Shown here in pieces: positions 1 to 64,000 of a DNA stretch of 64,000 nucleotides (positions within the stretch are counted from its first letter, which is position 1; every line of letters starts with the position of its first letter). The DNA comes from Cypionkella sp. (GTDB taxonomy: Bacteria; Pseudomonadota; Alphaproteobacteria; Rhodobacterales; Rhodobacteraceae). Made by a program: the position numbers and the translations under genes. Under the pieces are notes generated by a model. That model saw only the letters and a program-made list of their open reading frames with translations. It was not told where the DNA came from and did no database searches. Location of the stretch: assembly GCF_030652235.1 (NCBI RefSeq), contig NZ_JAUSBA010000035.1:1-64000 (forward strand), read 5' to 3'.

Positions 1-37
1 GTTCCGGGTGAACCTGACCAAGGCCGCAGGCCTGTAA
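1..37 (+). CDS. 3' end of an upstream gene (partial)
   Basis: From base 2 an open frame reads FRVNLTKAAGL and stops at TAA 35-37. Only eleven codons are inside the window, so the product cannot be identified. It may be chance, but there is no competing gene here. Confidence 0.3.
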   Translation, partial: FRVNLTKAAGL

Positions 38-116
38 GCCCCCTGCCCTTCCGTCGAGCCTTTGCTGAAATGCCAAGCTCCAACCAGACCGCTCAGGTTT
101 CAGCTAATCGCTTCAA

Positions 117-401
117 TTGAAATCGGGAACCAAACGCGACATCCGCGCAGCCAATAACTTTGTTCGTGAAGGCCTTTTGCCAGCGGCGATCCTTGGCCGA
201 GCCCAGCAAACTGAGAAAGACGACCGACTCCCCGCCATCGTCGCCGCAATCAAGGGTGCAGATCCCAAAGTCACTCTGCAGGAAGTCTGTAAGAGGTTGG
301 AAGCCATGCGAGAGCGCACACCGCGGGGACGGACAAAGTGGCAACCTTCATCGGTGAAGATGCTGCTAGAACGGGCCGCAAGGCTCGGGTTGGCGTTCTA
401 G
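117..401 (+). CDS. Small protein resembling a serine-recombinase C-terminus (possible remnant)
   Basis: Ninety-four codons from a TTG at 117; no ATG lies near the start and I see no good ribosome-binding site. The frame is closed by TAA at 105-107, so it cannot extend far upstream. The second half, with TPRGRTKWQPSSVKMLL near the end, resembles the tail of resolvase/invertase proteins, where a helix-turn-helix reads along the lines of TARGGxWxxxxVxxLL. The catalytic serine domain is absent. It is either a stand-alone small DNA-binding protein or the 3' remnant of a recombinase beside the rep operon. The similarity is by eye and weak. Confidence 0.4.
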   Translation: MKSGTKRDIRAANNFVREGLLPAAILGRAQQTEKDDRLPAIVAAIKGADPKVTLQEVCKRLEAMRERTPRGRTKWQPSSVKMLLERAARLGLAF

Positions 402-711
402 CACAATAGAAATGCGGTAAACGATTCGCGTACGTCTACTTCTGAACTAGGTTTTGTGCCCTGTAGCCCAACCGGTACAAGATGTGTCATCTTCCACAGC
501 GGTGCGAACTTTTCACATAGCTATCAATGACTTACCGAGCTGCGTTGAGAGTTTGGGCGAACAAGCAATACATGCCGCTCAACTCACAGCATAAAAAAAC
601 AGTTGCCGCACTATAAGTTGCGTGCCATCACTTCAGTTGTCGCACAAACACGATTATGACGCTTTCTTGCGACGAAACTACAAAAGCCCACCAAGAGGCG
701 CCTGAGGACAG
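402..711 (+). promoter_or_regulatory. Leader region of the repABC operon
   Basis: No gene is visible in this stretch of about 310 bases. A possible promoter is TTGAGA 545-550 and ATACAT 568-573, 17 bases apart. An inverted repeat GTCGCA 639-644 / TGCGAC 668-673 lies just before repA and could be the RepA operator, since RepA proteins normally repress their own operon. A run of seven A residues precedes it near 593-599. None of these is strong alone. Confidence 0.35.
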
Positions 712-1914
712 ATGAACACGAGCACATACCAACCTTCGCCAGGCTCAATTGCTAGCACAATCAGTGCGAACGCAGCACGCCTGTCTGAAGCTCTGAACAC
801 CCATATGCGCAACAGCTTTCAACCTGAAAGCCGAAAAACTCTGCGCAAATTCCATCCCGCCGAGGTCTCCGAGCTGACGGGTATCAGCATGTCTAACCTT
901 CGAACGCGACACCAGGAAGGCAACTTTCCTGAAGTCGAGACTGACGCGCGCGGCCGGCGCCTTTACACTGCAGAAGAAATCGACGCTATCCGCAAGGTTA
1001 TGGCGCGCACAGGTCGCAATGGCGAAGCCTACCTGCCCGGTCGCCGTGACGGCGACGGACTACAGGTCATTTCTGTCGTGAACTTCAAGGGCGGTTCCAG
1101 CAAGACAACCTCGGCCATCCATCTCGCTCAACGCTATGCACTGCGTGGCTACCGGGTTTTGGCGTTGGATATGGACCCACAGGCGAGCCTGACCACGATG
1201 TTTGGCTACCGCCCAGAGATCGAGTTTTCGGAAACTGGGACGATCTACGATGCTTTGCGCTATGAAGATCCCGTCCCACTCAGCCAAGTCATTCGGAAAA
1301 CTTACTTTCACAATCTCGATCTCGCCCCGGCTGGTCTGATCTTGTCTGAGTATGAAACCGAGACTGCTTATGCTCTGCAGCATCGGGTTGATCCGCCTTT
1401 TACTCAGCGGCTCGCCATAGCATTGGATGAAGTTGAGAAGGACTACGACCTCGTCTTGATAGATTGCCCACCGCAACTTGGCTTCACCACCATGACTGCT
1501 CTGCTGGCTTCGACTGGACTGCTCATAACAGTCGTTCCAAGCATGTTGGACGTCGCATCAATGGCGCAATTCCTTGAAATGGCTGGGGAAACTGTCAGGG
1601 TTCTTGAAGAGTCGACAGGCCCGACCGATTGGAAATTCCTCAAATTCTTAATCGCACGCTATGAACCGACAGACGTTCCGCAATCTCAGATGGCGGGCTT
1701 CCTGCGATCGATCCTTCTGGATCAAGTCTTGAACACCCCGATGCTGAAATCCACCGCGATTTCCGACGCCGGCATGACCCAACAGACAATCTATGAACTC
1801 GACCCTACTCAAGTCATCCGCAAGACGCTGGATCGCATCCTAGAAAGTGTAAATGGCGTCGCGGATGAGTTTGAAAAGGTCATCCAGGAAGCATGGGGAC
1901 GGAGAACTGACTAA
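712..1914 (+). CDS. repA: Plasmid partitioning protein RepA (ParA-type ATPase)
   Basis: RepA is the ParA-like ATPase of repABC plasmids. It drives segregation with RepB and parS and represses the operon. The 400-residue protein has an N-terminal DNA-binding region (about 45-100; SELTGISMSNLR resembles a helix-turn-helix). The ATPase core starts near residue 118 with the deviant Walker A KGGSSKTT (126-133), followed by LDMDPQAS (152-159) and a Walker B-like VLIDCPPQ. Length is normal for RepA. Its stop overlaps the repB start by one base, so the two are translationally coupled. Start ATG 712 follows GAGGACAG. Confidence 0.95.
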   Translation: MNTSTYQPSPGSIASTISANAARLSEALNTHMRNSFQPESRKTLRKFHPAEVSELTGISMSNLRTRHQEGNFPEVETDARGRRLYTAEEIDAIRKVMARTGRNGEAYLPGRRDGDGLQVISVVNFKGGSSKTTSAIHLAQRYALRGYRVLALDMDPQASLTTMFGYRPEIEFSETGTIYDALRYEDPVPLSQVIRKTYFHNLDLAPAGLILSEYETETAYALQHRVDPPFTQRLAIALDEVEKDYDLVLIDCPPQLGFTTMTALLASTGLLITVVPSMLDVASMAQFLEMAGETVRVLEESTGPTDWKFLKFLIARYEPTDVPQSQMAGFLRSILLDQVLNTPMLKSTAISDAGMTQQTIYELDPTQVIRKTLDRILESVNGVADEFEKVIQEAWGRRTD

Positions 1915-2885
1915 TGGCTCGTCGCAACATATTTCAGCCACCACCGCCTCCCGATTCCGGTTCGGAGGTAGGCCAACCGGACAGCAAGCCCCGGTTCCCC
2001 AACACTGGGGCGATGTCAGGCGTCAAGTCTACACTTCGCGACCTGTCTTCAAACGCTGTCCGAGAAATTGATCCATCATTGATTGACGACGGCGGCCCGA
2101 AGGATCGCCTGACCATCACTGATGCCGATGTTGCAGATCTTGTGCAGAGCATTCGGGCTCATGGTCAGCAGGTGCCAATCATGGTGCGCCCGCTCCTTGA
2201 AAACCCGGGACGCTATCGCATCGTCTATGGCAGACGGAGGCTTCGTGCCCTGAAGTTGGCTGGCATCCCGGCTAAAGCCTTGATTCGAACGCTCACCGAC
2301 GAACAGGCGATCTTGGCGCAGGGCCAAGAGAACAGCTTGCGCCTCGATCCGAGTTTTATCGAAAAGGCAATCTTTGTCACTGATTTGACCGATGGTGGAT
2401 ATGACCAGTCAGTCGTGTTGGATGCCTTGGCGATCGACAGGCCCATGCTATCTCGAATGACCAAAGTAGCGCGGACGCTGCCACTTGGCGTGGTTCAGTT
2501 CATTGGCGCTGCTCATGGAATCGGACGCCGTCGCTGGGAAGAGCTGGCTGACCTGGTTCGGGACAAAGGGATCGACCTCGACGCTCTAGTAGCTTCCCTG
2601 GATGAAGCCTCTCGTACGCTTACGTCAGATGAACGGTTCGCATTTCTATCTGATGCGGCATTGAAAGCAGGACAGTCGGGCGCCTCACAAGCTGGTACGC
2701 CCCCTGCCCTACCGGTCATCTACGAGGGATCCAAGGTTGCCGAGATTAAAGACACACCGCGATCATTGACGATCCGCTTTGCAGGCTCTGACCAACCAGA
2801 GTTCACAAAGTGGATGAGAGAACATGCTGAAACAGAGGTCTTGCGCCTCTACGAAGCTTGGCGGTCGGCAACTGAAGCCGATTGA
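1914..2885 (+). CDS. repB: Plasmid partitioning protein RepB (ParB-type)
   Basis: RepB is the centromere-binding partner of RepA. The 323 residues include a ParB nuclease-fold core around 60-150 (IRAHGQQVPIMVRP, YGRRRLRAL, AQGQENSLR), a helix-turn-helix region at about 150-215, and a C-terminal dimerisation part. It starts on the last base of repA. Its likely target is the pair of GTTGTCCGCGGACAAC palindromes just after repC. Size and order are standard for a repABC unit. Confidence 0.95.
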   Translation: MARRNIFQPPPPPDSGSEVGQPDSKPRFPNTGAMSGVKSTLRDLSSNAVREIDPSLIDDGGPKDRLTITDADVADLVQSIRAHGQQVPIMVRPLLENPGRYRIVYGRRRLRALKLAGIPAKALIRTLTDEQAILAQGQENSLRLDPSFIEKAIFVTDLTDGGYDQSVVLDALAIDRPMLSRMTKVARTLPLGVVQFIGAAHGIGRRRWEELADLVRDKGIDLDALVASLDEASRTLTSDERFAFLSDAALKAGQSGASQAGTPPALPVIYEGSKVAEIKDTPRSLTIRFAGSDQPEFTKWMREHAETEVLRLYEAWRSATEAD

Positions 2886-2933
2886 GATGAACCGAGCAGA
2901 TCAACAACAAAGGGAGCACTCGCAACCAAAGTA

Positions 2934-2987
2934 AAAAGAAAGAGCCCCCCAAGGTCACCCTCGGAGAGCCCAATCTGTTGCCTAGCA
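2934..2987 (-). ncRNA. Candidate repABC antisense ctRNA (incompatibility RNA)
   Basis: repABC plasmids carry a short antisense RNA between repB and repC that blocks repC expression and determines incompatibility. Here the minus strand has a promoter (next entry). About 50 bases downstream a hairpin CCGAGG-GTGA-CCTTGG (2949-2964, one mismatch) is followed by GGGGCTCT and a T-rich tail (2933-2942). The predicted RNA of about 54 nt fits the usual size. Position, strand, promoter and terminator agree; the ends are inferred. Confidence 0.6.
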
Positions 2988-2993
2988 TCACCA

Positions 2994-3021
2994 GATTTAC
3001 CAGCTTCTCCCTGTCAGTCAA
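2994..3021 (-). promoter_or_regulatory. Candidate promoter of the antisense ctRNA
   Basis: On the minus strand TTGACT (3016-3021) and TAAATC (2994-2999) are 16 bases apart, placing the start near 2987. Confidence 0.5.
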
Positions 3022-3120
3022 GAACAACCGATTCGGTTGATTTTATAAGTTTTGCCTAAACAGGCGAACTAATGGTGCCTTGCTGTGGCAGCTTTTGCCT
3101 AGGCTTGCCGTGAAAAAAAG

Positions 3121-4212
3121 ATGCGCTTTCAACATATTACTGCACCTTTAGGGTCGCGGTCCGCAGAAGATTTGCCTACGACTCATAGTCAGCCCGATCG
3201 GTTCAGCCTCATCGAAGTTGTCCGCAAGGCCAGCACAGCCCTCGGGCTCAAGGCTCCGATCATTGCAACTCTGGATGCATTGCTGTCCTGCTTGCCCCCA
3301 AAGCGAAGCCACAACTTCGTCTTTGCGTCAAACGCAACGATTGCTTTCAAGCGCAACGGTATTTCCGACCGAACGATCCGTCGACATGTCGCTCAACTAG
3401 CAGAGGCTGGCTTGCTCGTTCGATCCGATAGCCCTAACCGCAAGCGCTTCTCCAAGAGCGACATGTCCACTGGCAATGTCCTTCGCTTCGGTTTTGACCT
3501 TTCTCCGCTATTCAAAAGCTATGACCAGATTTGTGCGGTGGCGGAAGACTGCGCCAAACAAGCCAGTCACATTTCTTACCTACGGACAAAAGTGCGGTGC
3601 GCGATCGCCCGAACAATGGAGTTAGATGGGTTAAGCATCGATGCGGAAAATGCACTTCGCGCCTTGAGGCGCAAGCTAACGGCTGAAGAACTTTACAGCA
3701 TCCTGGATGACCTTGTCTCCGTTGAGGAAAACCAACGTATAGATTGCAATGCAGAGATGTCGATCGACGCCGAAATGTCCGCTACTGACGGACAAAATGT
3801 CCGACACCATCATAACTCAAAAAAAGAACTTATAGATTCTGATGTCGCTGAGAAGACCGAACACTCCCATCAACGGCATCACCAGATATCTATTGGAAGC
3901 CTCGTTGGTGCATGCAAAGAGGCAGCAAGCTACCTCCAACGCCCTGCAGAGAGCTTATCTGACGTAATTAGTCACGCACGTACTCTTGCTCCAATGATGG
4001 GCATCGACAGTACGACTTACCGCGCAGCAGAAGATAGGCTTGGAGAACTTAGAACGGCCGTTACCGTTTGGGGCCTGCTTCAGATGCAAGGAAAAATTCG
4101 ACAGCTTGGAGCCTACTTTCGCGCCATTACCACCGGAAAACGAAGCGCAGCTTTCGATCCTTGGGCAATGATCAATACCCTTGTGAGGCAAAATAGGCTG
4201 CAAGGATGTTAG
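3121..4212 (+). CDS. repC: Replication initiator RepC
   Basis: RepC initiates replication of repABC plasmids, acting at an origin inside its own coding sequence. The 363 residues show the family N-terminal winged-helix region (about 40-125: LKAPIIATLDALLSCLP, FASNATIAFKRNGISDRTIRRH, LVRSDSPNRKRF) and the C-terminal region ending with YFRAITTGKRSAAFDPWAMI. The usual start MRF is preceded by GAAAAAAAG rather than a strong ribosome-binding site. Weak translation there fits control by the antisense RNA in the 235-base repB-repC gap. The stop is followed one base later by a parS site. Confidence 0.95.
   Translation: MRFQHITAPLGSRSAEDLPTTHSQPDRFSLIEVVRKASTALGLKAPIIATLDALLSCLPPKRSHNFVFASNATIAFKRNGISDRTIRRHVAQLAEAGLLVRSDSPNRKRFSKSDMSTGNVLRFGFDLSPLFKSYDQICAVAEDCAKQASHISYLRTKVRCAIARTMELDGLSIDAENALRALRRKLTAEELYSILDDLVSVEENQRIDCNAEMSIDAEMSATDGQNVRHHHNSKKELIDSDVAEKTEHSHQRHHQISIGSLVGACKEAASYLQRPAESLSDVISHARTLAPMMGIDSTTYRAAEDRLGELRTAVTVWGLLQMQGKIRQLGAYFRAITTGKRSAAFDPWAMINTLVRQNRLQGC
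3720..3850. other. Candidate replication origin within repC
   Basis: In repABC plasmids the origin lies in the A+T-rich middle of repC. This stretch is visibly richer in A+T than its flanks and holds three ATGTCC/ATGTCG repeats near 3755-3802. One is part of the palindrome GGACA-AAA-TGTCC (3790-3802), and an A-rich run follows (3817-3835). The location is by analogy; the repeats are seen directly. Confidence 0.4.
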
Positions 4213-4213
4213 A

Positions 4214-4229
4214 GTTGTCCGCGGACAAC
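4214..4229. other. parS: parS centromere site 1
   Basis: GTTGTCCGCGGACAAC is a perfect 16-base palindrome matching the repABC parS pattern GTTNNNNGCNNNNAAC. It starts two bases after the repC stop. Confidence 0.85.
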
Positions 4230-4274
4230 GGCTAGCAGGGGCCAAGAACTGAAGGCTCTGCTTCAGAAAACAGA

Positions 4275-4290
4275 GTTGTCCGCGGACAAT
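4275..4290. other. parS: parS centromere site 2 (one-base variant)
   Basis: GTTGTCCGCGGACAAT repeats site 1 with a last-base change. Both copies sit in the longer shared string AGAGTTGTCCGCGGACAA. Spacing between the two site starts is 61 bases. Confidence 0.75.
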
Positions 4291-4421
4291 CTTCACGGAG
4301 CGGCGTCATATCGTAACTCGACAACGGTTCCACGGTTGAGAGTGAAAGGATTGCTTGTTTGAGGGTGGCGGGAAGTGAGATCGGGAGAGTGGCTCCCGGC
4401 GCCCGTCGTGGAGAAGACCTG

Positions 4422-6620
4422 ATGGCCCAAGCTGCCCAGAAGATTACCCTGTCGTCCTCACAGGACATTCCCTTTGACAAACTGGTGCTGAGCCAGTCGA
4501 ACGTCAGGCGCATCAAGGCCGGTGTGTCGGTGGAAGAGTTGGCCGAGGACATCGCTCGTCGTGGCTTGTTGCAAGGCCTCAGCGTGCGCCCTGTGTTGGA
4601 TGCCGATGGAGTCGAGACCGGCAAATTCGAGATCCCTGCTGGCGGTCGGCGGTTTCAAGCGCTGGCACTGCTGGTAAAGCAAAAGCGTTTGGCAAAGACC
4701 GCGCCTGTGCCTTGTGTGTTGCGTGATGTGACATCAGATATTCTGGCCGAAGACGACTCCTTGGCTGAGAACATGCAGCGCGTTGCCTTGCACCCGCTCG
4801 ATCAGTTCCGTGCCTTTGCTGCCTTGCGCGATAAGGGTCAGGGTGAGGAGGCCATTGCAGCGGCCTTCTTTGTCACCCCGCAGATCGTGAAGCAGCGCTT
4901 GAAGCTCGCGTCCGTGGCCCCTGCCCTGCTCGAGGTCTATGCCGAGGATGGCATGACGCTAGAACAGCTGATGGCCTTCACGGTGAACCCCGATCACGGC
5001 CGTCAAGCGCAGGTCTGGGACGTTGTGAAGAACTCCTGGAACAAGGAGCCCTATTCGATCCGGCGCATGTTGACGGAAACCTCTGTGCGGGCCTCGGATC
5101 GGCGTGCGGTGTTTGTCGGTCTTGATGTCTATGAGGCCGCCGGCGGCGTTGTCCTGCGCGATCTCTTCCAAGGCGATGATGGTGGCTGGTTGGAGGACCC
5201 TGCCCTGCTTGACCGATTGGTCGCGGACAAGCTGCAAGCCGAGGCGCAGGCAATTGCTGGTGAGGGTTGGAAGTGGATCGAGGTATCCACCGACCTGCCC
5301 TATGGCTACAGCCACGGTCTGCGGCGTCTGGTTGGCGATCCCTCACCGCTGAGCGCTGATGAAGCTGCAGAGCATGCCAAGCTGCTTGCGGAGTATCGCG
5401 CACTGGAAGAGGAATATTCTGGTCAGGACGAATACCCCGAAGAGATCGACACCCGGCTCGGCGAGTTGGAAGCTGCGATGGAAGCCCTTGAGCAGCGTCC
5501 GCTGATCTTTGATGCGGCCGAGGTTGGTCGCGCCGGCGTCTTCGTGACGCTGGATCGGGACGGCAACCTTGCTGCCCATCGCGGCTATGTCCGGCCTGAG
5601 GATGAGCCTCGGGAAGAGACCGTGGCCAACTTCGGCGAAGAACTGGGCGTGGAAGGGCAGGGGGTTGATGGCAGTGTCTCCGCCTATCAGCTTCCCTCTG
5701 GCACATCTGCGGCCACCGTCATTACCTCTGGCGGTCAGCCGGCCAGTTCGGGCATCTGCATCGCAGACGATGAGGATGATGGCGCATTGAAGCCTTTGCC
5801 AGAGCGACTGGTCATGGAGCTGACCGCGCATCGCACCCTCGCCTTGCGTGAGGCGATTGGGCGTTCGCCCGACGTTGCCCTGACCCTTCTGCTGATGAAG
5901 CTCGTCAATGACACCTTCCGCAGTTCCGGGGCTTCGGGCAGTTGCCTCGAGGCTTCTGTGCGCACCGTCTACATGTCGGCTCAGGCGCCCGATCTGAAGG
6001 ACAGTCCGGTGGCCAAGGCCGTGGACGATCGTCATGCTGCTTGGGAGGCCGATCTGCCGCTTGGTGACGATGCCGTGCTTTGGGACTATCTTTCGGCCCT
6101 TGATCAGGCGAGCCGTCTGGCTCTGCTGGCGCATTGCCTGAGCTTCGGGCTCAACGCGCTCCACGAGAAGGTGAACCCATATGGAGCGGGCATGTCGGCC
6201 AGCGGGTTGGCCCGCCGCATGGCGCAGTCTGAGATCGTGGCCCAAGCCGTCGATCTCGATATGGTCGCGGCTGGCTGGGAGCCGACGGCGGACAACTATC
6301 TGAATCGTGTGCCCAAGGCGCGTATCCTTGAAGCTGTGCGTGAGGCGAAGGGGGAGGGCACCGCGCAGTTGCTCGACCATCTGAAGAAAGGCGAGATGGC
6401 GACGGAAGCCGAGCGCTTGCTCAAGGGCAGCGGTTGGTTGCCGGAGGTTTTGCGGCGCAGTGACCTTGCTGCTCTGGACAGCGTTACCATTGTGGAAGGG
6501 CAGGGGGCTTTGAGCGAAGAACCCGTGAGCGCTGCTGACATTGATGCTGAGATCGACTTGCCCGCCTTCCTGATGGCCGATCTGCCCGTGGAAAGCACGG
6601 CAATGATGGCTGCGGAGTGA
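4422..6620 (+). CDS. Large ParB/RepB/Spo0J-domain protein of plasmid backbone
   Basis: A 732-residue protein whose first 200 residues form a ParB-like unit. It has FDKLVLSQSNVRR, VEELAEDIARRGLLQGLSVRP, the AGGRRFQAL box, ENMQR, and a helix-turn-helix region near AAAFFVTPQIVKQRLKLA. The remaining 500 residues are acidic and not recognised. Proteins of this layout recur in alphaproteobacterial plasmids and integrative elements beside ssb-type genes; whether they act in partition or as nucleases of the ParB fold is unsettled. Start ATG 4422 is chosen over an upstream in-frame GTG because GGAGAAG lies just before it. Confidence 0.8.
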   Translation: MAQAAQKITLSSSQDIPFDKLVLSQSNVRRIKAGVSVEELAEDIARRGLLQGLSVRPVLDADGVETGKFEIPAGGRRFQALALLVKQKRLAKTAPVPCVLRDVTSDILAEDDSLAENMQRVALHPLDQFRAFAALRDKGQGEEAIAAAFFVTPQIVKQRLKLASVAPALLEVYAEDGMTLEQLMAFTVNPDHGRQAQVWDVVKNSWNKEPYSIRRMLTETSVRASDRRAVFVGLDVYEAAGGVVLRDLFQGDDGGWLEDPALLDRLVADKLQAEAQAIAGEGWKWIEVSTDLPYGYSHGLRRLVGDPSPLSADEAAEHAKLLAEYRALEEEYSGQDEYPEEIDTRLGELEAAMEALEQRPLIFDAAEVGRAGVFVTLDRDGNLAAHRGYVRPEDEPREETVANFGEELGVEGQGVDGSVSAYQLPSGTSAATVITSGGQPASSGICIADDEDDGALKPLPERLVMELTAHRTLALREAIGRSPDVALTLLLMKLVNDTFRSSGASGSCLEASVRTVYMSAQAPDLKDSPVAKAVDDRHAAWEADLPLGDDAVLWDYLSALDQASRLALLAHCLSFGLNALHEKVNPYGAGMSASGLARRMAQSEIVAQAVDLDMVAAGWEPTADNYLNRVPKARILEAVREAKGEGTAQLLDHLKKGEMATEAERLLKGSGWLPEVLRRSDLAALDSVTIVEGQGALSEEPVSAADIDAEIDLPAFLMADLPVESTAMMAAE

Positions 6621-6631
6621 TCTGAGCCCCC

Positions 6632-6653
6632 GAGGGCGGGGAAACCCGCTCTC
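6632..6653 (+). terminator. Hairpin after the ParB-domain gene
   Basis: GAGGGCGGG-GAAA-CCCGCTCTC pairs at eight of nine positions around a GNRA loop. There is no T-run, so it may be a processing or stability hairpin rather than a full terminator. Confidence 0.45.
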
Positions 6654-6719
6654 AATCACCACAAAACACAACAATATCAATATGATGAGTGCGAGTCCTC
6701 GCATTCAGAATGAGGAATC

Positions 6720-7193
6720 ATGTCCGCAAACACAATAATCGACCAAGCGCCCTTGGGCGCGCTCATTCGCTACACTGATGGCAGTCCCAAACCGCCCGCA
6801 CGCTTCACCAAAAAGCTGGCGGCATGGGAACGGTCCAACGGTGTTGGCCGTCTGGTGAAGAAGGAACCGCCGCGGCCTTATCCGACCTGGACGGCTCCGG
6901 CGTCCTTCACGCTGCATGAGGGGAACTTCTCTTCAGAGGGAGTCATCCTCGTCACGATCATGCGCAGTCATTCTGCCGACAGCCAGCTCAGCTTTGAGGT
7001 GGTCAAGGAGCCAAAGGTGGGGCAGGTCCGCGTCTTGCTGGACTTTGGCGGCAACACCGAACTTCTGCATCTGGCATCGTCCGGCGCGGCGGCGGAGCTT
7101 TGGATTGCCAAGGAGGGCTATCGCAACGCGCGGTTCGAGATCGTCGGAGCTGAGGAAGACGATGGGGCAGGGGAGGCGACTATAGCCGCCTGA
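6720..7193 (+). CDS. Hypothetical plasmid protein
   Basis: 157 residues, not recognised. It starts LGALIRYTDGSPKPPARFTKKLAAW and has a central stretch that looks like beta strands (SFTLHEGNFSSEGVILVTIMR), with no membrane segment or signal peptide. TGAGGAAT precedes ATG 6720. It follows the ParB-domain gene in the same direction by about 100 bases, and I infer a backbone role from that context only. Confidence 0.7.
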   Translation: MSANTIIDQAPLGALIRYTDGSPKPPARFTKKLAAWERSNGVGRLVKKEPPRPYPTWTAPASFTLHEGNFSSEGVILVTIMRSHSADSQLSFEVVKEPKVGQVRVLLDFGGNTELLHLASSGAAAELWIAKEGYRNARFEIVGAEEDDGAGEATIAA

Positions 7194-7583
7194 GCCTCCT
7201 CAGAGACCAAGGGGGCCCGCCGCACGCGGGCCTCTCATCCAGCACCAACCGTCCCGCGCATCTGCGCGGGGCATCAAAGGCTCCATCCCCAGTAAGGCTT
7301 CGGTCAACCAAAAGCATGTCTGAAAGGCTGGCGGGGTGAGCATCATCGAGACAATTCGGCTCCTTGTGTCAAAGTACCATCCCCCGCTTGCCAGTCCCTT
7401 CCTTGGCCCAAATCCAGTCTTCGAGATCAAGCCACAAGGGCTCGGACTACGGGCAAGCCCGTGCCGCCGGCCGGATTCGGGGCAAGCCCGAACGCGCCCG
7501 GTGATGTCAGCCCGTCTTTGGGCCTGCGGGTTCCTGTCAGCGCGGGGGATGGTCCCTCGCCTCCAAACAGGAGCCGAAAACAA
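7194..7583 (+). other. Non-coding stretch with hairpins
   Basis: No convincing gene. GGCCCGC-CGCAC-GCGGGCC (7214-7232) is a perfect seven-pair hairpin that may end the preceding transcript. CGGGCAAGCCCG at 7450-7461 recurs as GGGGCAAGCCCG at 7479-7490; each copy is itself palindromic. Confidence 0.5.
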
Positions 7584-7748
7584 ATGTCCCGCAAAGATGC
7601 ACACGCCTTCGCCGCCAGCCTCGCAGCCACGCTCATGGTTTCCATCGTGGTCTTCCAGGCAGGGGATGGAACCTTTGGTGCCGTCCCCGCCGATGAAATC
7701 GACGGCGACGAGGTTCAGGTGCTTGTTGAGATCGACCCGTGGGCGTGA
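7584..7748 (+). CDS. Small plasmid protein, 54 residues
   Basis: MSRKDAHAFAASLAATLMVS begins a 54-residue protein with a hydrophobic first half (FAASLAATLMVSIVVFQ) and an acidic second half ending VQVLVEIDPWA. CAGGAG lies ten bases before ATG 7584, and this start is preferred to an upstream ATG at 7461 whose extension is low in complexity. It could be a single-pass membrane peptide. I recall no function for it. The stop codon sits in the loop of a long hairpin (7733-7760). Confidence 0.65.
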   Translation: MSRKDAHAFAASLAATLMVSIVVFQAGDGTFGAVPADEIDGDEVQVLVEIDPWA

Positions 7749-7760
7749 TGCCCACGGTCG
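7733..7760 (+). terminator. Hairpin enclosing the stop codon of the small gene
   Basis: CCGTGGGC (7737-7744) pairs with GCCCACGG (7750-7757). It extends by three pairs past a one-base bulge, and TGA 7746-7748 lies in the loop. Confidence 0.45.
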
Positions 7761-7765
7761 TTATG

Positions 7766-7802
7766 AAGGCCCGGGCACGGCGCGAATGCGCCTCCGGGCC
7801 TT
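7766..7802. terminator. Candidate bidirectional terminator
   Basis: AAGGCCCGG (7766-7774) pairs perfectly with CCGGGCCTT (7794-7802), with an inner GCGC/GCGC stem. It lies between the convergent small gene and the H-NS-like gene, so it could serve both strands. Confidence 0.55.
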
Positions 7803-7942
7803 TCGCCTGTCTGCCCTTAAGAGCCTGACAGGCACAAGGCGCCGACGGCGGGTCGGCATCCCGAAATCCAAGTAATTGAAACGCGCATGCCTGCGCCTTC
7901 ACTCCTTAGCGCGGCGCTATGCTGGGTGCCACCTATTGGCGA

Positions 7943-8263
7943 TCAGTTGACTGCCAGGTCCTCGGGCGATTTGCCTGCGTCAAGGGCTGCGACAAACCAC
8001 AGCGGTTTGCGCCCCCGGCCTGACCAGGTGAGGGCCGTGTTTTCTGGATGGCGGTATTTCGCGGCGGCGGGCGCACGGCTGGGTTTCACCTCGGTGCCAA
8101 TCAGGTCGGCCAAGGAATAGCCCATCTCTTTGGCAATGATCTCGAGCTTTCTGCGGGCATCGCTTTTCTGCCGGTCCTCAAACGTGGAAATAGCCTTGGC
8201 CAGATCCTTCCGCAGGCTTTTGAGCTCTTTGAGCGACAGTGTCTCAGCGTCGAATTCAGCCAT
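7943..8263 (-). CDS. H-NS family nucleoid protein (HvrA-like)
   Basis: 106 residues. The N-terminal half is a coiled-coil oligomerisation region (LSLKELKSLRKDLAKAISTF). The C-terminal DNA-binding motif is the family hallmark KYRHPENTALTWSGRGRKP (residues about 69-87), ending with LAVN. Such proteins bind A+T-rich or curved DNA and silence acquired genes. Plasmid-borne copies often dampen the cost of the plasmid. The gene is divergent from ssb across a 440-base gap. Confidence 0.88.
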   Translation of the reverse strand: MAEFDAETLSLKELKSLRKDLAKAISTFEDRQKSDARRKLEIIAKEMGYSLADLIGTEVKPSRAPAAAKYRHPENTALTWSGRGRKPLWFVAALDAGKSPEDLAVN

Positions 8264-8702
8264 GGGTGCCTCGTGTCCAAAATGATGCCCTTGGGATAGC
8301 CGTCACGGCGCGGGCTCGCAACTCCCATCGGGCTGGGGCGCGAATGGCAAGCAAAGGGGCTCTGAGGTGATCAGCCGCTATGGGGGTAAGGACTTTGGGT
8401 TTGCCGTCTTAGCAGGGCGAGGGAAGACATGTTCTGCAAGAGCCCCCGATCTCTCCTGTCCCCGGCGCCATCCCTTCGACTGACAATCCCCTAAGCCTGT
8501 TCGGCCTCATGCGCGCAACCCCGCGTCAGTCTGGGCCGTGTTGGCTAGCGTTTCTTTGGAAACGCGGCACCTGCCCGCTCCACCCCGGACCTTTGGGGGT
8601 TTCCGGTCGCCGTTTCGTCTCCCGTGCACGCCTCAGCCGACAGGCTTTTTCCGGGTCTTGTCGAAGGGACGGTCCCAGGGACAGGAAACACAGGAGCTTA
8701 CC
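8264..8702. other. Divergent intergenic region between the H-NS-like gene and ssb
   Basis: No gene seen in 439 bases. It holds a perfect hairpin GCGTTTC-TTTG-GAAACGC (8548-8565) in the ssb leader, and GGACAGGAAACACAGGAG as the ssb ribosome-binding area. No clear promoter hexamers were found. Confidence 0.5.
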
Positions 8703-9107
8703 ATGCAGAACATCGTCATCCTCGCCGGCAACATCGGTCAGAAGCCCGAAGTGCGCTCGACCCAAAGCGGCACCAAGATCACCAACTTCACCCTCGCCAC
8801 CTCGCGCCCCCGCCTTTCGGAAGGCCGTGCGATCCGCGACGAGAACGGCTACCGCGTTATGGACACCGAATGGCACCGCATCACCTGCTTTAACGGTCTC
8901 GGCAAGACCGTCGCAGAGCACTGCGAAAAGGGCATGAAGGTCATGGTCCACGGCCGCATCCACTACACGAAGTGGACCGACGCAACCGGCACCGACCGCT
9001 ACGGCTGCGAGATCATCGCCGAGAAGGTCGACTTCCTCAGCCGCCCGAAGTCGGCCGAGAATGAAAACCCCGAGCTGGTCGACCGTGACGACGAAATCCC
9101 GTTCTGA
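8703..9107 (+). CDS. ssb: Single-stranded DNA-binding protein
   Basis: 134 residues. The OB fold is visible from MQNIVILAGNIGQKPEVR through TEWHRITCFN, AEHCEKGMKVMVHGRIHYTKW and YGCEIIAEKVDFL. The C-terminus DRDDEIPF is the acidic tip that recruits repair and replication partners. It is shorter than chromosomal Ssb (about 170) because the linker is nearly absent, as in many plasmid copies. ATG 8703 follows CAGGAG; an upstream in-frame ATG at 8538 is rejected for lack of conserved sequence. Confidence 0.93.
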   Translation: MQNIVILAGNIGQKPEVRSTQSGTKITNFTLATSRPRLSEGRAIRDENGYRVMDTEWHRITCFNGLGKTVAEHCEKGMKVMVHGRIHYTKWTDATGTDRYGCEIIAEKVDFLSRPKSAENENPELVDRDDEIPF

Positions 9108-9129
9108 AAAGAACGGGGTTTCCCCAGGG

Positions 9130-9160
9130 CCCGGCGGGGAAACCCGCCGGGTTTGGCTTT
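9130..9160 (+). terminator. ssb terminator
   Basis: CCCGGCGGG-GAAA-CCCGCCGGG is a perfect nine-pair stem with a GNRA loop, followed by TTTGGCTTT. Confidence 0.75.
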
Positions 9161-9385
9161 GCTCAGCCAAGATGTGGCAAAACCTATCGGGCCATAGTCA
9201 GAAAAACTCGTAACAGAGGCCCCCACTCGTCATGAAGGCGGCAAGAACGCCGCCATCGGACGGTTGGCAGCTTGCGAAGACGAGGTAGTGGGGTGGGACG
9301 ATTCAAGCGCCTTTGCGCTGTTTTCTGCCGAACTGGTGGCGCCAAACATCTGGCCCGCTCGATTTCTTGCCGCTACGCTATCCTC

Positions 9386-9757
9386 ATGAAACCCGCAGAC
9401 AAAGATCGGATTGCCGCCAGTCTGGCCAAACTCATGGCCATGATGTGCGTGCGCAATACCGGGTTGGAATCGCTGCATGCAGGCCTGGTTCCAGTGACCC
9501 GGTCGGGCGACTATTCCGATGTTTTTGTCCTTGATGCTGATGGCCGGAAGATCCCTTGGGCTGAGGTATCACACTTCGACGATGATCAGATGCGCGCGCT
9601 CATGCGCGAAATCGTCAATCGGCTTTATACGTTTCACGTCAGCTGTGACGATCCGGAGTTTCTCGCGCAGACGGAAAAATGGATGGCCGTTGCGGGGAAG
9701 TGGGATGAGCCGGAGCTTGATCGCAAATTTCTGGGGGCGATCAAATACGAGCCCTGA
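9386..9757 (+). CDS. Hypothetical plasmid protein
   Basis: 123 residues starting MKPADKDRIAASLAKLMAMM and ending FLGAIKYEP. It is mostly helical in appearance with many charged residues, and has no signal or membrane segment. The sequence resembles small conserved proteins of alphaproteobacterial plasmids, but I cannot name a family. A shorter start is possible at any of several internal ATGs; 9386 is chosen because the KPADKDRI start reads as a natural N-terminus. Confidence 0.6.
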   Translation: MKPADKDRIAASLAKLMAMMCVRNTGLESLHAGLVPVTRSGDYSDVFVLDADGRKIPWAEVSHFDDDQMRALMREIVNRLYTFHVSCDDPEFLAQTEKWMAVAGKWDEPELDRKFLGAIKYEP

Positions 9758-10146
9758 GGGAAGCAAAGGAATATCGGTTGGAGGCAGGCCAGCAGTTAGC
9801 CCTCAATCTTCTGGCTGCCTTGCTTTCGGTGATCGCAATCGGCCCAAAGCTGCCTGGGGAGGGGGACCGAAGGCCCTCCAAAGTGTTTCCCGAAGCAGCC
9901 ATTCGGCACTGAGAGGAATAGTCGAGGTCTATGTCGCCCCGCAACTAGTCAGCTTGACGGGTTTTCCTACAGGCCGACGGCCCGCGTCTAATGACCGCTG
10001 GACTCGGCGCGGTTGCCACAGACCGCCATCAGATACCATTTGAGACGCGCATTCTTCGTCTGGCTGTGGAGCCGCCAGCCTCAATCGCGGTTGGGAAAAG
10101 GCATCAAGCTCTCCAGTTCACGCGGGTCACCATCAATCTAGCGCGC
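9758..10146. other. Intergenic region without recognised features
   Basis: About 390 bases between the plasmid backbone and the hydrolase operon. Open frames here are short and lack ribosome-binding sites; I see no repeat end or hairpin of note. It may be the seam between backbone and accessory DNA. Confidence 0.4.
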
Positions 10147-11166
10147 TCAGGGATCCGGGCGGTTTTCTGTTTCGGGTGGCAAGTTGGTCAGGAAATCCGA
10201 AAGGTGGGGGATGACGACGTCGATCGTTATAGGATCTTCGTAGAATTGAATTTGTCCTTGGGTCCCCAGCCAGACAAGCTTCTTGTGGCTGGACGGAATT
10301 GCCTCGAAAAGCTGGCGCGGCACGTCGGGGCCACTCGCGGCGCGGTCGGCGTGCAGCATCAGCACGGGAAGCTGAAGGTCCTGAACAGATTGATCGATCC
10401 GGTGGCCCCAGATCAGATGCTCGCTCATCTCGGTGATGCGGTTTTCCCAAAGCCCACGATGCGCGAGCATGGGGTGCCGGTCCGCCCATCGTATGTAAAA
10501 CGACTGTACGAAGGACGCCGCTAACAGCGCATCGCGATCCGGGGTCAGGAAAGAGGAAGAGACGATCGGTACGTAGCCAACTTCACCGGTCTGGCGATTG
10601 GTCTCTGCGGCGCGCAGGCTTTTGGCCAGCCGGGCCGCCACCGCCTCCTCTCCGCCCAGATACATCCGTGCGACCTGCGGGGTCAGATAATGTCCGGCCA
10701 CCAGGCAGATCGCCCGGATTCGAAGATCCTTGCGCGCCGCCTCGATGGTCCAGTTGACGCCCTGACAAATGCCAAGCACGAAAATCCGCTGCCGGTCCAC
10801 GTCCGGGCGGGCCACCAAAGCGTCAACTGCGGCGCAAATATCCGCGACCTTCGCGGTGGGGTTTTCGTTGCGCCGCGGAAGCCCCTCGCTTTCGCCATGG
10901 CAGCGCGGGTCGAATATCAGCACGACAAAACCCTCTGCCGCCAGACGGGTGGCATATTGCAGGGGGGCCTGTTCCTTCACGAAGGCGACAGGACCGACGA
11001 TCACAATCGCCGGCCACGGTCCGGAAGATTTCGGAAGGAACAGATTGCCTGCCAGCATCGACCCATACGACTCGAACCCGATCCGATGGACGCTATAGCT
11101 GCGGCTCTCCAGTCCACCGGAGGCACTCCAAGGCTGTGTCTGAAAAGGCGGTTCGGATTTTGTCAT
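10147..11166 (-). CDS. Alpha/beta hydrolase with a Gly-x-Cys-x-Gly nucleophile elbow
   Basis: 339 residues of the dienelactone-hydrolase/S15-like alpha/beta hydrolase type. Visible motifs are PAIVIVGPVAFVKEQ (oxyanion region), GFVVLIFDPRCHGESEG (residues about 79-95), the nucleophile elbow GICQGVN with Cys at about 134, and LMLHADRAASGPD for the acid. Cysteine in the elbow is typical of dienelactone hydrolases rather than serine esterases. I do not see an obvious catalytic His after residue 300. The substrate is unknown. It is the second gene of an operon with the SnoaL-like protein, about 50 bases apart. An alternative ATG lies 15 bases upstream (11181). Confidence 0.75.
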   Translation of the reverse strand: MTKSEPPFQTQPWSASGGLESRSYSVHRIGFESYGSMLAGNLFLPKSSGPWPAIVIVGPVAFVKEQAPLQYATRLAAEGFVVLIFDPRCHGESEGLPRRNENPTAKVADICAAVDALVARPDVDRQRIFVLGICQGVNWTIEAARKDLRIRAICLVAGHYLTPQVARMYLGGEEAVAARLAKSLRAAETNRQTGEVGYVPIVSSSFLTPDRDALLAASFVQSFYIRWADRHPMLAHRGLWENRITEMSEHLIWGHRIDQSVQDLQLPVLMLHADRAASGPDVPRQLFEAIPSSHKKLVWLGTQGQIQFYEDPITIDVVIPHLSDFLTNLPPETENRPDP

Positions 11167-11215
11167 GGTCACAGCCTGCATGCCTTTCGCTTGGACGATG
11201 GGGTGGGGGCGCAAA

Positions 11216-11704
11216 TTACTTGTCGAAGGCGCCCATTTGATACAGGCCGCCAAGCCAGTCCTCGACGTGCCAGGTCTGGACCACCTTGCCGTCCTTGAAC
11301 TGGTGAATATCGATGGCCATGATCGAGAACGGCTTGCCCTTGGAGGGGAAAGCCCCAAAGGCCGCCGCCTGGGTGCCGGAAATGGTGGACCGCACGATGA
11401 CCTTGTCGCCCGCGTCGATGATGTCGTCATTCACGACTTTCAGATCGGGGAACATCGTATGGAAACCGCCGACGAAAGGCTTGAACCCGTCGCGCCCGGC
11501 CGCCTGCCCCTGATTGACCGGAATATCCTGCCAATCTGGCGCGAGAATCTGGTCCAGAAGCTCAGGCTTGTTGTCGCTGAGAGCCTGATAGAACAGTTTG
11601 ATCGCCTGAACGTCGCTTGGGTCAGCGAAGGCCGGAACGACGGAGAAAAGCGCGCTGAATCCGACTACCGCAGCGGTCACAAAGATCTTTCGAGTCATGG
11701 TCAT
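11216..11704 (-). CDS. SnoaL-like (NTF2-fold) exported protein
   Basis: 162 residues. An N-terminal signal peptide (residues 1-27, VVGFSALFSVVPAFA) precedes a cone-shaped NTF2/SnoaL domain: IKLFYQALSDNKPELLDQIL, the DWQDIP loop, GFKPFVGGFHTMFPDLKVV and the closing strand DGKVVQTWHVEDWLGGLYQMG. Family members include polyketide cyclases and many proteins of unknown activity; export suggests a periplasmic role here. It is first in a two-gene operon with the hydrolase and divergent from a LysR regulator 90 bases away, which likely controls both. Confidence 0.8.
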   Translation of the reverse strand: MTMTRKIFVTAAVVGFSALFSVVPAFADPSDVQAIKLFYQALSDNKPELLDQILAPDWQDIPVNQGQAAGRDGFKPFVGGFHTMFPDLKVVNDDIIDAGDKVIVRSTISGTQAAAFGAFPSKGKPFSIMAIDIHQFKDGKVVQTWHVEDWLGGLYQMGAFDK

Positions 11705-11794
11705 GTCCTTGAATTATGCCGCCGCGAACCGGCATGCCTTGCATGTGTCGGCGAAGCAGTGTGATTATGGAAATAGATTGATGGGATAGTCGTG

Positions 11795-12715
11795 ATGCAA
11801 AATCTGCATGATGGTTGGCTCGACCTCACCTCCCTGCGCGTGCTTCAGTCGCTGTTCGAGACGCGGAACACCACCCGAACAGCCGAGCAGTTGAACATCA
11901 GCCAGCCTGCCGTGAGCCGCGCATTGGCCAGGTTGCGGCAGCTTCTGGCGGACCCGATCATGGTCAAGGGGCCGGGTGGCATGATCCTGACCGAGCGGGC
12001 GACCGAAATCCGGGAGCGTCTGGGCGTAGCATTGGCAAGCCTCGATGACTTTCTTGTGCGCCCGGTCTTCGATCCGCAAACCGCGGTACGGGTCTTCAGG
12101 CTGACGACCACCGACTATGGCGCCATCGCTGTCCTGCCGCGTCTCATCCAAGCGCTGTCCAAAGCAGCGCCGGGGGTTGCACTTGAGATCCTGCCCTTCT
12201 CTCCGAATGCTTTTCGCCATCTAGGCGAGGGCCAGACAGATCTGGTCTTCTACAGCGACGACGCCGTCCCCTTGCCGCTGAGATCGCGCAGGCTCTATCG
12301 CGAGGGTTATACCAGCCTTGTGCGCAAGGACCATCCGACCATCAGAGGCGCAGTCGATCTTGATGCGTTCCTGTCCTGGCCCCATGCTCTGGTCAGCATC
12401 ATGGGGGGAAGAACCGGCGTCGTCGACGATGCGCTCACTGTGCTCGGACGACGACGCGACATCGCTATCTGGCTGCCCTATTTCGCCACGGCGGCAACCT
12501 TGGTCTCGCAAACCGACATGATCCTCACCGTCCCGAGTCGCGCGGCAGATGAATTGGCGCGGGCCAATGCACTGTCGCGATTTGCCCCGCCTTTGCCGAT
12601 CGAGGGTTTCGACTACCGTATCCTTTGGCACGAACGCAGCCAGGTCGACGTTGGGCACAAATGGTTGCGCGATCTGATAGCCACGACAGTCACCGACGGG
12701 AGCGGATGCCTTTAA
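11795..12715 (+). CDS. LysR-family transcriptional regulator
   Basis: About 306 residues. The N-terminal winged helix-turn-helix is clear (LTSLRVLQSLFETRNTTRTA, QPAVSRALARLRQLL; residues about 10-70), followed by the two-lobed effector domain to residue 300. In LysR families this arrangement senses a small molecule and acts on the divergent promoter, here that of the SnoaL/hydrolase operon. The frame also offers GTG 11792 directly before ATG 11795; the ATG is preferred. I found no clear T-N11-A operator in the gap. Confidence 0.88.
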   Translation: MQNLHDGWLDLTSLRVLQSLFETRNTTRTAEQLNISQPAVSRALARLRQLLADPIMVKGPGGMILTERATEIRERLGVALASLDDFLVRPVFDPQTAVRVFRLTTTDYGAIAVLPRLIQALSKAAPGVALEILPFSPNAFRHLGEGQTDLVFYSDDAVPLPLRSRRLYREGYTSLVRKDHPTIRGAVDLDAFLSWPHALVSIMGGRTGVVDDALTVLGRRRDIAIWLPYFATAATLVSQTDMILTVPSRAADELARANALSRFAPPLPIEGFDYRILWHERSQVDVGHKWLRDLIATTVTDGSGCL

Positions 12716-12930
12716 GACGAAGGGCAGATCATTGGTCTATCGACCAGCAGCCTGGATGAGCGGACAAGTGCCATAGCCCATCAGCGACACCCTCGCGCTG
12801 AAGGAATGTGCGGCGCGGATGGCGGCTTTCCGCCCGATACGATTTATCAGCACATAAACGGTGGTCGATGTTACGTTGCCGTGTCGGCAAAGCCGAGGAC
12901 GTGGCGGGCTTGGCGGACAGGATAGAAGCC

Positions 12931-13563
12931 ATGACCATAGAAACACTTCCCGCCCTTCGTCCTACGCGTGCGCCTTGGAACAAAGGACGCATCGTTGGCC
13001 AGAAACGCCCCCTGCTGCCGAAACATGTCTGGTCCATCCGAGTCCGGCTGGAAATGGCCGACAATAGGCGCGATCTTGCGCTGTTCAACATGGCCATTGA
13101 TTGCAAGCTCCGGGGCTGCGATCTGGTCTGCCTGAAGGTGAACGATGTTTACGCCGCAGGCCGCGTCAAGGAACGCGCCTCGGTGACGCAAAGCAAGACA
13201 CGCAAGCCGGTCCGCTTTGAGATCACCGAAACCACGCGACTGTCGGTGGAGCGTTGGATCAAAGATCCAGAAATGATCGGTTGCGAATATCTTTGGCCCA
13301 GCCGTGTCCATGCTAGCCCGCATCTGTCGACACGCCAATATGCGCGGATCATGCGCGACTGGGTTCTCTCGATCGGGCTAGAACCGAGCGCCTATGGGAC
13401 CCATTCGATGCGACGCACGAAGGTTGCCCAGATTTACAAGAAGACCGGCAACCTGCGCGCTGTTCAACTTTTGCTCGGGCATACCAAGATGGACAGCACG
13501 GTTCGCTATCTAGGGGTCGACCTGGACGACGCGCTGTCGTTGTCAGAAGGGATCGATCTGTAA
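12931..13563 (+). CDS. Short tyrosine recombinase / integrase
   Basis: 210 residues, about the catalytic domain alone. All expected residues are visible: Arg61 (KLRGCD), Lys89 (TQSKT), His158-x-x-Arg161 (THSMRR), His184 (LLGHTK) and the nucleophile Tyr193 (VRYLGV). Most of the usual arm- and core-binding N-terminal domain is absent, which is normal for a group of short integrases common on Rhodobacteraceae plasmids and islands. Start ATG 12931 is chosen; an upstream in-frame ATG at 12808 adds a non-conserved extension. It may mark an accessory-module boundary. Confidence 0.82.
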   Translation: MTIETLPALRPTRAPWNKGRIVGQKRPLLPKHVWSIRVRLEMADNRRDLALFNMAIDCKLRGCDLVCLKVNDVYAAGRVKERASVTQSKTRKPVRFEITETTRLSVERWIKDPEMIGCEYLWPSRVHASPHLSTRQYARIMRDWVLSIGLEPSAYGTHSMRRTKVAQIYKKTGNLRAVQLLLGHTKMDSTVRYLGVDLDDALSLSEGIDL

Positions 13564-13570
13564 CAACCCC

Positions 13571-13599
13571 GCCGACCGGCGTGCCACGCGCCGGTCGGC
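13571..13599. terminator. Strong hairpin after the recombinase gene
   Basis: GCCGACCGGCG (13571-13581) pairs perfectly over eleven bases with CGCCGGTCGGC (13589-13599) around a seven-base loop. It lacks a T-run. It could end transcription or be part of a recombination site. Confidence 0.5.
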
Positions 13600-13953
13600 C
13601 CAATCCTGCCACTCGCCTTTGGTGCGCGACGCTGCAGTAGCAGCCCGTTTAGCGGACGTTCATGGCATTTGACGAGTCCAGCGGAGGGATCAGGTTCGGT
13701 AGTGAGAACTTTCTCCGGCAAAGGTTCTGCTCGCGATGGGAATTCAATGCTCCAACTTCGCGATCGCCGGTGTGCGGCGGTGTGCGGCGGTGCCGAGAGT
13801 AAACAGAATTACCAATACTGTTAATGGCTGCAAACAAAGAACTCCCGTCTCCCGCTACAAGCGGCGGTTCAGCGACCGGAGTTGATGATCGCCACTCTGA
13901 GGGACGATCCAGTTGGGGAGGCGAAGACGCAATGTGCGGCTTCAGCGGTCACG
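13600..13953. other. Intergenic region with a ten-base tandem repeat
   Basis: No gene recognised. TGTGCGGCGG occurs twice in tandem at 13771-13790. Confidence 0.4.
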
Positions 13954-14163
13954 TCAGCGCAGCCGCTTCTTCATGCGCTCGATCTGTTCGGGCGTGCCCT
14001 CGAAGGTGTATCCGTCGCGGGTCTTCTTCATCCGCACGCCGGGACCGGCAGCCTTTTTCAGGTTGTCTTCGAGCTGCTTCTCCATGCTGCGCGTCAGCTC
14101 TCGCTGAAGCTGCGATGCGGACGTGATCTTGCGGCCATTGAACCGCATTTCGATGCCAGCCAT
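13954..14163 (-). CDS. Small basic hypothetical protein
   Basis: 69 residues, beginning MAGIEMRFNGRKITSASQLQ and rich in Lys/Arg, with a likely amphipathic helix (SMEKQLEDNLKKAA) and an EQIERMKKRLR tail. AAAGG precedes the start. It lies 17 bases after the DUF2188-like gene in the same direction, so the two probably form an operon. The function is not recognised; basic charge allows nucleic-acid binding, which is only a guess. Confidence 0.7.
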   Translation of the reverse strand: MAGIEMRFNGRKITSASQLQRELTRSMEKQLEDNLKKAAGPGVRMKKTRDGYTFEGTPEQIERMKKRLR

Positions 14164-14180
14164 TGGCTTTTCCTTTCGTG

Positions 14181-14405
14181 TCAGCCCTTCGGAGGGAAGG
14201 GATCGTTGCCGTAGGTGTTACGCTCGCGGATGCGACCGTTCTCGCCGTGGATCAGCATCTCGCTGCCCTGGCGAATAGCGGATTCCCGCGCGGCCGCGAT
14301 GGCCTCGCGCTGTGTGCCATGGACGGAAGACGCGCGCTCATTGCCCGCCCCTTTCACTGCCCAACCGTTCTCATGCGGCACAACATGTTGATTTTTCTTA
14401 GACAT
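14181..14405 (-). CDS. DUF2188-type small protein
   Basis: 74 residues. KNQHVVPHENGWAVKGAGN followed by REAIAAARESAIRQGSEMLI and the ending HGENGRIRERNTYGNDPFPP match the DUF2188 pattern, a small beta-beta-alpha fold of unknown role. The start at 14405 (MSKKNQ) has GAGG seven bases upstream and is preferred to the ATG at 14417. The gene is divergent from the XRE-ImmA gene. Many DUF2188 genes sit in mobile or accessory DNA. Confidence 0.8.
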   Translation of the reverse strand: MSKKNQHVVPHENGWAVKGAGNERASSVHGTQREAIAAARESAIRQGSEMLIHGENGRIRERNTYGNDPFPPKG

Positions 14406-14429
14406 TTCAAACCTCATATGTCGATTTCG

Positions 14430-14459
14430 GTTGACGATTCGACAACCTTGTGTTTATAT
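14430..14459 (+). promoter_or_regulatory. Promoter and operator of the XRE-ImmA/PIN pair
   Basis: TTGACG (14431-14436) and TTATAT (14454-14459) are 17 bases apart. The -35 box lies inside GTTGACGATTCGACAAC (14430-14446), an imperfect palindrome with one mismatched pair and a three-base centre. That is a natural place for the XRE protein to repress its own transcription. Confidence 0.6.
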
Positions 14460-14512
14460 ATAAAGCAATTAATGGCGCTTATCAACCAAACAATAACCGC
14501 CGGGAGAGGACC

Positions 14513-15592
14513 ATGTTCGGACAAAGACTGCGACTTGCCCGCAAGCGGGCGGGTCTATCCATGCAAGCGCTCGCGGAGCGCGTAACCCCAAGCGTGTCAG
14601 CGCAGGCCATCAGCAAATACGAGGCGGACAAGATGATGCCGTCCTCATCGGTGCTGGTCGGCCTCGGCAAAGCGCTCGGCGTGTCGCTCGACTTCCTGCT
14701 CGGCGGACAGGTCGAGGCCCTGGAAAGCGTCGAGTGGCGGAAGAACTCGACCGCCTCGGCGCAGGATCGGGCGATGGCCGAAGCCATCGTGATCGAGAAA
14801 CTCGAAGATTATCTCGCCATCGAGGACATCCTCGATCTGCACGCCGCCGAAGACCCCTTTGCCGCGCTGCGCGTGGATCAGGTCGCCGATGAGGAGGCCA
14901 TCGACGCCAAGGCGCGGGAAGTGCGGCGGGAGTGGAAGCTTGGGATCGACCCGATCCCGAGTATGACCGCCCTGCTCGAAGACAAGGGACTCAAGGTCAT
15001 CGAGGCCGACCTTCCCGAACGGATCAACGGGCTGGCCTGTCATGTCGAACGGGCGGAAGGCGCGCCGACTGAAGTGATCGTCGTCTCGCGGCACACCAAT
15101 GTCGAGCGCAAGCGCTTCAACCTCGCTCATGAGCTCGCGCACCGCATCATCATCGAAACCGGCAATGCCGCGCTGAAGAAGGAACCCTCCATGCACCGCT
15201 TTGCGGGGGCTTTTCTGATTCCGCGCGAACACCTCGAAGCGGAAGCGGGTAAGAACCGCCACGGCATGACCTGGATCGAGATCATGCGGCTCAAGCGCAC
15301 CTATGGCGTCTCCGCCGCCGCGATGCTCGTGCGCCTCGGCCAGGTGGGCATCCTGTCGAAAAGCGCCGTGGAATATGCTTTCAAGACCTATGCGCGCGGC
15401 TGGCGGCGCGAGGAACCGCAGCCTATCGGTCCCGGCGAGGGGTTCGCGGCTTTCGAGAAGCCGCAGCGCTTCGAACGCCTCGTTTGGCGCGCTCTGGGCG
15501 AAGAGATGATTTCGCCTGTGCGGGCGGCACAGATGCTCGGCCTCCCTTTGAGCGTTATCGAGCGCGACATCAGGGGGCCGCGTGTCCAGTGA
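14513..15592 (+). CDS. XRE helix-turn-helix plus ImmA/IrrE metallopeptidase fusion (antitoxin-like)
   Basis: 359 residues. Residues 1-65 are an XRE DNA-binding domain (RLRLARKRAGLSMQALAERV, ISKYEADKMMPSSSVL). Residues about 150-290 are an ImmA/IrrE (COG2856) zincin with the motif NLAHELAHRI, i.e. HExxH, and a downstream FAGAFLIPREHL. The C-terminal 80 residues are not assigned. Fusions of this type are often the regulatory partner of toxin-antitoxin units. The stop overlaps the PIN gene start, so expression is coupled. GGGAGAGG precedes ATG 14513; an upstream ATG at 14450 is rejected. Confidence 0.88.
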   Translation: MFGQRLRLARKRAGLSMQALAERVTPSVSAQAISKYEADKMMPSSSVLVGLGKALGVSLDFLLGGQVEALESVEWRKNSTASAQDRAMAEAIVIEKLEDYLAIEDILDLHAAEDPFAALRVDQVADEEAIDAKAREVRREWKLGIDPIPSMTALLEDKGLKVIEADLPERINGLACHVERAEGAPTEVIVVSRHTNVERKRFNLAHELAHRIIIETGNAALKKEPSMHRFAGAFLIPREHLEAEAGKNRHGMTWIEIMRLKRTYGVSAAAMLVRLGQVGILSKSAVEYAFKTYARGWRREEPQPIGPGEGFAAFEKPQRFERLVWRALGEEMISPVRAAQMLGLPLSVIERDIRGPRVQ

Positions 15593-16095
15593 CCTGTGTT
15601 GTCGTCAATGATGCGTCCTGTCTGATCGACTTGAGAAAGGGGGAGTTGCTGCATGTCCTGTTGCGGCTGCCCTATCGATTCATCGTTCCCCTACCGATCC
15701 GCGAGGAGGAACTCCTCGACTTCACGGCGCAGGAATGGCGAATGCTCGAAGACAGCGGCCTCGTCACCTATGACCTGCCAAGTGAAGAAGTCAGTCAGGT
15801 ATTTGCGCTGAAGCGCGAGCATAGCCGCCTGTCGGCCAATGACTGCTTCGCCCTTGTCACGACAACCTGCCAGGAGAACGGAATCCTCCTCACGGGTGAC
15901 AATCTCTTGCGGAAGGTGGCCACGGCGCGGGCCGTGCGCGTTCATGGCGTTCTCTGGATCATTGACGAGCTGCACGCTGCCGAAGTCTGCGAGGTCGAGC
16001 TTCTCATCTCCGCCCTGCAAGTCTGGCGGGCGGATGATGCGGTATTCCTGCCCCCTGCTGAGATCGACAAGCGGCTGCGCCGCTTAACAGAGTGA
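15589..16095 (+). CDS. PIN-domain protein (putative toxin of the XRE-ImmA pair)
   Basis: 168 residues from a GTG that overlaps the preceding TGA (GTGA). PIN acidic residues are in place: Asp8 (VVVNDASCLIDL), Glu40/41, Asp85 (LSANDCFAL) and Asp104 (LLTGDNLLRKVA). PIN proteins are Mg-dependent ribonucleases and the usual toxins of VapBC-like units. With an XRE-ImmA partner this would be a variant unit, possibly with the peptidase controlling the regulator. Activity and partner roles are inferred from order and motifs. Confidence 0.8.
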   Translation: MTCVVVNDASCLIDLRKGELLHVLLRLPYRFIVPLPIREEELLDFTAQEWRMLEDSGLVTYDLPSEEVSQVFALKREHSRLSANDCFALVTTTCQENGILLTGDNLLRKVATARAVRVHGVLWIIDELHAAEVCEVELLISALQVWRADDAVFLPPAEIDKRLRRLTE

Positions 16096-16417
16096 CACAA
16101 TCTGTTCACCCGCCTTGGCCTGCTCGGACGGGCGCATAGGCCCTTATCTGTCAAAGGTCGAACATCTCCAAGGTCCGTTTTTGCGATGGTCGAAGAATCT
16201 ATTGCGAACGCAGCGAAGGTCAGCTCCCCGCCCTTTTTGTTAAACGTTACTTCCGGCCCTTTGCAGACACTCGACATGTGCGATTGCTGCGCGGCGGCGT
16301 TCCCGGAAGCGGTCGTTCGACGTGCGATGTAGAAATTCGTCCGCGCGATGCTCCGTATTTGGGACGCTGTTGCCGTTCGCGGCGCCTGCACCCTAATAGG
16401 AGCCAGCTCTGGCGTGG
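16096..16417. other. Intergenic region with a dispersed repeat copy
   Basis: No gene seen in 322 bases between convergent genes. The string GCGGCGTTCCCGGAAGCGG and following CGTTC (16296-16318) closely matches a sequence at 24530-24553, suggesting a short dispersed repeat. Confidence 0.4.
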
Positions 16418-16756
16418 CTAATCACACCACTGAACCCGACCCCGCCGCACCCAAAAGTGCGACCGGCATCCAGTCTTTCGCCACACGGAGGGAGACAATG
16501 TCGGCCTTCTCTCTCGATCAGCACTAACGTCCCAGCGAGGCTTGGCCTCGGCGATGACTAGGAGTTCGATGATATCACCGCAACCACAAGGGCAGCGCAT
16601 TCCGACGCACCAGTTCTCGTCGTCTTCGCGCGCCAGCAAGAGATCTCGGCGCGGCATGAATTGAGGCAGACTGTCCCCTTCGATTATGATCAATCGCCGC
16701 GCGGGTCCGAACCGTGCCCAAACGTCGCGCCACCACTTCCGAACGCCCATCATCAA
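16418..16756 (-). CDS. DUF6527-like zinc-ribbon protein of the ubiquitin-like operon
   Basis: 112 residues. A Cys/His cluster (CPCGCG at 55-60, then CRSHFW with Cys97 and His100) and the conserved RPTLSPSVW (94-102) point to a small metal-binding domain. Proteins of this kind are repeatedly found last in bacterial operons carrying multi-ubiquitin, E1 and E2 domains; their activity is not established. Its ATG overlaps the E1 stop (ATGA), so it is translationally coupled to it. Confidence 0.75.
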   Translation of the reverse strand: MMMGVRKWWRDVWARFGPARRLIIIEGDSLPQFMPRRDLLLAREDDENWCVGMRCPCGCGDIIELLVIAEAKPRWDVSADRERRPTLSPSVWRKTGCRSHFWVRRGRVQWCD

Positions 16757-18147
16757 TCCGGCCTCCGCTGCTTAAGTAGTGGAAGGCCAAGCAGCGGCTC
16801 CAGATCACCGCGCGCTAAGAGGCCAAGATTGGATCTGGGAAATGCTGCTTCCGCAGTGAACTCTTCTTCACCCGCAGCCAAGCTGAACTCCGTGCGGGCA
16901 TAATTCCCGTTGGGGTCCAAGCGGAAAGGGTAAGCCCGCGCGATGAACTCATTCATCGCTGCCGTCGCGACCCGCATATTGAGCGTAATCACTGACGGGG
17001 CCTCTTCGATCATGCCTTTGATATAACCCGCTTCTAGTTCGTATTGGTGCGCGCCAGGAGCAGTGCGGCGGAGGTACTCCGCGCGTAAGCTGGCGGGTGA
17101 GTACACTTCACGATCCCGCAACGTGGAACCGCCTGGCTGAACGTAATCCACCCGTCCGCATACATCTGCGATCGCCATTCCTCGTGCAGCTTTGCGGAGT
17201 GGGATCACCACGCCCATGTCGAAGAGTGGCAGCAAAAACGCTTGAGCGATGAAGTCCGCCATCTGGCGAGCTTCAAGCGTATCAACGCAGCAGAACAGCA
17301 CATCGGCCTGACTGGCCGACAGCACCGCCTCTCGGCTCGTGATGGATGCCGGTATGGCCATCGCGACACCTTCGCCGCGATGACGGGCGACTGCGGAAGC
17401 GAACATTTCGACCTTGAGCCGACGCTCCTCGGCATCAGCCTGGGTGGCGTTCAAAATACGATTCAGATTGTGGGGTTCGATGCGGTCGAAGTCGATCAGG
17501 TCAACTCTGCCGAAGCCTAGACGGGCGGCTTGCTCACCTATGATCGAGCCAGTGCCTGAAACCCCGATCACGACAGCACGCAGTCGCCCCAGCTCGCGGG
17601 TCATACCGCTTGTGAATGCGACGGGCCGATCAGTGACTCTGGACGGTGGATGCTCGTTAGCCCAGATTAGGTCGATGTCATCACCGATCACTGACACGAG
17701 ATTAATTGGCCAACACGTTCCGTCCTGGTCGTACAGGCGCCCGCGCACCCGCCCATCCGGGATCATGATGGCGGAACCGTGAAGCGAGCCGAGGGCCTCA
17801 AACAGGCCAGGGATCACCCGAGCGTCGCTTTGGTCGTCGGCTCCGGAGAAGTCGAACAGGCCGCCGGGATGGGAGTGGATCAAAATGAGGGACAGATCCT
17901 CCGCCTCGGCCAGATCGATCGCCTCTTCGATCCAGAGGCCAGGCCAAACAATGCGGTTGGGTTCACGCAGCGCACAGTCATCATAAGGCACGAGGACAGC
18001 CTTTCGGACCAGTAGGCGCTGACGAGGGCCTGGCACACGGGCGCAGACAAGGATTGCCGCGGCCTCATAGCCATCGCCAGGGAAGAGATGCCGGCGGACG
18101 CAATTAAGTGTCGCTCCGGCGAAGCTGAGCGTCCAGTTCGGCATCAT
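16753..18147 (-). CDS. JAB/JAMM peptidase fused to ThiF/E1-like activating enzyme
   Basis: 464 residues. Residues 1-150 are a JAB/JAMM isopeptidase domain with the zinc set intact: Glu28, His91-x-His93, then Ser101-x-x-Asp104. Residues 190-460 are an E1/ThiF adenylating domain with the nucleotide loop GVSGTGSIIG (195-204), DLIDFDRIEPHNLNR (216-230) and FCCVDTLEARQ (285-295). In many related E1 proteins PGG is followed by a Cys-rich loop; here it is P338-G-G-S-T-L, so a Ser or Thr stands where a catalytic Cys might be expected. The likely role is to activate and process the ubiquitin-like protein of the previous gene, with which it overlaps by four bases (ATGA). Start 18147 is chosen from that overlap; an ATG further upstream (18222) lies inside the neighbour. 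Confidence 0.88.
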   Translation of the reverse strand: MMPNWTLSFAGATLNCVRRHLFPGDGYEAAAILVCARVPGPRQRLLVRKAVLVPYDDCALREPNRIVWPGLWIEEAIDLAEAEDLSLILIHSHPGGLFDFSGADDQSDARVIPGLFEALGSLHGSAIMIPDGRVRGRLYDQDGTCWPINLVSVIGDDIDLIWANEHPPSRVTDRPVAFTSGMTRELGRLRAVVIGVSGTGSIIGEQAARLGFGRVDLIDFDRIEPHNLNRILNATQADAEERRLKVEMFASAVARHRGEGVAMAIPASITSREAVLSASQADVLFCCVDTLEARQMADFIAQAFLLPLFDMGVVIPLRKAARGMAIADVCGRVDYVQPGGSTLRDREVYSPASLRAEYLRRTAPGAHQYELEAGYIKGMIEEAPSVITLNMRVATAAMNEFIARAYPFRLDPNGNYARTEFSLAAGEEEFTAEAAFPRSNLGLLARGDLEPLLGLPLLKQRRPD

Positions 18148-19253
18148 TCCCCGACTTCCTTGCTGAGGGCCGATTCGACGAGCGCCAGATGCGTGACGAC
18201 ATTGTCGGACGAAGGGTTCCACTCCGAACCCGGCCCACGATGTCGCGACCAGCCATTGTATGGCGCGCCCAGAATCGTCGCTGGAATGTGAGTGCAGTCG
18301 ATCACGCGGCCCGACACAAGTGCAAGCGGCGGATAGGTGTAAAACATATCGATCTGGGCTGCCGGGTAAGTCGGCGGGATCTCAAGGGCGAGGCGCGTCT
18401 GAGTAACGATGAATCCGGCTGGAACGGGATAGTGGTGGATGACCAGCCAACGCCTCCCCCCGTCATTCACTGTCTCCCACTTAAGGCCGGTGCAATCGAG
18501 ATAGGCTTCATCTACCTCCAGCACGTCGAAGTCCCGGTGAGGCGCCGGAGGCGCCTCACCGTTGTTAACTTCCTTCGGCGTCAGGCGGATCTTCTCGATG
18601 CCCGGGGTGCGCAGATCGACAACATCGGTCAACGCGACTTCGCGCTTCGCCTGACCCGCCACTTTCAAGAAGATGTGCCAGCTCTGGGCGACATCGAAGC
18701 CGGCCCTGATCATCGCGTCGCTGACGACGATGGTCGGCGTGTCGGACACGATGGTCACACCCTGAATATTGAGCTTCCAGGACGGCTTCCGGCCTACGAA
18801 AGCTTCGACCCCGCGCCCGTCCAGATCAACCAGGTCCTGATCACCAATCTCGCTATCGGGTTCATCAACCCGCTCGAGGTACACCGCGACGCCATCAGGC
18901 AGCTGACCGAGCTTGCGAACGATAGCGCCCGAGACGATGCGGCACGGCCACTGGAAGCGCTGACCGTCGATCGTGATGAAGTAGTCGCGATCAGTCTCGA
19001 CGATCACGAACCGGCCATCGGCACGTTTCAGGTCCACGGTCTCGCTCGGGCGAACATCCTCAAGTTCGCCGTCTGCAAGCACCTGCAGCACAACGGCGTG
19101 CTGGTTCGGCTTGAAGCCAGCCGCAGCGGCGAGCTGGGCGCCGGTCGGCGTGAGGTCGTCGATCAGCACGTTTCGGTAGGTCAGGGTCGCATCCGCAACC
19201 TCGATGCGGCGGTGCTTGCCGCGATCCGCGGTATCTTCACTCAACTCAGTCAT
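18144..19253 (-). CDS. Triple ubiquitin-like (multiubiquitin) protein fused to an E2-like domain
   Basis: 369 residues. Three successive beta-grasp ubiquitin-like units are visible at about 15-90 (ending RFVIVETDR), 90-156 (ending VEAFVGRK) and 157-235 (ending EKIRLTPKEV). After a short linker, residues 241-369 form a prokaryotic E2-family-E type domain (VLEVDEAYLDCTGLKWE, EIPPTYPAAQIDMFYTYPPL, PYNGWSRHRGPGSEW). Such Ubl-E2 genes with an E1-JAB gene constitute bacterial ubiquitin-like conjugation operons described by comparative genomics and linked to phage defence. The Ubls lack a terminal Gly-Gly because the E2 follows. GGAG lies before ATG 19253. Confidence 0.85.
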   Translation of the reverse strand: MTELSEDTADRGKHRRIEVADATLTYRNVLIDDLTPTGAQLAAAAGFKPNQHAVVLQVLADGELEDVRPSETVDLKRADGRFVIVETDRDYFITIDGQRFQWPCRIVSGAIVRKLGQLPDGVAVYLERVDEPDSEIGDQDLVDLDGRGVEAFVGRKPSWKLNIQGVTIVSDTPTIVVSDAMIRAGFDVAQSWHIFLKVAGQAKREVALTDVVDLRTPGIEKIRLTPKEVNNGEAPPAPHRDFDVLEVDEAYLDCTGLKWETVNDGGRRWLVIHHYPVPAGFIVTQTRLALEIPPTYPAAQIDMFYTYPPLALVSGRVIDCTHIPATILGAPYNGWSRHRGPGSEWNPSSDNVVTHLALVESALSKEVGE

Positions 19254-19292
19254 TTCACACTCCAGCTTTTCCGGCCAATCGCCGATGTCGCT

Positions 19293-19321
19293 AAAATGGG
19301 AATGCGTGCTAAGTATGTCAA
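19293..19321 (-). promoter_or_regulatory. Promoter of the ubiquitin-like operon
   Basis: On the minus strand a consensus TTGACA (19316-19321) is 17 bases from CATTTT (19293-19298), upstream of the Ubl-E2 start. Confidence 0.55.
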
Positions 19322-19343
19322 GCATTAACTTTGCTCGCTTGAC
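19317..19343. promoter_or_regulatory. Inverted repeat between two divergent promoters (candidate XRE operator)
   Basis: GTCAAGC (19317-19323) and GCTTGAC (19337-19343) are perfect inverted arms 13 bases apart. Each arm covers most of one of the two opposing -35 boxes, so one bound repressor could shut both promoters. Confidence 0.6.
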
Positions 19344-19367
19344 GAACTTATCAGGGTAGCCGATACT
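19339..19367 (+). promoter_or_regulatory. Promoter of the XRE/ImmA genes
   Basis: TTGACG (19339-19344) and GATACT (19362-19367), 17 bases apart, place the start about 35 bases before the XRE ATG. Confidence 0.6.
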
Positions 19368-19408
19368 CTACACGCCGGACTCCGTGTCCGGTTCGCGGAG
19401 GAGCCTGC

Positions 19409-19789
19409 ATGACCGATGATGAAACTGATCAAACCGCCCGGCCAACCAACCTCGGCCAGATCATCAAGAAGGCCCGTACCGATCTTCAGATGTCGCAACG
19501 CGATGTCGAGGAGGCGACCGGCAAAGAGATTTCGAATGCCTACTTGAGCCAATTGGAGAGCGGAAAAATCACCAAACCCTCTCCGCACATCCTATATACC
19601 CTCTCGACCGTCTTGGCGGTCCCTTACGAGACGCTGATGGAGCGAGCGGGCTACATCGTGCCGTCGGCTCAACGCCCTGACGACGTCAAGCATGGGCGGG
19701 CCGCAACGTTCGCGGTCGATAATCTAACGGCCGATGAGGAAGCCGCCCTCTTGGACTACCTCGCATACCTACGTACCAAAAAGGGCTGA
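19409..19789 (+). CDS. XRE-family transcriptional regulator
   Basis: 126 residues with an XRE/cro helix-turn-helix (LGQIIKKARTDLQMSQRDVE, NAYLSQLESGKITKPSPHIL; residues 13-80) and an acidic C-terminal tail that may contact the ImmA partner. GGAGGAG lies before ATG 19409. It is divergent from the ubiquitin-like operon across 155 bases and followed two bases later by the ImmA gene. A role as repressor of both directions is inferred from the shared operator-like repeat. Confidence 0.88.
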   Translation: MTDDETDQTARPTNLGQIIKKARTDLQMSQRDVEEATGKEISNAYLSQLESGKITKPSPHILYTLSTVLAVPYETLMERAGYIVPSAQRPDDVKHGRAATFAVDNLTADEEAALLDYLAYLRTKKG

Positions 19790-19791
19790 TC

Positions 19792-20718
19792 ATGCGGCGA
19801 CCGGACGACTGTAGCTTAACCCCAAGTCAGCTCACCCGCGTTCGCGCCGAGGCCGAGCGCGCGCTGAGAGAAGCCGGCGCACTCGGGGTTTTCCCGACGC
19901 CTGTTGAGGCGATCATGACCGTTGCGAAGGTTGAAGAGGTCAAGGAAGACGTCCTTAACCCCAGCTTCATCGACAAGCTTCGCTCCAGCGCTGAGCAGGC
20001 GGGCGGTGCCCTCAAGCGCGCTGTGGGCAAAGTGATGGGCCTGTTCCACGCCAGTGCCGGTCTGCTATTCTTGGATCAAACAATGATGGCGGTGAAGAAG
20101 CGCTTCGTGCGACTACACGAGTCTGGCCACGGCTTCATGCCCTGGCAACGTCCGATGTACGCTTGGGTCGAGGACTGTGACAATGCTCTGGACCCCGATG
20201 CAGCTGAGCTTTTCGATCGCGAAGCCAACGTCTTCGCTGCCGAAGTCCTGTTCCAGCTCGACAGCTTTCGTGACATAGCCGAAGGGGAAAAGTTCAGCAT
20301 CTAGACGCCGGTCAAGCTATCGAAGAAGTTCGACGCGTCGATTTATGCGTGCGTGCGACAGTACGTATCCAAAAATCATCGCGCCTGCGCAGTCGTGGTG
20401 TTGAACATGCCCGAATTCGTTGAGGGCGATGGCTTCCGCGCCACACTAAGACGTCCCGTTCAATCTGACAGTTTCACGACAATTTTCGGCGCTCACGACT
20501 GGAAGCCTGTCTACACGCCTGATGACGATATCGGCGCGCTGATACCGATCAGTGGCCAAAGGTCATCCGGCCAAAAATCTCTTGTCCTGCTGGACCGCAA
20601 CGGCGACCGCCATGAATGCGTTGCTGAGTCCTTTACACAGACCCACCAAGTCTTTGTTCTCATCCATGTGATAAAAACGCTAGCCGCGCCGCGACCTATT
20701 TTCCTGACAGCGGTTTAG
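19792..20718 (+). pseudogene. ImmA/IrrE-type metallopeptidase interrupted by an in-frame amber stop
   Basis: The first part, 170 residues, is an ImmA/IrrE zincin with VRLHESGHGFMPWQ (HExxH) and a downstream helix DREANVFAAEVLFQ. It stops at TAG 20302-20304 after EKFSI. The same frame then continues for 138 codons with family-like sequence (LSKKFDASIYACVRQYV, RACAVVVLNMPEF) to a TAG at 20718. The intact protein would be about 308 residues. No frameshift is needed; a single base change explains the break. The truncated product keeps the HExxH helix and may retain activity, or a suppressor tRNA could read through. Confidence 0.8.
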
Positions 20719-20857
20719 ACTGCCTCCGCAAGCACCGCAACTATGTCGCAGGCGGATAGGCCCAAGTCGCCTTGATCCGTTTTTAGTTGCCCGCCTCGGG
20801 TTTAAGCGGTTTACCTGCATACTTAGTGACAAGATCAACCTATCGCGCAGGAACGGC
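20719..20857 (+). promoter_or_regulatory. Short gap before the HipA_2-like gene
   Basis: About 140 bases with no gene and no clear promoter hexamers. GCAGGAAC precedes the next start. Confidence 0.3.
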
Positions 20858-21655
20858 ATGGCGGAAATCAACTTCGCAACAGTGTTGCTTGGGGCGGCAG
20901 GCTTCACGGAAGGCAACGTCAACGAGACGTATCGTGGGCAGGTTTTACTTCATGGCGGAGAGATCAGGCAGGCAATAATCAAGGATCTCGATCTGATCCA
21001 GCTCTGCAACGAGCTACTCGCCTTTTGCCTGGCCCGTCGGCTTGGCCTGCCCATCCCCGACAGTTTCCTTGGGTTGGTCCGTCCCGACATACTGAGCGTG
21101 AACAAGGCACCTGCACTGCCCGATGGTTCCCGTTTGGTTTTCGTCAGCACCGATGTGAAGGTACCGAACGTCACATTTCGGCTTCGCGCGTCAACACCGA
21201 TAGGTAAACGTGCCATCATCGACCAAATCTCAAAATGGCCAGACTTAGGCAAACTCTATGCATTCGACGCTTGGATTGCCAACATTGACCGCCATTGCGG
21301 CAACCTTCTTTTCGGCAGCGTCGGGGATACATGGCTGATTGATCACGGCCATTGCTTCACTGGACCGACTTGGGGGCCATCTGATCTCGACCCCGCCAAA
21401 GAGTTTGCCAGTCGGCTGTCCGAGTGGATGACTCCTTTCCTGAGTACTGATCAAAAGGATACCCGACGCACAGAAGCGCAAGCGTTCGAGGCTGCGCTGG
21501 CGGGGTTTGATGCCGAGGAACCTACTAAGTCCAGCCGCGTGGTGGATCTGATGCCGATGAATTATGTTGACGCCCTAAAGCAGTTCCTGACGCAGCGCAG
21601 CGCTCAGGTCACTTTCCATGCCAGCAAAGCGCTTAATGTGCCGGTGATGTTATGA
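20858..21655 (+). CDS. HipA_2-like kinase-fold protein
   Basis: 265 residues resembling the short HipA-like (HipA_2) family rather than full HipA. Kinase-type landmarks are AIIKDLD (Lys42), ELLAFCLARRLGLPIPDS, the catalytic-loop-like NIDRHCGNLLF (Asp144, Asn149) and WLIDHGHCF (Asp162). HipA kinases phosphorylate translation factors to cause growth arrest; targets of HipA_2 proteins are not known to me. No HipB-like partner is adjacent, but the following gene overlaps by four bases (ATGA) and is the obvious partner. Confidence 0.8.
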   Translation: MAEINFATVLLGAAGFTEGNVNETYRGQVLLHGGEIRQAIIKDLDLIQLCNELLAFCLARRLGLPIPDSFLGLVRPDILSVNKAPALPDGSRLVFVSTDVKVPNVTFRLRASTPIGKRAIIDQISKWPDLGKLYAFDAWIANIDRHCGNLLFGSVGDTWLIDHGHCFTGPTWGPSDLDPAKEFASRLSEWMTPFLSTDQKDTRRTEAQAFEAALAGFDAEEPTKSSRVVDLMPMNYVDALKQFLTQRSAQVTFHASKALNVPVML

Positions 21656-22578
21656 CCCTTCGACTGGACTCCAGCCGCTTCCCTTCACTGAAGGAGAGCG
21701 TCCGCGCTCATTGGGCACCGATCCTGCTTGAGCCAATTTCAGGATCTGATGAGAGATTTGTTATCGGTGTTGCTGCAGCGAATGCCACTGGATTTCACGT
21801 CGAACTTGCGAACTGCCATGAAAAGATAACATGCTTCTATGGCGAAAACGCGCCTACCATCGTTAACGCAATTACCTTGGCTGGCATGTGCTTGCGTGAG
21901 GACCTGGCGGAACGGTCGATTGAGGCGCTGTTCTCCCCTGACCCTCCGGTCTCCGGTGTTACAATTGGAAGTTGTCGGGAGGCAGAAGGAGCGAGTTTAG
22001 AGGCCTTGACCCAAAGCTGGATGGCTGCGCTTTCGTCTTTGTATTCACCCCGCACCAGTCACGATGTGCAGTCCTTGACGATGTTGGCGGTAGGTGATGC
22101 CGAGGGCCAACGGGCAGGAGACCGTCTGCCCTTCTTGGTCTGCGATTTCGTCAAATCCCAACGCGAAGGCTTCGGCGAGTATTTCAGCACCGACATCAGA
22201 GAAGCGCGCGCCCGGCGTTCCAAGGGTGGAAGCCACCGCGTCGTCATTGATTTCGCGGGACCTAGGCTGGTCGCCAATTTCGGGACACTGAAAGCTGGCG
22301 CCATCACGAACTCGGTGCATCTGATCAAGCGGCGTCTATGGGATCTCAAGGTCGAGCGAGATCGGGAGCCGCACAGCATCTTGGCTAGAGCACATGAGAT
22401 GATCCTCCATCGCCCGCCGAAGGATGACCCCCAAGTTTCTGACCAACAACAAGCCAACATCAGCGAGGCGCTGGAAGACCTTGAACAGCAGGCCGATCAA
22501 GAAGAATTGCGCCTGCTTGCGCTCGATACAGTTCAGTCAATCGGCAACCGCGTTCTGCAATACGAACTGGCGGCATAA
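21652..22578 (+). CDS. Unrecognised partner of the HipA_2-like gene
   Basis: 308 residues, start overlapping the previous stop. No family recognised. The N-terminal third (IGVAAANATGFHVELAN) seems a mixed alpha/beta domain, the middle holds KGGSHRVVIDFAGPRLVANF, and the C-terminus from about 255 is a charged coiled coil (LEDLEQQADQEELRLLAL). HipA_2 genes are often paired with a DUF3037 gene of about 130 residues; this one is in the same place but more than twice as long, so it may be a divergent relative or a replacement. Confidence 0.7.
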   Translation: MTLRLDSSRFPSLKESVRAHWAPILLEPISGSDERFVIGVAAANATGFHVELANCHEKITCFYGENAPTIVNAITLAGMCLREDLAERSIEALFSPDPPVSGVTIGSCREAEGASLEALTQSWMAALSSLYSPRTSHDVQSLTMLAVGDAEGQRAGDRLPFLVCDFVKSQREGFGEYFSTDIREARARRSKGGSHRVVIDFAGPRLVANFGTLKAGAITNSVHLIKRRLWDLKVERDREPHSILARAHEMILHRPPKDDPQVSDQQQANISEALEDLEQQADQEELRLLALDTVQSIGNRVLQYELAA

Positions 22579-22928
22579 TTCCGCCAAAAGGCAGTGTTGA
22601 CACTTTGTTAATCCACAAGAAAAGCAGCACTCGCGCCCACCTCGCCGCGTGCTGCTTGAGCGATAGCTTTTCGGGTTCGCTGGAGCGACCGTGTAGCGCT
22701 GCCGTCAGGCTGCTTCCCGCCCGTTGCTCAACTCAAAGCCCCATCGACGCAGCCGGTCCTTTGCGTGCTTTTGACGCCTCGGCATCCCGGATGCACATTG
22801 TCCCCGCAGCCGCCTTTGTAAATAGATGCAACCAAAGGTCATACAAAGTGATTGATCAGGGACAAGCAATTTCTCATCCGAGACCAGCTTTAACCCAGAC
22901 GAGTGCATCGGTGCACGCTTCGCTTTCG
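22579..22928. other. Intergenic region with a terminator-like hairpin
   Basis: 350 bases without a gene. AAGCAGCAC (22623-22631) pairs with GTGCTGCTT (22650-22658) shortly after the 308-residue gene and may end that transcript. The rest shows nothing recognisable. Confidence 0.5.
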
Positions 22929-24314
22929 TTACGCCAACGCCAGTCCAACGGGTTCCGGGGCTAGCGTCTCGCCAGCCGCCAGCAGTAGGTCTTCGCGAAA
23001 CTGATCGGCCACAAGCTGAACCCCGACCGGCTTTGAGCCCACGGAACCAGCGGCAACGGTCAGGCCCGGCAAGCCCATGAATGGAATGGCGATCATCGTA
23101 AGCTGCGCCTCCAGCACCGCATCGAACGCGGCAGGCGAGGCGACATCCTGGTGATTAAGGAACGGCAACTCACCTGAAACGGGGCACAGCACCAGCGGCC
23201 ATTCCGCCAGAAAGGTCCGCCACAGCCGGGTGAGGCGCGCACGCGCTTTCAATGTGACCATCAGGTCGGGCAGATCAATCTCGGGGCAATGGCGGGTCAT
23301 CTGTGCATAGACGAAATTTGCATCCAGATCGTTTTCGGCGCGCAACGCGGCTGTGCCGTCCTGTCTGAACTCGGCCATCCACAGGCGCAACTGCATGTCG
23401 CGCGCCTCGCGCAAGGGCGGCGGTGTCACATCTTCAACCTGATACCCCGCGTCGCTCAGCTTGGCTGCTGCGGCGCGAAGCGCATCGCGGACCGGCTGGG
23501 CCACCTTCATGCCATCGGGCGCCTCGACATAGGCGACCTTGCGCGACATATCGGCACCCCGCAGCGGCATCGGCTGCCACCAAGGATCGCGCATGTCCCG
23601 AGCAGCCATTGCAGCCAATGCAAGTCGCAGATCTGGGATTGATCGCGCCAGCGGCCCGGACACCGCCATCAACTGCCCACCGATCAGCCGATCTCCGGCG
23701 GTGGCGTTAAAACCGGGAACACGCCCTAGCGACGGGCGCAGCCCGTGCACGCCGCAGGCATAGGCCGGATATCGGATCGACCCGGCAATGTCGGTGCCAT
23801 GGCTGATCGCTCCCATGCCCGACGCGACCGCAGCCCCGGCCCCGCCGGACGATCCCCCCGGCGTAAGGCTATCGTCGCGCGGGTTTGTCGTCGCACCGTG
23901 CAGGCTGTTACGCGTGAACCATCGCAGTGAAAAGGCGGGGGTGTTCGTGCGACCCACGACAATTGCACCCGCCTTGCGCAGGTTGGCCACTACGGGGCTG
24001 TCAGCCTCTGCCATAAGCCCGGTTTGGGTGCGCAAACCGTTCGTGGTGGCAAAGCCAGTCTGGTCGACATTCACCTTGATCGTCACCGCGATGCCAGTCA
24101 GTGGACCTGGAACCTCGCCACGGGCCAGATCGATGTCTGCGGCTTCTGCCGCTGCAAGAGCCTGCTCATCCATCCGCTGCACAATGCTGTTCAGGGCGGG
24201 GTTCACGGCCTCGATCCGTTCCAGTACCGAAGCAACAGCTTCCTTGACGGAAATCTGCCGCTCGGCAATGAAAGGCGCCAGTTCGCTTGCAGTCAATTTC
24301 CAAAGCGCAGTCAT
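22929..24314 (-). CDS. Amidase-signature family hydrolase
   Basis: 461 residues. The amidase-signature triad is complete: Lys80 (GIAVTIKVN), cis-Ser155 (TPGGSSGGAGAAVA) and nucleophile Ser179 (GTDIAGSIRYPAY). These enzymes cleave C-N amide bonds of varied substrates; gene context does not identify one. It lacks the features of GatA as part of a GatCAB set, so a catabolic amidase is more likely. GGAAAG precedes ATG 24314. It is followed downstream only by the hairpin region of the opposing operon. Confidence 0.88.
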   Translation of the reverse strand: MTALWKLTASELAPFIAERQISVKEAVASVLERIEAVNPALNSIVQRMDEQALAAAEAADIDLARGEVPGPLTGIAVTIKVNVDQTGFATTNGLRTQTGLMAEADSPVVANLRKAGAIVVGRTNTPAFSLRWFTRNSLHGATTNPRDDSLTPGGSSGGAGAAVASGMGAISHGTDIAGSIRYPAYACGVHGLRPSLGRVPGFNATAGDRLIGGQLMAVSGPLARSIPDLRLALAAMAARDMRDPWWQPMPLRGADMSRKVAYVEAPDGMKVAQPVRDALRAAAAKLSDAGYQVEDVTPPPLREARDMQLRLWMAEFRQDGTAALRAENDLDANFVYAQMTRHCPEIDLPDLMVTLKARARLTRLWRTFLAEWPLVLCPVSGELPFLNHQDVASPAAFDAVLEAQLTMIAIPFMGLPGLTVAAGSVGSKPVGVQLVADQFREDLLLAAGETLAPEPVGLALA

Positions 24315-24753
24315 ATGATCTTTCCACTAAGGCCAGCCGCTGCTCAGATGTCGGCCCGGCAAGGGCAGGATGACAGTCCAATCCGAGCGCGACAATCGGC
24401 AAAAACTGGCAAATTCGGTAGTACATGAGGCCAGCGCGATATAACGACGAAGATGCAGCACTTAGGGCAATCGTGTTGCTGTTGGTCACGGCCCTTAGCC
24501 GCCGGTCGAGAGCGTTCCTACGCTGCGGTGCGGCTTCCCCGAAGCGGCCGTTCATGCCTCGGCGCAGCGAAATCCGGGGACGAATGTCTCTGGTGCGGAC
24601 AAGACCGTCATCTGCCAAAACCGTTATGGCAAGCCTACTCGGGCTTTGAAAACCGGAGCTTCAGCTTTCGTCCGCTAGCCGAATACCATAAGACTGTTCA
24701 AAATCTATTTTTTAGTTTCAAAGCGACACGGTTGCGCCTATCAAGTTACCGGA
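24315..24753. other. Intergenic region with a dispersed repeat copy
   Basis: No gene in about 440 bases. GCGGCTTCCCCGAAGCGGC and following CGTTC (24530-24553) resemble 16296-16318. Confidence 0.4.
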
Positions 24754-25896
24754 TCATGCCCGCGCCGGTGCAGTAAGCCCTTCCAGAAGACGCGCATGGG
24801 TTAAGGCGCGTGGCGGTCGCAGATAGCCCAGAGCGCGAACGTCCTGCATCCATTGGCCGAAGGGGCTGGATCTGGACAGGCTGGATCCGCCAAGGGCATG
24901 ACTCAGGCCTGCCAGCGCCTTTTCGGACAGATCAGCGATGGCAAGCTTGCCGTGCAGAACATTGGTGCCGGCGCTGCCGGTGCCAAGCGATCGCGACATC
25001 CCCTCGAATGCCTGTTGGGCAAGCCAGATTTGCATCTGAGCCTCGATCCAGCTGGTCTGCTCAAAGGCCGACAACCGGCTTGCCCGCTTGCCAAGACTGC
25101 GCTTAGCTTCAGCTTCAGCGGCATCAAGAATACCCATGATCACCGCCGAGAACATGAAGCCGATGACTGGCGTGATCTGCGGCAAAAGATCAAAGATACC
25201 GCCCTGCAATCCGTGCCGCGCGACCCGCACATCGTCAAAGCGGAAAGCATGGCTTTGTGTTGCCGCCATGCCCAAGCCATCCCAAGCGCGCACCATTTTC
25301 AGTCCTTCGGCACCTTCCCAGCCAATATCGCGCGTGTCGAGCAAGAAGACATCGGGCTGCGGTTCGCCCTCGGGCCGCGCGATGGTCATCATGAAAGAGG
25401 TGATGCCCGAGCCGCTGCCCATAAATTTATCACCGCTCATGCTCCAGTCACCTTCGGCGTGCGGTTTAGCGGTAGAGCGGGTCGCGAGAATATCGCCCCC
25501 AATACCAGGCTCAGATGCGACGGTGCCAAACCAGTGACCAGATCTTGCCTTTTCAAAAACGCCGTCGCGGTGTTGTTTCCAACCTGCGGGTGCGCCGGCG
25601 TTTGGTTCCGTGATCCAAAACATCAATACCGTCGGATGCATCGATACGACCAGCGCAAGTGAGGGGTCCACAGCAGCCAATTTGCGCAAAAGCCGGGCTA
25701 CCGGCGCAGCAGATTGCGCCACGTCAATCCAAAGGCCACCATGACTGACAGGCACACCCGTAAGTGTCAGGCCGATCCTGGCAAGAGCATCAAAATCCGC
25801 TTTGTCGAGGGCCAACCTTGCAATTCGCGCCGACCGGTCTGCTGACCAGGTTGCGATTTGCCCGTCCAAACCTTTTTCTAGAGTTGCAAAATCCAT
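24754..25896 (-). CDS. Acyl-CoA dehydrogenase-like flavoprotein (DszC/SfnB-type)
   Basis: 380 residues of the acyl-CoA dehydrogenase fold. Seen in order are the helical N-terminal part, TVASEPGIGGDI and WSMSGDKFMGSGSG (flavin-binding beta domain, about 155-200), and the C-terminal helical bundle ending GGSSLSRSSPFGQWMQDVRA. The ending resembles the flavin-dependent monooxygenase branch (DszC/SfnB, sulfur-compound oxidation) more than fatty-acid dehydrogenases, and a catalytic Glu is not evident. GGGAGGG precedes ATG 25896. A deleted IS lies 54 bases upstream, so the native promoter may be displaced. Confidence 0.78.
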   Translation of the reverse strand: MDFATLEKGLDGQIATWSADRSARIARLALDKADFDALARIGLTLTGVPVSHGGLWIDVAQSAAPVARLLRKLAAVDPSLALVVSMHPTVLMFWITEPNAGAPAGWKQHRDGVFEKARSGHWFGTVASEPGIGGDILATRSTAKPHAEGDWSMSGDKFMGSGSGITSFMMTIARPEGEPQPDVFLLDTRDIGWEGAEGLKMVRAWDGLGMAATQSHAFRFDDVRVARHGLQGGIFDLLPQITPVIGFMFSAVIMGILDAAEAEAKRSLGKRASRLSAFEQTSWIEAQMQIWLAQQAFEGMSRSLGTGSAGTNVLHGKLAIADLSEKALAGLSHALGGSSLSRSSPFGQWMQDVRALGYLRPPRALTHARLLEGLTAPARA

Positions 25897-25949
25897 GGTG
25901 CATAGCCCTCCCAATTGGAAAGTATCGACCAAACTGTTGTGGGGTATCC

Positions 25950-26704
25950 GACTCTGTTGCACAAATCGGCTGATGGCCGGAGTTCCCCTTCTCCCGGACA
26001 GACCTATTCCACGACCTTCGTGACGGGGATGCCGAGGGCGGTGTAGCCGTTCAGTACGGCAACACGGATCTTGCGATCTCCTGATCGGGAGGGATCTGAC
26101 TGAGCAACTCTGGCAACATGGGCGCGTCGCCGATGTCGCTGCTGGTGACCTCGACCGCCCTGATCTCCAGCGTTTGCTCGTCGATCCCGAGGTGCACCTT
26201 GCGCCAGACGCGACGCTTGGGACCGCCATGTTTACGCGCGTTCCACTCGCCTTCACCCTCGACCTTGATCCCCGTGCTGTCGATCAGGAGGTGCAGCGGA
26301 CCCTGCGCGCCCCGATGCGGGATGTTCACGGCGAGGGTTTTCTGGCGTCGGCTGAGCGTGCTGAAGTCCGGAACGTCCCAGTCGAGGCCGACCAAGCAAA
26401 ACAGGCTCTCGACGAACCCGGTCGTTTGCCGCAGCGCCATGCCGAACAGCACCTTCATCGTCAGGCAGGTCTGAACGGCGGCGTCACTGTAAATGGGCTG
26501 TCGTCCACGCTTGCCGGTCGGCTTCGCCGCCCACGCCATACCAGGATCGAACCAGATCGTCAGAGACCCGCGGCGCTTGAGCGCCTTGTTGTACGCGGGC
26601 CAGTTCAGTGTCTTGTAGCTCGGGGTGTTCGGCTTGCTCATCCACCCCAGCTACCATCCTGGATTCACGAGATGAATCCCTCACGGGATTTGTGCAACAG
26701 AGCC
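25950..26704 (-). mobile_element. Internally deleted IS5-family element
   Basis: Terminal inverted repeats are GACTCTGTTGCACAAATC (25950-25967) and the inverse of GGCTCTGTTGCACAAATC (26687-26704), differing at one base. Span is 755 bases against roughly 1.05 kb for a complete relative. No matching target duplication is evident at the flanks. Confidence 0.8.
25990..26641 (-). pseudogene. IS5-family transposase, internal deletion and frame change
   Basis: The N-terminal 190 residues are intact (MSKPNTPSYKTLNWPAYNKA, RGRQPIYSDAAVQTCLTMKV, LLIDSTGIKVEGEGEW), including the first DDE region. At PPDQEIA the frame changes and, after about 100 missing residues, the native C-terminus RVAVLNGYTALGIPVTKVV resumes in another frame and ends near 26009. 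The second catalytic Asp and Glu regions are therefore lost. It cannot transpose by itself but has both ends, so it could be mobilised by an intact relative. Confidence 0.8.
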
Positions 26705-27152
26705 CATTAAATATGAGATTTTGTCTGCTTTCGATGAGTTTAGCGCGGCACCGAGCCTGTGAGCAGGCGCTTCTGACTATGCTGCAAACCTGCCGGCACT
26801 TTGCGTTTCGTCCAACTATTATGCAGTCCCATTCCCACATCACAGATTAAGAGAAAATGGACGAATTCCTGAAGCTGGAAATGCCTAAGCCGTTCGGTTT
26901 TTGATTGGTCTTAAATACGTCAACACCATGTAAACGTTTTATTCATCCGGTAAAGCGAGCGGGAATACTTTGCATTTTGACACAGGACGCTGCTGTGCTC
27001 GGGCCACGGTCCTCGTTCTCTGCTGAGGCTGCGCCTGACGGGGGGAACGGCCCGACAGCGCGCATATCCTTTGTAGTAAGAGATGATGCGACAACTGGAT
27101 GTTAAAACCTGACGCTGGCGGTCCGTGGCCAACGTCAGGTCAGCGCCGCATT
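26705..27152. other. Intergenic region ending in a minus-strand terminator
   Basis: No gene recognised. ACCTGACGCTGGC (27107-27119) pairs with GCCAACGTCAGGT (27128-27140), 12 of 13 positions. On the minus strand TTTTAAC follows, so it reads as a terminator for the genes to its right. Confidence 0.6.
27107..27140 (-). terminator. Rho-independent terminator (minus strand)
   Basis: Thirteen-base arms with one mismatch and an eight-base loop, then TTTT on the minus strand. It ends the porin/COG4705 transcription unit. Confidence 0.65.
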
Positions 27153-27330
27153 TTACTCGCCGTCACCGGTCATGTTCATTGACGAAAAAATCACACTGAA
27201 CGTGGCGAGAAGCATGGTGCTGGTGATGACCGCGCCAAGATCTTGTGGCCATCTTATGCCGTTTGCGACAAGTGATCGCAAACGGGACGCCAATCAGGTC
27301 GAGGAAAATTTGGGCCATCCAGAAACATAA
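27153..27330 (-). pseudogene. Decayed 3' fragment of a COG4705-type membrane protein
   Basis: One minus frame reads LCFWMAQIFLDLIGV, matching LGFWLAYILTRPLGA in the intact gene at 28116-28937. The next frame reads LGAVITSTMLLATFSVIF to TAA at 27153, matching LGTIITSSLFLSAIVAIV. The two halves are in different frames and the rest of the gene is missing. It is a truncated, frameshifted second copy. Confidence 0.65.
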
Positions 27331-27373
27331 GGTCGGGCACTGGCCCAGAAAGGACGACTTGCCGCCGCAAAGC

Positions 27374-28018
27374 CTACTTTGACGCATCGCCGAAGGCATA
27401 GTTCACTGTAAGGGCAACCAGCGGACTTGTCGATACCGTGTCCTGCACCTGAAAATCGAGCGTGGTCCTGTCATCAAGCGCATAGCCGACCCCAGCACCC
27501 CAATTCACGCTTGCGGATGGATCGGCGCGCCCGACATCGGCGTGCAGAGTCCAAGTGTCAGCCAGCACAAATTCAGCGCCAAGACTTTCGCCAAAGGTCT
27601 TTTCCGCCAGATCGTAGGACACCTCGCCCGAGACGGACAGCCGGTCGGTCACAGGAACGCCAAGCGAACCCGCCAGTTCGGACGATGCGGCGTGAGTCTT
27701 GTCGTAGAAATGCTGCGTATAGCCAAGGTCGTATCCGAGGCCAGAGCCGGTTTCGCCCCTGTAGCCCAGCGACAGATCAAGTTCGGCTCGATTTCCGACA
27801 TCGTCCTTCAAGTTTGTTGCCCAGACCCCGGCGTAAAAGCCGTTTTTGGCGAGTTCGAAGTAGGGCTGGATGGCGGGGCTGTTGCCAGTCTCTGACAGAC
27901 CGTCCGATAGGGAGTTCGACGTGACGGTGACACCGCCGCCGAACGACAGGTCCTCAGCCAGCACGGTCGACGGCAGAAGGAGTGCTATCATCGCAGTGGA
28001 AACCACGAGCGTTTTCAT
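27374..28018 (-). CDS. TorF-family putative porin
   Basis: 214 residues with a signal peptide (1-21, MIALLLPSTVLA) and the family start SFGGGVTVTSNSLSDGLSET followed by ELAKNGFYAGVWATNL. The rest is amphipathic beta strands and ends with NYAFGDA, an aromatic-containing outer-membrane ending. Family proteins are predicted outer-membrane channels of unknown substrate. It lies downstream of the COG4705 gene on the same strand by about 100 bases that include a hairpin. GAAAGG precedes ATG 28018. Confidence 0.82.
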   Translation of the reverse strand: MKTLVVSTAMIALLLPSTVLAEDLSFGGGVTVTSNSLSDGLSETGNSPAIQPYFELAKNGFYAGVWATNLKDDVGNRAELDLSLGYRGETGSGLGYDLGYTQHFYDKTHAASSELAGSLGVPVTDRLSVSGEVSYDLAEKTFGESLGAEFVLADTWTLHADVGRADPSASVNWGAGVGYALDDRTTLDFQVQDTVSTSPLVALTVNYAFGDASK

Positions 28019-28061
28019 GAGAAGCCTTTCAAGGAGATTGTTGGGAATGTTGCGTCGAATG

Positions 28062-28097
28062 GTCTTCGGGTCCGACTGCAAAATCGGCACCGAAGAC
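28062..28097 (-). terminator. Hairpin between the COG4705 gene and the porin
   Basis: GTCTTCGG (from 28062) pairs with the CGAAGAC ending at 28097 across an internal loop. It may attenuate read-through into the porin gene. Confidence 0.4.
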
Positions 28098-28115
28098 TCC
28101 GGTCAGTGCCACGGA

Positions 28116-28937
28116 TCACCCGTGTGCTACCTCGTCGCGACGCTTAGGTTTCAGGCTCATGTAACCGACAATCGCTACGATTGCCGACAGGAACAGACTG
28201 CTGGTGATGATGGTGCCAAGGCCCATGCCGCCGTATTCAGCCGGTTGCGACAAAAGATCGCCGAACGACGCGCCAAGCGGGCGGGTCAAAATATAGGCCA
28301 GCCAGAACCCAAGGATCGGATCGAGCTTCAGGGAGAAATATCCGAAGGTGAGCGAGGCGATGATCATACCGAACAGCACGCCGGTGGAAAGATAGCCCAA
28401 ACCGAAATGCTCGGCGACCAGATCCCCCGCGGCTGTGCCAAGCGCAAAGGTGAACAAGATCGCCAGCCAGTAATATGCCTCGCGTTTGGTGGTAAAGATC
28501 GCGTGGATCGACAGGGTTTTTTCGGCGGCGAACCAAAGAGCGAATGTCGCGGCAAGAGCCACAGAAAAGCCTATTGTCGTCGTGATCAGCGAGACGCCGA
28601 AGTTGTCCACCAAGTTGTCAGTCACCAACGTGCCCACGATGCTGATCAGCACCACCGCCAGCCAGTAGGACCAAGGCACATAGCATTTCTGACCAAATTG
28701 CAGCAACAAAGCCCCGATCAGAATCGCAGCCATGATGAGCGAGGTCATCGTCAGGCCGAGGCCTAGGTTGACCGCGAGGTAATCCGCAGCGGTTTCGCCC
28801 ATGGTTACGGCCATAAGCTTTATCAGCCAGAAATCCACGGTGACTTCCGGTACGCGGTTTATGGCACGGTTGGGCATTGGATCACGTGAAATTTGCATGA
28901 TGTTGGCTTCTCGGCTGGGGGTGCTTGAGACGCTCAT
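28116..28937 (-). CDS. COG4705-type integral membrane protein
   Basis: 273 residues with about seven membrane segments in two similar halves. The hallmark NRVPEVTVDFWLIKLMAVTMGETAADY occurs at residues about 24-50, and a second GTAAGDLVAEHFGLG near 180 repeats the pattern. Function is unknown; the family tends to lie near two-component genes. Its ATG overlaps the stop of the upstream periplasmic gene (ATGA), so it is coupled to it. A decayed second copy lies at 27153-27330. Confidence 0.82.
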   Translation of the reverse strand: MSVSSTPSREANIMQISRDPMPNRAINRVPEVTVDFWLIKLMAVTMGETAADYLAVNLGLGLTMTSLIMAAILIGALLLQFGQKCYVPWSYWLAVVLISIVGTLVTDNLVDNFGVSLITTTIGFSVALAATFALWFAAEKTLSIHAIFTTKREAYYWLAILFTFALGTAAGDLVAEHFGLGYLSTGVLFGMIIASLTFGYFSLKLDPILGFWLAYILTRPLGASFGDLLSQPAEYGGMGLGTIITSSLFLSAIVAIVGYMSLKPKRRDEVAHG

Positions 28938-29578
28938 TTCGACACCAGTGCCAAGGCTTGTGCCGAGAAGCCGTCGGCCCGCTGGTCATCATCAGCATTG
29001 CAGCGTTCAAGTGCTTTGGTCTGGAAGTCGACGGCAGCAGCGTGATCCGCATCCGACAGTTTGGCGGTGGTCAGGCCGTCAGACACCGACTTCAGCATCA
29101 CTTCGCAAGGCAAGGCCCGGCCATTGGCGTCCGTGACAGCGATACCAGATACAAGGGTGGCTGCAACAGGGGCGGCTGTGGCCGCGACAGGGCTTGTCAG
29201 CGTGGCCTGCAAGGCGGTCAGGGTAGTGTCAACTGATACCGCATCTGGCGTTCCGGCCCGCAGAGCGGCGAGCGCCGCATCGGCGGCATCGTCAATGGCG
29301 CCCCAGGCATTGCCGTCCAGCGCCCGCAATGTTGCTGCCTGATCATCCCAGGCGGTCTCGAAATCCTTGATCCGGGTTTTCGCAGCAGCCAGATCGCCCG
29401 TGGCCGCGATGGTCTGGACATCGGCCACGATGCCACTGAAGGCGGACATGTCGCCAAGGCCTGTGGTCGGGGTAACGGTGGCTGCGGCAACGCTTGGCCC
29501 GGCCACGTAGAGATTGAAGGCGGTAAAGGCACCGACTGGAACGACGATCAAAGCGGTGGCCAAAAGAAGTTGTTTCAT
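28934..29578 (-). CDS. Exported Ala-rich hypothetical protein
   Basis: 214 residues with a clear N-terminal signal or anchor (LLLATALIVVPVGAFTAFNL). The mature part is rich in Ala, Thr and Asp, probably helical, with two cysteines (PCEVMLKS, ERCNADDDQ) that could form a disulfide. No family recognised. It is first in an operon with the COG4705 protein and porin, and divergent from the response-regulator operon across 177 bases that hold a candidate regulator site. Confidence 0.72.
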   Translation of the reverse strand: MKQLLLATALIVVPVGAFTAFNLYVAGPSVAAATVTPTTGLGDMSAFSGIVADVQTIAATGDLAAAKTRIKDFETAWDDQAATLRALDGNAWGAIDDAADAALAALRAGTPDAVSVDTTLTALQATLTSPVAATAAPVAATLVSGIAVTDANGRALPCEVMLKSVSDGLTTAKLSDADHAAAVDFQTKALERCNADDDQRADGFSAQALALVSK

Positions 29579-29660
29579 TTTTCAAGCTCCTGTCAGAGGC
29601 GGATTTGCCCCGTCAGAGGTGCTTCTACGGTCATGGCCATACCGCCAACTTTCGGCGGGC

Positions 29661-29675
29661 TTACAGATTTGTATG
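29661..29675. promoter_or_regulatory. Candidate response-regulator box 1
   Basis: TTACAGATTTGTATG fits the pattern TTACA-N4-TGTAA shared with sites near 35121 and 37034. It sits between the divergent operons starting at 29578 and 29756. Confidence 0.5.
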
Positions 29676-29755
29676 GTGGCCGCGACGTTTGTGTTAAGCC
29701 GCAGGTGCATTCAGACGATGATAAATTACTTGCAACACCGAGAGACAAAGCCCCA

Positions 29756-30433
29756 ATGCGCATCCTGCTGATCGAAGACGACCCCTCTGCCGCCGACTAT
29801 GTTGCGCGCGGTTTGTCTGAGAACGGCCATGTTTGCGACGTGCTGGGTGATGGGACAGATGGGCTGTTTGCTGCCACGCGGGAAAGCTACGATGTGCTGG
29901 TCGTGGACAGGATGATCCCCGGTCTTGACGGTCTGTCACTGGTGCGCGCCTTGCGGGCAGCAGGGCGCAAGACGCCGGTGCTGTTCCTGACCGCGCTTGG
30001 TGGCATAGACGACCGTGTCGAGGGGCTGGAGGCCGGTGGCGACGATTACCTGACGAAGCCCTTCGCCTTTGCCGAACTGCTGGCGCGCGTCAATGCTTTA
30101 TCCCGCCGTCCCCCGGTGCAAGAGGTGAAAACGGTCCTGAAGGTCGCGGATCTGGAACTGGATCTGATGCGCAGGCAGGCCTCTCGAGGAGGGCAGCCGA
30201 TTGATCTTCTGCCCAAGGAGTTCACGCTGCTTGAGGTCTTGATGCGCAACGAAGGCCGGGTGGTTACGCGCACGATGCTTCTGGAAAGGGTTTGGGATTT
30301 CCATTTCGACCCAAAAACGTCAGTGGTGGAAACACACATCAGCCGCTTGCGGGCCAAGATCGACAAACCGTTTGACGTGGCCTTGCTGCACACACTGAAA
30401 AACATGGGTTATTCGATTCATGCGCCCCGTTGA
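29756..30433 (+). CDS. OmpR-family response regulator
   Basis: 225 residues. Receiver domain with the acidic pair in LLIEDDPS, phospho-acceptor Asp51 (VVDRMIPGLDG) and Lys in LTKPFAF; then a winged-helix output domain (LLPKEFTLLEVLMRNEGRVV, SVVETHISRLRAKI). ATG 29756 gives the standard MRILLIEDD start; upstream codons are not conserved. It overlaps the histidine kinase start by 14 bases. Sequence is closest in style to QseB/TctD-like regulators. Similar inverted repeats near the starts of nearby operons may be its binding sites. Confidence 0.93.
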   Translation: MRILLIEDDPSAADYVARGLSENGHVCDVLGDGTDGLFAATRESYDVLVVDRMIPGLDGLSLVRALRAAGRKTPVLFLTALGGIDDRVEGLEAGGDDYLTKPFAFAELLARVNALSRRPPVQEVKTVLKVADLELDLMRRQASRGGQPIDLLPKEFTLLEVLMRNEGRVVTRTMLLERVWDFHFDPKTSVVETHISRLRAKIDKPFDVALLHTLKNMGYSIHAPR

Positions 30434-31781
30434 TCTTTGGCGGCACAGCTCATTCCGGCTGGCACTTGGTGTCACGCTGGCGGTGCTCGGCGCGCTGATC
30501 TTGGTCGGCGCGCTTGGCTATACTGTGCTGCATCGGCAGTTGGCCGACAGGCAGGATGCACGGTTGATGGAAATTTTCACGACATTGCAGCAATCCGATG
30601 TCACCGATAAGCAGGATCTGGTCGAGTCGATTGCCGCCCGCATCAAAGCCAGCCCAAATTATTCGTCCGTTTTCTTGCTCAGGGACGCCGCGGGCGAGAT
30701 TCTGGCAGCCAACATTCAGGATGTTCCGATCAAGTCAGGCTGGTCTACAGTCGAAGCCTCCGCTCTGGGGGTTCAATCCGACTATCCTTACCGCGTATAT
30801 GCGGGCGACTTGAACAGCGAGTATTTGGTGGTCGGGCTGAGCAACGCAGATCTTGATGATCTATCAGAAATCATTCTGGCCGGGTTCGGATGGTCTGCCT
30901 TGGCAGTCCTCATCGCTGCTATCGCTGCCGGTTCATGGATCGCATCCAGGCTTCAGCGCCGCCTCAGCGACGTAACATCTACGCTGCACCGCGTCGCAGG
31001 TGGGGATTTGTCCACTCGATTGGCAGTGTCTGGTCGCGGCGATGATCTTGACCTGATTTCAGGCGAGATCAATCATACGCTCAGCCGCCTTGGCGCGCTG
31101 GTCGAGGCCATGCGTCAGGTCAGCGCCGATATCGCCCACGAATTGCGCACGCCGCTGAATAGACTGCGCATTCACATCGAGCAGGCGGCACGCAGCGCCG
31201 CCTCCTCTGCGCCAGTCGGGGACGACCTTGCCGCCGCCATTGTGCAAAGTGAGGCCATCGACCAGACGTTTTCCGCGTTGCTGCGCATCGCCCAGATCGA
31301 GGCCGGGGCGCGTCGGGAAAAATTCGCGCCGGTCGATCTGGCAGCATTGCTCGGTGACGTCGGAGATATTTATGCCGAGGTGGCCGACGATGCTGGCCAG
31401 ACCCTGCTGTGCGATATGGCGGGGGCCGCATGGGTGATGGGTGACAAGGAACTGCTGACCCAGACCTTTGCAAATCTGATCGAAAACGCCATCCGGCATT
31501 GCCCGACGGGCACGTTGATCACTTGCAAAGTGCGGGCGGAGGGCACCCGGGTGATGGCATCCGTATCAGATACCGGGCCGGGGATACCGGCAGGGGAGCG
31601 AGAGTTGGTGCTCCGTCGCCTTTACCGTCTTGAGAAAAGCCGGACAACCGAAGGTACTGGGCTTGGTCTGTCGCTGGTCAAAGCCGTAGCGGATCTACAT
31701 GGTGCCGAACTTGGGCTGGTAGATGCACTGCCGGGATTGAGGGTAGAATTGCAATTTGCGCGAATCGTCGGTGCATCATGA
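30420..31781 (+). CDS. Sensor histidine kinase
   Basis: 453 residues. Membrane segments at about 13-35 and 152-175 flank a periplasmic sensor of 115 residues. A HAMP-like stretch follows, then the HisKA box with His240 (ADIAHELRTPLNRLR), then an ATPase domain with NLIENAIRHCPTG and DTGPGIPAGE, and GTGLGLSLV. It is the partner of the overlapping response regulator. Its stop overlaps the next ATG (ATGA), so the DedA-PAP2 fusion is expressed with it. The signal is unknown; an envelope or lipid cue would fit the neighbours. Confidence 0.93.
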   Translation: MRPVDLWRHSSFRLALGVTLAVLGALILVGALGYTVLHRQLADRQDARLMEIFTTLQQSDVTDKQDLVESIAARIKASPNYSSVFLLRDAAGEILAANIQDVPIKSGWSTVEASALGVQSDYPYRVYAGDLNSEYLVVGLSNADLDDLSEIILAGFGWSALAVLIAAIAAGSWIASRLQRRLSDVTSTLHRVAGGDLSTRLAVSGRGDDLDLISGEINHTLSRLGALVEAMRQVSADIAHELRTPLNRLRIHIEQAARSAASSAPVGDDLAAAIVQSEAIDQTFSALLRIAQIEAGARREKFAPVDLAALLGDVGDIYAEVADDAGQTLLCDMAGAAWVMGDKELLTQTFANLIENAIRHCPTGTLITCKVRAEGTRVMASVSDTGPGIPAGERELVLRRLYRLEKSRTTEGTGLGLSLVKAVADLHGAELGLVDALPGLRVELQFARIVGAS

Positions 31782-33769
31782 CCCAGATGCTTTCACAATT
31801 CGTGGATTTCCTTGGCGCCCATCAAATGCTGGCGATCTTTTTTGCCTTCCTTGTGGCGTTTGGCGAGGCGCTCTTGATCATCGGACTGTTCGTGCCCTCG
31901 ACGACGGTTCTGGTTGGTCTGGGCGCCTTGATCGGGCTGGGAAAGATGGCCTTTCTGCCAGTCTTTGCGGCGACCGTTGCCGGGGCCATTGCCGGAGATG
32001 CCTTGTCTTTTTGGGCGGGCGTGCATTGGAAACAGCAAATCCGCACCTTCTGGCCATTCGCGCGCTATAGCGCGCTGATGGCCAAGGGCGAGCAGTTCAT
32101 TGCGCGCCATGGCGGCAAGAGCATTTTCATCGTCCGTTTCATACCTGGCGTGAAGGCAGTGGTGCCAACGATTGCTGGAATGATGGGCATGACCGCGACA
32201 CGTTTTGCGCTGGTCAATGTCGGGTCGGCTTTCGTTTGGGCCGCGGCGCATCTGCTGCCTGGCATCGCTTTGGGGCGTGGGCTTCAGGTCGTGCATGCCG
32301 CCAATCCCCGCTTTGCCATCCTCGCGGGGCTCGGCGCGGCGGCCGCGTTGCTGGCCTGGGCCGCATTGCGCCTTGTGCGGGGCATTCTGGTCCCTGCGGC
32401 CGACCGGGGCCGCCAACGCCTGGCACTTTGGCTTGAGCGTCAGGGTGGCCGCAGCGGAGCTTTGGCTCGTGTCTTGCGAAATCACGACCGGATGCTGGAG
32501 GCGGCTGCCTTGATCGGGCTGGCACTCGTTGCACTTGCCAGCTTTGCGCTGCTGCTTGTCGCAGTGATCTTTGATCCGGAAATGGCGCTGGCGGATGCGG
32601 CGATCGGGCAGTTCGTGCAGGGACTGCGTACGGATTGGGCCACATCTGCGATGGTTGGCATCACCATGTTGGGTGATATGGCGGTGTTGCTGCCGGTGGC
32701 GCTGCTCCTGATCGCGGTCCTTGCAGTCGGCAGACAATGGGCGCTGGCAGGGTCTGTGGCGGCAGCAAGCGTTGCCGGAGTTGTCTTTGTGCCTTTGTTC
32801 AAGACGCTGCTGCACCGCGCGCGCCCGATCCCGATGTACCAAGGCGCTGACGGGTTCAGCTTTCCCAGCGGCCATTCCACATTGGCCACCATCATCTTCG
32901 GCATGCTTGCCCTGTTCGTGGCGCAATCCTTGCCCGCAAGGTTTCGCAGTGTAGTTTACGGCAGCTTTGCCACCTTGATTGCGCTGATCGGGCTGTCGCG
33001 CGTCTATCTGCAGGCGCATTGGCCCAGTGATGTGCTGGCGGGGATGCTGTTCGGCGGTGCTTTGGTCAGCGTCGTCGCCCTGCTCATGCATACGCGGGTC
33101 GTGGCCGTTCCGCGCCGGATGTTTGCCGTGCTGATGGTCATCGGGCTGGGCATCATGCCGCTGCATCTATGGACTGGCTGGGCCACTGCTGCTGCCCGCT
33201 ATGACGCCACTCCGCCCGTGACGACGCTTGCCGCAGCTGACTGGTTGGCGACCGGTTGGCAGCAGCAGCCCACCCATCGCATCTTGCTGGATGGTGACCC
33301 GGGCGAGCCGATGCTGCTGCAAACCACCTGGCCTCTGGCAGACCTGGGGACCGCATTCGAGGCTGCCGGATGGCAATCATCGCAGGCCACACTGTCGGGC
33401 GAGATCCTTTCGGCCGTCCTGCCGTCTCGTCAAACTCTAGGCAGTCACCCGCCCTGGCCGATGACGCATCTAGGTCGCTCAGCTTTGGCGACCCTCACCA
33501 AGATGGAAGCCAATGATCAGCGCATGGTGTTGCGTATCTGGGGAACGCAAACTCTGGTGCAGGATGGCACAGGCCGTGCCCCGCTCCTCTTGGTGTCACT
33601 GACTGCTGACAGGCTGGACGCGGTCGTTTTCGGATATGCGCAACTGGAGCAGGCGTCATTTGGGCCTGACCAGCTGGCCACCGAAAAGGCCGCATTTGTG
33701 GCGGCGCTGCCTCAAACTGATGGGGTTCCGAGCAGGATTGTCGATCTGCCACTTGCCGCCGCGCAGTGA
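31778..33769 (+). CDS. DedA - PAP2 phosphatase - LssY C-terminal fusion
   Basis: 663 residues in three parts. Residues 1-200 are a DedA/VTT membrane domain (EALLIIGLFVPSTTVLVGLG, ARHGGKSIFIVRFIPGVKAV). Residues about 235-440 are a PAP2 phosphatase with all three motifs: KTLLHRARP, SFPSGHSTL and SRVYLQAHWPSD. Residues about 460-663 resemble the LssY C-terminal domain. DedA proteins move lipids or protect the membrane potential, and PAP2 removes phosphate from lipid pyrophosphates. The fusion plausibly recycles a polyprenyl or phospholipid carrier. It overlaps the kinase gene by four bases. Confidence 0.88.
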   Translation: MTQMLSQFVDFLGAHQMLAIFFAFLVAFGEALLIIGLFVPSTTVLVGLGALIGLGKMAFLPVFAATVAGAIAGDALSFWAGVHWKQQIRTFWPFARYSALMAKGEQFIARHGGKSIFIVRFIPGVKAVVPTIAGMMGMTATRFALVNVGSAFVWAAAHLLPGIALGRGLQVVHAANPRFAILAGLGAAAALLAWAALRLVRGILVPAADRGRQRLALWLERQGGRSGALARVLRNHDRMLEAAALIGLALVALASFALLLVAVIFDPEMALADAAIGQFVQGLRTDWATSAMVGITMLGDMAVLLPVALLLIAVLAVGRQWALAGSVAAASVAGVVFVPLFKTLLHRARPIPMYQGADGFSFPSGHSTLATIIFGMLALFVAQSLPARFRSVVYGSFATLIALIGLSRVYLQAHWPSDVLAGMLFGGALVSVVALLMHTRVVAVPRRMFAVLMVIGLGIMPLHLWTGWATAAARYDATPPVTTLAAADWLATGWQQQPTHRILLDGDPGEPMLLQTTWPLADLGTAFEAAGWQSSQATLSGEILSAVLPSRQTLGSHPPWPMTHLGRSALATLTKMEANDQRMVLRIWGTQTLVQDGTGRAPLLLVSLTADRLDAVVFGYAQLEQASFGPDQLATEKAAFVAALPQTDGVPSRIVDLPLAAAQ

Positions 33770-33787
33770 TCGCTCCGGGTTTCGATT

Positions 33788-34408
33788 TTACAGGTTGCGT
33801 GGAAAGATGGCACCCGGAAGACCGAGCCTGCGAAGCGCTGTCTCGTAGATCGAGACCAGCCGGGGATAGAACAGGCGATGAAGAAGCGGATCAGCCATCC
33901 GGATCAAGAAAGACGCAAAGGCGGCAACAACAAAAGCGCCGAGCATGTCCAAGGGAAAATGAACCCCGAGGTAGATGCGTGACCAGGCCACGGCAAAGCC
34001 CAAAAGCAGAAGCGCGCCGCCCCAGCGCCGACTTTCCGCGCAGAAAAGTAGAGGTATTGCAAGAGAAAACATCAATGTGGCGTGGTCACTTGGAAACGAC
34101 GCTTCTGCGGCATGGTCCAGCAATTGCCGCCCCAGCCCGATCTCGAAGGGTCTTGGGTGATACCAGATTGCAGAAATTCCCTGCGCGATACCCAAGCCGA
34201 TCAATGCAGCGCATGTCGCATCGAGTAGCGCAAATCTGACGGCCCTGCCGCGCCGAACCCATGCATGGATCATCAGGATCATCGCGAGATTGATAGTCCA
34301 GTTTGCCAAAATTTTGGCAATTGTGATGACAAAAGCCGGGGCTTGCACACCGGCGTTGATCGCAAGAAATGCGCTTTGGTTCCAAAGTTCTACGGCTGAC
34401 ACCGACAT
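33788..34408 (-). CDS. PAP2-family phosphatase (BcrC-like)
   Basis: 206 residues, about six membrane segments. Motifs are WYHPRPF (the family's first motif without its usual lysine spacing, as in BcrC/YbjG types), SFPSDHAT and SRIYLGVHFPLD. It is a likely undecaprenyl-diphosphatase acting on the outer face of the inner membrane. It lies nine bases after the cytochrome b561 gene in the same operon and convergent with the DedA-PAP2 gene. Confidence 0.85.
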   Translation of the reverse strand: MSVSAVELWNQSAFLAINAGVQAPAFVITIAKILANWTINLAMILMIHAWVRRGRAVRFALLDATCAALIGLGIAQGISAIWYHPRPFEIGLGRQLLDHAAEASFPSDHATLMFSLAIPLLFCAESRRWGGALLLLGFAVAWSRIYLGVHFPLDMLGAFVVAAFASFLIRMADPLLHRLFYPRLVSIYETALRRLGLPGAIFPRNL

Positions 34409-34417
34409 ATTATTACC

Positions 34418-35029
34418 TTATCGCCCAAAAGCCCACATCGTCGACAGGCGCATCGACCGCAACAGATGGTGCAGCATGGCGAGACCAGCGTGGGCAATCA
34501 GGTAAGCCCAAACCAGATTGGCCAGCGCAAGATGTACCGTCATCGCGATCATCCCATCCGGTTCGGCCGAATGCAGACCAAGTGCGACCTGCACGAAATA
34601 AACCGCGCCGGAGGCGGCCATCGCCGAGATCAGCACAAGACCAAGGCCGTGAATGGCCGAAGGCAATGCCGCCTCCGGGTCATGCTCGGGAAGGCGCAGC
34701 TTCAACGCTGCCCCGGCATACACCTTGATATCTCGCCCCAGTGCCGCCAAACGCCGCCCGGAAAACCACGGCAGCAGCGCGCCAAGGTCTGTCCCGCGCG
34801 ACCTAAGCAGAATTGTCATCCAAAGCCCGAACGCCAGAACCGTGGCCGAAATGCCCGAATACCGATGAACCTGAAACAGGATGTCGCCGGCCTGCACATC
34901 GTCTGGTCCGTGCATCTGCAGGCTGGTCAAAAGCTGGGTCACGATGGCAAGGGCCAAACCCGCGTGCAACAGGCGGGTTGCGCGATTGTGCCGGGTTTGA
35001 AGGTTTGTGTTGTGATCGGTGCTGGGCAT
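34418..35029 (-). CDS. Cytochrome b561-type membrane protein
   Basis: 203 residues with four membrane segments and heme-ligand-like histidines in NRATRLLHAGLAL, QVHRYSG, AIHGLG and IAHAGLAMLHHLL. This is the cytochrome b/b6 (b561) fold that carries electrons across the inner membrane to periplasmic partners. It often pairs with PepSY proteins, and one lies at 36516. The start at 35029 (MPSTDHN) is preferred to an in-frame ATG at 35122 because the latter would cross the regulatory site. Confidence 0.82.
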   Translation of the reverse strand: MPSTDHNTNLQTRHNRATRLLHAGLALAIVTQLLTSLQMHGPDDVQAGDILFQVHRYSGISATVLAFGLWMTILLRSRGTDLGALLPWFSGRRLAALGRDIKVYAGAALKLRLPEHDPEAALPSAIHGLGLVLISAMAASGAVYFVQVALGLHSAEPDGMIAMTVHLALANLVWAYLIAHAGLAMLHHLLRSMRLSTMWAFGR

Positions 35030-35120
35030 GTCGAGGTGTTCCAATTGGGGACGGCCAGAAAGAGGGGACCGTTGAGCTCCCTCTAAGTCCCCACTACCGC
35101 GACAGCCTTTCAACCAACTC

Positions 35121-35136
35121 ACAAATTTGTAAGGTT
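35121..35136. promoter_or_regulatory. Candidate response-regulator box 2
   Basis: ACAAATTTGT (35121-35130) is a perfect palindrome extended to TCACAAATTTGTAAGG. It sits between the divergent cytochrome b561 and MFS genes, and TGTGGTTG recurs about 21 bases downstream (35149). Confidence 0.55.
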
Positions 35137-35224
35137 GCAGAGGGGCGTTGTGGTTGCGCAGATGCGAGATGACGACGCACAGTCCGGAAATCGCCCAGCC
35201 AGTTCATCGCCCGGAGCCAGCACA

Positions 35225-36421
35225 ATGTTCGCGTCCAACCGCAGCCAGATTCCGACCGGCATCTGGGTTTTAGGCTTTGTCAGCTTGCTGATGGATATCT
35301 CGTCCGAGATGATCCACAGCCTGTTGCCTCTATTTATGGTCACCTCCTTAGGGGCCAGTGCGCTGATGATCGGGCTGATCGAGGGGCTGGCCGAAGCAAC
35401 AGCTCTGATCGTCAAGGTGTTTTCGGGTGTGCTGAGTGATTGGTTCGGGCGGCGCAAAGGCTTGGCGCTGATCGGCTACGGGCTTGGGGCGGGCACAAAG
35501 CCGCTGTTCGCCCTTGCCCCGAGTGTGGGTGTCGTGTTGGCCGCGCGGCTCTTGGATCGCGTGGGCAAGGGCATTCGCGGCGCACCGCGCGATGCGCTTG
35601 TCGCTGATATCGCACCACCCGAGTTGCGCGGTGCTGCGTTTGGATTGCGCCAGTCGCTGGATACAGTCGGTGCATTTGCCGGGCCGCTGATTGCGGTGGG
35701 GCTGATGTTGCTGTGGTCAAACAATTTTCAGGCAGTGTTCTGGGTGGCGGTGATCCCCGGTGCGATGGCAGTGGCCCTTCTGGCCTTTGGGGTAAAGGAG
35801 CCACCGCCAAAGGCCGGAGCGATCCGGCAAAACCCGATCCGGCGCGCCAATCTTGCCCGTCTGCCGCCCGCCTATTGGCAGGTGGTTGGCGTTGGTGCGG
35901 TGTTCACATTGGCCCGCTTCAGCGAGGCGTTTCTGGTCCTGCGCGCCCAGCAAAGCGGCATCCCGCTGGCCACCGTGCCGCTGGTCATGGTGGCAATGAA
36001 CCTGGTCTACGCAGTGTCGGCATACCCGCTAGGCGATCTTTCTGATCGCATCAGCCACAAATCCCTGTTGATCGGGGGGCTGGTCTTGCTGATCGTGGCG
36101 GACCTGATCCTTGCCAGTTCCGCCCATTGGGCCGTGGTGCTAGCCGGTGTGGCGGTCTGGGGCTTTCACATGGGTATGACGCAAGGCCTCTTGGCGGTCA
36201 TGGTGGCCGACACCGCCCCGGCAGACCTGCGTGGTACGGCTTACGGCTTTTTCAACCTGGTCAGTGGTCTTGCGCTCTTGATCGCAAGCCTTGTGGCGGG
36301 GCTCTTGTGGGACAGCCTTGGTGCCCCGGCAACGTTCTTGACGGGGGCCGTGTTCAGTGCTGCGGCCTTGGTTCTGCTGTTCAAGCGTGGCGGAAATCTG
36401 CGCACCGCGCGCGGGGCCTGA
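35225..36421 (+). CDS. MFS transporter
   Basis: 398 residues from ATG 35225, with twelve predicted membrane segments. The loop after segment 2 reads SGVLSDWFGRRKGLALIGY, the MFS signature, and segment 4 has DRVGKGIRGAPRDALVAD. The latter motif is typical of a group of carriers related to bacterial MFS exporters seen beside two-component systems. Substrate is unknown. GGAG precedes ATG 35225; the longer frame from 35135 overlaps the regulatory site. Confidence 0.87.
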   Translation: MFASNRSQIPTGIWVLGFVSLLMDISSEMIHSLLPLFMVTSLGASALMIGLIEGLAEATALIVKVFSGVLSDWFGRRKGLALIGYGLGAGTKPLFALAPSVGVVLAARLLDRVGKGIRGAPRDALVADIAPPELRGAAFGLRQSLDTVGAFAGPLIAVGLMLLWSNNFQAVFWVAVIPGAMAVALLAFGVKEPPPKAGAIRQNPIRRANLARLPPAYWQVVGVGAVFTLARFSEAFLVLRAQQSGIPLATVPLVMVAMNLVYAVSAYPLGDLSDRISHKSLLIGGLVLLIVADLILASSAHWAVVLAGVAVWGFHMGMTQGLLAVMVADTAPADLRGTAYGFFNLVSGLALLIASLVAGLLWDSLGAPATFLTGAVFSAAALVLLFKRGGNLRTARGA

Positions 36422-36424
36422 GGT

Positions 36425-36452
36425 TGTAAGGCTGCTGACAACTGAGTGTAAG
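36425..36452 (+). promoter_or_regulatory. Paired TGTAAG boxes upstream of the PepSY gene
   Basis: TGTAAG occurs at 36425-36430 and 36447-36452, 22 bases start to start (two helical turns), as expected of a tandem OmpR-type site. The same core occurs in boxes at 35128 and 37043. Confidence 0.45.
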
Positions 36453-36515
36453 ATGGCAACCCCATCTCTCCTTCATCAGGCCGCAACCAGCGGTCATGAT
36501 TGACTGGAGAGACCC

Positions 36516-36949
36516 ATGGAAACGAAGACTTCCCTGACGATCACTGGCGCGCTTCTTGCGCTTTCCCTGATTTCTGGCACCTCGGCCTTTGCCGAAATCC
36601 CGACTGTCGGTATCGAAGACCAGATGGCCGAAGCGCAGGCATTCCTGGCCTCGCCCACGAGCCTGTCCCAGGCGATTGTTGCCGCAGAAGCGGCCGCCGG
36701 CGGCAAGGTGTCGACCATCGAATACCAGAGCGGGGAAAACGGTGCGCCTGACCTGATCATGGCCGATGTGGTGCTTGCCGACGGCAGCGAGAAAACCGTC
36801 GCCATCAATCCCGCCGATGGCAAAGTGATGAACGTCACGCTGGCCGAAAATGATCAGCAGGGGGCGAACAGGACAGCGGCGCCGAGAATGAGAACGGCGG
36901 CGAAAATGGCAGTGACAGCGAGCAGGATGGCGAAAACGCCAATAACTGA
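36516..36949 (+). CDS. PepSY-domain exported protein with a frame change near the C-terminus
   Basis: Signal peptide (LLALSLISGTSAFAEIP) and a PepSY domain (LSQAIVAAEAAAGGKVSTIE, VVLADGSEKTVAINPADGKV) occupy about 112 residues. In the reading frame from ATG 36516 the tail then becomes basic (RTAAPRMRTAAKMAVTA). The -1 frame instead encodes an acidic, Asn/Glu/Gly-rich tail (QDSGAENENGGENGSDSEQ) to TGA 36949, as is usual for these proteins. The switch would occur at a run of five G at 36850-36854. Either an indel, a sequencing error or programmed -1 slippage is possible; without a shift the stop is at 36956. Confidence 0.78.
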
Positions 36950-36966
36950 TCTCTGACGCAATGCCA

Positions 36967-37003
36967 GGACAAGGCGGTGCCGCAAGGCACCGCCTTGTCC
37001 TTT
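36967..37003 (+). terminator. Terminator after the PepSY gene
   Basis: GGACAAGGCGGTGCC pairs perfectly over 15 bases with GGCACCGCCTTGTCC around GCAA, followed by TTT. Confidence 0.85.
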
Positions 37004-37033
37004 GCCCAGAGGCCATCACCGGAAAAACCCACA

Positions 37034-37047
37034 TTACAAAACTGTAA
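37034..37047. promoter_or_regulatory. Candidate response-regulator box 3
   Basis: TTACAAAACTGTAA is a palindrome with a four-base centre, upstream of the ABC-2 exporter genes. It matches boxes 1 and 2. Confidence 0.55.
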
Positions 37048-37136
37048 GTTGGGCGAAAGGACGCTGCGGTGTGGGGCAGACAAACAGGGTCCATCGAGAA
37101 CCCGCCCACACGGCCCCCCCAGAAAAGGAAGCCCCA

Positions 37137-37886
37137 ATGCCTGAACCCATGATCCGGTTGAACCGGCTAACCCAATCCTTTGATGGGGTGACCGCCGTTG
37201 ATGCCCTGTCGATGGACATCGCCGAAGGCGAGATCTTCGGCTTTCTCGGTCACAACGGCGCGGGCAAAACGACGACAATCCAGATGCTAACCACATTGGC
37301 GCGTCCCGCCTCTGGGACGGCGACCGTGGCAGGGCATGACATCTGCAGTGAGCCGTTGGAAGTGCGGCGCCGCATCGGCTATGTCCCCGAAAACGTGCGG
37401 CTTTACGACACCCTGACCGCAGCTGAGAACCTGATTTTCTTTGCCCGCCTGTCGGGCGTGGCGGACCCGAAGCGGCGCGTGGCAGAGGTGCTTGACCTCT
37501 TGGAGTGCACCTATCTGGCCGACAAGCGTGTGGGGGGCTTTTCCAAGGGGATGCGTCAGCGTGTCGGACTTGCTCAGGCCATTCTGCACCAGCCCGCAGT
37601 CCTGTTTCTGGATGAGCCCACATCAGGACTCGACCCGATGGGCATCAAGATGCTGCGCGACCTGGTGATGCGCCTGAATACCGAATTCGGGATGACCATC
37701 TTCATGAACACCCATCTGATTTCCGAGATTGCCAAGACCTGCACAAGCATAGCGGTGCTGAGCCACGGCAAGCTGGTCTACCACGACCGGATTGAAGCAG
37801 TGACCGCCCGCTATGGCGACGACGCGGCCTTGGAGGAGCTTTACCTGTCGCTGACCCCGGTTGGCCGTCTGGCCGAGGTGGCGTGA
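37137..37886 (+). CDS. ABC-2-type transporter ATP-binding protein
   Basis: 249 residues. Walker A GHNGAGKTT (near 40), signature FSKGMRQRVG and Walker B AVLFLDEPTSGLDP are complete. Sequence style is that of ABC-2 exporters such as NosF/GldA-like subunits. ATG 37137 follows AAAAGGAAG. It is first of four genes with two permeases and an exported protein; the next gene begins at the stop (TGATG). It may move a lipid or polysaccharide, or a copper-related cargo as in NosFY; nothing decides. Confidence 0.88.
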   Translation: MPEPMIRLNRLTQSFDGVTAVDALSMDIAEGEIFGFLGHNGAGKTTTIQMLTTLARPASGTATVAGHDICSEPLEVRRRIGYVPENVRLYDTLTAAENLIFFARLSGVADPKRRVAEVLDLLECTYLADKRVGGFSKGMRQRVGLAQAILHQPAVLFLDEPTSGLDPMGIKMLRDLVMRLNTEFGMTIFMNTHLISEIAKTCTSIAVLSHGKLVYHDRIEAVTARYGDDAALEELYLSLTPVGRLAEVA

Positions 37887-38830
37887 TGGAAGCTGCACCC
37901 TCACCCGGCTGGCTGATCGCCCGCCAATCCGCTCGCTTTGTGCTGCGCGAACGAACGGTGGCACTTCTGTCGCTGATGTTCGTCGTTCTTGTTCTGGTTT
38001 CAGCCTGGCTCGGCTGGTCCGCGACCTCGACGGTCAACCGCATCTATCTGGATGCGGCGGCCTTTCTGCAAGCGGCAGGCCAGCCGGTGCCGACGAACCC
38101 GGTTCTGGACATCTCGCCCCTGTCGTTGATGCGCAACATGTCGGTCTACGTAGCACTGATCGGGGCGCTTTCCGCCATCGTGATCGGCAATCGGCTGATT
38201 GGCCTTGATCGCAAGGCAGGAGTGTTGCCGCTGATCGGCATTCGTCCGCTTGGCCGAAATTCCTATGCAGCTGGTAAGATAGCAGCCCTGACCGGGTTAA
38301 TTCTGGCTTTGGGCGCGGTGGCCGGAGTTGTAGCCGTTGCAACGTTTTTGATGCTGCCTGTCATCACATTGACGGGCACGCAGTGGGCCCAATTGGCCGG
38401 TTTCATGGCCGTAACCACGCTTTACATGGGCATCTTCGGTCTGATCGGCCTCGCGGCAGGAACTTGGGCAAAGTCGGAAACCGTCGGGCTTTTGCTGCCC
38501 GTCACCCTCTGGCTGACCCTGACCTTCATCCTTCCGCAGCTGACCGCAAACCTGAACCCGACGGCTGCGATCAATCCGATTTCGGCGCTGGCCACCCCTC
38601 CCGACACCAGCTTCTTTCACGGGGCTGCTGTCGTACTTGGCCCCGTCTCGCTGGCCGATGCCTACAAGTTCGCCTCGGCGGCATTGCTTGACTACCTGCC
38701 GCAGGGCATCGCCTCGCCGTCCTTCATCCCGCCGGTGATCAACCTGGTCCTCGCGACCGGCCTCGCTGGCGCAATCGCCTGGCGCGCACTGACCCGGCTT
38801 TCCATGACGCAAGGAGAGTACAATGTCTGA
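37886..38830 (+). CDS. ABC-2-type permease 1
   Basis: 314 residues with an N-terminal membrane segment, a periplasmic loop of about 60 residues, then five more segments (VYVALIGALSAIVIGNRLIG onward). It follows the ATPase with a one-base overlap and itself overlaps the next permease by eight bases. The long first loop is typical of ABC-2 exporters of the NosY/GldF kind. Confidence 0.82.
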   Translation: MEAAPSPGWLIARQSARFVLRERTVALLSLMFVVLVLVSAWLGWSATSTVNRIYLDAAAFLQAAGQPVPTNPVLDISPLSLMRNMSVYVALIGALSAIVIGNRLIGLDRKAGVLPLIGIRPLGRNSYAAGKIAALTGLILALGAVAGVVAVATFLMLPVITLTGTQWAQLAGFMAVTTLYMGIFGLIGLAAGTWAKSETVGLLLPVTLWLTLTFILPQLTANLNPTAAINPISALATPPDTSFFHGAAVVLGPVSLADAYKFASAALLDYLPQGIASPSFIPPVINLVLATGLAGAIAWRALTRLSMTQGEYNV

Positions 38831-39830
38831 CGCCGCCCTGAACTCCATCCGATTGAACCCAACCCCTGTCCGCACCATCGCCGGCAAGGATATCCGCGAT
38901 GCGCTGCGCGACCGTTTCATCCTGATCGTCACCGCCTTTCTGGGCCTTGCAGCCCTGGTGGCCCTTGTGACGGGTGCCATTGCGTTGCGCAGCGACGTCG
39001 CCACATACGAAGCGGCCAAGGCGTCTCTGCTGGCGCTTGGCAAATCTGCGGATGCGATCAAGGCACCCGAGTTCTACCCGTTGCGCCTGCTGCGCGGCGC
39101 CATCGAGCAGATCGAGATCATCGGGGCCGCCATCGCCATCCTGATCGGCTATCGCTCGGCCGCCAGCGAACGCGGTCGGCAAACCCTGGCGCTGATGCTG
39201 ACCCGCCCGATGCGCCGGTGGCAATTCGTGGCGGGCAAGGCCTTGGCCGGGATCGGCCTGCTGGCGGGCGGTCTTGCGCTGGTTCTGGGCGGGCTGACCC
39301 TGCTCTTGCACCTCATGTCCGGCATCGGGCTGGGCATGGATGATCTCCTGCGTATCGCCATCGTCTGGGCTGTGGCCGTGGCTTATACCGCCTGCTTCTT
39401 CCTGGTCAGTTTCATCCTGTCGCTGCACATGAAGCAACCCAGCCACGCGCTGCTGGTCGCCTTTGCGATCTGGCTGACGCTGGTGCTGGTGGCGCCGCAG
39501 ATCGGTGACACGCTGGACCCCGACAATCAGGTGGCCGGGGGCGTGTTCAAGCAGTTGAACATCGCCAAGCCCGATCAGATCCAGATCATGAAGGGCTTTG
39601 CGACTTTCGAGACGGTGCGCGACGGCATCGAGCAGGCCTCTGTCACCAAACATTTCGAGCGGTTCACCTTCGCCGTGCTGGGGATCAAGGCGACCTATGC
39701 CGGGATGCCGCTTGGCCCGATCCTGATCGAAATGCTGGGCAATCTGATCTGGATTTTTCTCACTGCCCTCGGGCTCGGCGCACTTGCGCTGGCCCTTCCC
39801 CTCAACCCCGACCGGCTTGCAAAAGCCTGA
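38823..39830 (+). CDS. ABC-2-type permease 2
   Basis: 335 residues with a similar layout: TM1 around 35-55 (FILIVTAFLGLAALVALVTG), a periplasmic loop, then five segments, ending LNPDRLAKA. It pairs with the previous gene as the second half of a heterodimeric channel. Confidence 0.82.
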   Translation: MSDAALNSIRLNPTPVRTIAGKDIRDALRDRFILIVTAFLGLAALVALVTGAIALRSDVATYEAAKASLLALGKSADAIKAPEFYPLRLLRGAIEQIEIIGAAIAILIGYRSAASERGRQTLALMLTRPMRRWQFVAGKALAGIGLLAGGLALVLGGLTLLLHLMSGIGLGMDDLLRIAIVWAVAVAYTACFFLVSFILSLHMKQPSHALLVAFAIWLTLVLVAPQIGDTLDPDNQVAGGVFKQLNIAKPDQIQIMKGFATFETVRDGIEQASVTKHFERFTFAVLGIKATYAGMPLGPILIEMLGNLIWIFLTALGLGALALALPLNPDRLAKA

Positions 39831-39848
39831 ACTCAAAGGAACTACACT

Positions 39849-40481
39849 ATGACCCTCAAGAAACACATCTCGACGCTTGCTCTCGTCTCCATCCTTGGCC
39901 TGACACTGTCCAGTCCCGGGTTCTCGCAGACCACGACCGACACGGATGGTGACGGTGTGCCCGATGCCTCGGAGGTGCTGCTTGGCACCGATCCGATGGT
40001 GGCGGACACTGATGGTGACGGCCAGAACGATCTGGCCGATGCCGACCCTGCCTTCATGGCAAACCCGCTGGACATGACCGGTGCGGCAGCCCCTTTCGGG
40101 ATCAAGGAAGCGTTGGTCGAAAACAACTATGACTATGCGGCCAAAAAGGACGCAACCGATCACTTGGAACTGCTGGTGACCAATTCGGGCAGCGCGGCTT
40201 TGTCTGGATTCTCGATTTACTACAGCATCACGGACGCCGACACGGGCAAGGTCGAGGGCATTTTCCGCAAGCTTGACGGCTTTAGCGTTCCCGCCGGTGG
40301 CGAGGCGCGGCTTCACTTCGACGACGGGGCCGTGGCCGGGCATTTCCGCGCCAACCCGAACTCGATCTACATCACCAGCCAGGCGGCAAAGACGATCACG
40401 TTCGTCCTGAAGGCTGAAGGCTTCGCTCCGGTCAGTGTAGATGTCGCCAAGGACAAAGGCGGTGCGGAAGCGGCGGACTGA
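39849..40481 (+). CDS. Exported protein with calcium-binding (thrombospondin type 3-like) repeats
   Basis: 210 residues. A signal peptide (1-28, LALVSILGLTLSSPGFSQ) is followed by two Asp-rich repeats, DTDGDGVPDASEVLLGTDP and DTDGDGQNDLADADP, of the calcium-binding thrombospondin type 3 kind. The mature part (about 75-200) looks like a beta-sandwich. It is the last gene of the exporter operon, 18 bases after the second permease, and may be an extracytoplasmic partner or cargo of it. No closer family recognised. Confidence 0.78.
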   Translation: MTLKKHISTLALVSILGLTLSSPGFSQTTTDTDGDGVPDASEVLLGTDPMVADTDGDGQNDLADADPAFMANPLDMTGAAAPFGIKEALVENNYDYAAKKDATDHLELLVTNSGSAALSGFSIYYSITDADTGKVEGIFRKLDGFSVPAGGEARLHFDDGAVAGHFRANPNSIYITSQAAKTITFVLKAEGFAPVSVDVAKDKGGAEAAD

Positions 40482-40538
40482 GTGGGTTCGGTCCAAAGCG
40501 TCACAAATTTCTGAAATATGTTAGGCAAGTCATCAGCT

Positions 40539-40560
40539 GCGCGGGAGAACATCTCCGCGC
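40539..40560 (+). terminator. Hairpin ending the exporter operon
   Basis: GCGCGGGAG-AACAT-CTCCGCGC forms a stem with one bulged base, followed by a loosely T-containing stretch. Confidence 0.4.
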
Positions 40561-40622
40561 CGCTGTTCTGTTGAATGAGGTGGCTGTCGGCCCTTTGGAT
40601 TTATGCTCTTGGCTGGAGGCCT

Positions 40623-41000
40623 CTAGGCAGGCTTCGGCCACTGGCGGTGCAAGGCGTCAATCGTAAAGTCATGGCTGTGCGCCGCGCTGGTGTCCGGTGC
40701 CAGATGTGGGTGGTTTGCGGGCAGGTCAGCATGGCTGTGCGGCACATGCGATGGGTCATTTGCAGGCCAGCCGATAAGCAGATAGGTGACCAGCCAACAG
40801 GCAAGTGAAAGGAAAAATTGCGCGGCGAAGACGGCCGGGCGATCCTGTGGCTGGGCCGAGCGGTTCAAGACGCGGCCAATGGGCGTTTGGGTCTGCGAAA
40901 ATCCAAACCGGATCAACGCCTACAGCAGAATCAGCCCCCAAAGTCCGGAGTCAGTGTGGCCACGACCACCAAGATCATGGTCCGGTCGTTCCTGTGATTA
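40623..41000 (-). pseudogene. Decayed 3' copy of the MFS transporter at 46112-47416
   Basis: The frame ending at 40623 contains IRFGFSQTQTPIGRVLNRSA and DRPAVFAAQFFLSLACWLVT, matching GFGFSFTQTPIGRILNRSS and DRPAVFAAQFALSHAAWLVT in the intact gene. The final WP ending is shared. About 30 residues of the last membrane segments are deleted before the His-rich tail. Upstream, LILL-stop-ALIRF replaces LLLLWAVIGF, where a Trp codon has become TAG. Before that the match moves to another frame. Only the last third of the gene remains. Confidence 0.75.
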
Positions 41001-41207
41001 AGAATATGCGCTTATTCGTCATAACAGCCGTTTCTCGCCAACCAGTCTGCACGATCGCTTCAACCTACACTAAGCCGCGATAGGTCCAAGTTGAGGTCCC
41101 AGATTGATGCAAGCGCAGGATTTGGCGGAACGTCGGCCACACTCCGGAGTTAAGCGAAATTACATTTTCATCTCAATTGCCGACCGGGCTCAAGGGGCTG
41201 TATGCAC
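41001..41207. other. Gap before the copper genes
   Basis: About 200 bases in which I see no gene, repeat or terminator. Confidence 0.3.
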
Positions 41208-41672
41208 TCACGTCTCAGAGTATGCGGTGAAAACCTCAGTCGTGCCATCGCGCTTGATCATGAAGACATCATACGCCTCACGCGCCGACTCATCGCCCAT
41301 GCCGGGTGACCCATAGGGCATTCCGGGAACGGACAGACCGATCGCGTTGGGGGCTTCGGCCATCAGGCGGTTGATATCGGCGGCGGGCACATGGCCTTCG
41401 ATCACATAGCCCGCGATCTTGCCCGTATGGCACGAGATCATCTTTTGCGGCACGCCGCTGTCCTGTTTGAAGCGCATCAGGATGGTGCCGTACATCTCCT
41501 CCTCGGTCACGCTGAAGCCAGCGGCTTTCAGGTGATCGACCCAAGCCGAGCAACACTCGCATCCGGTGCCCTTCACGACATGGATCGCGGGGTTCGTTTC
41601 CGCGTGGAGTGGCAGCGCCGCAGCCGCGGCAGCGGATACCAGCAGAGTGCGACGGGTCAGAAGGTGGGGCAT
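41208..41672 (-). CDS. DUF411 protein (metal-associated, exported)
   Basis: 154 residues. A Tat-like signal (RRTLLVSAAAAAALPLHA) precedes the DUF411 domain: KGTGCECCSAWVDHLKAAGF with the CxCC motif, then MISCHTGKIAGYVIEGHVPA. The family is found with copper-resistance and oxidase-assembly genes and has been linked to copper binding. It is the last gene of the minus-strand copper operon, 12 bases after the SCO gene. Confidence 0.85.
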   Translation of the reverse strand: MPHLLTRRTLLVSAAAAAALPLHAETNPAIHVVKGTGCECCSAWVDHLKAAGFSVTEEEMYGTILMRFKQDSGVPQKMISCHTGKIAGYVIEGHVPAADINRLMAEAPNAIGLSVPGMPYGSPGMGDESAREAYDVFMIKRDGTTEVFTAYSET

Positions 41673-41684
41673 GTGACAGACCTT

Positions 41685-42284
41685 TCAGCCAAGGATACGG
41701 CGGATTTTCGGGAGGGCAAAGCGGCGGTCTTCGTGGAAATCAATGATACCACCAAAGCGACCATCGGGATGGAAAAGGAATACCCCTGCGGTATGGTTCA
41801 TGGTGTAATCACCGTCGCCAGTTGGTATCTTTTCAAACTTCGCCCGAAAACCTTCGGCGGTGCGGGCTAGTTGGTCGGGCGTACCGGTATAGCCGGTGAT
41901 GCGTGGGTCGAAATTCGACACATAGTCAGCCAGAAGCTGTGGCGTATCGCGCTCCGGGTTCACGCTGATAAGAGCGACGGCCAAACGGTCTGCTTCCGGC
42001 CCCAGATCGGCCAGCCAATCGGAAATGTCGTTCAGCGTGGTGGGACAGACATCCGGGCAGAACGTGAAGCCGAAAAAAGCCAGCAGCGGGCGGCCCAGCC
42101 AGTCTTGCGGTGTCACCGACACGCCACGATGGTCGGTCAGGGTGAAATCCATCTCTGACAGCGGCAGGGGAAGCAGGTCGAAAGCCTTTGGCTCAGGGCT
42201 GCGCCACCAGCCGAGGGCCAACATGAAACCGACGCCGCCCGCTCCGGTGGCGGCTGCTGTCAGAACTGTGCGGCGGGTCAGCAC
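41685..42284 (-). CDS. SCO1/SenC-family copper chaperone
   Basis: 199 residues with an N-terminal Tat-type signal or anchor (RRTVLTAAATGAGGVGFMLALGW). The thioredoxin fold carries the copper ligands CPDVCP (Cys76, Cys80) and a downstream His in TMNHTAGVF. SCO proteins deliver copper to the CuA site of cytochrome oxidase or act as redox partners. It overlaps the PCuAC gene by seven bases, consistent with joint delivery of copper. Confidence 0.92.
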   Translation of the reverse strand: MLTRRTVLTAAATGAGGVGFMLALGWWRSPEPKAFDLLPLPLSEMDFTLTDHRGVSVTPQDWLGRPLLAFFGFTFCPDVCPTTLNDISDWLADLGPEADRLAVALISVNPERDTPQLLADYVSNFDPRITGYTGTPDQLARTAEGFRAKFEKIPTGDGDYTMNHTAGVFLFHPDGRFGGIIDFHEDRRFALPKIRRILG

Positions 42285-42736
42285 TCGGGGCCTTTGGCCC
42301 CCAGGCCTCGAATCTCGACGTCAACGGTCACTGCGCCCGCGTCGCGGAATGTCAGTGTCACGGGAAATGTCGCGCCCTTTTCCAGCTTTTGTGTCAATCC
42401 CATCAGCATCGCGTGAAACCCGCCGGGTTCCAGCGCAATCGCACCCTTGGCGGGAACCGACACCGCCATCACATGCGGCATTGACGCGATTCCATCGGTC
42501 ACGACAGTTTCATGTAGCATCGGCATGTCGGCGACTGGGGTTGCAATACTTGTCAGCATGTCCGCCGCAGGGCCGATGTTGCGGATGGTCAGGTAGACGA
42601 CCCCGGGGCGGTCGGTGCCGATAGATGCGCGCGACCAAGGGTTTTCGATTTCGATATTGCCGGCAACAGTCCCACCGCAGGCGAAGGCCTGTGTCGCGGA
42701 CATTAGGGCCATCAGGGCAGGGATCAGGATTTTCAT
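42278..42736 (-). CDS. PCu(A)C periplasmic copper chaperone
   Basis: 152 residues with a signal peptide (ALMALMSATQAFA). The family motif H(M)x10Mx21HxM is visible in MLHETVVTDGIASMPHV and later GFHAMLMGL. PCuAC carries Cu(I) to the oxidase with SCO. It is first in the operon PCuAC-SCO-DUF411. Confidence 0.9.
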   Translation of the reverse strand: MKILIPALMALMSATQAFACGGTVAGNIEIENPWSRASIGTDRPGVVYLTIRNIGPAADMLTSIATPVADMPMLHETVVTDGIASMPHVMAVSVPAKGAIALEPGGFHAMLMGLTQKLEKGATFPVTLTFRDAGAVTVDVEIRGLGAKGPEC

Positions 42737-42908
42737 AGGTGGCTCACATTCTCGATTTCAGATCGGCGGTGCCGCCGCATCGCGTTCAGGGTCAAACAGC
42801 CAGACAGATCGTCCTGCCGCCCTTGCGGCCAGTGTTGATCTCGCAAAGAAGGCCGCCAGATACAGCAACAGCACGCCAAGGCTTGCTCATCCGAACGCCG
42901 TCACCGCC
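42737..42908 (-). other. Gap between the ATPase and PCuAC genes
   Basis: About 170 bases with no gene or hairpin that I can support. It should hold the promoter of the PCuAC operon unless that operon is read through from the ATPase. Confidence 0.3.
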
Positions 42909-45209
42909 TCACCCCTCGCGTTCCGGGTTGAAACGCAATAGGCGCAGGGCATTCAGCGTAACCAGAACCGTCGCGCCGGTATCGGCCAGAATAGCAATCC
43001 AAAGGCCAGTTACCCCCAGCACCGTCGTCACCAGAAACACAGCCTTCAGCCCCAGCGAGATCGTCACGTTCTGGCGAATGTTGCCCATCGCGGCCCGGGC
43101 CAGCCGCACCATCGCCGCCACATCCGTCACCCGGTTGCGCAGAAGGGCGGCAGCAGCGGTTTCCAGCGCTACATCGGTGCCAGAGCCCATCGCCACGCCT
43201 ACTGAAGCCGCCGCCAGCGCGGGCGCATCGTTGATGCCGTCACCCACCATGATGACGCCACCCGATGCGACCATCGCCTTGATCTCGGTGACTTTAGCCT
43301 CGGGCATCAACTCGGCCCGGTGTTCCATCCCCATCAGCCCGGCAATTGCGGCCCCGGTGCGGGCATTGTCGCCTGTCAGCATCACCGAGGTGACGCCCAT
43401 GGCTTTGAGCTGCCGCACCCCCTCGATCGCATCGGCGCGTGGCTCGTCGCGCATGGCGATCATGCCAAGCGCAAGACGCTCGCGGAACACCACGACCACG
43501 GTTTTACCGTCTTCCTCCATCGCCGCCGCGCGCCGGATGCCGAGGCCGTCCAGCGCCTGCATTTCCGCGGCATAACGGGGTGAAGCGACCCAGGCGGGCG
43601 CGCCGCCCACCGTGGCCTCAACGCCCTTGCCGATCAGCGCCTTGGCGCCGGTTGCGGGCAGGGGGGTTACTTTGGCCTCATCGGCGCGGCGCAGGATCGC
43701 CTCGGCCAAGGGATGGCTGGAGCCGGTTTCGATCCCGGCGGCAACGGCCAGAAGTTCGGCCTCGGTCGCGCCCAGCGGGATCACATCGGTGACAGCGGGG
43801 CGGCCGACGGTTAGGGTTCCGGTCTTGTCAAACGCCACGCGGGTGGTGCGGGCTGCGGCCTCAATCACCGCGCCGCCCTTCATCAGGATGCCACGCTTGG
43901 CCCCCGATGACAGGGCCGATGCAATCGACGCGGGCACCGAGATCACCAAGGCACAGGGGCAGCCGATCAGCAGCAAGGCCAGCGCGCGGTAAATCCAGGT
44001 GTTCCAATCCGCGCCCATCGTCAGCGGTGGGATGATCGCCACTAGAACGGCCAACCCGACGATTGCGGGCATGTAGATGCGGCTGAACCGGTCGATGAAG
44101 CGTTCGGTGGGCGCGCGGGCGGTTTCGGCTTCTTCAACTAGCGCGATGATACGAGAGATGGTGTTGTCTTCGGCGGCTTTGGTGACGGTGATCCGCAAGG
44201 CGGCTTCGGTGTTGATTGAGCCTGCAAAAACCGCATCGCCCGGCCTCTTGGTCTTGGGCATGGATTCGCCGGTGACCGGGCTTTCGTCGATGCCGGATGT
44301 GCCCTCGGCAATCTCGCCGTCCGCAGGAATACGGTCGCCGGGGCGAACCAGTACGCGCTGGCCGATTTGCAGTGTGGCGGCGTCTACTTCGCGGGTGGTT
44401 CCGCCTTCCTCAAGGATTGCAGTTTTGGGCACCAGGTCGGCCAAGGCGCGGATTGAGGCGCGGGCGCGGTCGGCGGCGACACCTTCCAGCACCTCGCCCA
44501 CGGCGAACAGGAACACGACCAACGCCGCCTCCTCGGCAGCGCCGATGAACAAGGCACCGATGGCTGCGATGGTCATCAGCGCCTCGATGGTAAAGGGAAT
44601 ACCGGCGCGCAGAGCGGCAAAGGCGCGGACTGCGACGGGGGCAACTCCGATCAGGCAGGCCGCGAAAAAGGCGTAGTAGGCAATGCTTTCTGGGCCAAAG
44701 AGTTTGACCGTCCAGGCGGCGGCCAGCAGAAGGCCGGTGCCGATCACCAGTTTGCCCTTGGCGGTTTGATACCAGCGCTTGTCGCGGTCTTTGGGGTCGG
44801 TCGCATGGGTGTGGCCGGGGCCGCCGTGGCCTGGATCCTGTTTGGCAGCGGTCGCCGCAACCTTGGTTGCCCCGTGATCATGCCCTGCATGTCCGGCGTG
44901 GTCGTGCCCCGCATGATCGTCCGCAGCAGCACTTTCCGCACCCGGCAGCACGAACGCCTTTTTGAGCGCCACGGGGGACCCTTTCGGCGCGATGCCAAAT
45001 CCCAGCTTCTTCACCGTCGCCTCGACCGTGTCGCGTGAGGTTCGGCTGGCGTCCAGCGAGACTGTCAGCCGTTCCGTCATCACGCCGACCTGCACATCCT
45101 GAACCCCCGGCAGCCGGTTCAGCGCAGTGGTGATCTTGGTGGCACAACTGGCGCAATCCATGCCCGTGACGGTCCAGTCACAGCGTTCCCCTGTCTCATT
45201 CGCGCTCAT
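42909..45209 (-). CDS. zntA: Zn/Cd/Pb-type P1B ATPase
   Basis: 766 residues. An N-terminal metal-binding domain has GMDCASC (16-22), followed by a His-rich linker (DDHAGHDHAGHAGHDHG). The membrane metal site is the CPC motif (LLIGCPCALVIS), the phosphorylation site DKTGTLTVG, and the last membrane pair ends GLWIAILADTGATVLV, whose Asp is typical of the Zn/Cd/Pb (ZntA) group rather than copper ATPases. A MerR regulator is divergent. ATG 45209 is chosen over 45251 because the promoter's predicted start lies at about 45254 and AAAGG precedes 45209. Confidence 0.9.
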   Translation of the reverse strand: MSANETGERCDWTVTGMDCASCATKITTALNRLPGVQDVQVGVMTERLTVSLDASRTSRDTVEATVKKLGFGIAPKGSPVALKKAFVLPGAESAAADDHAGHDHAGHAGHDHGATKVAATAAKQDPGHGGPGHTHATDPKDRDKRWYQTAKGKLVIGTGLLLAAAWTVKLFGPESIAYYAFFAACLIGVAPVAVRAFAALRAGIPFTIEALMTIAAIGALFIGAAEEAALVVFLFAVGEVLEGVAADRARASIRALADLVPKTAILEEGGTTREVDAATLQIGQRVLVRPGDRIPADGEIAEGTSGIDESPVTGESMPKTKRPGDAVFAGSINTEAALRITVTKAAEDNTISRIIALVEEAETARAPTERFIDRFSRIYMPAIVGLAVLVAIIPPLTMGADWNTWIYRALALLLIGCPCALVISVPASIASALSSGAKRGILMKGGAVIEAAARTTRVAFDKTGTLTVGRPAVTDVIPLGATEAELLAVAAGIETGSSHPLAEAILRRADEAKVTPLPATGAKALIGKGVEATVGGAPAWVASPRYAAEMQALDGLGIRRAAAMEEDGKTVVVVFRERLALGMIAMRDEPRADAIEGVRQLKAMGVTSVMLTGDNARTGAAIAGLMGMEHRAELMPEAKVTEIKAMVASGGVIMVGDGINDAPALAAASVGVAMGSGTDVALETAAAALLRNRVTDVAAMVRLARAAMGNIRQNVTISLGLKAVFLVTTVLGVTGLWIAILADTGATVLVTLNALRLLRFNPEREG

Positions 45210-45260
45210 CACAACCCTTTCGGCCACCCAAAGGGCGGCGCTTGAATCCATCGAGTCGTG

Positions 45261-45291
45261 GGTATAACTTCTCTAGCAACTAGAGGTTCAA
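45261..45291 (-). promoter_or_regulatory. MerR-type promoter/operator of the P-type ATPase
   Basis: On the minus strand TTGAAC (45286-45291) and TATACC (45261-45266) are 19 bases apart, the long spacing characteristic of MerR activation. Between them CTCTAG-TTG-CTAGAG is an inverted repeat on which the regulator would sit. Confidence 0.8.
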
Positions 45292-45302
45292 GAGGTTTTT
45301 TC

Positions 45303-45743
45303 GTGCTAAGCATCGGAAAGTTGAGCGAGGCCGCAGGCGTCAAGGTGCCGACCATCCGGTATTATGAACAGATCGGGCTTTTGCCCGAGGCGGGCCGGTC
45401 CACCGGCAACCAGCGGCTTTACGGACCTGCGGCGCGCGACCGGCTGGCCTTTATCCGTCACGCCCGCGATCTTGGCTTTCCGCTGGACGCGATCCGCGAT
45501 CTGCTGGGCTTGTCGGACCGTCCCGACCAGCCGTGCGCAGCTGTGGACAGCATCGCCAAGGCGCAGCTTCTGGCCGTTGAAGGCCGGATTGCGCGGCTGA
45601 TGGCGCTGAAATCCGAACTGGAACGCATGATCACGCAATGCGCGGGCGGCAGCGTCGCCGACTGCCGGGTGATCGAATGTCTAGGCAGCCACGCGCATTG
45701 CACCACCGACCATGGCCGCGATCTGGCCGAAGTGTCGGAATGA
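45303..45743 (+). CDS. MerR-family metal-responsive regulator (ZntR/CadR-like)
   Basis: 146 residues from GTG 45303 ([20 protein letters not shown]), with the helix-turn-helix and coiled-coil of the MerR family. Effector ligands are likely the Cys in [10 protein letters not shown] and the Cys/His cluster in [20 protein letters not shown]. That fits Zn/Cd/Pb sensing and the ATPase next door. The stop overlaps the YnfA start by four bases (ATGA). Confidence 0.9.
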
Positions 45744-46075
45744 CCGCGCTGCCGACGTTGGGCCTGTATGCCTTTGCCGCCCTGGCCGAGATTGCCGGGT
45801 GCTTTGCCTTCTGGGCTTGGGCCCGGCTTGACCGCTCGCCTCTATGGCTGGGGCCGGGCATGATGGCGCTTGCCGTCTTTGCATGGGCATTGACGCGGGT
45901 GGAGGCTGATTTTGCGGGCCGATCCTATGCGGCTTATGGTGGGGTTTATGTCTGCGCTTCGCTGGTCTGGTTGTGGCTGGCCGAGGGCCAGCGTCCCGAC
46001 CGTTGGGATTTGACCGGCGGGGTCATTGTGTTGGTGGGCGCCGCCGTGATCCTGCTTGCGCCGCGGGGGGCGTGA
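45740..46075 (+). CDS. YnfA/UPF0060-family membrane protein
   Basis: 111 residues, four membrane segments. [35 protein letters not shown] and the ending [18 protein letters not shown] match the UPF0060 (YnfA) family of small SMR-like membrane proteins, whose role is not fixed. It is translationally coupled to the MerR gene, which suggests a metal- or stress-related job. Confidence 0.88.
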
Positions 46076-46111
46076 AGCCGTAAATCTTGATGCCTTCCAG
46101 ACAACCGCCTC

Positions 46112-47416
46112 TCACAGCTTGGGCCATCGCCGGTGCAACCCGTCGATCACCAGCGCGTGGCGATTGCCCACTGCATGTTCCCGCATGTGCGGATGATCGG
46201 GGGCCAGATCCGGGTGATCATGCACGATCTCTACCGGATCGTGCGAGGGCCAAAGGTGGATCACCGCGATCATCGCAACCGCGCCCAATGCTGCCAGACC
46301 TAAGGCGGCGGTGGTCAGGCTGAAGGCCGCGCCAAGCCAGCCTGCCAGCGGATAGGTCACCAGCCAAGCCGCGTGCGACAGGGCAAATTGCGCGGCGAAC
46401 ACTGCCGGGCGATCTTCCTCACGGGATGATCGGTTCAGGATGCGGCCAATCGGAGTTTGTGTGAACGAAAACCCGAACCCGATAACTGCCCACAGCAGCA
46501 GCAGCCCGGCAAGCCCCGTCGCTAGCGGCGTGATGGCAACCCCGGCCACCATCAGACCCGCGCCGGTTATCATTACCGGGCGGTCCGGGATCCGTTCAAG
46601 GATGCGTGGAAGCAGGAATGCCGCGACAATCGACCCGGCACCAAACGCGGCAAAGGCCAGCGCCACTTGCGGTGCGCCCAACCCCAGACCGGCCTGCACC
46701 AGCACCACCGTGTTGACGTAAATCATCGCGCCTGCCGCCGCGACCGCCATTTCCATAACCATCAAACCACGCAGGCGCGGTGTGGCCAGATAAATGCGGA
46801 TGCCCTTGGTGGTCGAGGCCCAGAAGTGACCGGGTTCCGATACTGTTCGGGCCGGAAGGGTGACGGTGACAACCAGAAAGGCTGACCCGACAAATCCCGC
46901 CACGGTGCCTCCGAACAATACCGGAAAGCTGACCACGGTCAAAAATGCTGCCGCCAGCATCGGGCTCAGCAGTTGTTCCAGATCTTCGGCCAACCGCAGC
47001 AGCGACAGCGCGTTGGTGTAGTCTTTCTCCTCAGGCAGAACATCTGGGATCGTCGCCTGAAACGCCGGGGTAAAGCCTGCCGATGCCGCTTGCAGGAAGA
47101 AGATCAGCACATAAATTTGCCAGACCTCGGTCACAAACGGCAAAAACAGCACGACGCCGGCGCGGATCAGGTCCAGCGTCACCAGAAATGCGCGGCGTGG
47201 CAGGCGTTCGGCCAATGCGGCGGCAATCGGGGCCAGCGTGACATAGGCGATCATCTTGATCGCCAGCGCCGTGCCCAGCACCAGTCCGGCATTCTTGCCC
47301 GCCAGTTGCCATGCCAGCAGGCCAAGAGCAACGGTGGCAAGGCCGGTGCCGACAAGGGCAATCACCTGTGCGGCAAACAGGTGGCGGAAGGTGCGGTTGG
47401 CAAGAACGCTGAGCAT
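46112..47416 (-). CDS. MFS transporter with a His-rich tail
   Basis: 434 residues, twelve membrane segments. The MFS loop is visible (APIAAALAERLPRRAFLVTL), and TQTPIGRILNRSSREEDRPA lies in the second half. The C-terminal cytoplasmic tail is rich in His (WPSHDPVEIVHDHPDLAPDH), suggesting metal binding. It is third in the operon CsoR-CDF-MFS, 24 bases after the CDF stop, so a Ni/Co/Zn efflux role is likely. A decayed duplicate of its last third lies at 40623-41000. Confidence 0.87.
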   Translation of the reverse strand: MLSVLANRTFRHLFAAQVIALVGTGLATVALGLLAWQLAGKNAGLVLGTALAIKMIAYVTLAPIAAALAERLPRRAFLVTLDLIRAGVVLFLPFVTEVWQIYVLIFFLQAASAGFTPAFQATIPDVLPEEKDYTNALSLLRLAEDLEQLLSPMLAAAFLTVVSFPVLFGGTVAGFVGSAFLVVTVTLPARTVSEPGHFWASTTKGIRIYLATPRLRGLMVMEMAVAAAGAMIYVNTVVLVQAGLGLGAPQVALAFAAFGAGSIVAAFLLPRILERIPDRPVMITGAGLMVAGVAITPLATGLAGLLLLWAVIGFGFSFTQTPIGRILNRSSREEDRPAVFAAQFALSHAAWLVTYPLAGWLGAAFSLTTAALGLAALGAVAMIAVIHLWPSHDPVEIVHDHPDLAPDHPHMREHAVGNRHALVIDGLHRRWPKL

Positions 47417-47440
47417 CGGGTCTGCTTTCGGAGATAAAGG

Positions 47441-48787
47441 TCAGTGCTCGCCGTGGCCTTCGGGTTCGGCCATGTGGAATACTATGTCAAGGGATTTGCC
47501 CCCGGCGTGCAACACCAGGCGGGCGTCAAATTGATGCGGCTCGGCAGGCGCATCGGCGCTTTGCAGGCAGTGGTGGTCGTCGGGCGCGGGCAGCAGGAAC
47601 AGGGTTTCGGGGCCCGTCGGTCGGTCGATGATCACCATCGCCGACAGCCCTTCGGTGTGGCGGGTGATGGTCAGGCGCATCCGCTCGCCCTGCGGCGTGT
47701 CAACGATTTCCAACACGCCATCGGCCAGATCGCAGGCCACCACGAAGGGGTCGGGCGCGTGGTGGTGGCCGTGGGCCACGGGGCGGGCCACAGGATCGCC
47801 GCTCGCAGGGGCCTCGATGCGGATGCTCACTTGGCTCAGCACCGGCAAATGCTCGAACAGTTCCGCCTTCATCGCAGCCACGATGACTTGCGCCTCGGCC
47901 ACTGTCACCTTCTCGTCCAGATGCACCGACATTTCAGCATGAAGTTTGTGGCCGAGCCAGCGCGCCTGCACCGCATGCACGCCGATTACGCCCGGCACAT
48001 GTGCGGCAGCGTGGTCGATCTCGTCCAAAATGCCCGGCTCCACCCCGTCCAGCATCCGCGTCAGCACGGAGCGCGCCGATTGCCAGACGATGCCGAAGAT
48101 GGCGAGCGTAATCAGCAGGCCGACAATCGGGTCGGCAAGTGGAAAGCCGAGCCAGACCCCAATAGCCCCCAGCACGACGGCCAAGCTGGTAAAGCCGTCA
48201 GTGCGGGCGTGGTAGCCATCGGCGATCAGGGCCGCGCTGGAGATTTCGCGCCCCACGCGGATGCGGAAGACTGCGACCACCTCGTTGCCGATGAAACCGA
48301 TCAAGCCTGCGGCAATCACCCAGCCTAGATAAGTGATTGGTTGCGGATTGAACAGACGGTTGATGGATTCGTAGCCTGCAAACAGTGCCGAGAACAGGAT
48401 GATCCCGACGATGATCAGGCCAGCAAGGTCTTCGACCCTGCCCAATCCGTAGGTAAAAGTGCGGCTCGGTTTGCGGCGGGCGAGCATGAAGGCCACCCAC
48501 AACGGGATCGCAGTGACGGCATCGCCGACGTTGTGGATCGTGTCGGCCAGCAGCGCGACCGATCCGGAAATCAGCACGATGACGATCTGCGCCGCTGCCG
48601 TGAGCGCCAGCAGGACAAACGACCATTTGATTGCCCAGATCCCGCGCGACGTGGTAGCAATCGTTGCGTCGACCACGCCGTGGGTGTGACCATGGCCACC
48701 TTCGGTCTCGCCATGGGGGTGGCCATGTCCGGCAAAACTTTGTCCGCTCTTGCCAAAGCCGAACCAGTCGAGAATCGCGTCGCGCAT
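47441..48787 (-). CDS. CDF-family metal efflux protein with a long C-terminal extension
   Basis: 448 residues; typical CDF proteins have about 300. An N-terminal His-rich tag (GHGHPHGETEGGHGHTHG) is followed by six membrane segments with the metal site HNVGD in segment 2 and HARTD in segment 5, and a cytoplasmic CDF domain to about residue 310. A further 140 residues contain HGHHHAPD, DDHHCLQS and a final HGEH, probably an extra metal-binding sensor domain. Being coupled to a CsoR/RcnR-type repressor it is likely a DmeF-like Co/Ni/Zn exporter. Confidence 0.88.
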   Translation of the reverse strand: MRDAILDWFGFGKSGQSFAGHGHPHGETEGGHGHTHGVVDATIATTSRGIWAIKWSFVLLALTAAAQIVIVLISGSVALLADTIHNVGDAVTAIPLWVAFMLARRKPSRTFTYGLGRVEDLAGLIIVGIILFSALFAGYESINRLFNPQPITYLGWVIAAGLIGFIGNEVVAVFRIRVGREISSAALIADGYHARTDGFTSLAVVLGAIGVWLGFPLADPIVGLLITLAIFGIVWQSARSVLTRMLDGVEPGILDEIDHAAAHVPGVIGVHAVQARWLGHKLHAEMSVHLDEKVTVAEAQVIVAAMKAELFEHLPVLSQVSIRIEAPASGDPVARPVAHGHHHAPDPFVVACDLADGVLEIVDTPQGERMRLTITRHTEGLSAMVIIDRPTGPETLFLLPAPDDHHCLQSADAPAEPHQFDARLVLHAGGKSLDIVFHMAEPEGHGEH

Positions 48788-48794
48788 TTTGGCC

Positions 48795-49073
48795 TCACAG
48801 GTATTTGGTGATCAGTTTGAATTCTTCGACTTGGGTGCGCTGGTCACGGGGCAGCGGGCCGGTGATGTCTTCCAAGCAATGGTCGATGTGATCGTGGATC
48901 AGGGCCTTCTTGGCCTGAGCGACGGCCTTCTCGACCGCCTGCAACTGCTGCGCCACGTCTAGGCAGGGACGGCCCGCCTCCAGCATCTCGATGATTGATT
49001 TCAGGTGACCATCCGCCCGTTTGAGGCGGTTGATGATGTCAGGGTGGGAGGTGTGGGATGCTGAGTCTGCCAT
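48795..49073 (-). CDS. CsoR/RcnR-family metal-responsive repressor
   Basis: 92 residues of the all-helical DUF156 fold (IINRLKRADGHLKSIIEMLE, AQQLQAVEKAVAQAKKALIH). The ligand positions are Cys37, His62 and Cys66, spaced as in Cu(I)-binding CsoR; RcnR has His at the last of these. The neighbouring CDF exporter however suggests Co/Ni/Zn, as for DmeR. The gene is first of the operon CsoR-CDF-MFS, eight bases before the CDF start. A G-tract operator lies just upstream. Confidence 0.9.
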   Translation of the reverse strand: MADSASHTSHPDIINRLKRADGHLKSIIEMLEAGRPCLDVAQQLQAVEKAVAQAKKALIHDHIDHCLEDITGPLPRDQRTQVEEFKLITKYL

Positions 49074-49083
49074 TTAATACACC

Positions 49084-49102
49084 TATCCCCCTGGAGGGGA
49101 TA
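49084..49102. promoter_or_regulatory. CsoR/RcnR-type operator
   Basis: TATCCCC-CTGGA-GGGGATA is a 19-base inverted repeat with G/C tracts, typical of this repressor family, about ten bases upstream of the repressor start. Confidence 0.8.
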
Positions 49103-49294
49103 AGTTCAAGCAGCAATTTCTGTCGCATCCTGACAAACTGCGGCCACATCAGCAGATTCTGGCCATTGCACATACGCGTCGGATTGCATTTGACCACGGT
49201 TTTCGATACTTTCCTCTCCAAGAGGCCCTGATGGGCGATGATAGGGCTTTAACGGTGCGAGTGAAGACGCCGTGGAGCGAAGAGGCGGCGGGCA

Positions 49295-49651
49295 ATGACA
49301 GTGGAATGGATCAGCGGAGCAATGCGGCGGGTGTTTGCCATGCTGACGCTCTGCGCGTTCATTGTTGCGCCCATGATCATAGCTGCAACGCATGGGCCCG
49401 GATTGCCGTCAGACAGTGTGCAGGCCGCCGAACCTCTGCAACACGGCCATTCGCATCCCGAACCCGAGCCGGGTCAGACTGGCGTTGGTCATGACGCAAC
49501 CGATCATGAACACCCCACGCAAGTCGTGCTAACCCAAGGCAGTGATGCCATTTCGGAGTTCAGCGCATTGCATATCGGGATTTCCGATGTTTCGGCGGGA
49601 ACTCTGGTGTCATCAGGGCTGAGGCGACCACCGAGAGACAGCATCGTCTGA
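49295..49651 (+). CDS. Small exported His-rich protein
   Basis: 118 residues with a signal peptide (FAMLTLCAFIVAPMIIA) and a short acidic, His-rich stretch (QHGHSHPEPEPGQTGVGHDA, TDHEHPTQ) that could hold metal in the periplasm. It ends RRPPRDSIV. No named family; similar small genes occur before HupE/UreJ genes in related bacteria as I recall. The HupE gene follows by 47 bases. Confidence 0.7.
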   Translation: MTVEWISGAMRRVFAMLTLCAFIVAPMIIAATHGPGLPSDSVQAAEPLQHGHSHPEPEPGQTGVGHDATDHEHPTQVVLTQGSDAISEFSALHIGISDVSAGTLVSSGLRRPPRDSIV

Positions 49652-49698
49652 TCGGCCTTCGGCCCTGACGATAGCTGCACTCAATCAAGGACAAACCA

Positions 49699-50427
49699 AT
49701 GACAAATTTTCCACGCACCCGATGGGTCGCGGGGGCATCGTCCCATAAGGCGATGTTTCTGCTGATCTTGTCAGGGCTGCTTATGCTCTGGGCCGAAGCC
49801 GCCCTGGCCCATGCCGTTACTCTGGGCGACAAGGGCTATATTCAGGAAGTCACTGGGGTGAAGATCATCCCGTTCCTGTATCTGGGAGCCAAGCACATGG
49901 TGACCGGATATGACCATATCCTGTTCCTTTTCGGGGTGATCTTTTTCCTTTACGGAATGAAGCACATCGCGGGCTATGTCAGCTTGTTCGCTATCGGCCA
50001 CTCCACCACGATGCTGGCGGGCGTCTACTTCAACTTCGGCATCAACAGCTATGTGATTGACGCGATCATCGGGTTTTCGGTGGTTTACAAGGCTCTCGAC
50101 AATCTGGGGGCGTTCCCGCTGTGGTTCGGGTTCCAGCCCAACACCAAGGCCGCGACGCTGATTTTCGGGTTTCTGCACGGGTTTGGTCTGTCGTCGAAGA
50201 TTATCAACTACAACATCTCGCCCGACGGGCTGGTGCCGAACCTGTTGGCATTTAACGTGGGCGTCGAAGTGGGGCAGATCATAGCCCTTTCCGCGATCCT
50301 GATCATAATGAATCGCTGGCGCACCACCCCGTCTTTCGCGCGGCAGGCCTATGCCGTGAACATTGTCATGATGACGGCTGGCTTTGTGCTGATGGGTTAT
50401 CAGCTCGCCGGCCTCGCCCTTGCCTGA
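49699..50427 (+). CDS. HupE/UreJ-family membrane protein
   Basis: 242 residues, signal or first membrane segment then six more. The HupE/UreJ_2 region has GAKHMVTGYDHILFLFGVIF and IGHSTTMLAG, and HGFGLSSKI, whose His residues are candidate metal ligands. HupE/UreJ proteins transport nickel or cobalt for hydrogenase or urease; neither enzyme is in this window. With the His-rich protein before and the anchored protein after, it forms a metal-uptake or -sensing set. Confidence 0.85.
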   Translation: MTNFPRTRWVAGASSHKAMFLLILSGLLMLWAEAALAHAVTLGDKGYIQEVTGVKIIPFLYLGAKHMVTGYDHILFLFGVIFFLYGMKHIAGYVSLFAIGHSTTMLAGVYFNFGINSYVIDAIIGFSVVYKALDNLGAFPLWFGFQPNTKAATLIFGFLHGFGLSSKIINYNISPDGLVPNLLAFNVGVEVGQIIALSAILIIMNRWRTTPSFARQAYAVNIVMMTAGFVLMGYQLAGLALA

Positions 50428-50443
50428 ACATTGGAGATATTCC

Positions 50444-51307
50444 ATGCAACCTCAACGTTTCGATATCCACAAAGCTCCCTTGACGCCCCTTCGTGCCGAG
50501 CCGCGCCACGCCGCACCACAGGGCGGGGCCGGTCACATTCAGGGGGTCGATGCAACCTCTGGCGGGCTGGTCCGCAGCACGCTTTTCGCCGGGGGGGCGG
50601 CGCTTGTGATCCTGACCCTGTTCTATCTGCCCGCCGAATACGGGGTCGACCCGACCGGTGTCGGGGGGCTTCTTGGCCTGACCGAGATGGGCGACATCAA
50701 GCAGCAGCTTTATGGCGAGGCGGCAGCCCAAGACGCGGCGGCGACGGAGATTGCAACCGCACCGGAGGAAAATGCGGAACCCGGAGATGTGGCGGCACGC
50801 CTCGACCGGATCGACGCCCAGCTGCAACAGATTGCAGCCGTCATCGGCGCAGACATTGCAACCGCTTCGGTCGCTCAGGCGGAGGCGATGCCCGAAGCTG
50901 TGGCCAGCATCGCTCCCGTGCCCGATGCTGAACCCGCGGCCATTGGACCAGAGGCGGCAGCGCTACCTGTGGATGCGGGCGACGCTGCGGCATGGCGGGA
51001 TGAGATGGTGTTCACACTCGCGCCTTCGGAGGCCAAGGAAATCAAGCTGGTGATGGCCGCAGGTGATGTGGCCAACTTTGAATGGGTCTCCGAAGGTGGC
51101 GGGGTGAACTATACCCAGCACGGTGACGATGGTGGCGCAAACGAAGTCCGGTTCGAGGATGGTCGCGCAGCGCCTGGACAGGATGGCACCATGGCCGCCC
51201 CCTTTGCGGGCAACCATGGCTGGTTCTGGCGCAATCGAGGAGAGGCCCCGGTGACAGTGACGCTGCGGGTGGGCGGTGTGTATTCTCAGATGATAGAAGT
51301 CGAGTGA
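50444..51307 (+). CDS. Membrane-anchored periplasmic protein of the HupE set
   Basis: 287 residues. The N-terminal segment is cytoplasmic (about 45 residues), one membrane segment follows (STLFAGGAALVILTLFYLP), and an acidic Ala-rich region leads to a C-terminal periplasmic domain of about 110 residues (EMVFTLAPSEAKEIKLVM, EWVSEGGGVNYTQHGDD, HGWFWRNRGEAPVTVTLRV) that looks like an all-beta cupin-like fold. It follows HupE by 16 bases, so a shared role in metal handling is likely. Family not named with certainty. Confidence 0.75.
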   Translation: MQPQRFDIHKAPLTPLRAEPRHAAPQGGAGHIQGVDATSGGLVRSTLFAGGAALVILTLFYLPAEYGVDPTGVGGLLGLTEMGDIKQQLYGEAAAQDAAATEIATAPEENAEPGDVAARLDRIDAQLQQIAAVIGADIATASVAQAEAMPEAVASIAPVPDAEPAAIGPEAAALPVDAGDAAAWRDEMVFTLAPSEAKEIKLVMAAGDVANFEWVSEGGGVNYTQHGDDGGANEVRFEDGRAAPGQDGTMAAPFAGNHGWFWRNRGEAPVTVTLRVGGVYSQMIEVE

Positions 51308-51322
51308 CCGCCCGCTGAAGTC

Positions 51323-51358
51323 ATCAGGTCGGAGGCAAGGAGTAGCCCCCGATCTGAT
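51323..51358. terminator. Hairpin between convergent operons
   Basis: ATCAGGTCGG (51323-51332) pairs at nine of ten positions with CCGATCTGAT (51349-51358). It lies between the HupE set and the GntR gene. Confidence 0.5.
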
Positions 51359-51412
51359 CAATATGTTATGACAACACGACACTGCGTCAACATGACAAGG
51401 CAGTGGACGCCC

Positions 51413-52147
51413 TCAACGCTCCGAATTCGGACCAAACCGGGCGATCAGATCGAAGGCATCGCCGCGGAATACCTGCCGCACGATGGTCACCGTCTCGGTC
51501 CCCCGCCACGTGCGGCGTTCAACCAGCAGGCAGGGCGCGCCGACTGCAATTTCCAGCGTGCGCGCCATCAGCGGTTCCGCTGCAATCGCCGCAATGCGAT
51601 GCTCTGCCTCGGTCCATGGCACATGTGCCACCAGCCAGGTGCCTGGCGGCTCGGCCCGGAAATCGGCGCGTTCGGCTTGCGGCACAGCATCGAGAAAGAT
51701 ATGCCGGTCCTCCAGCATCACAGGCAATGCGTCGCTGGAGTGCACAGAGCGGATGAAACGGCTGCGCCCCAGATGGTGGCCTTCGGACCCAAGATGCACG
51801 CAGCAGGGAGGTCGCAGCTCGTCGGTCAAGGCAAGATAGCCATAGGTGGCTCCCCGTTCCTCGACTTTGGCGCGGATATCTGGAATGTTGAGAATGGCAG
51901 AATGGATACGCGGCCGCGCCACCACCGTACCCGCGCGGCGGTTGCGCAAGATCAGACCTTCGGCGGCCAGCGAGGACATAGCCTTGTTCACTGTCATCCG
52001 TGAGCAGCCATAGGTGGCGACCAGTTCGGTTTCAGGCGGAATCCTGTGCCCCGGCGGCCATTCGCCGGACAGTATGCGGGCCTCGATCTCGACCCTGATA
52101 CGGGCGTGCAGGGTCTGCGGGCGATGGTCGGGTGCGTGGTCGTGCAT
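51413..52147 (-). CDS. GntR/HutC-family transcriptional regulator
   Basis: 244 residues. GntR winged helix (ARIRVEIEARILSGEWPPGH, CSRMTVNKAMSSLAAEGL; residues about 14-75), then a UTRA effector domain (SRFIRSVHSSDALPVMLEDR to the end) as in HutC. The start overlaps the stop of the ABC ATPase by one base (TGATG), so the regulator is last in the importer operon and probably controls it. The ligand is unknown; the transported compound is a candidate. Confidence 0.87.
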   Translation of the reverse strand: MHDHAPDHRPQTLHARIRVEIEARILSGEWPPGHRIPPETELVATYGCSRMTVNKAMSSLAAEGLILRNRRAGTVVARPRIHSAILNIPDIRAKVEERGATYGYLALTDELRPPCCVHLGSEGHHLGRSRFIRSVHSSDALPVMLEDRHIFLDAVPQAERADFRAEPPGTWLVAHVPWTEAEHRIAAIAAEPLMARTLEIAVGAPCLLVERRTWRGTETVTIVRQVFRGDAFDLIARFGPNSER

Positions 52148-53139
52148 CAGATCACAGCATGGCTTTCCGCTGCTGCAAGGTGGCAGGCGGCTTGGCCGGA
52201 ATGGGCAACGGGGCGCAACTGCGGTTCCGTGACACGGCACTGCGGTTCGACCACCGGGCAGCGGGTGGAAAACCGGCAGCCGGGCGGCGGGTTGCGTGGG
52301 CTGGGCGGATCGCCAGCCAGCAGGATGCGTGGGCGGGGGGCCTCAATGCGTGGATCGGGGGAGGGAACGGCGGACAGAAGCGCCTGCGTATAGGGATGCG
52401 CGGGATCGGCAAACACCGGCTTGGTCACACCCTGTTCCGCTACCCGACCCAAATACATCACCGTCACCTCTGAGCAGACCTCGCGCACGATTGCCAAGTC
52501 ATGCGCCACGATCACGATAGTCAAGCCAAGCTGTGCTTGCAACCGCGCGAACAGGTTGACGATCTGTGCGCGGACCGAAACATCCAGCGCCGACAGCGGC
52601 TCGTCACAGATCAGCAGCGAGGGGTTCAGGGCGAGCGCGCGGGCAATGGACACGCGCTGCCGCTGACCGCCCGATAGCGAGCGCGGGATACGGTCCAGCA
52701 CAGTTGCAGGCAGCGCCACGAGGTCCAGCAGTTCCGCAAGGCGCTGTTTGCGCTCGGATGCGTTGCCGATGCTATGGATCAGCAGCGGTTCCTCCAGCGT
52801 CTGGCCCACGGTCTGACGGCGGCTCATCGACCCCAGCGGGTCTTGGAAAATGAACTGCACGGCGCGGGCAAAGCCCTTGCGGTCTTGCTTTTGCCAGTCG
52901 GCGCGGTCGCGCCCGTTGATCTGGACTGTGCCTTCGGTGGCGTGTTGCAACCCGATGATCGCCCGCGCAAGCGTGGTCTTGCCGCAACCGGATTCGCCGA
53001 CGATGCCGTGGAACGCGCCCTTGGGGATGGTCAAATCGACGCCATCTACCGCGCGGACAAGTCCGGCAGCGGTCTGGAAGTGCACTTTCAGCCCCTGTGC
53101 CTCGATGGCGGGGGGATCAGCCTGTTTCACATCAGTCAT
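52147..53139 (-). CDS. Oligopeptide/nickel-type ABC transporter ATP-binding protein 2 (DppF/NikE-like)
   Basis: 330 residues. Walker A GESGCGKTT, signature LSGGQRQRVSIARAL, Walker B LLICDEPLSALDVS. The C-terminal CRFSTRCPVVEPQC matches the Cys-containing oligopeptide-transporter tail that may carry an iron-sulfur cluster. It overlaps the first ATPase by eight bases. Confidence 0.9.
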   Translation of the reverse strand: MTDVKQADPPAIEAQGLKVHFQTAAGLVRAVDGVDLTIPKGAFHGIVGESGCGKTTLARAIIGLQHATEGTVQINGRDRADWQKQDRKGFARAVQFIFQDPLGSMSRRQTVGQTLEEPLLIHSIGNASERKQRLAELLDLVALPATVLDRIPRSLSGGQRQRVSIARALALNPSLLICDEPLSALDVSVRAQIVNLFARLQAQLGLTIVIVAHDLAIVREVCSEVTVMYLGRVAEQGVTKPVFADPAHPYTQALLSAVPSPDPRIEAPRPRILLAGDPPSPRNPPPGCRFSTRCPVVEPQCRVTEPQLRPVAHSGQAACHLAAAESHAVI

Positions 53140-54139
53140 GGGTCACGATCCCTTCCGCAGCAATAACAACCGGGCAGGCCACGCGGTGAGGCACGTCACC
53201 CAAACCCACGGTTTGCAGGCGCGGGCGGTGGCTGTGACAGGTGGCTTGCACCATGTCGCAACGGTCGGCAAAGCGGCAGCCGGGCATCAGTTGCGCCTGA
53301 TTGGGCGGAATGCCGGGAATTTCCTTCGTCCCCGTCGCACTCTCCGAGCGGAAATCGGGCACCGACGCCAGCAGCCCGCGCGTATAGGGATGCACCGGGG
53401 CGGTCAGCACCTGAATGGCGGTGCCTTCCTCGGCAATCTGACCCGCGTAGAGCACGATCACCCGGTCGGCCAAGACCGACACCGCGCCGATGTCATGGGT
53501 GATCAGCACCACTGCGATGCCGTCCTCTTTTTGGATCGTCCGGATCAGTGCCAATATCTGTGCCTGCACGGTCGCATCAAGCGCCGTTGTCGGCTCATCC
53601 GCGATCAGCACCCTTGGCCGGGCGGCCAGTGCCAGCGCAATCATCGCACGTTGCAGCATCCCGCCCGACAACTCATGCGGATAGCGGTCGTAGCGATCCT
53701 CGGGGTCGGGGATGCCGGAACGGGCTAGCAGCGACACCGCTTCCTTGCGCGCGGCCTCCGCCGACAGGCCCGCATATTTCTGCGCTTGGCTGGCCAGTTG
53801 CGGGCCGATTTTCAGCATCGGATTCAGAGCGCTCATCGGGTCTTGGAAGATCACGCCAAAGAAACCGCCGCGCAGGGCCGAGAGTTCAGAAGGCGAGAGG
53901 GTCAGGATATCGCGCCCATCGGCCCGCGCGGTTCCGCGCAGATCAACCGCGACGCCTTCGGGCATCAAACCCAGCGGCCCGAGCGTCATCACCGTCTTGC
54001 CAGAGCCACTTTCACCCACGATGGCCAATGTTTCGCCGGGGGAGACATGGAAACTGGCCCCATCCACTGCACGCACCGACACAGAGGGCGTATAAAGGTC
54101 GATCACCAAATTTTCGACCGCGTAAACTGGCGCGTTCAT
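53132..54139 (-). CDS. Oligopeptide/nickel-type ABC transporter ATP-binding protein 1 (DppD/NikD-like)
   Basis: 335 residues with Walker A GESGSGKTV, signature LSGGMLQRAMIALAL, Walker B VLIADEPTTALDAT and the tail CRFADRCDMVQATC, again of the oligopeptide family type. It starts in a four-base overlap (ATGA) with the permease gene. Confidence 0.9.
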   Translation of the reverse strand: MNAPVYAVENLVIDLYTPSVSVRAVDGASFHVSPGETLAIVGESGSGKTVMTLGPLGLMPEGVAVDLRGTARADGRDILTLSPSELSALRGGFFGVIFQDPMSALNPMLKIGPQLASQAQKYAGLSAEAARKEAVSLLARSGIPDPEDRYDRYPHELSGGMLQRAMIALALAARPRVLIADEPTTALDATVQAQILALIRTIQKEDGIAVVLITHDIGAVSVLADRVIVLYAGQIAEEGTAIQVLTAPVHPYTRGLLASVPDFRSESATGTKEIPGIPPNQAQLMPGCRFADRCDMVQATCHSHRPRLQTVGLGDVPHRVACPVVIAAEGIVTHD

Positions 54140-55035
54140 ACTTTTGCCTCCGTCGCTGCACGAGCGGTTTCCTCAGCAGCCCGCGTGGCTTTTTTGCGCC
54201 GCAGCAGCCCGCCTCGCACGGCCTTTGGCACCTTTTGCAGCGCAAACGCCTCGCCAAGCAGGTTAAAGCTGACCACAACCGCCGTCAGCGCCAGACCGGG
54301 GATGATCACAAGGCTCGGGAATTCCTCAATATAGCTCATACCATCGACCAGCATTTGCCCCCATTCCGGGGTGGGCGGGGCGACGCCAAGACCAAGGAAG
54401 GACAGCGTCGCAATCGCCAAAACCAAGGCTCCGGCATCGGCGGAGGCGTAAACCACCACCAGCCCCAGCACATGCGGCAGGATGTGTTTGGTGAAGATCC
54501 ACATGTGGCTGGCACCCATCACCCGCGCCGCCTCGATGTAAGGTTGCTGTAATTCGGCCACCACAACCGCACGGCTCATCCGCGCATAGTTCGCCCACCA
54601 CGCCAATGTCAGAGCGATGATCATCTTCCAATAATCGCTCATCCACGACCAGCTTGCGCCGGAAAACACCCCGATCAAGGCCAGCGCGATGATCAGGCTG
54701 GGCAGGGCAAGCGCGATGTCGATGATCGAGATCAGCACCAACTCGGTGCGCCCGCCGACATAGCCCGCGAAAGAGCCGATCACCACGCCGATCACCAGTG
54801 CCGCCAGCAGCACGAACACCATCGCCACCAGCGAGGTGCGCGCGCCACCGATGATGCGGCTATACATGTCGCGGCCAAGGTAGTCGGTGCCAAGCCAGTG
54901 CGACCACGAGGCTGGCGAAAGGATCGCTTTGTAGTCTTGCACCGTCGGGTCATGCGTCATCAAGAAGGGTGCGAACAGCCCGATCAGCACGAAGATAATG
55001 GCGGGGGTCAGGATCAGCCAAGGCCAGTTTTTCAT
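54136..55035 (-). CDS. ABC transporter permease DppC/NikC-like
   Basis: 299 residues, N-terminal segment then the binding-protein-dependent transport domain with the EAA loop near EAARVMGASHMWIFTKHILP. It pairs with the DppB-like permease 17 bases upstream in the operon. Confidence 0.9.
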   Translation of the reverse strand: MKNWPWLILTPAIIFVLIGLFAPFLMTHDPTVQDYKAILSPASWSHWLGTDYLGRDMYSRIIGGARTSLVAMVFVLLAALVIGVVIGSFAGYVGGRTELVLISIIDIALALPSLIIALALIGVFSGASWSWMSDYWKMIIALTLAWWANYARMSRAVVVAELQQPYIEAARVMGASHMWIFTKHILPHVLGLVVVYASADAGALVLAIATLSFLGLGVAPPTPEWGQMLVDGMSYIEEFPSLVIIPGLALTAVVVSFNLLGEAFALQKVPKAVRGGLLRRKKATRAAEETARAATEAKV

Positions 55036-55052
55036 CGCTTATGCCTTTCCCA

Positions 55053-55994
55053 TTATGCTTTTCTTGGCCGGCGCAGGCGCGGATCGGCCAGCATAGCGGC
55101 AATATCGACGATCAGGTTGACTGACACGAAGAACACCACGAACAACATCAGCACCGCCTGCATGCCGATAAAGTCGCGAAAGCGGATCGCCTCGATGAAA
55201 AAAGCCCCTATACCGTTCAGCCCGAACACCCGTTCGACCACAATCGCGCCGATCATCATCAGGGTGAACTGTGCGCCGAAGGTGGTCATGTAGGGGATCA
55301 GGATATTCGGCAGCGCCTCACGCAGCAGTACGGCGCGGCGCGTCAGGCCCTTGGCAAAACCCGTGGTGGCAAACGGGCGCGACATCGCCTCTTGCAGGTT
55401 CACCCGCACCACGCGCGCCAGCACCGAGCCGGGAAACAGCGCAATGGTGATCCATGGCAACAGCCACGAGGTAAAGCCGGAGACACCAAAGGTCGGCACC
55501 CAGCCCAGCATCACCGAGAACACGATCACCAGCATGGCTGCGACAAAGAAGTTCGGGGTCGAGGCCCCAACCAGCGCCAGCCCGTGCAACAGCTTGTCCA
55601 CGATGCCGCCATTCGACACCGCCCCCGCCAGCCCCATCACCAAAGACAACGCCAGCGCCAGCACACCGCCCCCCGCAAGCAAAGCCAGCGTTTTCGGGAT
55701 ACGGGCAGCAAATTCCTCGGACATCGGCTTGCCTGTGCGCAAGCTGACCCCGAAATCGCCCTGCACGGCATCCCCCAGCCAGCGCAGATAGCGCACCGGC
55801 AGCGGGTCGTTCAGGCCCAGATCATTGGCGATCTTGGCGATCATCTCACCATCGGCCCCTGCACCTGCCGCCCGTTCGGCGATCAGGGCGGCGACGTTAC
55901 CCGGTGCAGCGGACACCAGCGCAAACGTCAGCGCGGTGGCCGCCAGCATCAGCAGCAGGGCAAGCCCCGTCCGCCGCATGAACATGCGTTGCAT
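55053..55994 (-). CDS. ABC transporter permease DppB/NikB-like
   Basis: 313 residues, six membrane segments, starting MQRMFMRRTGLALLLMLAAT and carrying the family GLNDPLPVRYLRWLGDAVQG and the EAA region FATTGFAKGLTRRAVLLREA. It follows the binding-protein gene by 23 bases in the same operon. Confidence 0.9.
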   Translation of the reverse strand: MQRMFMRRTGLALLLMLAATALTFALVSAAPGNVAALIAERAAGAGADGEMIAKIANDLGLNDPLPVRYLRWLGDAVQGDFGVSLRTGKPMSEEFAARIPKTLALLAGGGVLALALSLVMGLAGAVSNGGIVDKLLHGLALVGASTPNFFVAAMLVIVFSVMLGWVPTFGVSGFTSWLLPWITIALFPGSVLARVVRVNLQEAMSRPFATTGFAKGLTRRAVLLREALPNILIPYMTTFGAQFTLMMIGAIVVERVFGLNGIGAFFIEAIRFRDFIGMQAVLMLFVVFFVSVNLIVDIAAMLADPRLRRPRKA

Positions 55995-56017
55995 CAGTCT
56001 TGCCCTCCGGTTGCGGC

Positions 56018-57577
56018 TTAGCCCAGTGTGATGCCCTTGAACGGCAGGTCGTAATCGGTGGCGGGCAGGCCAAAGCCTTTGAGGCGCGGATTAACCGCCC
56101 AGATGCGCTGACTGACCACCAAGGGGCAGGCGGCGGTGTTGGCGCTGATCCAATCATAAACCGCCTGCATCGCCGGTTCGCGCGCCTCGCCGCCTGCATC
56201 GAGTGCGGCCAGAACCACCTTGTCCAGATCGTCCGAGACATAAATCTTGCCATCCGGCCCGGTATCCGCCGCCGTCACGAACGAAGCGCCAAGCGAGCCA
56301 TGCGGATCATAAGGCGCGCCATAGGTGGCAAAGAAGGTCAGGTCATATTCAAATTTCGGGCGGCGGTCGTGCATCGTGGCATTGTCCACCGACGAGATGT
56401 TGCACTGAATGCCGATCTCCATCAGTTGCCCCTGGATCATCTCGGCAATCCGGCGCGAACCGGGGAACGACTCGTCCGACACCAGAAAGTCGATCAGCAG
56501 CGGCGCGCCATCTTTGGTGAAACCGCTGGCATCGCCTGCCCAACCGCCTGCCGTCAGGGCAGCCTGCGCTGCCGCCACGTCGCGCATCGGAACCTCGCCG
56601 CGTGTGCCCGCCGTGGGCACCGTGGTCGGGAAGATGTTCACAGTCGGGTCGGCGTAGCCCTCAAACAGCACGGCGGCAATCGCTGCGCGGTCGACGCCGA
56701 TAAAGATCGCATCGCGCACGGCTTTATCCTGCATCATCGGCGATTTCGGCGAATAGCCGAGGATCGTCGTCGCCGTGCCGGGTTCGGCCACCACGGTCAT
56801 GCCATCAGTTTTCAGCGCACTCGCGCGGCGCGGTGACAACGGGGCCACCCAATCGCCACCGATCACATCCAGATCACCAGCGCGAAGCCCATTGGCGCGG
56901 GCCAATTCATCCGGCACCACCAGCAGTTCCATCCGCGCAAAGCTGGGCTTTTCGCCCCAATAGGCATCGTTGCGCACCAGCACGGTTTTGTCGCTGGCAT
57001 AGCTTTCCACGATCCATGGGCCAGTGCCAATCGGCGCGGTTTGTTTGCCATCGGCATCGGCGGCCTTCGGCGACAGGAAGCGCACCGGGCGCACGATGGT
57101 CAATTCCAGCAGCGCCGCCGCAACCGGTCGGGTCAGCGTAACGGTGATCTTATTCGGCGCATCCTTGATGATGCTGCCAAACGCCGCTGAAATCCCGATC
57201 CATGAGAAATCGGCCACGCCCATCCAGCGTTTCAGGTTCCATTCGGCAGCATCGGCATCAAACTGCGTGCCATCCGAGAAAGTCACCCCCTCGCGCAGAT
57301 CAAAACTGATCGAAAGGCCATCATCTGCCACTGTCCATGCGGTCGCCAGCCCGGGTTCAAGCACACCGCCGGGGCCGTAATGGATCAGCGCATCGAACAC
57401 CACCGTGTACGACGACAGGGTAGAGACGTTCTGCAACAAATCCAGATCGCCCGTCTCTGCCGCGATGGCGACTTTCAGCATGTCGTGGCCATCCGCCAAC
57501 ACCATGCGCGGAAAGGCAGAAAGAAACGTAAGCCCTGCCGTCGCGGCAAGGAAAGACCGACGTTGAAGCTTCATCAT
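56018..57577 (-). CDS. Family 5 ABC substrate-binding protein, NikA-like
   Basis: 519 residues with a Tat-type signal (RRSFLAATAGLTFLSAFP). The SBP_bac_5 features include GTGPWIVESY, NDAYWGEKPS and LTFFATYGAPYDPHGSLGAS. The last, with RPVRFLSPK and the general order, resembles nickel-binding NikA more than dipeptide-binding DppA, though both belong to one superfamily. Metal genes next door favour nickel or a metallophore complex, while the HutC-type regulator would also fit a small organic ligand. First gene of the operon; GAGGGG precedes ATG 57577. Confidence 0.85.
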   Translation of the reverse strand: MMKLQRRSFLAATAGLTFLSAFPRMVLADGHDMLKVAIAAETGDLDLLQNVSTLSSYTVVFDALIHYGPGGVLEPGLATAWTVADDGLSISFDLREGVTFSDGTQFDADAAEWNLKRWMGVADFSWIGISAAFGSIIKDAPNKITVTLTRPVAAALLELTIVRPVRFLSPKAADADGKQTAPIGTGPWIVESYASDKTVLVRNDAYWGEKPSFARMELLVVPDELARANGLRAGDLDVIGGDWVAPLSPRRASALKTDGMTVVAEPGTATTILGYSPKSPMMQDKAVRDAIFIGVDRAAIAAVLFEGYADPTVNIFPTTVPTAGTRGEVPMRDVAAAQAALTAGGWAGDASGFTKDGAPLLIDFLVSDESFPGSRRIAEMIQGQLMEIGIQCNISSVDNATMHDRRPKFEYDLTFFATYGAPYDPHGSLGASFVTAADTGPDGKIYVSDDLDKVVLAALDAGGEAREPAMQAVYDWISANTAACPLVVSQRIWAVNPRLKGFGLPATDYDLPFKGITLG

Positions 57578-57590
57578 GGCAGATCCCCTC

Positions 57591-57645
57591 TTGGTATATT
57601 TTGGTACAGATTAGCAGGGGATTTAATATTGTATAGATATTAAAT
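57591..57645 (-). promoter_or_regulatory. A+T-rich operator region of the NikA-like operon
   Basis: ATTTAATAT (57621-57629) and ATATTAAAT (57637-57645) are perfect inverted arms with a seven-base centre. TTGGTA is repeated at 57591 and 57601 between this and the gene start. These are candidate sites for the GntR regulator of the operon. Confidence 0.5.
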
Positions 57646-57763
57646 CAGAGAGCGCAAAGCCGCGGGGCCATGGTGAGCGGCATGGATTTCTGACAGTATT
57701 TTCGGGGCTCCTCGCAAACAAAGCGTCAGAATCAGACGGTGTTGCGTACACAAACCAGCCCGA

Positions 57764-58687
57764 TCAACCCAGCAGTCGGCCACGCAATTGTTCCAGTTCG
57801 ATCATTTCCGCAATGCACACTCTCAGCAGGTCCATCACAGCGCGCGCGGGGCGGGACAGTTCGGAAAACTCATGCCACGCGAAGTAGCTGGTGCGCTCGA
57901 CGGTCGGCTCGACAATGCGCGCGGCCAGAAGGCTTCCGGCTTTGATCTCGGGGGCATAGGCTGAATAAGGCACGACGGTGAAATAAGCCCCGTTCAGAAT
58001 GATGCTACGGTAGACCGACAGTGACTCCTGCTCGGACACAATATTGATGCGATAGCCCGCGCGCGCAGCGGTGTTTTCAAGGTCAATGCGCAGCTGGTTG
58101 CCACGTCCCCCCATCACAAGCGGATATTTTTGCAGCGACCGAAACGGAATGGTGTCGCCTACCACACCGGGAATTTCACGCCCCACCAGGTAAAGTTCCT
58201 GCAGCAGAACGGGTTCGGTGATGGCGCCGTTCAGTGTGGTGGCATTTGGCAGAAGTCCGAAATCGACCTGGCGCGAGGTGATCAGATCGACGCTGGCAAT
58301 CCGCAGCAGATCCAGAATGCTTAATCGGATGTTGGGATATGCGGCGAGAGCTGCAACAAAGATTCGCCCCGACAGCGTCGGTGCCAGCGAACTTGCAAGC
58401 ACGATCCGCACTTCCCCCGACAGATCGCTGCCCGCGGTCAACGTTTCATGGCGCACCTGATCGACATGCCGGAACAGCGCAAGCGCGCCGTCATACAGCT
58501 TGCGCCCCGCGGGTGTTAGGGTGACTCCCCGGGCGTTGCGCTCTAACAGCATAACGCCAAGATCATGCTCTAACGCCTTGATTTGTGCTGAAAATGCAGG
58601 TTGCACAAGATGCACCTGTCGGGCGGCTTCCGAGATACTTCCACATTCAGCGGCGGCGGTGAATAACCTGAGCTGTTCAAGCCGCAT
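57764..58687 (-). CDS. LysR-family transcriptional regulator
   Basis: 307 residues with the LysR helix-turn-helix (RLFTAAAECGSISEAARQVH, LVQPAFSAQIKALEHDLG) and effector domain. It is divergent from the URO-D/ABC/RidA operon, and the 100-base gap carries three TATCGT-type sites. It is the likely activator of that operon with the transported amino acid or a breakdown product as signal (inference). Confidence 0.9.
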   Translation of the reverse strand: MRLEQLRLFTAAAECGSISEAARQVHLVQPAFSAQIKALEHDLGVMLLERNARGVTLTPAGRKLYDGALALFRHVDQVRHETLTAGSDLSGEVRIVLASSLAPTLSGRIFVAALAAYPNIRLSILDLLRIASVDLITSRQVDFGLLPNATTLNGAITEPVLLQELYLVGREIPGVVGDTIPFRSLQKYPLVMGGRGNQLRIDLENTAARAGYRINIVSEQESLSVYRSIILNGAYFTVVPYSAYAPEIKAGSLLAARIVEPTVERTSYFAWHEFSELSRPARAVMDLLRVCIAEMIELEQLRGRLLG

Positions 58688-58698
58688 CGTGCATGTCC

Positions 58699-58746
58699 TA
58701 TCGTCAAACGCTATGGATGTTATCGTGACATAATATTGTTACGATA
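58699..58746. promoter_or_regulatory. Candidate LysR operator with TATCGT repeats
   Basis: TATCGT occurs at 58699-58704 and 58721-58726, 22 bases apart, and the inverse ACGATA at 58741-58746. The last two form a dyad around an A+T-rich centre. Confidence 0.55.
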
Positions 58747-58789
58747 GCAGGCATGAGTCTAGTCTTCTTCTTACTGAAACTTGTGCAGT

Positions 58790-59836
58790 ATGGAAGGAAG
58801 TGCTTTGCAGTATAGCCAAGCCATCAAAAACCTCTTTGGCAGTCGCGCTGAACGTGGCCCGCTGTTCTCGTTCTGGACGCACTTTCCCTATGATGATCTG
58901 GATGCCGAGCGGCTGGCGCAGGCCACGATTGCGCTGCAGCGCGACTTCGACCTTGATCTGGTCAAGACCGCGCCGAACGGCATGTATGCGGTCGAGGATT
59001 TTGGTCTGGAGATTGATTTCTCGGAGGTTCGGCGCGGCGGGGTCTCGCGCATCGTCTCCACGCCGTTCCAGAGCATCGCGGACTGGGGTTCTTTGGCCGA
59101 CGTGGACATCACCAAGGGGGCGTTTGCGCGTGAGATCGACTCGTTGCGGATGGTGCGCCGGGCGCTGCCGCACACTCCGATCATTTTTACGATTTTCAGC
59201 CCGATGACGATTGCCGCCAAGCTGAGCCAGGGCCGCATCCACGGACAGATCGCCGAGGGTGGTGATCGTGCCGTGATCCATCAGGTGCTGGGGCGTCTGA
59301 CTGCTCTGATGCAGGCCTATGGTAAGGCGGCGGTTGACGCGGGGGCCGACGGCTTGTTTTTCGCGCATCAAGATACCAGCCGTGGTCTGCTGTCGCACGA
59401 TCACTTCAGCGAGTTCGTAGCCCCCTATGATATCGAAGTGCTCGCGGCGGTTTCTGCGGCCCGCTTCAATGTCTTGCATATTCACGGCGACCGCATCCGG
59501 TTTCGTGAGTTACAGGATTATCCGGTGCACGCGATGAGCTGGCACAGCTGGGAGACTTTGCCCAGCATGTATGGTGGCGCGCTAACATCTGGGAAAGCTG
59601 TGGTGGGCGGGGTCGACCGCCGCTCGATCACGGCGAATGATATTCCTGCCATGCGGCGGCAGATCCAAACCGCGTTGCAGGCGATGGAAAGCGTTGGCGA
59701 CCTGATTGTCACGCCAAGCTGCACGGTCCGCGCCGGGTTCGACCCAGCCACCATCCACGCCATGCGGGAGATCGTGCGCGGCCAAACCCCTTCGGAAACA
59801 TGCCAAACTGAGAAAATCAGGCAGGTCGTCCAATAA
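58790..59836 (+). CDS. URO-D (uroporphyrinogen decarboxylase-like) family protein
   Basis: About 348 residues with the URO-D/methyltransferase TIM-barrel pattern: FDLDLVKTAPNGMYAVEDFG, IFTIFSPMTIAAKLS, DAGADGLFFAHQDTS, RFNVLHIHGDR and the closing VVGGVDRRSI. Family members include heme-pathway HemE and corrinoid methyltransferases. Lack of other heme genes and the uptake context suggest a catabolic or methyl-transfer role. A better ribosome-binding site (GGAAGGAAG) precedes TTG 58805 than ATG 58790, so the true start may be that TTG. Confidence 0.75.
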   Translation: MEGSALQYSQAIKNLFGSRAERGPLFSFWTHFPYDDLDAERLAQATIALQRDFDLDLVKTAPNGMYAVEDFGLEIDFSEVRRGGVSRIVSTPFQSIADWGSLADVDITKGAFAREIDSLRMVRRALPHTPIIFTIFSPMTIAAKLSQGRIHGQIAEGGDRAVIHQVLGRLTALMQAYGKAAVDAGADGLFFAHQDTSRGLLSHDHFSEFVAPYDIEVLAAVSAARFNVLHIHGDRIRFRELQDYPVHAMSWHSWETLPSMYGGALTSGKAVVGGVDRRSITANDIPAMRRQIQTALQAMESVGDLIVTPSCTVRAGFDPATIHAMREIVRGQTPSETCQTEKIRQVVQ

Positions 59837-59864
59837 AACAATAAATCAACAGGAAGGAAAAGGA

Positions 59865-60605
59865 ATGCTCGAACTCAAAAATCTCAAGCTGTCATATGGG
59901 ACTTCGCAAATCCTCAACGGCGTGAACTTCTCGGTGAAGCGCGGGGATGTCGTCTCGATCATCGGCCCCAGCGGGACCGGCAAGACAACCTTGCTGAAGT
60001 GCATCAACTATCTGGTGAAGCCGACCTCTGGCACCATCGATTTCGACCAGATCCGCATGGACTATGCCCGCCCCGACAAGGCGACGATCCAGGCGATCCG
60101 GCTGCGCACCGCGATGGTTTTCCAACAGTTCAACGTCTTCAAGAACATGACCGTGCTGCAGAACGTCATGGACCCATTGGTTGTGGTGCAGCGCAAATCG
60201 CAAGACGAGGCTCGCGAGATCGCGCTGATGGAGTTGGATCGCGTCGGCCTTTCGGCGAAGAAAGATCAATATCCTGCCCAGCTTTCGGGTGGACAACTCC
60301 AGCGCACCGGCATCGCGCGCGCTTTGGCGGTTCGCCCCGATGTTATGCTGTTTGACGAACCGACCTCATCGCTGGATCCCGAACTGGTTGGCGAGGTTCT
60401 GAAGGTGATCAAGGACGTGACCTCGTCGGGCATCACCTCAATCCTTGTGACCCACGAGATGCAGTTCGCAAAGAACATCTCAAACCGGATCGTCTTTATG
60501 GACGCTGGCGTGGTCGCGGCTGAAGGCAGCCCGTCCGAGATGTTTGATGCGCCCGCAAACCCCCGCCTTGCCCAATTTCTCAGCACCGAACTTGAAACCC
60601 AATAG
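59865..60605 (+). CDS. Polar amino-acid-type ABC transporter ATP-binding protein
   Basis: 246 residues with Walker A GPSGTGKTT, the Q-loop MVFQQFNVFKNMTVL, signature LSGGQLQRTGIARALA and Walker B VMLFDEPTSSLDPEL, typical of GlnQ/HisP-type ATPases. It is third in a chain with binding protein and two permeases. AGGAAGG precedes ATG 59865. Confidence 0.92.
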   Translation: MLELKNLKLSYGTSQILNGVNFSVKRGDVVSIIGPSGTGKTTLLKCINYLVKPTSGTIDFDQIRMDYARPDKATIQAIRLRTAMVFQQFNVFKNMTVLQNVMDPLVVVQRKSQDEAREIALMELDRVGLSAKKDQYPAQLSGGQLQRTGIARALAVRPDVMLFDEPTSSLDPELVGEVLKVIKDVTSSGITSILVTHEMQFAKNISNRIVFMDAGVVAAEGSPSEMFDAPANPRLAQFLSTELETQ

Positions 60606-60619
60606 GAAAGGACACTCCC

Positions 60620-61456
60620 ATGCTCACGCTCAAATCCCTGCATCAGACCCGCCTCGGCTTCGCTTTCGCCGCAGGTCTTGCCGCCGCCATGACCTCGGGC
60701 AGCGCTTATGCGCAAAGCACCGATGGCGCGGTCCGCACCATCCACATCGCGACGGCGGCGGAATCGCGGCCATTGTCGTGGGGCGCGCTTGGGGTCGAAC
60801 CGCAAGGCTATGAACCCGATGTGTTGAAAGCGATCAACGCCAAACTGCCGCAATACAAGTTCGAGATGGAAGGGGCCGCCGACATCGCGCAGGAAACCGG
60901 CCTTGTCACCGGCAAGTATGACATGGTGACCGGCGGGTATTACAAATCCGATGCCCGCGCCGAGCAGTTCTATATCCCGACCACCCCGCTGGGCGTCAGC
61001 ACGATGCGGATCTATTCGCTTAAGGGCAGCGGCATCAATGAAATGAAAGACCTTGTCGGCAAGCGGATCGTGCCCGTCACCGCTGGCGGCGGCGTGTTCC
61101 GCTTCGTTACCAAATGGCAGGAAGAAAACCCCGATTTCGTGCTGGATGTTGCGACCTCAAGCGCGGGTATTCCCTTCCCGAACCGTATGCAGGAAGTCAA
61201 CAACGGCAAAAGCGATGCGCTGATCTTGCCGTCGAACCTTGGCCAGAAAGAAGTCATCGAGAACCAGAAGCTTGATCTGGTGGCTTCCGAGCCGGTGGCC
61301 TCGAACAACACCTATATCTTGATCGGCAAGTCGGAAGAGAATGCGGTGCTTCTTGCAGATGTGGATCGTGTGCTGGCAGAGTTGAAGGCCGATGGCACGC
61401 TGGACCAGATTTCGCAAAAATGGTTCGGCGAAGATGTTGCCCGCTATATGAAATAA
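60620..61456 (+). CDS. Family 3 extracytoplasmic solute-binding protein
   Basis: 278 residues with a signal peptide (LGFAFAAGLAAAMTSGSAYA). The SBP_bac_3 layout is seen: DVLKAINAKLP, DMVTGGYYKSDARAEQFYIP, LVGKRIVPVTAGGG, QKWFGEDVARYM. The family binds polar amino acids or related compounds; specificity cannot be read. AGGAAAGG precedes ATG 60620, and the ATPase gene ends 14 bases before it. Confidence 0.92.
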   Translation: MLTLKSLHQTRLGFAFAAGLAAAMTSGSAYAQSTDGAVRTIHIATAAESRPLSWGALGVEPQGYEPDVLKAINAKLPQYKFEMEGAADIAQETGLVTGKYDMVTGGYYKSDARAEQFYIPTTPLGVSTMRIYSLKGSGINEMKDLVGKRIVPVTAGGGVFRFVTKWQEENPDFVLDVATSSAGIPFPNRMQEVNNGKSDALILPSNLGQKEVIENQKLDLVASEPVASNNTYILIGKSEENAVLLADVDRVLAELKADGTLDQISQKWFGEDVARYMK

Positions 61457-61513
61457 CCGGGTCAGCACCGTGCATCATCCGAACCCGAAATCTGCCAAAA
61501 GGAGTGTTTTGAG

Positions 61514-62221
61514 ATGAATGTCTCAACAATGATTCCAGAACTGCTTGAGGCACTGCCACTGACGCTTGCGATCATGTTTGTGGCCCTTGCTGCTGGCTTT
61601 TGTCTGGCCTTGCTTACCACGACATTCCGGGTTCGCAGGGTGCTGTTGATCAGCACCCTCGCCGACCTCTATGTCTCTTATGCTCGCAGCGTGCCCGTCG
61701 TGCTGCAACTGTTCATCGCGTTCTACGGCCTTCCCGTTCTGGTCGGCGCGTTTGGCATCGAAGACTTTTTATCGGCCAATCTGGCGGCGATGGTGGGTCT
61801 TAGCCTGTATCACGGCGGCTATCTTTCCGAGGTGATGCGGCCTGCTTATCTGGCGGTTGATCGCGGACAACATGACGCCGCTGACAGCCTAGGCTACACG
61901 TTCCAGCAAAAGATTGCCCGAGTGGTCGGACCGCAAGCCGTGCATATCGCCTTGCCCGGCTATGGCAATTCCATCATCTACCTGATCCACAACGTCGCCC
62001 TGATCATGTATATCGGGGCCGCTGACGTGATGGCCACTGCCCACCTGATCATGGCGCGCGATTTCAACCAGTATCAGTTCGAAACCTATCTGCTGCTGGC
62101 GGTTTTCTATTCGTTGCTGTGCTTGATTGCCTGGATGATCATCCGCTTCTTCGAGAACCGCGCGTCGATCTACACCTTGTCCAACAAGCCGGCCAAATTC
62201 AGCTTGACGGCAAGCGTCTGA
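61514..62221 (+). CDS. Amino-acid ABC transporter permease 1
   Basis: 235 residues, five membrane segments and the EAA-like loop DAADSLGYTFQQKIARVVGP. Of HisM/GlnP type. It follows the binding protein by 57 bases and precedes the second permease by 16. Confidence 0.9.
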   Translation: MNVSTMIPELLEALPLTLAIMFVALAAGFCLALLTTTFRVRRVLLISTLADLYVSYARSVPVVLQLFIAFYGLPVLVGAFGIEDFLSANLAAMVGLSLYHGGYLSEVMRPAYLAVDRGQHDAADSLGYTFQQKIARVVGPQAVHIALPGYGNSIIYLIHNVALIMYIGAADVMATAHLIMARDFNQYQFETYLLLAVFYSLLCLIAWMIIRFFENRASIYTLSNKPAKFSLTASV

Positions 62222-62237
62222 GCAATGGGGAAAGCAC

Positions 62238-62927
62238 ATGTTTAACTTCGGCATACTACTCCCGGATCTCTTGAGCATCCTGACCGTGGTGCCAAGAACC
62301 ATCGCCATGGCGGTCACGATCTTCGTGTTCGCAACCATCCTAGGCAGCGTCTTCACGCTGATCGAGCACCGGCGGATCCCGGTTCTGCGCGAACTGGTCA
62401 TTGCCTATAAAGTGTTCTTCAAGGGCGTCCCGATGGTGATCGCGATCTTCCTTGCCTATTTCGGCTTGCCCCCGGCATTCGAGTTCATTGCTTCCTTGGT
62501 CGGGCTCGAAATCAACGGCTATGCTACGCCAAGCTGGGTTCTATTGATCATCGCGCTTGTCGGTTGCCTTGCCGCTTTTCAGGCCGAGGTGATCAAAGGC
62601 GCACTGAACTCGTTCGACACCGGGCAGGCAGATGCGGCACATTCGCTGGGCTACACAAATATCCAGATGTCACGCCGCATCCTGTTGCCGCAGATCGTGG
62701 TTGCGGCAATCCCAGACCTTGCAACCTCGCTGATGGTGACGATGAAAGCTCTGTCCTTGGGGTTTGCGATTTCGGTGGTGGATATCTTCGCCCAAGCCCA
62801 GCTGACGGCGGCGCTGAACTATTACTACTTGGAAGCCTTCGTGGTGGCGGTGGTCGTCTACATGACGATTTCCTACACGATCACTCGAGGGGCCGATATG
62901 CTGGAGCGTTCGCTGCGGGTCTGGTGA
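62238..62927 (+). CDS. Amino-acid ABC transporter permease 2
   Basis: 229 residues with the loop DAAHSLGYTNIQMSRRILLP. It forms the heterodimeric channel with permease 1 and completes the importer. Confidence 0.9.
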   Translation: MFNFGILLPDLLSILTVVPRTIAMAVTIFVFATILGSVFTLIEHRRIPVLRELVIAYKVFFKGVPMVIAIFLAYFGLPPAFEFIASLVGLEINGYATPSWVLLIIALVGCLAAFQAEVIKGALNSFDTGQADAAHSLGYTNIQMSRRILLPQIVVAAIPDLATSLMVTMKALSLGFAISVVDIFAQAQLTAALNYYYLEAFVVAVVVYMTISYTITRGADMLERSLRVW

Positions 62928-62937
62928 TACCGGGATT

Positions 62938-62995
62938 GCCGCCCTTCCGCAGGGCGGCCAAGTGAACAAGATCGCGGGGGCCGCAATGCCCCCGC
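62938..62995 (+). terminator. Two tandem hairpins between importer and RidA genes
   Basis: GCCGCCCT-TCCGC-AGGGCGGC (62938-62958) and GCGGGGG (62974-62980) pairing with CCCCCGC (62989-62995). No T-runs. They could stabilise or partly stop the importer transcript. Confidence 0.5.
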
Positions 62996-63023
62996 GCAAC
63001 ATCTTTACCGAAAGAACGCGCGC

Positions 63024-63407
63024 ATGACACCCATCTCCACCCAGACGGCCCCCGCCGCCATTGGCCCCTATTCTCAAGCCATCGCCATCAACGGCCTGCT
63101 TTTCGTGTCGGGACAACTGCCGATCGACCCGGAAACCGGAGCCTTCCCGTCAGAAGACCCGGTGGACCAGATGCGGCAATGCCTGAAGAACATCGCGGCG
63201 ATTGCGGTGGCCGCAGGCACCGATCTGCGCCACACCGTCAAGACCACGATCCTTGTTCGCGATCTGTCTCGCTTTGCCGAGATCAACGCAGCCTATGCCG
63301 AGGCGTTTACTGCCCCCTATCCGGCGCGCGCTACATTCGAGGTATCGGGCCTGCCCAAAGGCGCGCAGATCGAAGTTGACGCCGTGATCGCCCTTGCAGG
63401 AGCCTGA
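63024..63407 (+). CDS. RidA-family enamine/imine deaminase
   Basis: 127 residues with the RidA core: [74 protein letters not shown]. The conserved Arg (in PARAT) binds the substrate carboxylate and the Glu (QIEVDAV) is the expected one. RidA hydrolyses reactive enamine/imine intermediates, such as 2-aminoacrylate from PLP enzymes, which fits the PLP enzyme next to it. Confidence 0.92.
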
Positions 63408-63408
63408 G

Positions 63409-64000
63409 ATGATGTCCGACCACTGCTTCACCGAAATTCTGCCCTCGGGCGCAGACCCGGCGCGCGACTGGGGCCGCCATGCGATTGAGCTGCTGTTGGC
63501 CGATGCCCGCCGCTCGGCCGATACCCATATGATCAAGCCAGTTTTCAAAGGCTTGCCGGGGATCTCGATCTATTTCAAAGATGAAAGCACCCATCCCACC
63601 GGCAGCCTCAAACACCGGCTTGCGCGGTCATTATTCCTCTATGGCATCTGCAATGGCCGCATCAGGCCCGACACCACGCTGATCGAGGCCTCGTCCGGCT
63701 CTACCGCGGTTTCAGAAGCCTATTTTGCGCATCTGCTGGGGATGAAGTTCATTGCGGTCATGCCGCGCTCGACCAGCCACCCGAAGGTTGCGGCGATCCG
63801 GCAATTTGGCGGGGAATGTCATTTCGTCGATCACGCGGGCGAGGTTTACGCGGTGGCCGAACAACTGGCGCGCGAGACCGGCGGGCATTACCTTGATCAG
63901 TTCACCAATGCCGAACGCGCAACCGATTGGCGCGGCAACAACAACATCGCGCAAAGCATCTTTGAACAGATGCAGGCCGAAGCTGAGCCGGTGCCGGACT
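63409..64000 (+). CDS. PLP-dependent cysteine synthase-like enzyme (5' part)
   Basis: The first 197 codons are in the window. Fold-type II PLP features are [20 protein letters not shown] (Schiff-base Lys in SLKHR), [20 protein letters not shown] (phosphate/cofactor loop) and [19 protein letters not shown]. The family includes cysteine synthases, cystathionine beta-synthases and cysteine desulfhydrases. Here, coupled to RidA and an importer, a beta-elimination (desulfhydrase or dehydratase) role seems likelier than synthesis. GGAG lies before ATG 63409, and a second ATG at 63412 is equally possible. Confidence 0.85.

What the first reader, a model, noticed from the sequence alone, without database searches (positions are those of the whole stretch)
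16418..19253. Ubiquitin-like conjugation operon with a Ser/Thr in the E1 loop where Cys is often found
Three overlapping genes encode a triple Ubl-E2 fusion, a JAB-E1 fusion and a DUF6527-like protein. The JAMM motif is complete, and so is the E1 adenylation core. The PGG loop at E1 residues 338-344 reads Ser-Thr-Leu where related ThiF proteins commonly have cysteines. Comparative-genomic work on prokaryotic ubiquitin-like systems describes such operons, and I recall recent reports of serine-based oxyester chemistry in some of them; I cannot confirm that this branch is the same. Unusual here: all three Ubls are followed by E2 in one chain, so the Ubls have no free C-terminus unless the JAB peptidase cuts between units.
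Basis: partly seen in the sequence, partly recalled or inferred. Interest (0 to 1): 0.85.

Follow-up and report, generated by a model that had tools for sequence, protein, structure and literature searches.

The report
Known bacterial ubiquitin-like conjugation operon (Bub)
This is a member of an already described family of bacterial ubiquitin-like operons, and the serine-threonine loop flagged as possible new chemistry is more likely what remains of a lost zinc-binding site.

Summary
The minus strand at 19253-16418 encodes three Ubl domains fused to an E2-like domain, a JAB-E1 fusion and a DUF6527 protein. Solved Bub proteins match: Citrobacter BubCD (E 5e-139), a multi-ubiquitin protein (9d59, 3e-83), Citrobacter BubB (4e-31). 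The gene set, Ubl-E2 fusion included, was listed in 2006 as operon type 6e (passages).

I compared 41 distinct E1s. Group A (24, the window's) has no cysteine at the loop; group B (17) has CxxC there. Independently of that sorting, 16 of 17 group B and 0 of 24 group A have a second CxxC near the C-terminus, as in the four-cysteine zinc site of other E1s. Ser341 is kept in 17 of 24. The loop probably marks a lost zinc site, not a swapped catalytic cysteine.

The E2 has no conserved cysteine (9 of 41 have none), but Ser336, His338 and Asp350 are invariant (41 of 41), a better place for serine chemistry. In 27 of 27 Ubl-E2 fusions a glycine marks the junction. A CapH/CapP-type pair diverges from the operon; its CapP frame is interrupted. 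The key Bub paper could not be read.

The parts
18144..19253 (-). BubA-BubB fusion: three Ubl domains (up to residue 232), then the E2-like domain. Candidate processing site Gly232|Glu233; invariant Ser336, His338, Asp350; Thr321
   Evidence: Pfam Multi_ubiq x3 and Prok-E2_E; phmmer to 9d59_A (multi-ubiquitin protein) 2.9e-83, Citrobacter BubB 9eav_D 3.6e-31, Citrobacter BubA 9ea8_B 3e-28; alignments; numbering
16753..18147 (-). BubC-BubD fusion: JAB/JAMM peptidase (E28, H91, H93, S101, D104), then ThiF-type E1 (R230, K245, D289); PGGSTL 338-343 at the place of the first CxxC of group B
   Evidence: Pfam; 9ea4 Citrobacter BubCD 5.3e-139; conservation
16418..16753 (-). DUF6527 zinc-ribbon-like protein, C54-P-C-G-C58 and C96-x2-H99
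   Evidence: Pfam PF20137 2.1e-24; alignment of 39 loci: Cys54 39/39, Cys58 38/39, Cys96 38/39, His99 39/39
19254..19408 (.). Divergent intergenic region; inverted repeat GTCAAGC (19317-19323) / GCTTGAC (19337-19343), the first overlapping a minus-strand TTGACA: candidate operator and promoter
   Evidence: sequence; TTGACA invariant in 7 of 7 aligned loci. The consensus scan found one promoter-like site, on the plus strand, and none on the operon's strand
19409..19789 (+). CapH-type HTH repressor
   Evidence: Pfam HTH_3 7e-11; PADLOC capH 6.3e-7, though model HTH_VI scores better, 1.4e-10
19792..20304 (+). CapP-type M78 peptidase, N-terminal part with HExxH; an in-frame stop ends it after 170 codons, and the same frame stays open downstream to about 20718
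   Evidence: Pfam Peptidase_M78 5.8e-6; PADLOC capP 3.2e-7; 6 of 6 relatives compared have 307-308 aa frames
16282..22722 (.). Stretch shared at about 93% DNA identity with L005 (Oceanicella sp.) and L006 (Tropicimonas)
   Evidence: blastn; record titles

Best explanation
The window holds a Bub (bacterial ubiquitination-like) operon of the Ubl-E2-fused kind whose E1 has lost its zinc site. Proposed working: (1) a CapH-type repressor holds the divergent promoter; DNA damage activates the CapP-type peptidase, which cleaves CapH (reported for CapH/CapP elsewhere, inferred here; this copy's CapP frame is interrupted). (2) The Ubl3-E2 chain is cut once, after Gly232, most likely by the JAB domain, giving a three-Ubl modifier with a C-terminal Gly and a free E2. 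No comparable Gly separates the Ubls, so they stay together. (3) The E1 core adenylates Gly232 (core residues intact). (4) The Ubl passes to the E2, which has no conserved cysteine; the most likely acceptor is Ser336 (oxyester), helped by His338 and Asp350. (5) It is conjugated to a target amine and JAB can reverse this; the DUF6527 protein may recognise targets (suggested for the zinc-finger protein of such operons by Iyer et al. 2006). Steps 2 and 3 rest on sequence evidence, step 4 on conservation only, steps 1 and 5 on relatives. No step is shown by experiment here. PGGSTL is read as a lost zinc site, not the acceptor. My odds: membership 0.97, one cut after Gly232 0.85, zinc-site loss 0.85, Ser336 as acceptor 0.5.
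For: phmmer to Citrobacter BubCD 5.3e-139, 9d59 multi-ubiquitin protein 2.9e-83 and Citrobacter BubB 3.6e-31; the solved Ubl chains match up to ...VNNG and BubB chain 9eae_C begins EEP, so the depositors split at the same G|E. Loci were fetched by their E1; 41 of 41 distinct ones also have an E2 hit and 39 of 41 a DUF6527 hit. Zinc site: groups were sorted by the loop (first CxxC 17 of 17 against 0 of 24 by that sorting, though the split also falls in a gap of profile scores, 338 bits and up against 225 and down); the second CxxC, not used for sorting, is in 16 of 17 and 0 of 24. E2: no column has Cys in more than 11 of 41, 9 of 41 domains have none; Ser336, His338, Trp345, Asp350 and Tyr296 are invariant, 41 of 41 and 40 of 40. 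Junction: Gly in 27 of 27 fusions; four of 14 separate-gene loci have Ubls that end exactly in EG. CapH/CapP-type pair; 219 of 544 Bub operons sit beside CapW or CapH+CapP (PMC13373217 passage).
Against: Six of the 24 group A sequences, the window included, are over 90% alike, and several others look close, so the counts overstate independence. My structure models were poor (mean pLDDT 36 and 58), and the profile search aligned eukaryotic E2s only before the active-site loop, so the place of Ser336 is inferred from motif order. The window's second zinc half has no trace, so zinc loss is inferred from relatives; in the SUMO E1 the zinc motif matters for SUMO binding (PMC12355090 passage), so the site is not merely decorative where it exists. 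Position 350 of the E1 is Ser/Thr in 24 of 24 group A, so an E1 oxyester at another residue is not excluded. Iyer et al. 2006 read this E2 as catalytically inactive. The key paper, Ye et al. 2026, could not be read.
Confidence: 0.85

Rival explanations
1. One reading: Ser341 or Thr342 of the E1 loop takes the Ubl as an oxyester in place of the usual cysteine.
For: PGGSTL is also in Citrobacter BubCD; Thr342 is Thr/Ser in 21 of 24 group A sequences.
Against: Ser341 is Ala or Pro in 7 of 24 and Thr342 Asn or Gly in 3 of 24; the cysteines that align there go with a second, distant CxxC, as in a zinc site. Group B shares the E2 motif but has no Ser/Thr at 342.
Confidence: 0.07
2. The E1 uses Ser350 (Ser or Thr in all 24 group A sequences), a few residues after the lost CxxC, as acyl acceptor before the E2.
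For: Ser/Thr in 24 of 24 group A: Thr 13, Ser 11.
Against: Asp 13, Asn 2, Ser 2 in group B, so not general; found by looking over many columns; no structure seen here places it near the adenylate.
Confidence: 0.15
3. The E2-like domain is catalytically dead, as Iyer et al. 2006 proposed: it only binds Ubl, and the E1-bound adenylate reacts directly with the target amine.
For: No conserved Cys in the E2; MoeB and ThiF, the nearest E1s after BubCD by the group B profile, work through adenylates (recalled).
Against: Ser, His, Asp and Trp in the expected active-site region are invariant in 41 of 41, more than a mere binding domain should need.
Confidence: 0.25

Closest known systems
Bub (bacterial ubiquitination-like) operons; Citrobacter BubA/BubB/BubCD chains (PDB 9ea4, 9ea5, 9ea8, 9eae, 9eav) and multi-ubiquitin protein 9d59
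   Same: Matches over nearly full length, same PGGSTL loop, WSRHR motif and NNG|E junction; same fused gene order in enterobacterial plasmid relatives L002 and L004
   Different: E1s of L002 and L004 are 52% and 50% identical to the window's (identity to the solved chains not computed); those two loci carry other regulators; here a CapH/CapP-type pair with an interrupted CapP frame
Operon type 6e of Iyer et al. 2006 (PMC1779556, passages read)
   Same: PolyUbl, E2/RWD-like domain lacking Cys and in some species fused to the polyUbl, JAB-E1, zinc-finger protein
   Different: They called the E2 inactive, whereas invariant Ser/His/Asp suggest activity; their zinc-finger signature ends H-x2-C, here C-x2-H
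Bil (bacterial ISG15-like) systems
   Same: Multi-Ubl modifier; Ubl-BilA 8u38 matches the Ubl part at 1.5e-15
   Different: Bil E1/E2 chemistry is Cys-based (recalled, not tested); this E2 lacks a conserved Cys
MoeB / ThiF adenylating enzymes
   Same: Adenylation core residues; Cys287 aligns with MoeB Cys128
   Different: CxxC pairs absent from the window's group; JAB domain fused

Membership tests
Bub operon | Multi-Ubl protein related to solved BubA | tested here: met
   Citrobacter BubA fragment 9ea8_B 3e-28; multi-ubiquitin protein 9d59_A 2.9e-83 over residues 30-256 of the 393-aa frame
Bub operon | E2-like protein related to solved BubB | tested here: met
   9eav_D E 3.6e-31; Prok-E2_E 3.5e-34
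Bub operon | JAB-E1 fusion related to solved BubCD | tested here: met
   9ea4_A E 5.3e-139 over residues 41-483 of the 489-aa frame
Bub operon | DUF6527 gene in the operon | tested here: met
   PF20137 2.1e-24; in 39 of 41 homologous loci. That it defines Bub was not read in a paper.
Bub operon | Ubl conjugation activity | not testable with these tools
   needs biochemistry
CapH/CapP regulator | HTH repressor plus M78 peptidase beside an immune-type operon | tested here: met
   PADLOC capH 6.3e-7 and capP 3.2e-7; divergent from the operon
CapH/CapP regulator | Intact CapP frame | tested here: not met
   In-frame stop after codon 170; 6 of 6 relatives open to 307-308 aa
Cys-based E1-E2 conjugation (canonical, Bil, CBASS Cap2) | Conserved catalytic Cys in the E2 | tested here: not met
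   No Cys in 9 of 41 E2 domains; best column 11 of 41
Four-cysteine E1 zinc site | Two CxxC motifs | tested here: not met
   0 of 24 group A at either position; 17 and 16 of 17 in group B. L033 and L036 of group A have CxxC elsewhere.

The most novel reading that the evidence does not exclude
Across both E1 groups the pathway has no cysteine carrier at all: the E1 only adenylates, and the Ubl is handed straight to the invariant E2 Ser336 (with His338 and Asp350) as an oxyester before conjugation. If Ye et al. 2026 already showed this, the novelty is gone; I could not read it.
Probability: 0.3. Interest if true: 0.5.

Novelty: new member of a known kind. Interest (0 to 1): 0.25.

Why it matters
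It moves the question from the E1 loop to a testable place: an E2 family without a conserved cysteine but with an invariant Ser, His and Asp. It also gives natural controls: E1s that kept or lost the CxxC pairs, and Ubls that come fused to the E2 or end at the same glycine on their own. The locus itself is an ordinary member of a described family.

Tried and rejected
Ser341/Thr342 as nucleophile: rejected on conservation and on the paired CxxC pattern. Cys286/287 as nucleophile: Cys286 is Cys in 17 of 41; Cys287 in 40 of 41, but it aligns with MoeB Cys128 beside the catalytic Asp. An E2 cysteine: none conserved. Profile search of the E2 against solved chains reached eukaryotic E2s only at E 0.1-1.7 and, in the alignments shown, not over the active-site loop. 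Viral contigs: no relative by single sequence, one by profile. E. coli genomes: no megablast match to 14000-22600. DUF6527 protein against solved chains: none at E up to 1.

Literature: Ye et al. 2026 and Gong et al. 2025 are not held; I know their titles from a reference list. Nine paper searches ran; of the papers listed, two were seen to treat Bub: PMC13373217 and PMC12687455 (passages). PMC11354881 (passages) has no 'Bub'. DUF6527 with ubiquitin gave 0 papers. So I cannot say whether the serine chemistry or the zinc loss is already in print.

Rows dropped before the counts of 41: L034 (broken copy), L010-L012 (the window itself), L017 and L018 (E1 same as L006 and L009 over the last 400 residues). 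Of 139 plasmid records with a match I fetched 20 regions, 6 from the best list and 14 from the spread list, picked by me for diversity.

Full report
What is there. The minus strand of 16418-19253 carries three genes that overlap by ATGA and TGATG: a 369-aa protein (three Multi_ubiq stretches and Prok-E2_E), a 464-aa protein (Prok-JAB and ThiF) and a 111-aa DUF6527 protein.

What it is. The JAB-E1 protein matches Citrobacter BubCD at 5.3e-139; the Ubl part matches a solved multi-ubiquitin protein (9d59) at 2.9e-83 and a Citrobacter BubA fragment (9ea8_B) at 3e-28; the E2 part matches Citrobacter BubB at 3.6e-31. Bub means bacterial ubiquitination-like. PMC13373217 (passages) speaks of 544 Bub operons, 219 of them beside CapW or CapH+CapP, and says that protection against phage has not been demonstrated; the review PMC12687455 (passages) says that such systems appear to serve mainly in phage defence. 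Iyer et al. 2006 (PMC1779556, passages) had listed the type as 6e: polyUbl, in some species fused to an E2-like domain without the cysteine; JAB-E1; and a zinc-finger protein with the signature C-x3-C-x(35-38)-H-x2-C (here C-x3-C-x37-C-x2-H). The fusion is not unusual: of 41 distinct loci 27 are fused and 14 separate. The window's own assembly has one such E1 and one DUF6527 gene.

The sample. Relatives came from plasmid records, one scan of bacterial genomes, one viral-contig hit, and genomes of the same phylum (5 of 398 with a match at 1e-30, own included) and order (15 of 390, own included). Among the window's own and 60 related genomes, 14 of them of the same genus, only the own one matched at 1e-40. 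After dropping L034, L010-L012, L017 and L018, 41 distinct E1s remain. I sorted them by the loop into group A (24, the window's) and group B (17); the same split falls in a gap of profile scores, 338 bits and more against 225 and less. Six of group A, the window included, are over 90% alike, and others, such as L021-L026 in group B, look close by eye.

The E1 loop. Where the window has P-G-G-S-T-L-R-D-R, group B has P-x-x-x-C-x-x-C: Thr342 and Asp345 stand at the two cysteines, Cys in 17 of 17. That count follows from the sorting. The independent result is a second CxxC near the C-terminus: 16 of 17 in group B (the exception, L023, diverges at its end) and 0 of 24 in group A. Two CxxC pairs form the zinc site of ThiF-type E1s (recalled for MoeB, ThiF and UBA5; for the SUMO E1 stated in PMC12355090, passage, which adds that the motif matters for SUMO binding). 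Ser341 is Ser 17, Ala 4, Pro 3 in group A; Thr342 is Thr 17, Ser 4, Asn 2, Gly 1. Against a clean dismissal, position 350 is Ser or Thr in 24 of 24 group A, and an E1 oxyester there is possible.

The E2. No alignment column has Cys in more than 11 of 41, and 9 of 41 domains have none. Tyr296, Ser336, His338, Trp345 and Asp350 are invariant in 41 of 41 and 40 of 40. By order of motifs (YP, then WSRH, then W-x-P before the last helix) Ser336 and His338 lie about where the catalytic cysteine of other E2s lies. This is inference: the profile search aligned eukaryotic E2s only around the YP region and my models were poor.

Processing. In 27 of 27 fusions a glycine stands at the junction: N-G-E in 20 of 22 group A fusions, NGD and DGE in the other two. 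Of 14 separate-gene loci, four (L035, L039, L040, L041) have a Ubl that ends exactly in EG, in nine a glycine is followed by one to three residues, and in L037 no Ubl frame was found. The solved Ubl chains end, and BubB chain 9eae_C begins, at the same place. By eye the linkers between the three Ubls show no such conserved glycine, so the unit conjugated is probably the whole triple Ubl.

Regulation and mobility. A CapH/CapP-type pair diverges from the operon. The gap holds an inverted repeat whose one arm overlaps a conserved minus-strand TTGACA; the consensus scan called no promoter on that strand. The CapP-type frame stops after 170 codons while 6 of 6 relatives run to 307-308, so damage-induced release may be impaired in this strain, unless the stop is a sequencing error. 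About 6.4 kb, 16282-22722, are shared at about 93% with L005 (Oceanicella sp.) and L006 (Tropicimonas); the window's genus is not named, but two genomes of other genera (G767, G789) carry near-identical E1 matches. This fits a mobile cassette.

Verdict. Whether that candidate is already in print I could not check.

Noticed in passing
19792-20718: CapP-type peptidase frame interrupted by an in-frame stop after 170 codons; relatives L001 and L005-L009 are open.
   Followed up: partly
20858-22578: HipA_2-like kinase gene and a 308-aa gene without Pfam match travel with the operon in 4 of 5 close relatives (L005, L006, L008, L009; not L007).
   Followed up: partly
14450-16095: HTH-M78 protein (PADLOC RmrA models, best 6.2e-47) overlapping a gene that matches PDC-S70 models at 8.3e-7: a second regulator-effector-like pair.
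   Followed up: no
12808-13563: Phage-type integrase (Pfam 3e-16) outside the shared cassette.
   Followed up: no
L030:2856-5802: A Bub operon in a viral contig between genes that look Mu-like by eye.
   Followed up: no
L034: Bub operon on an Enterobacter hormaechei IncHI2A plasmid split into several frames.
   Followed up: no
L043, L044, L046: A gene annotated as Clp protease proteolytic subunit follows the Bub operon in three Rhizobium plasmids, which may hint at a degradative link.
   Followed up: no
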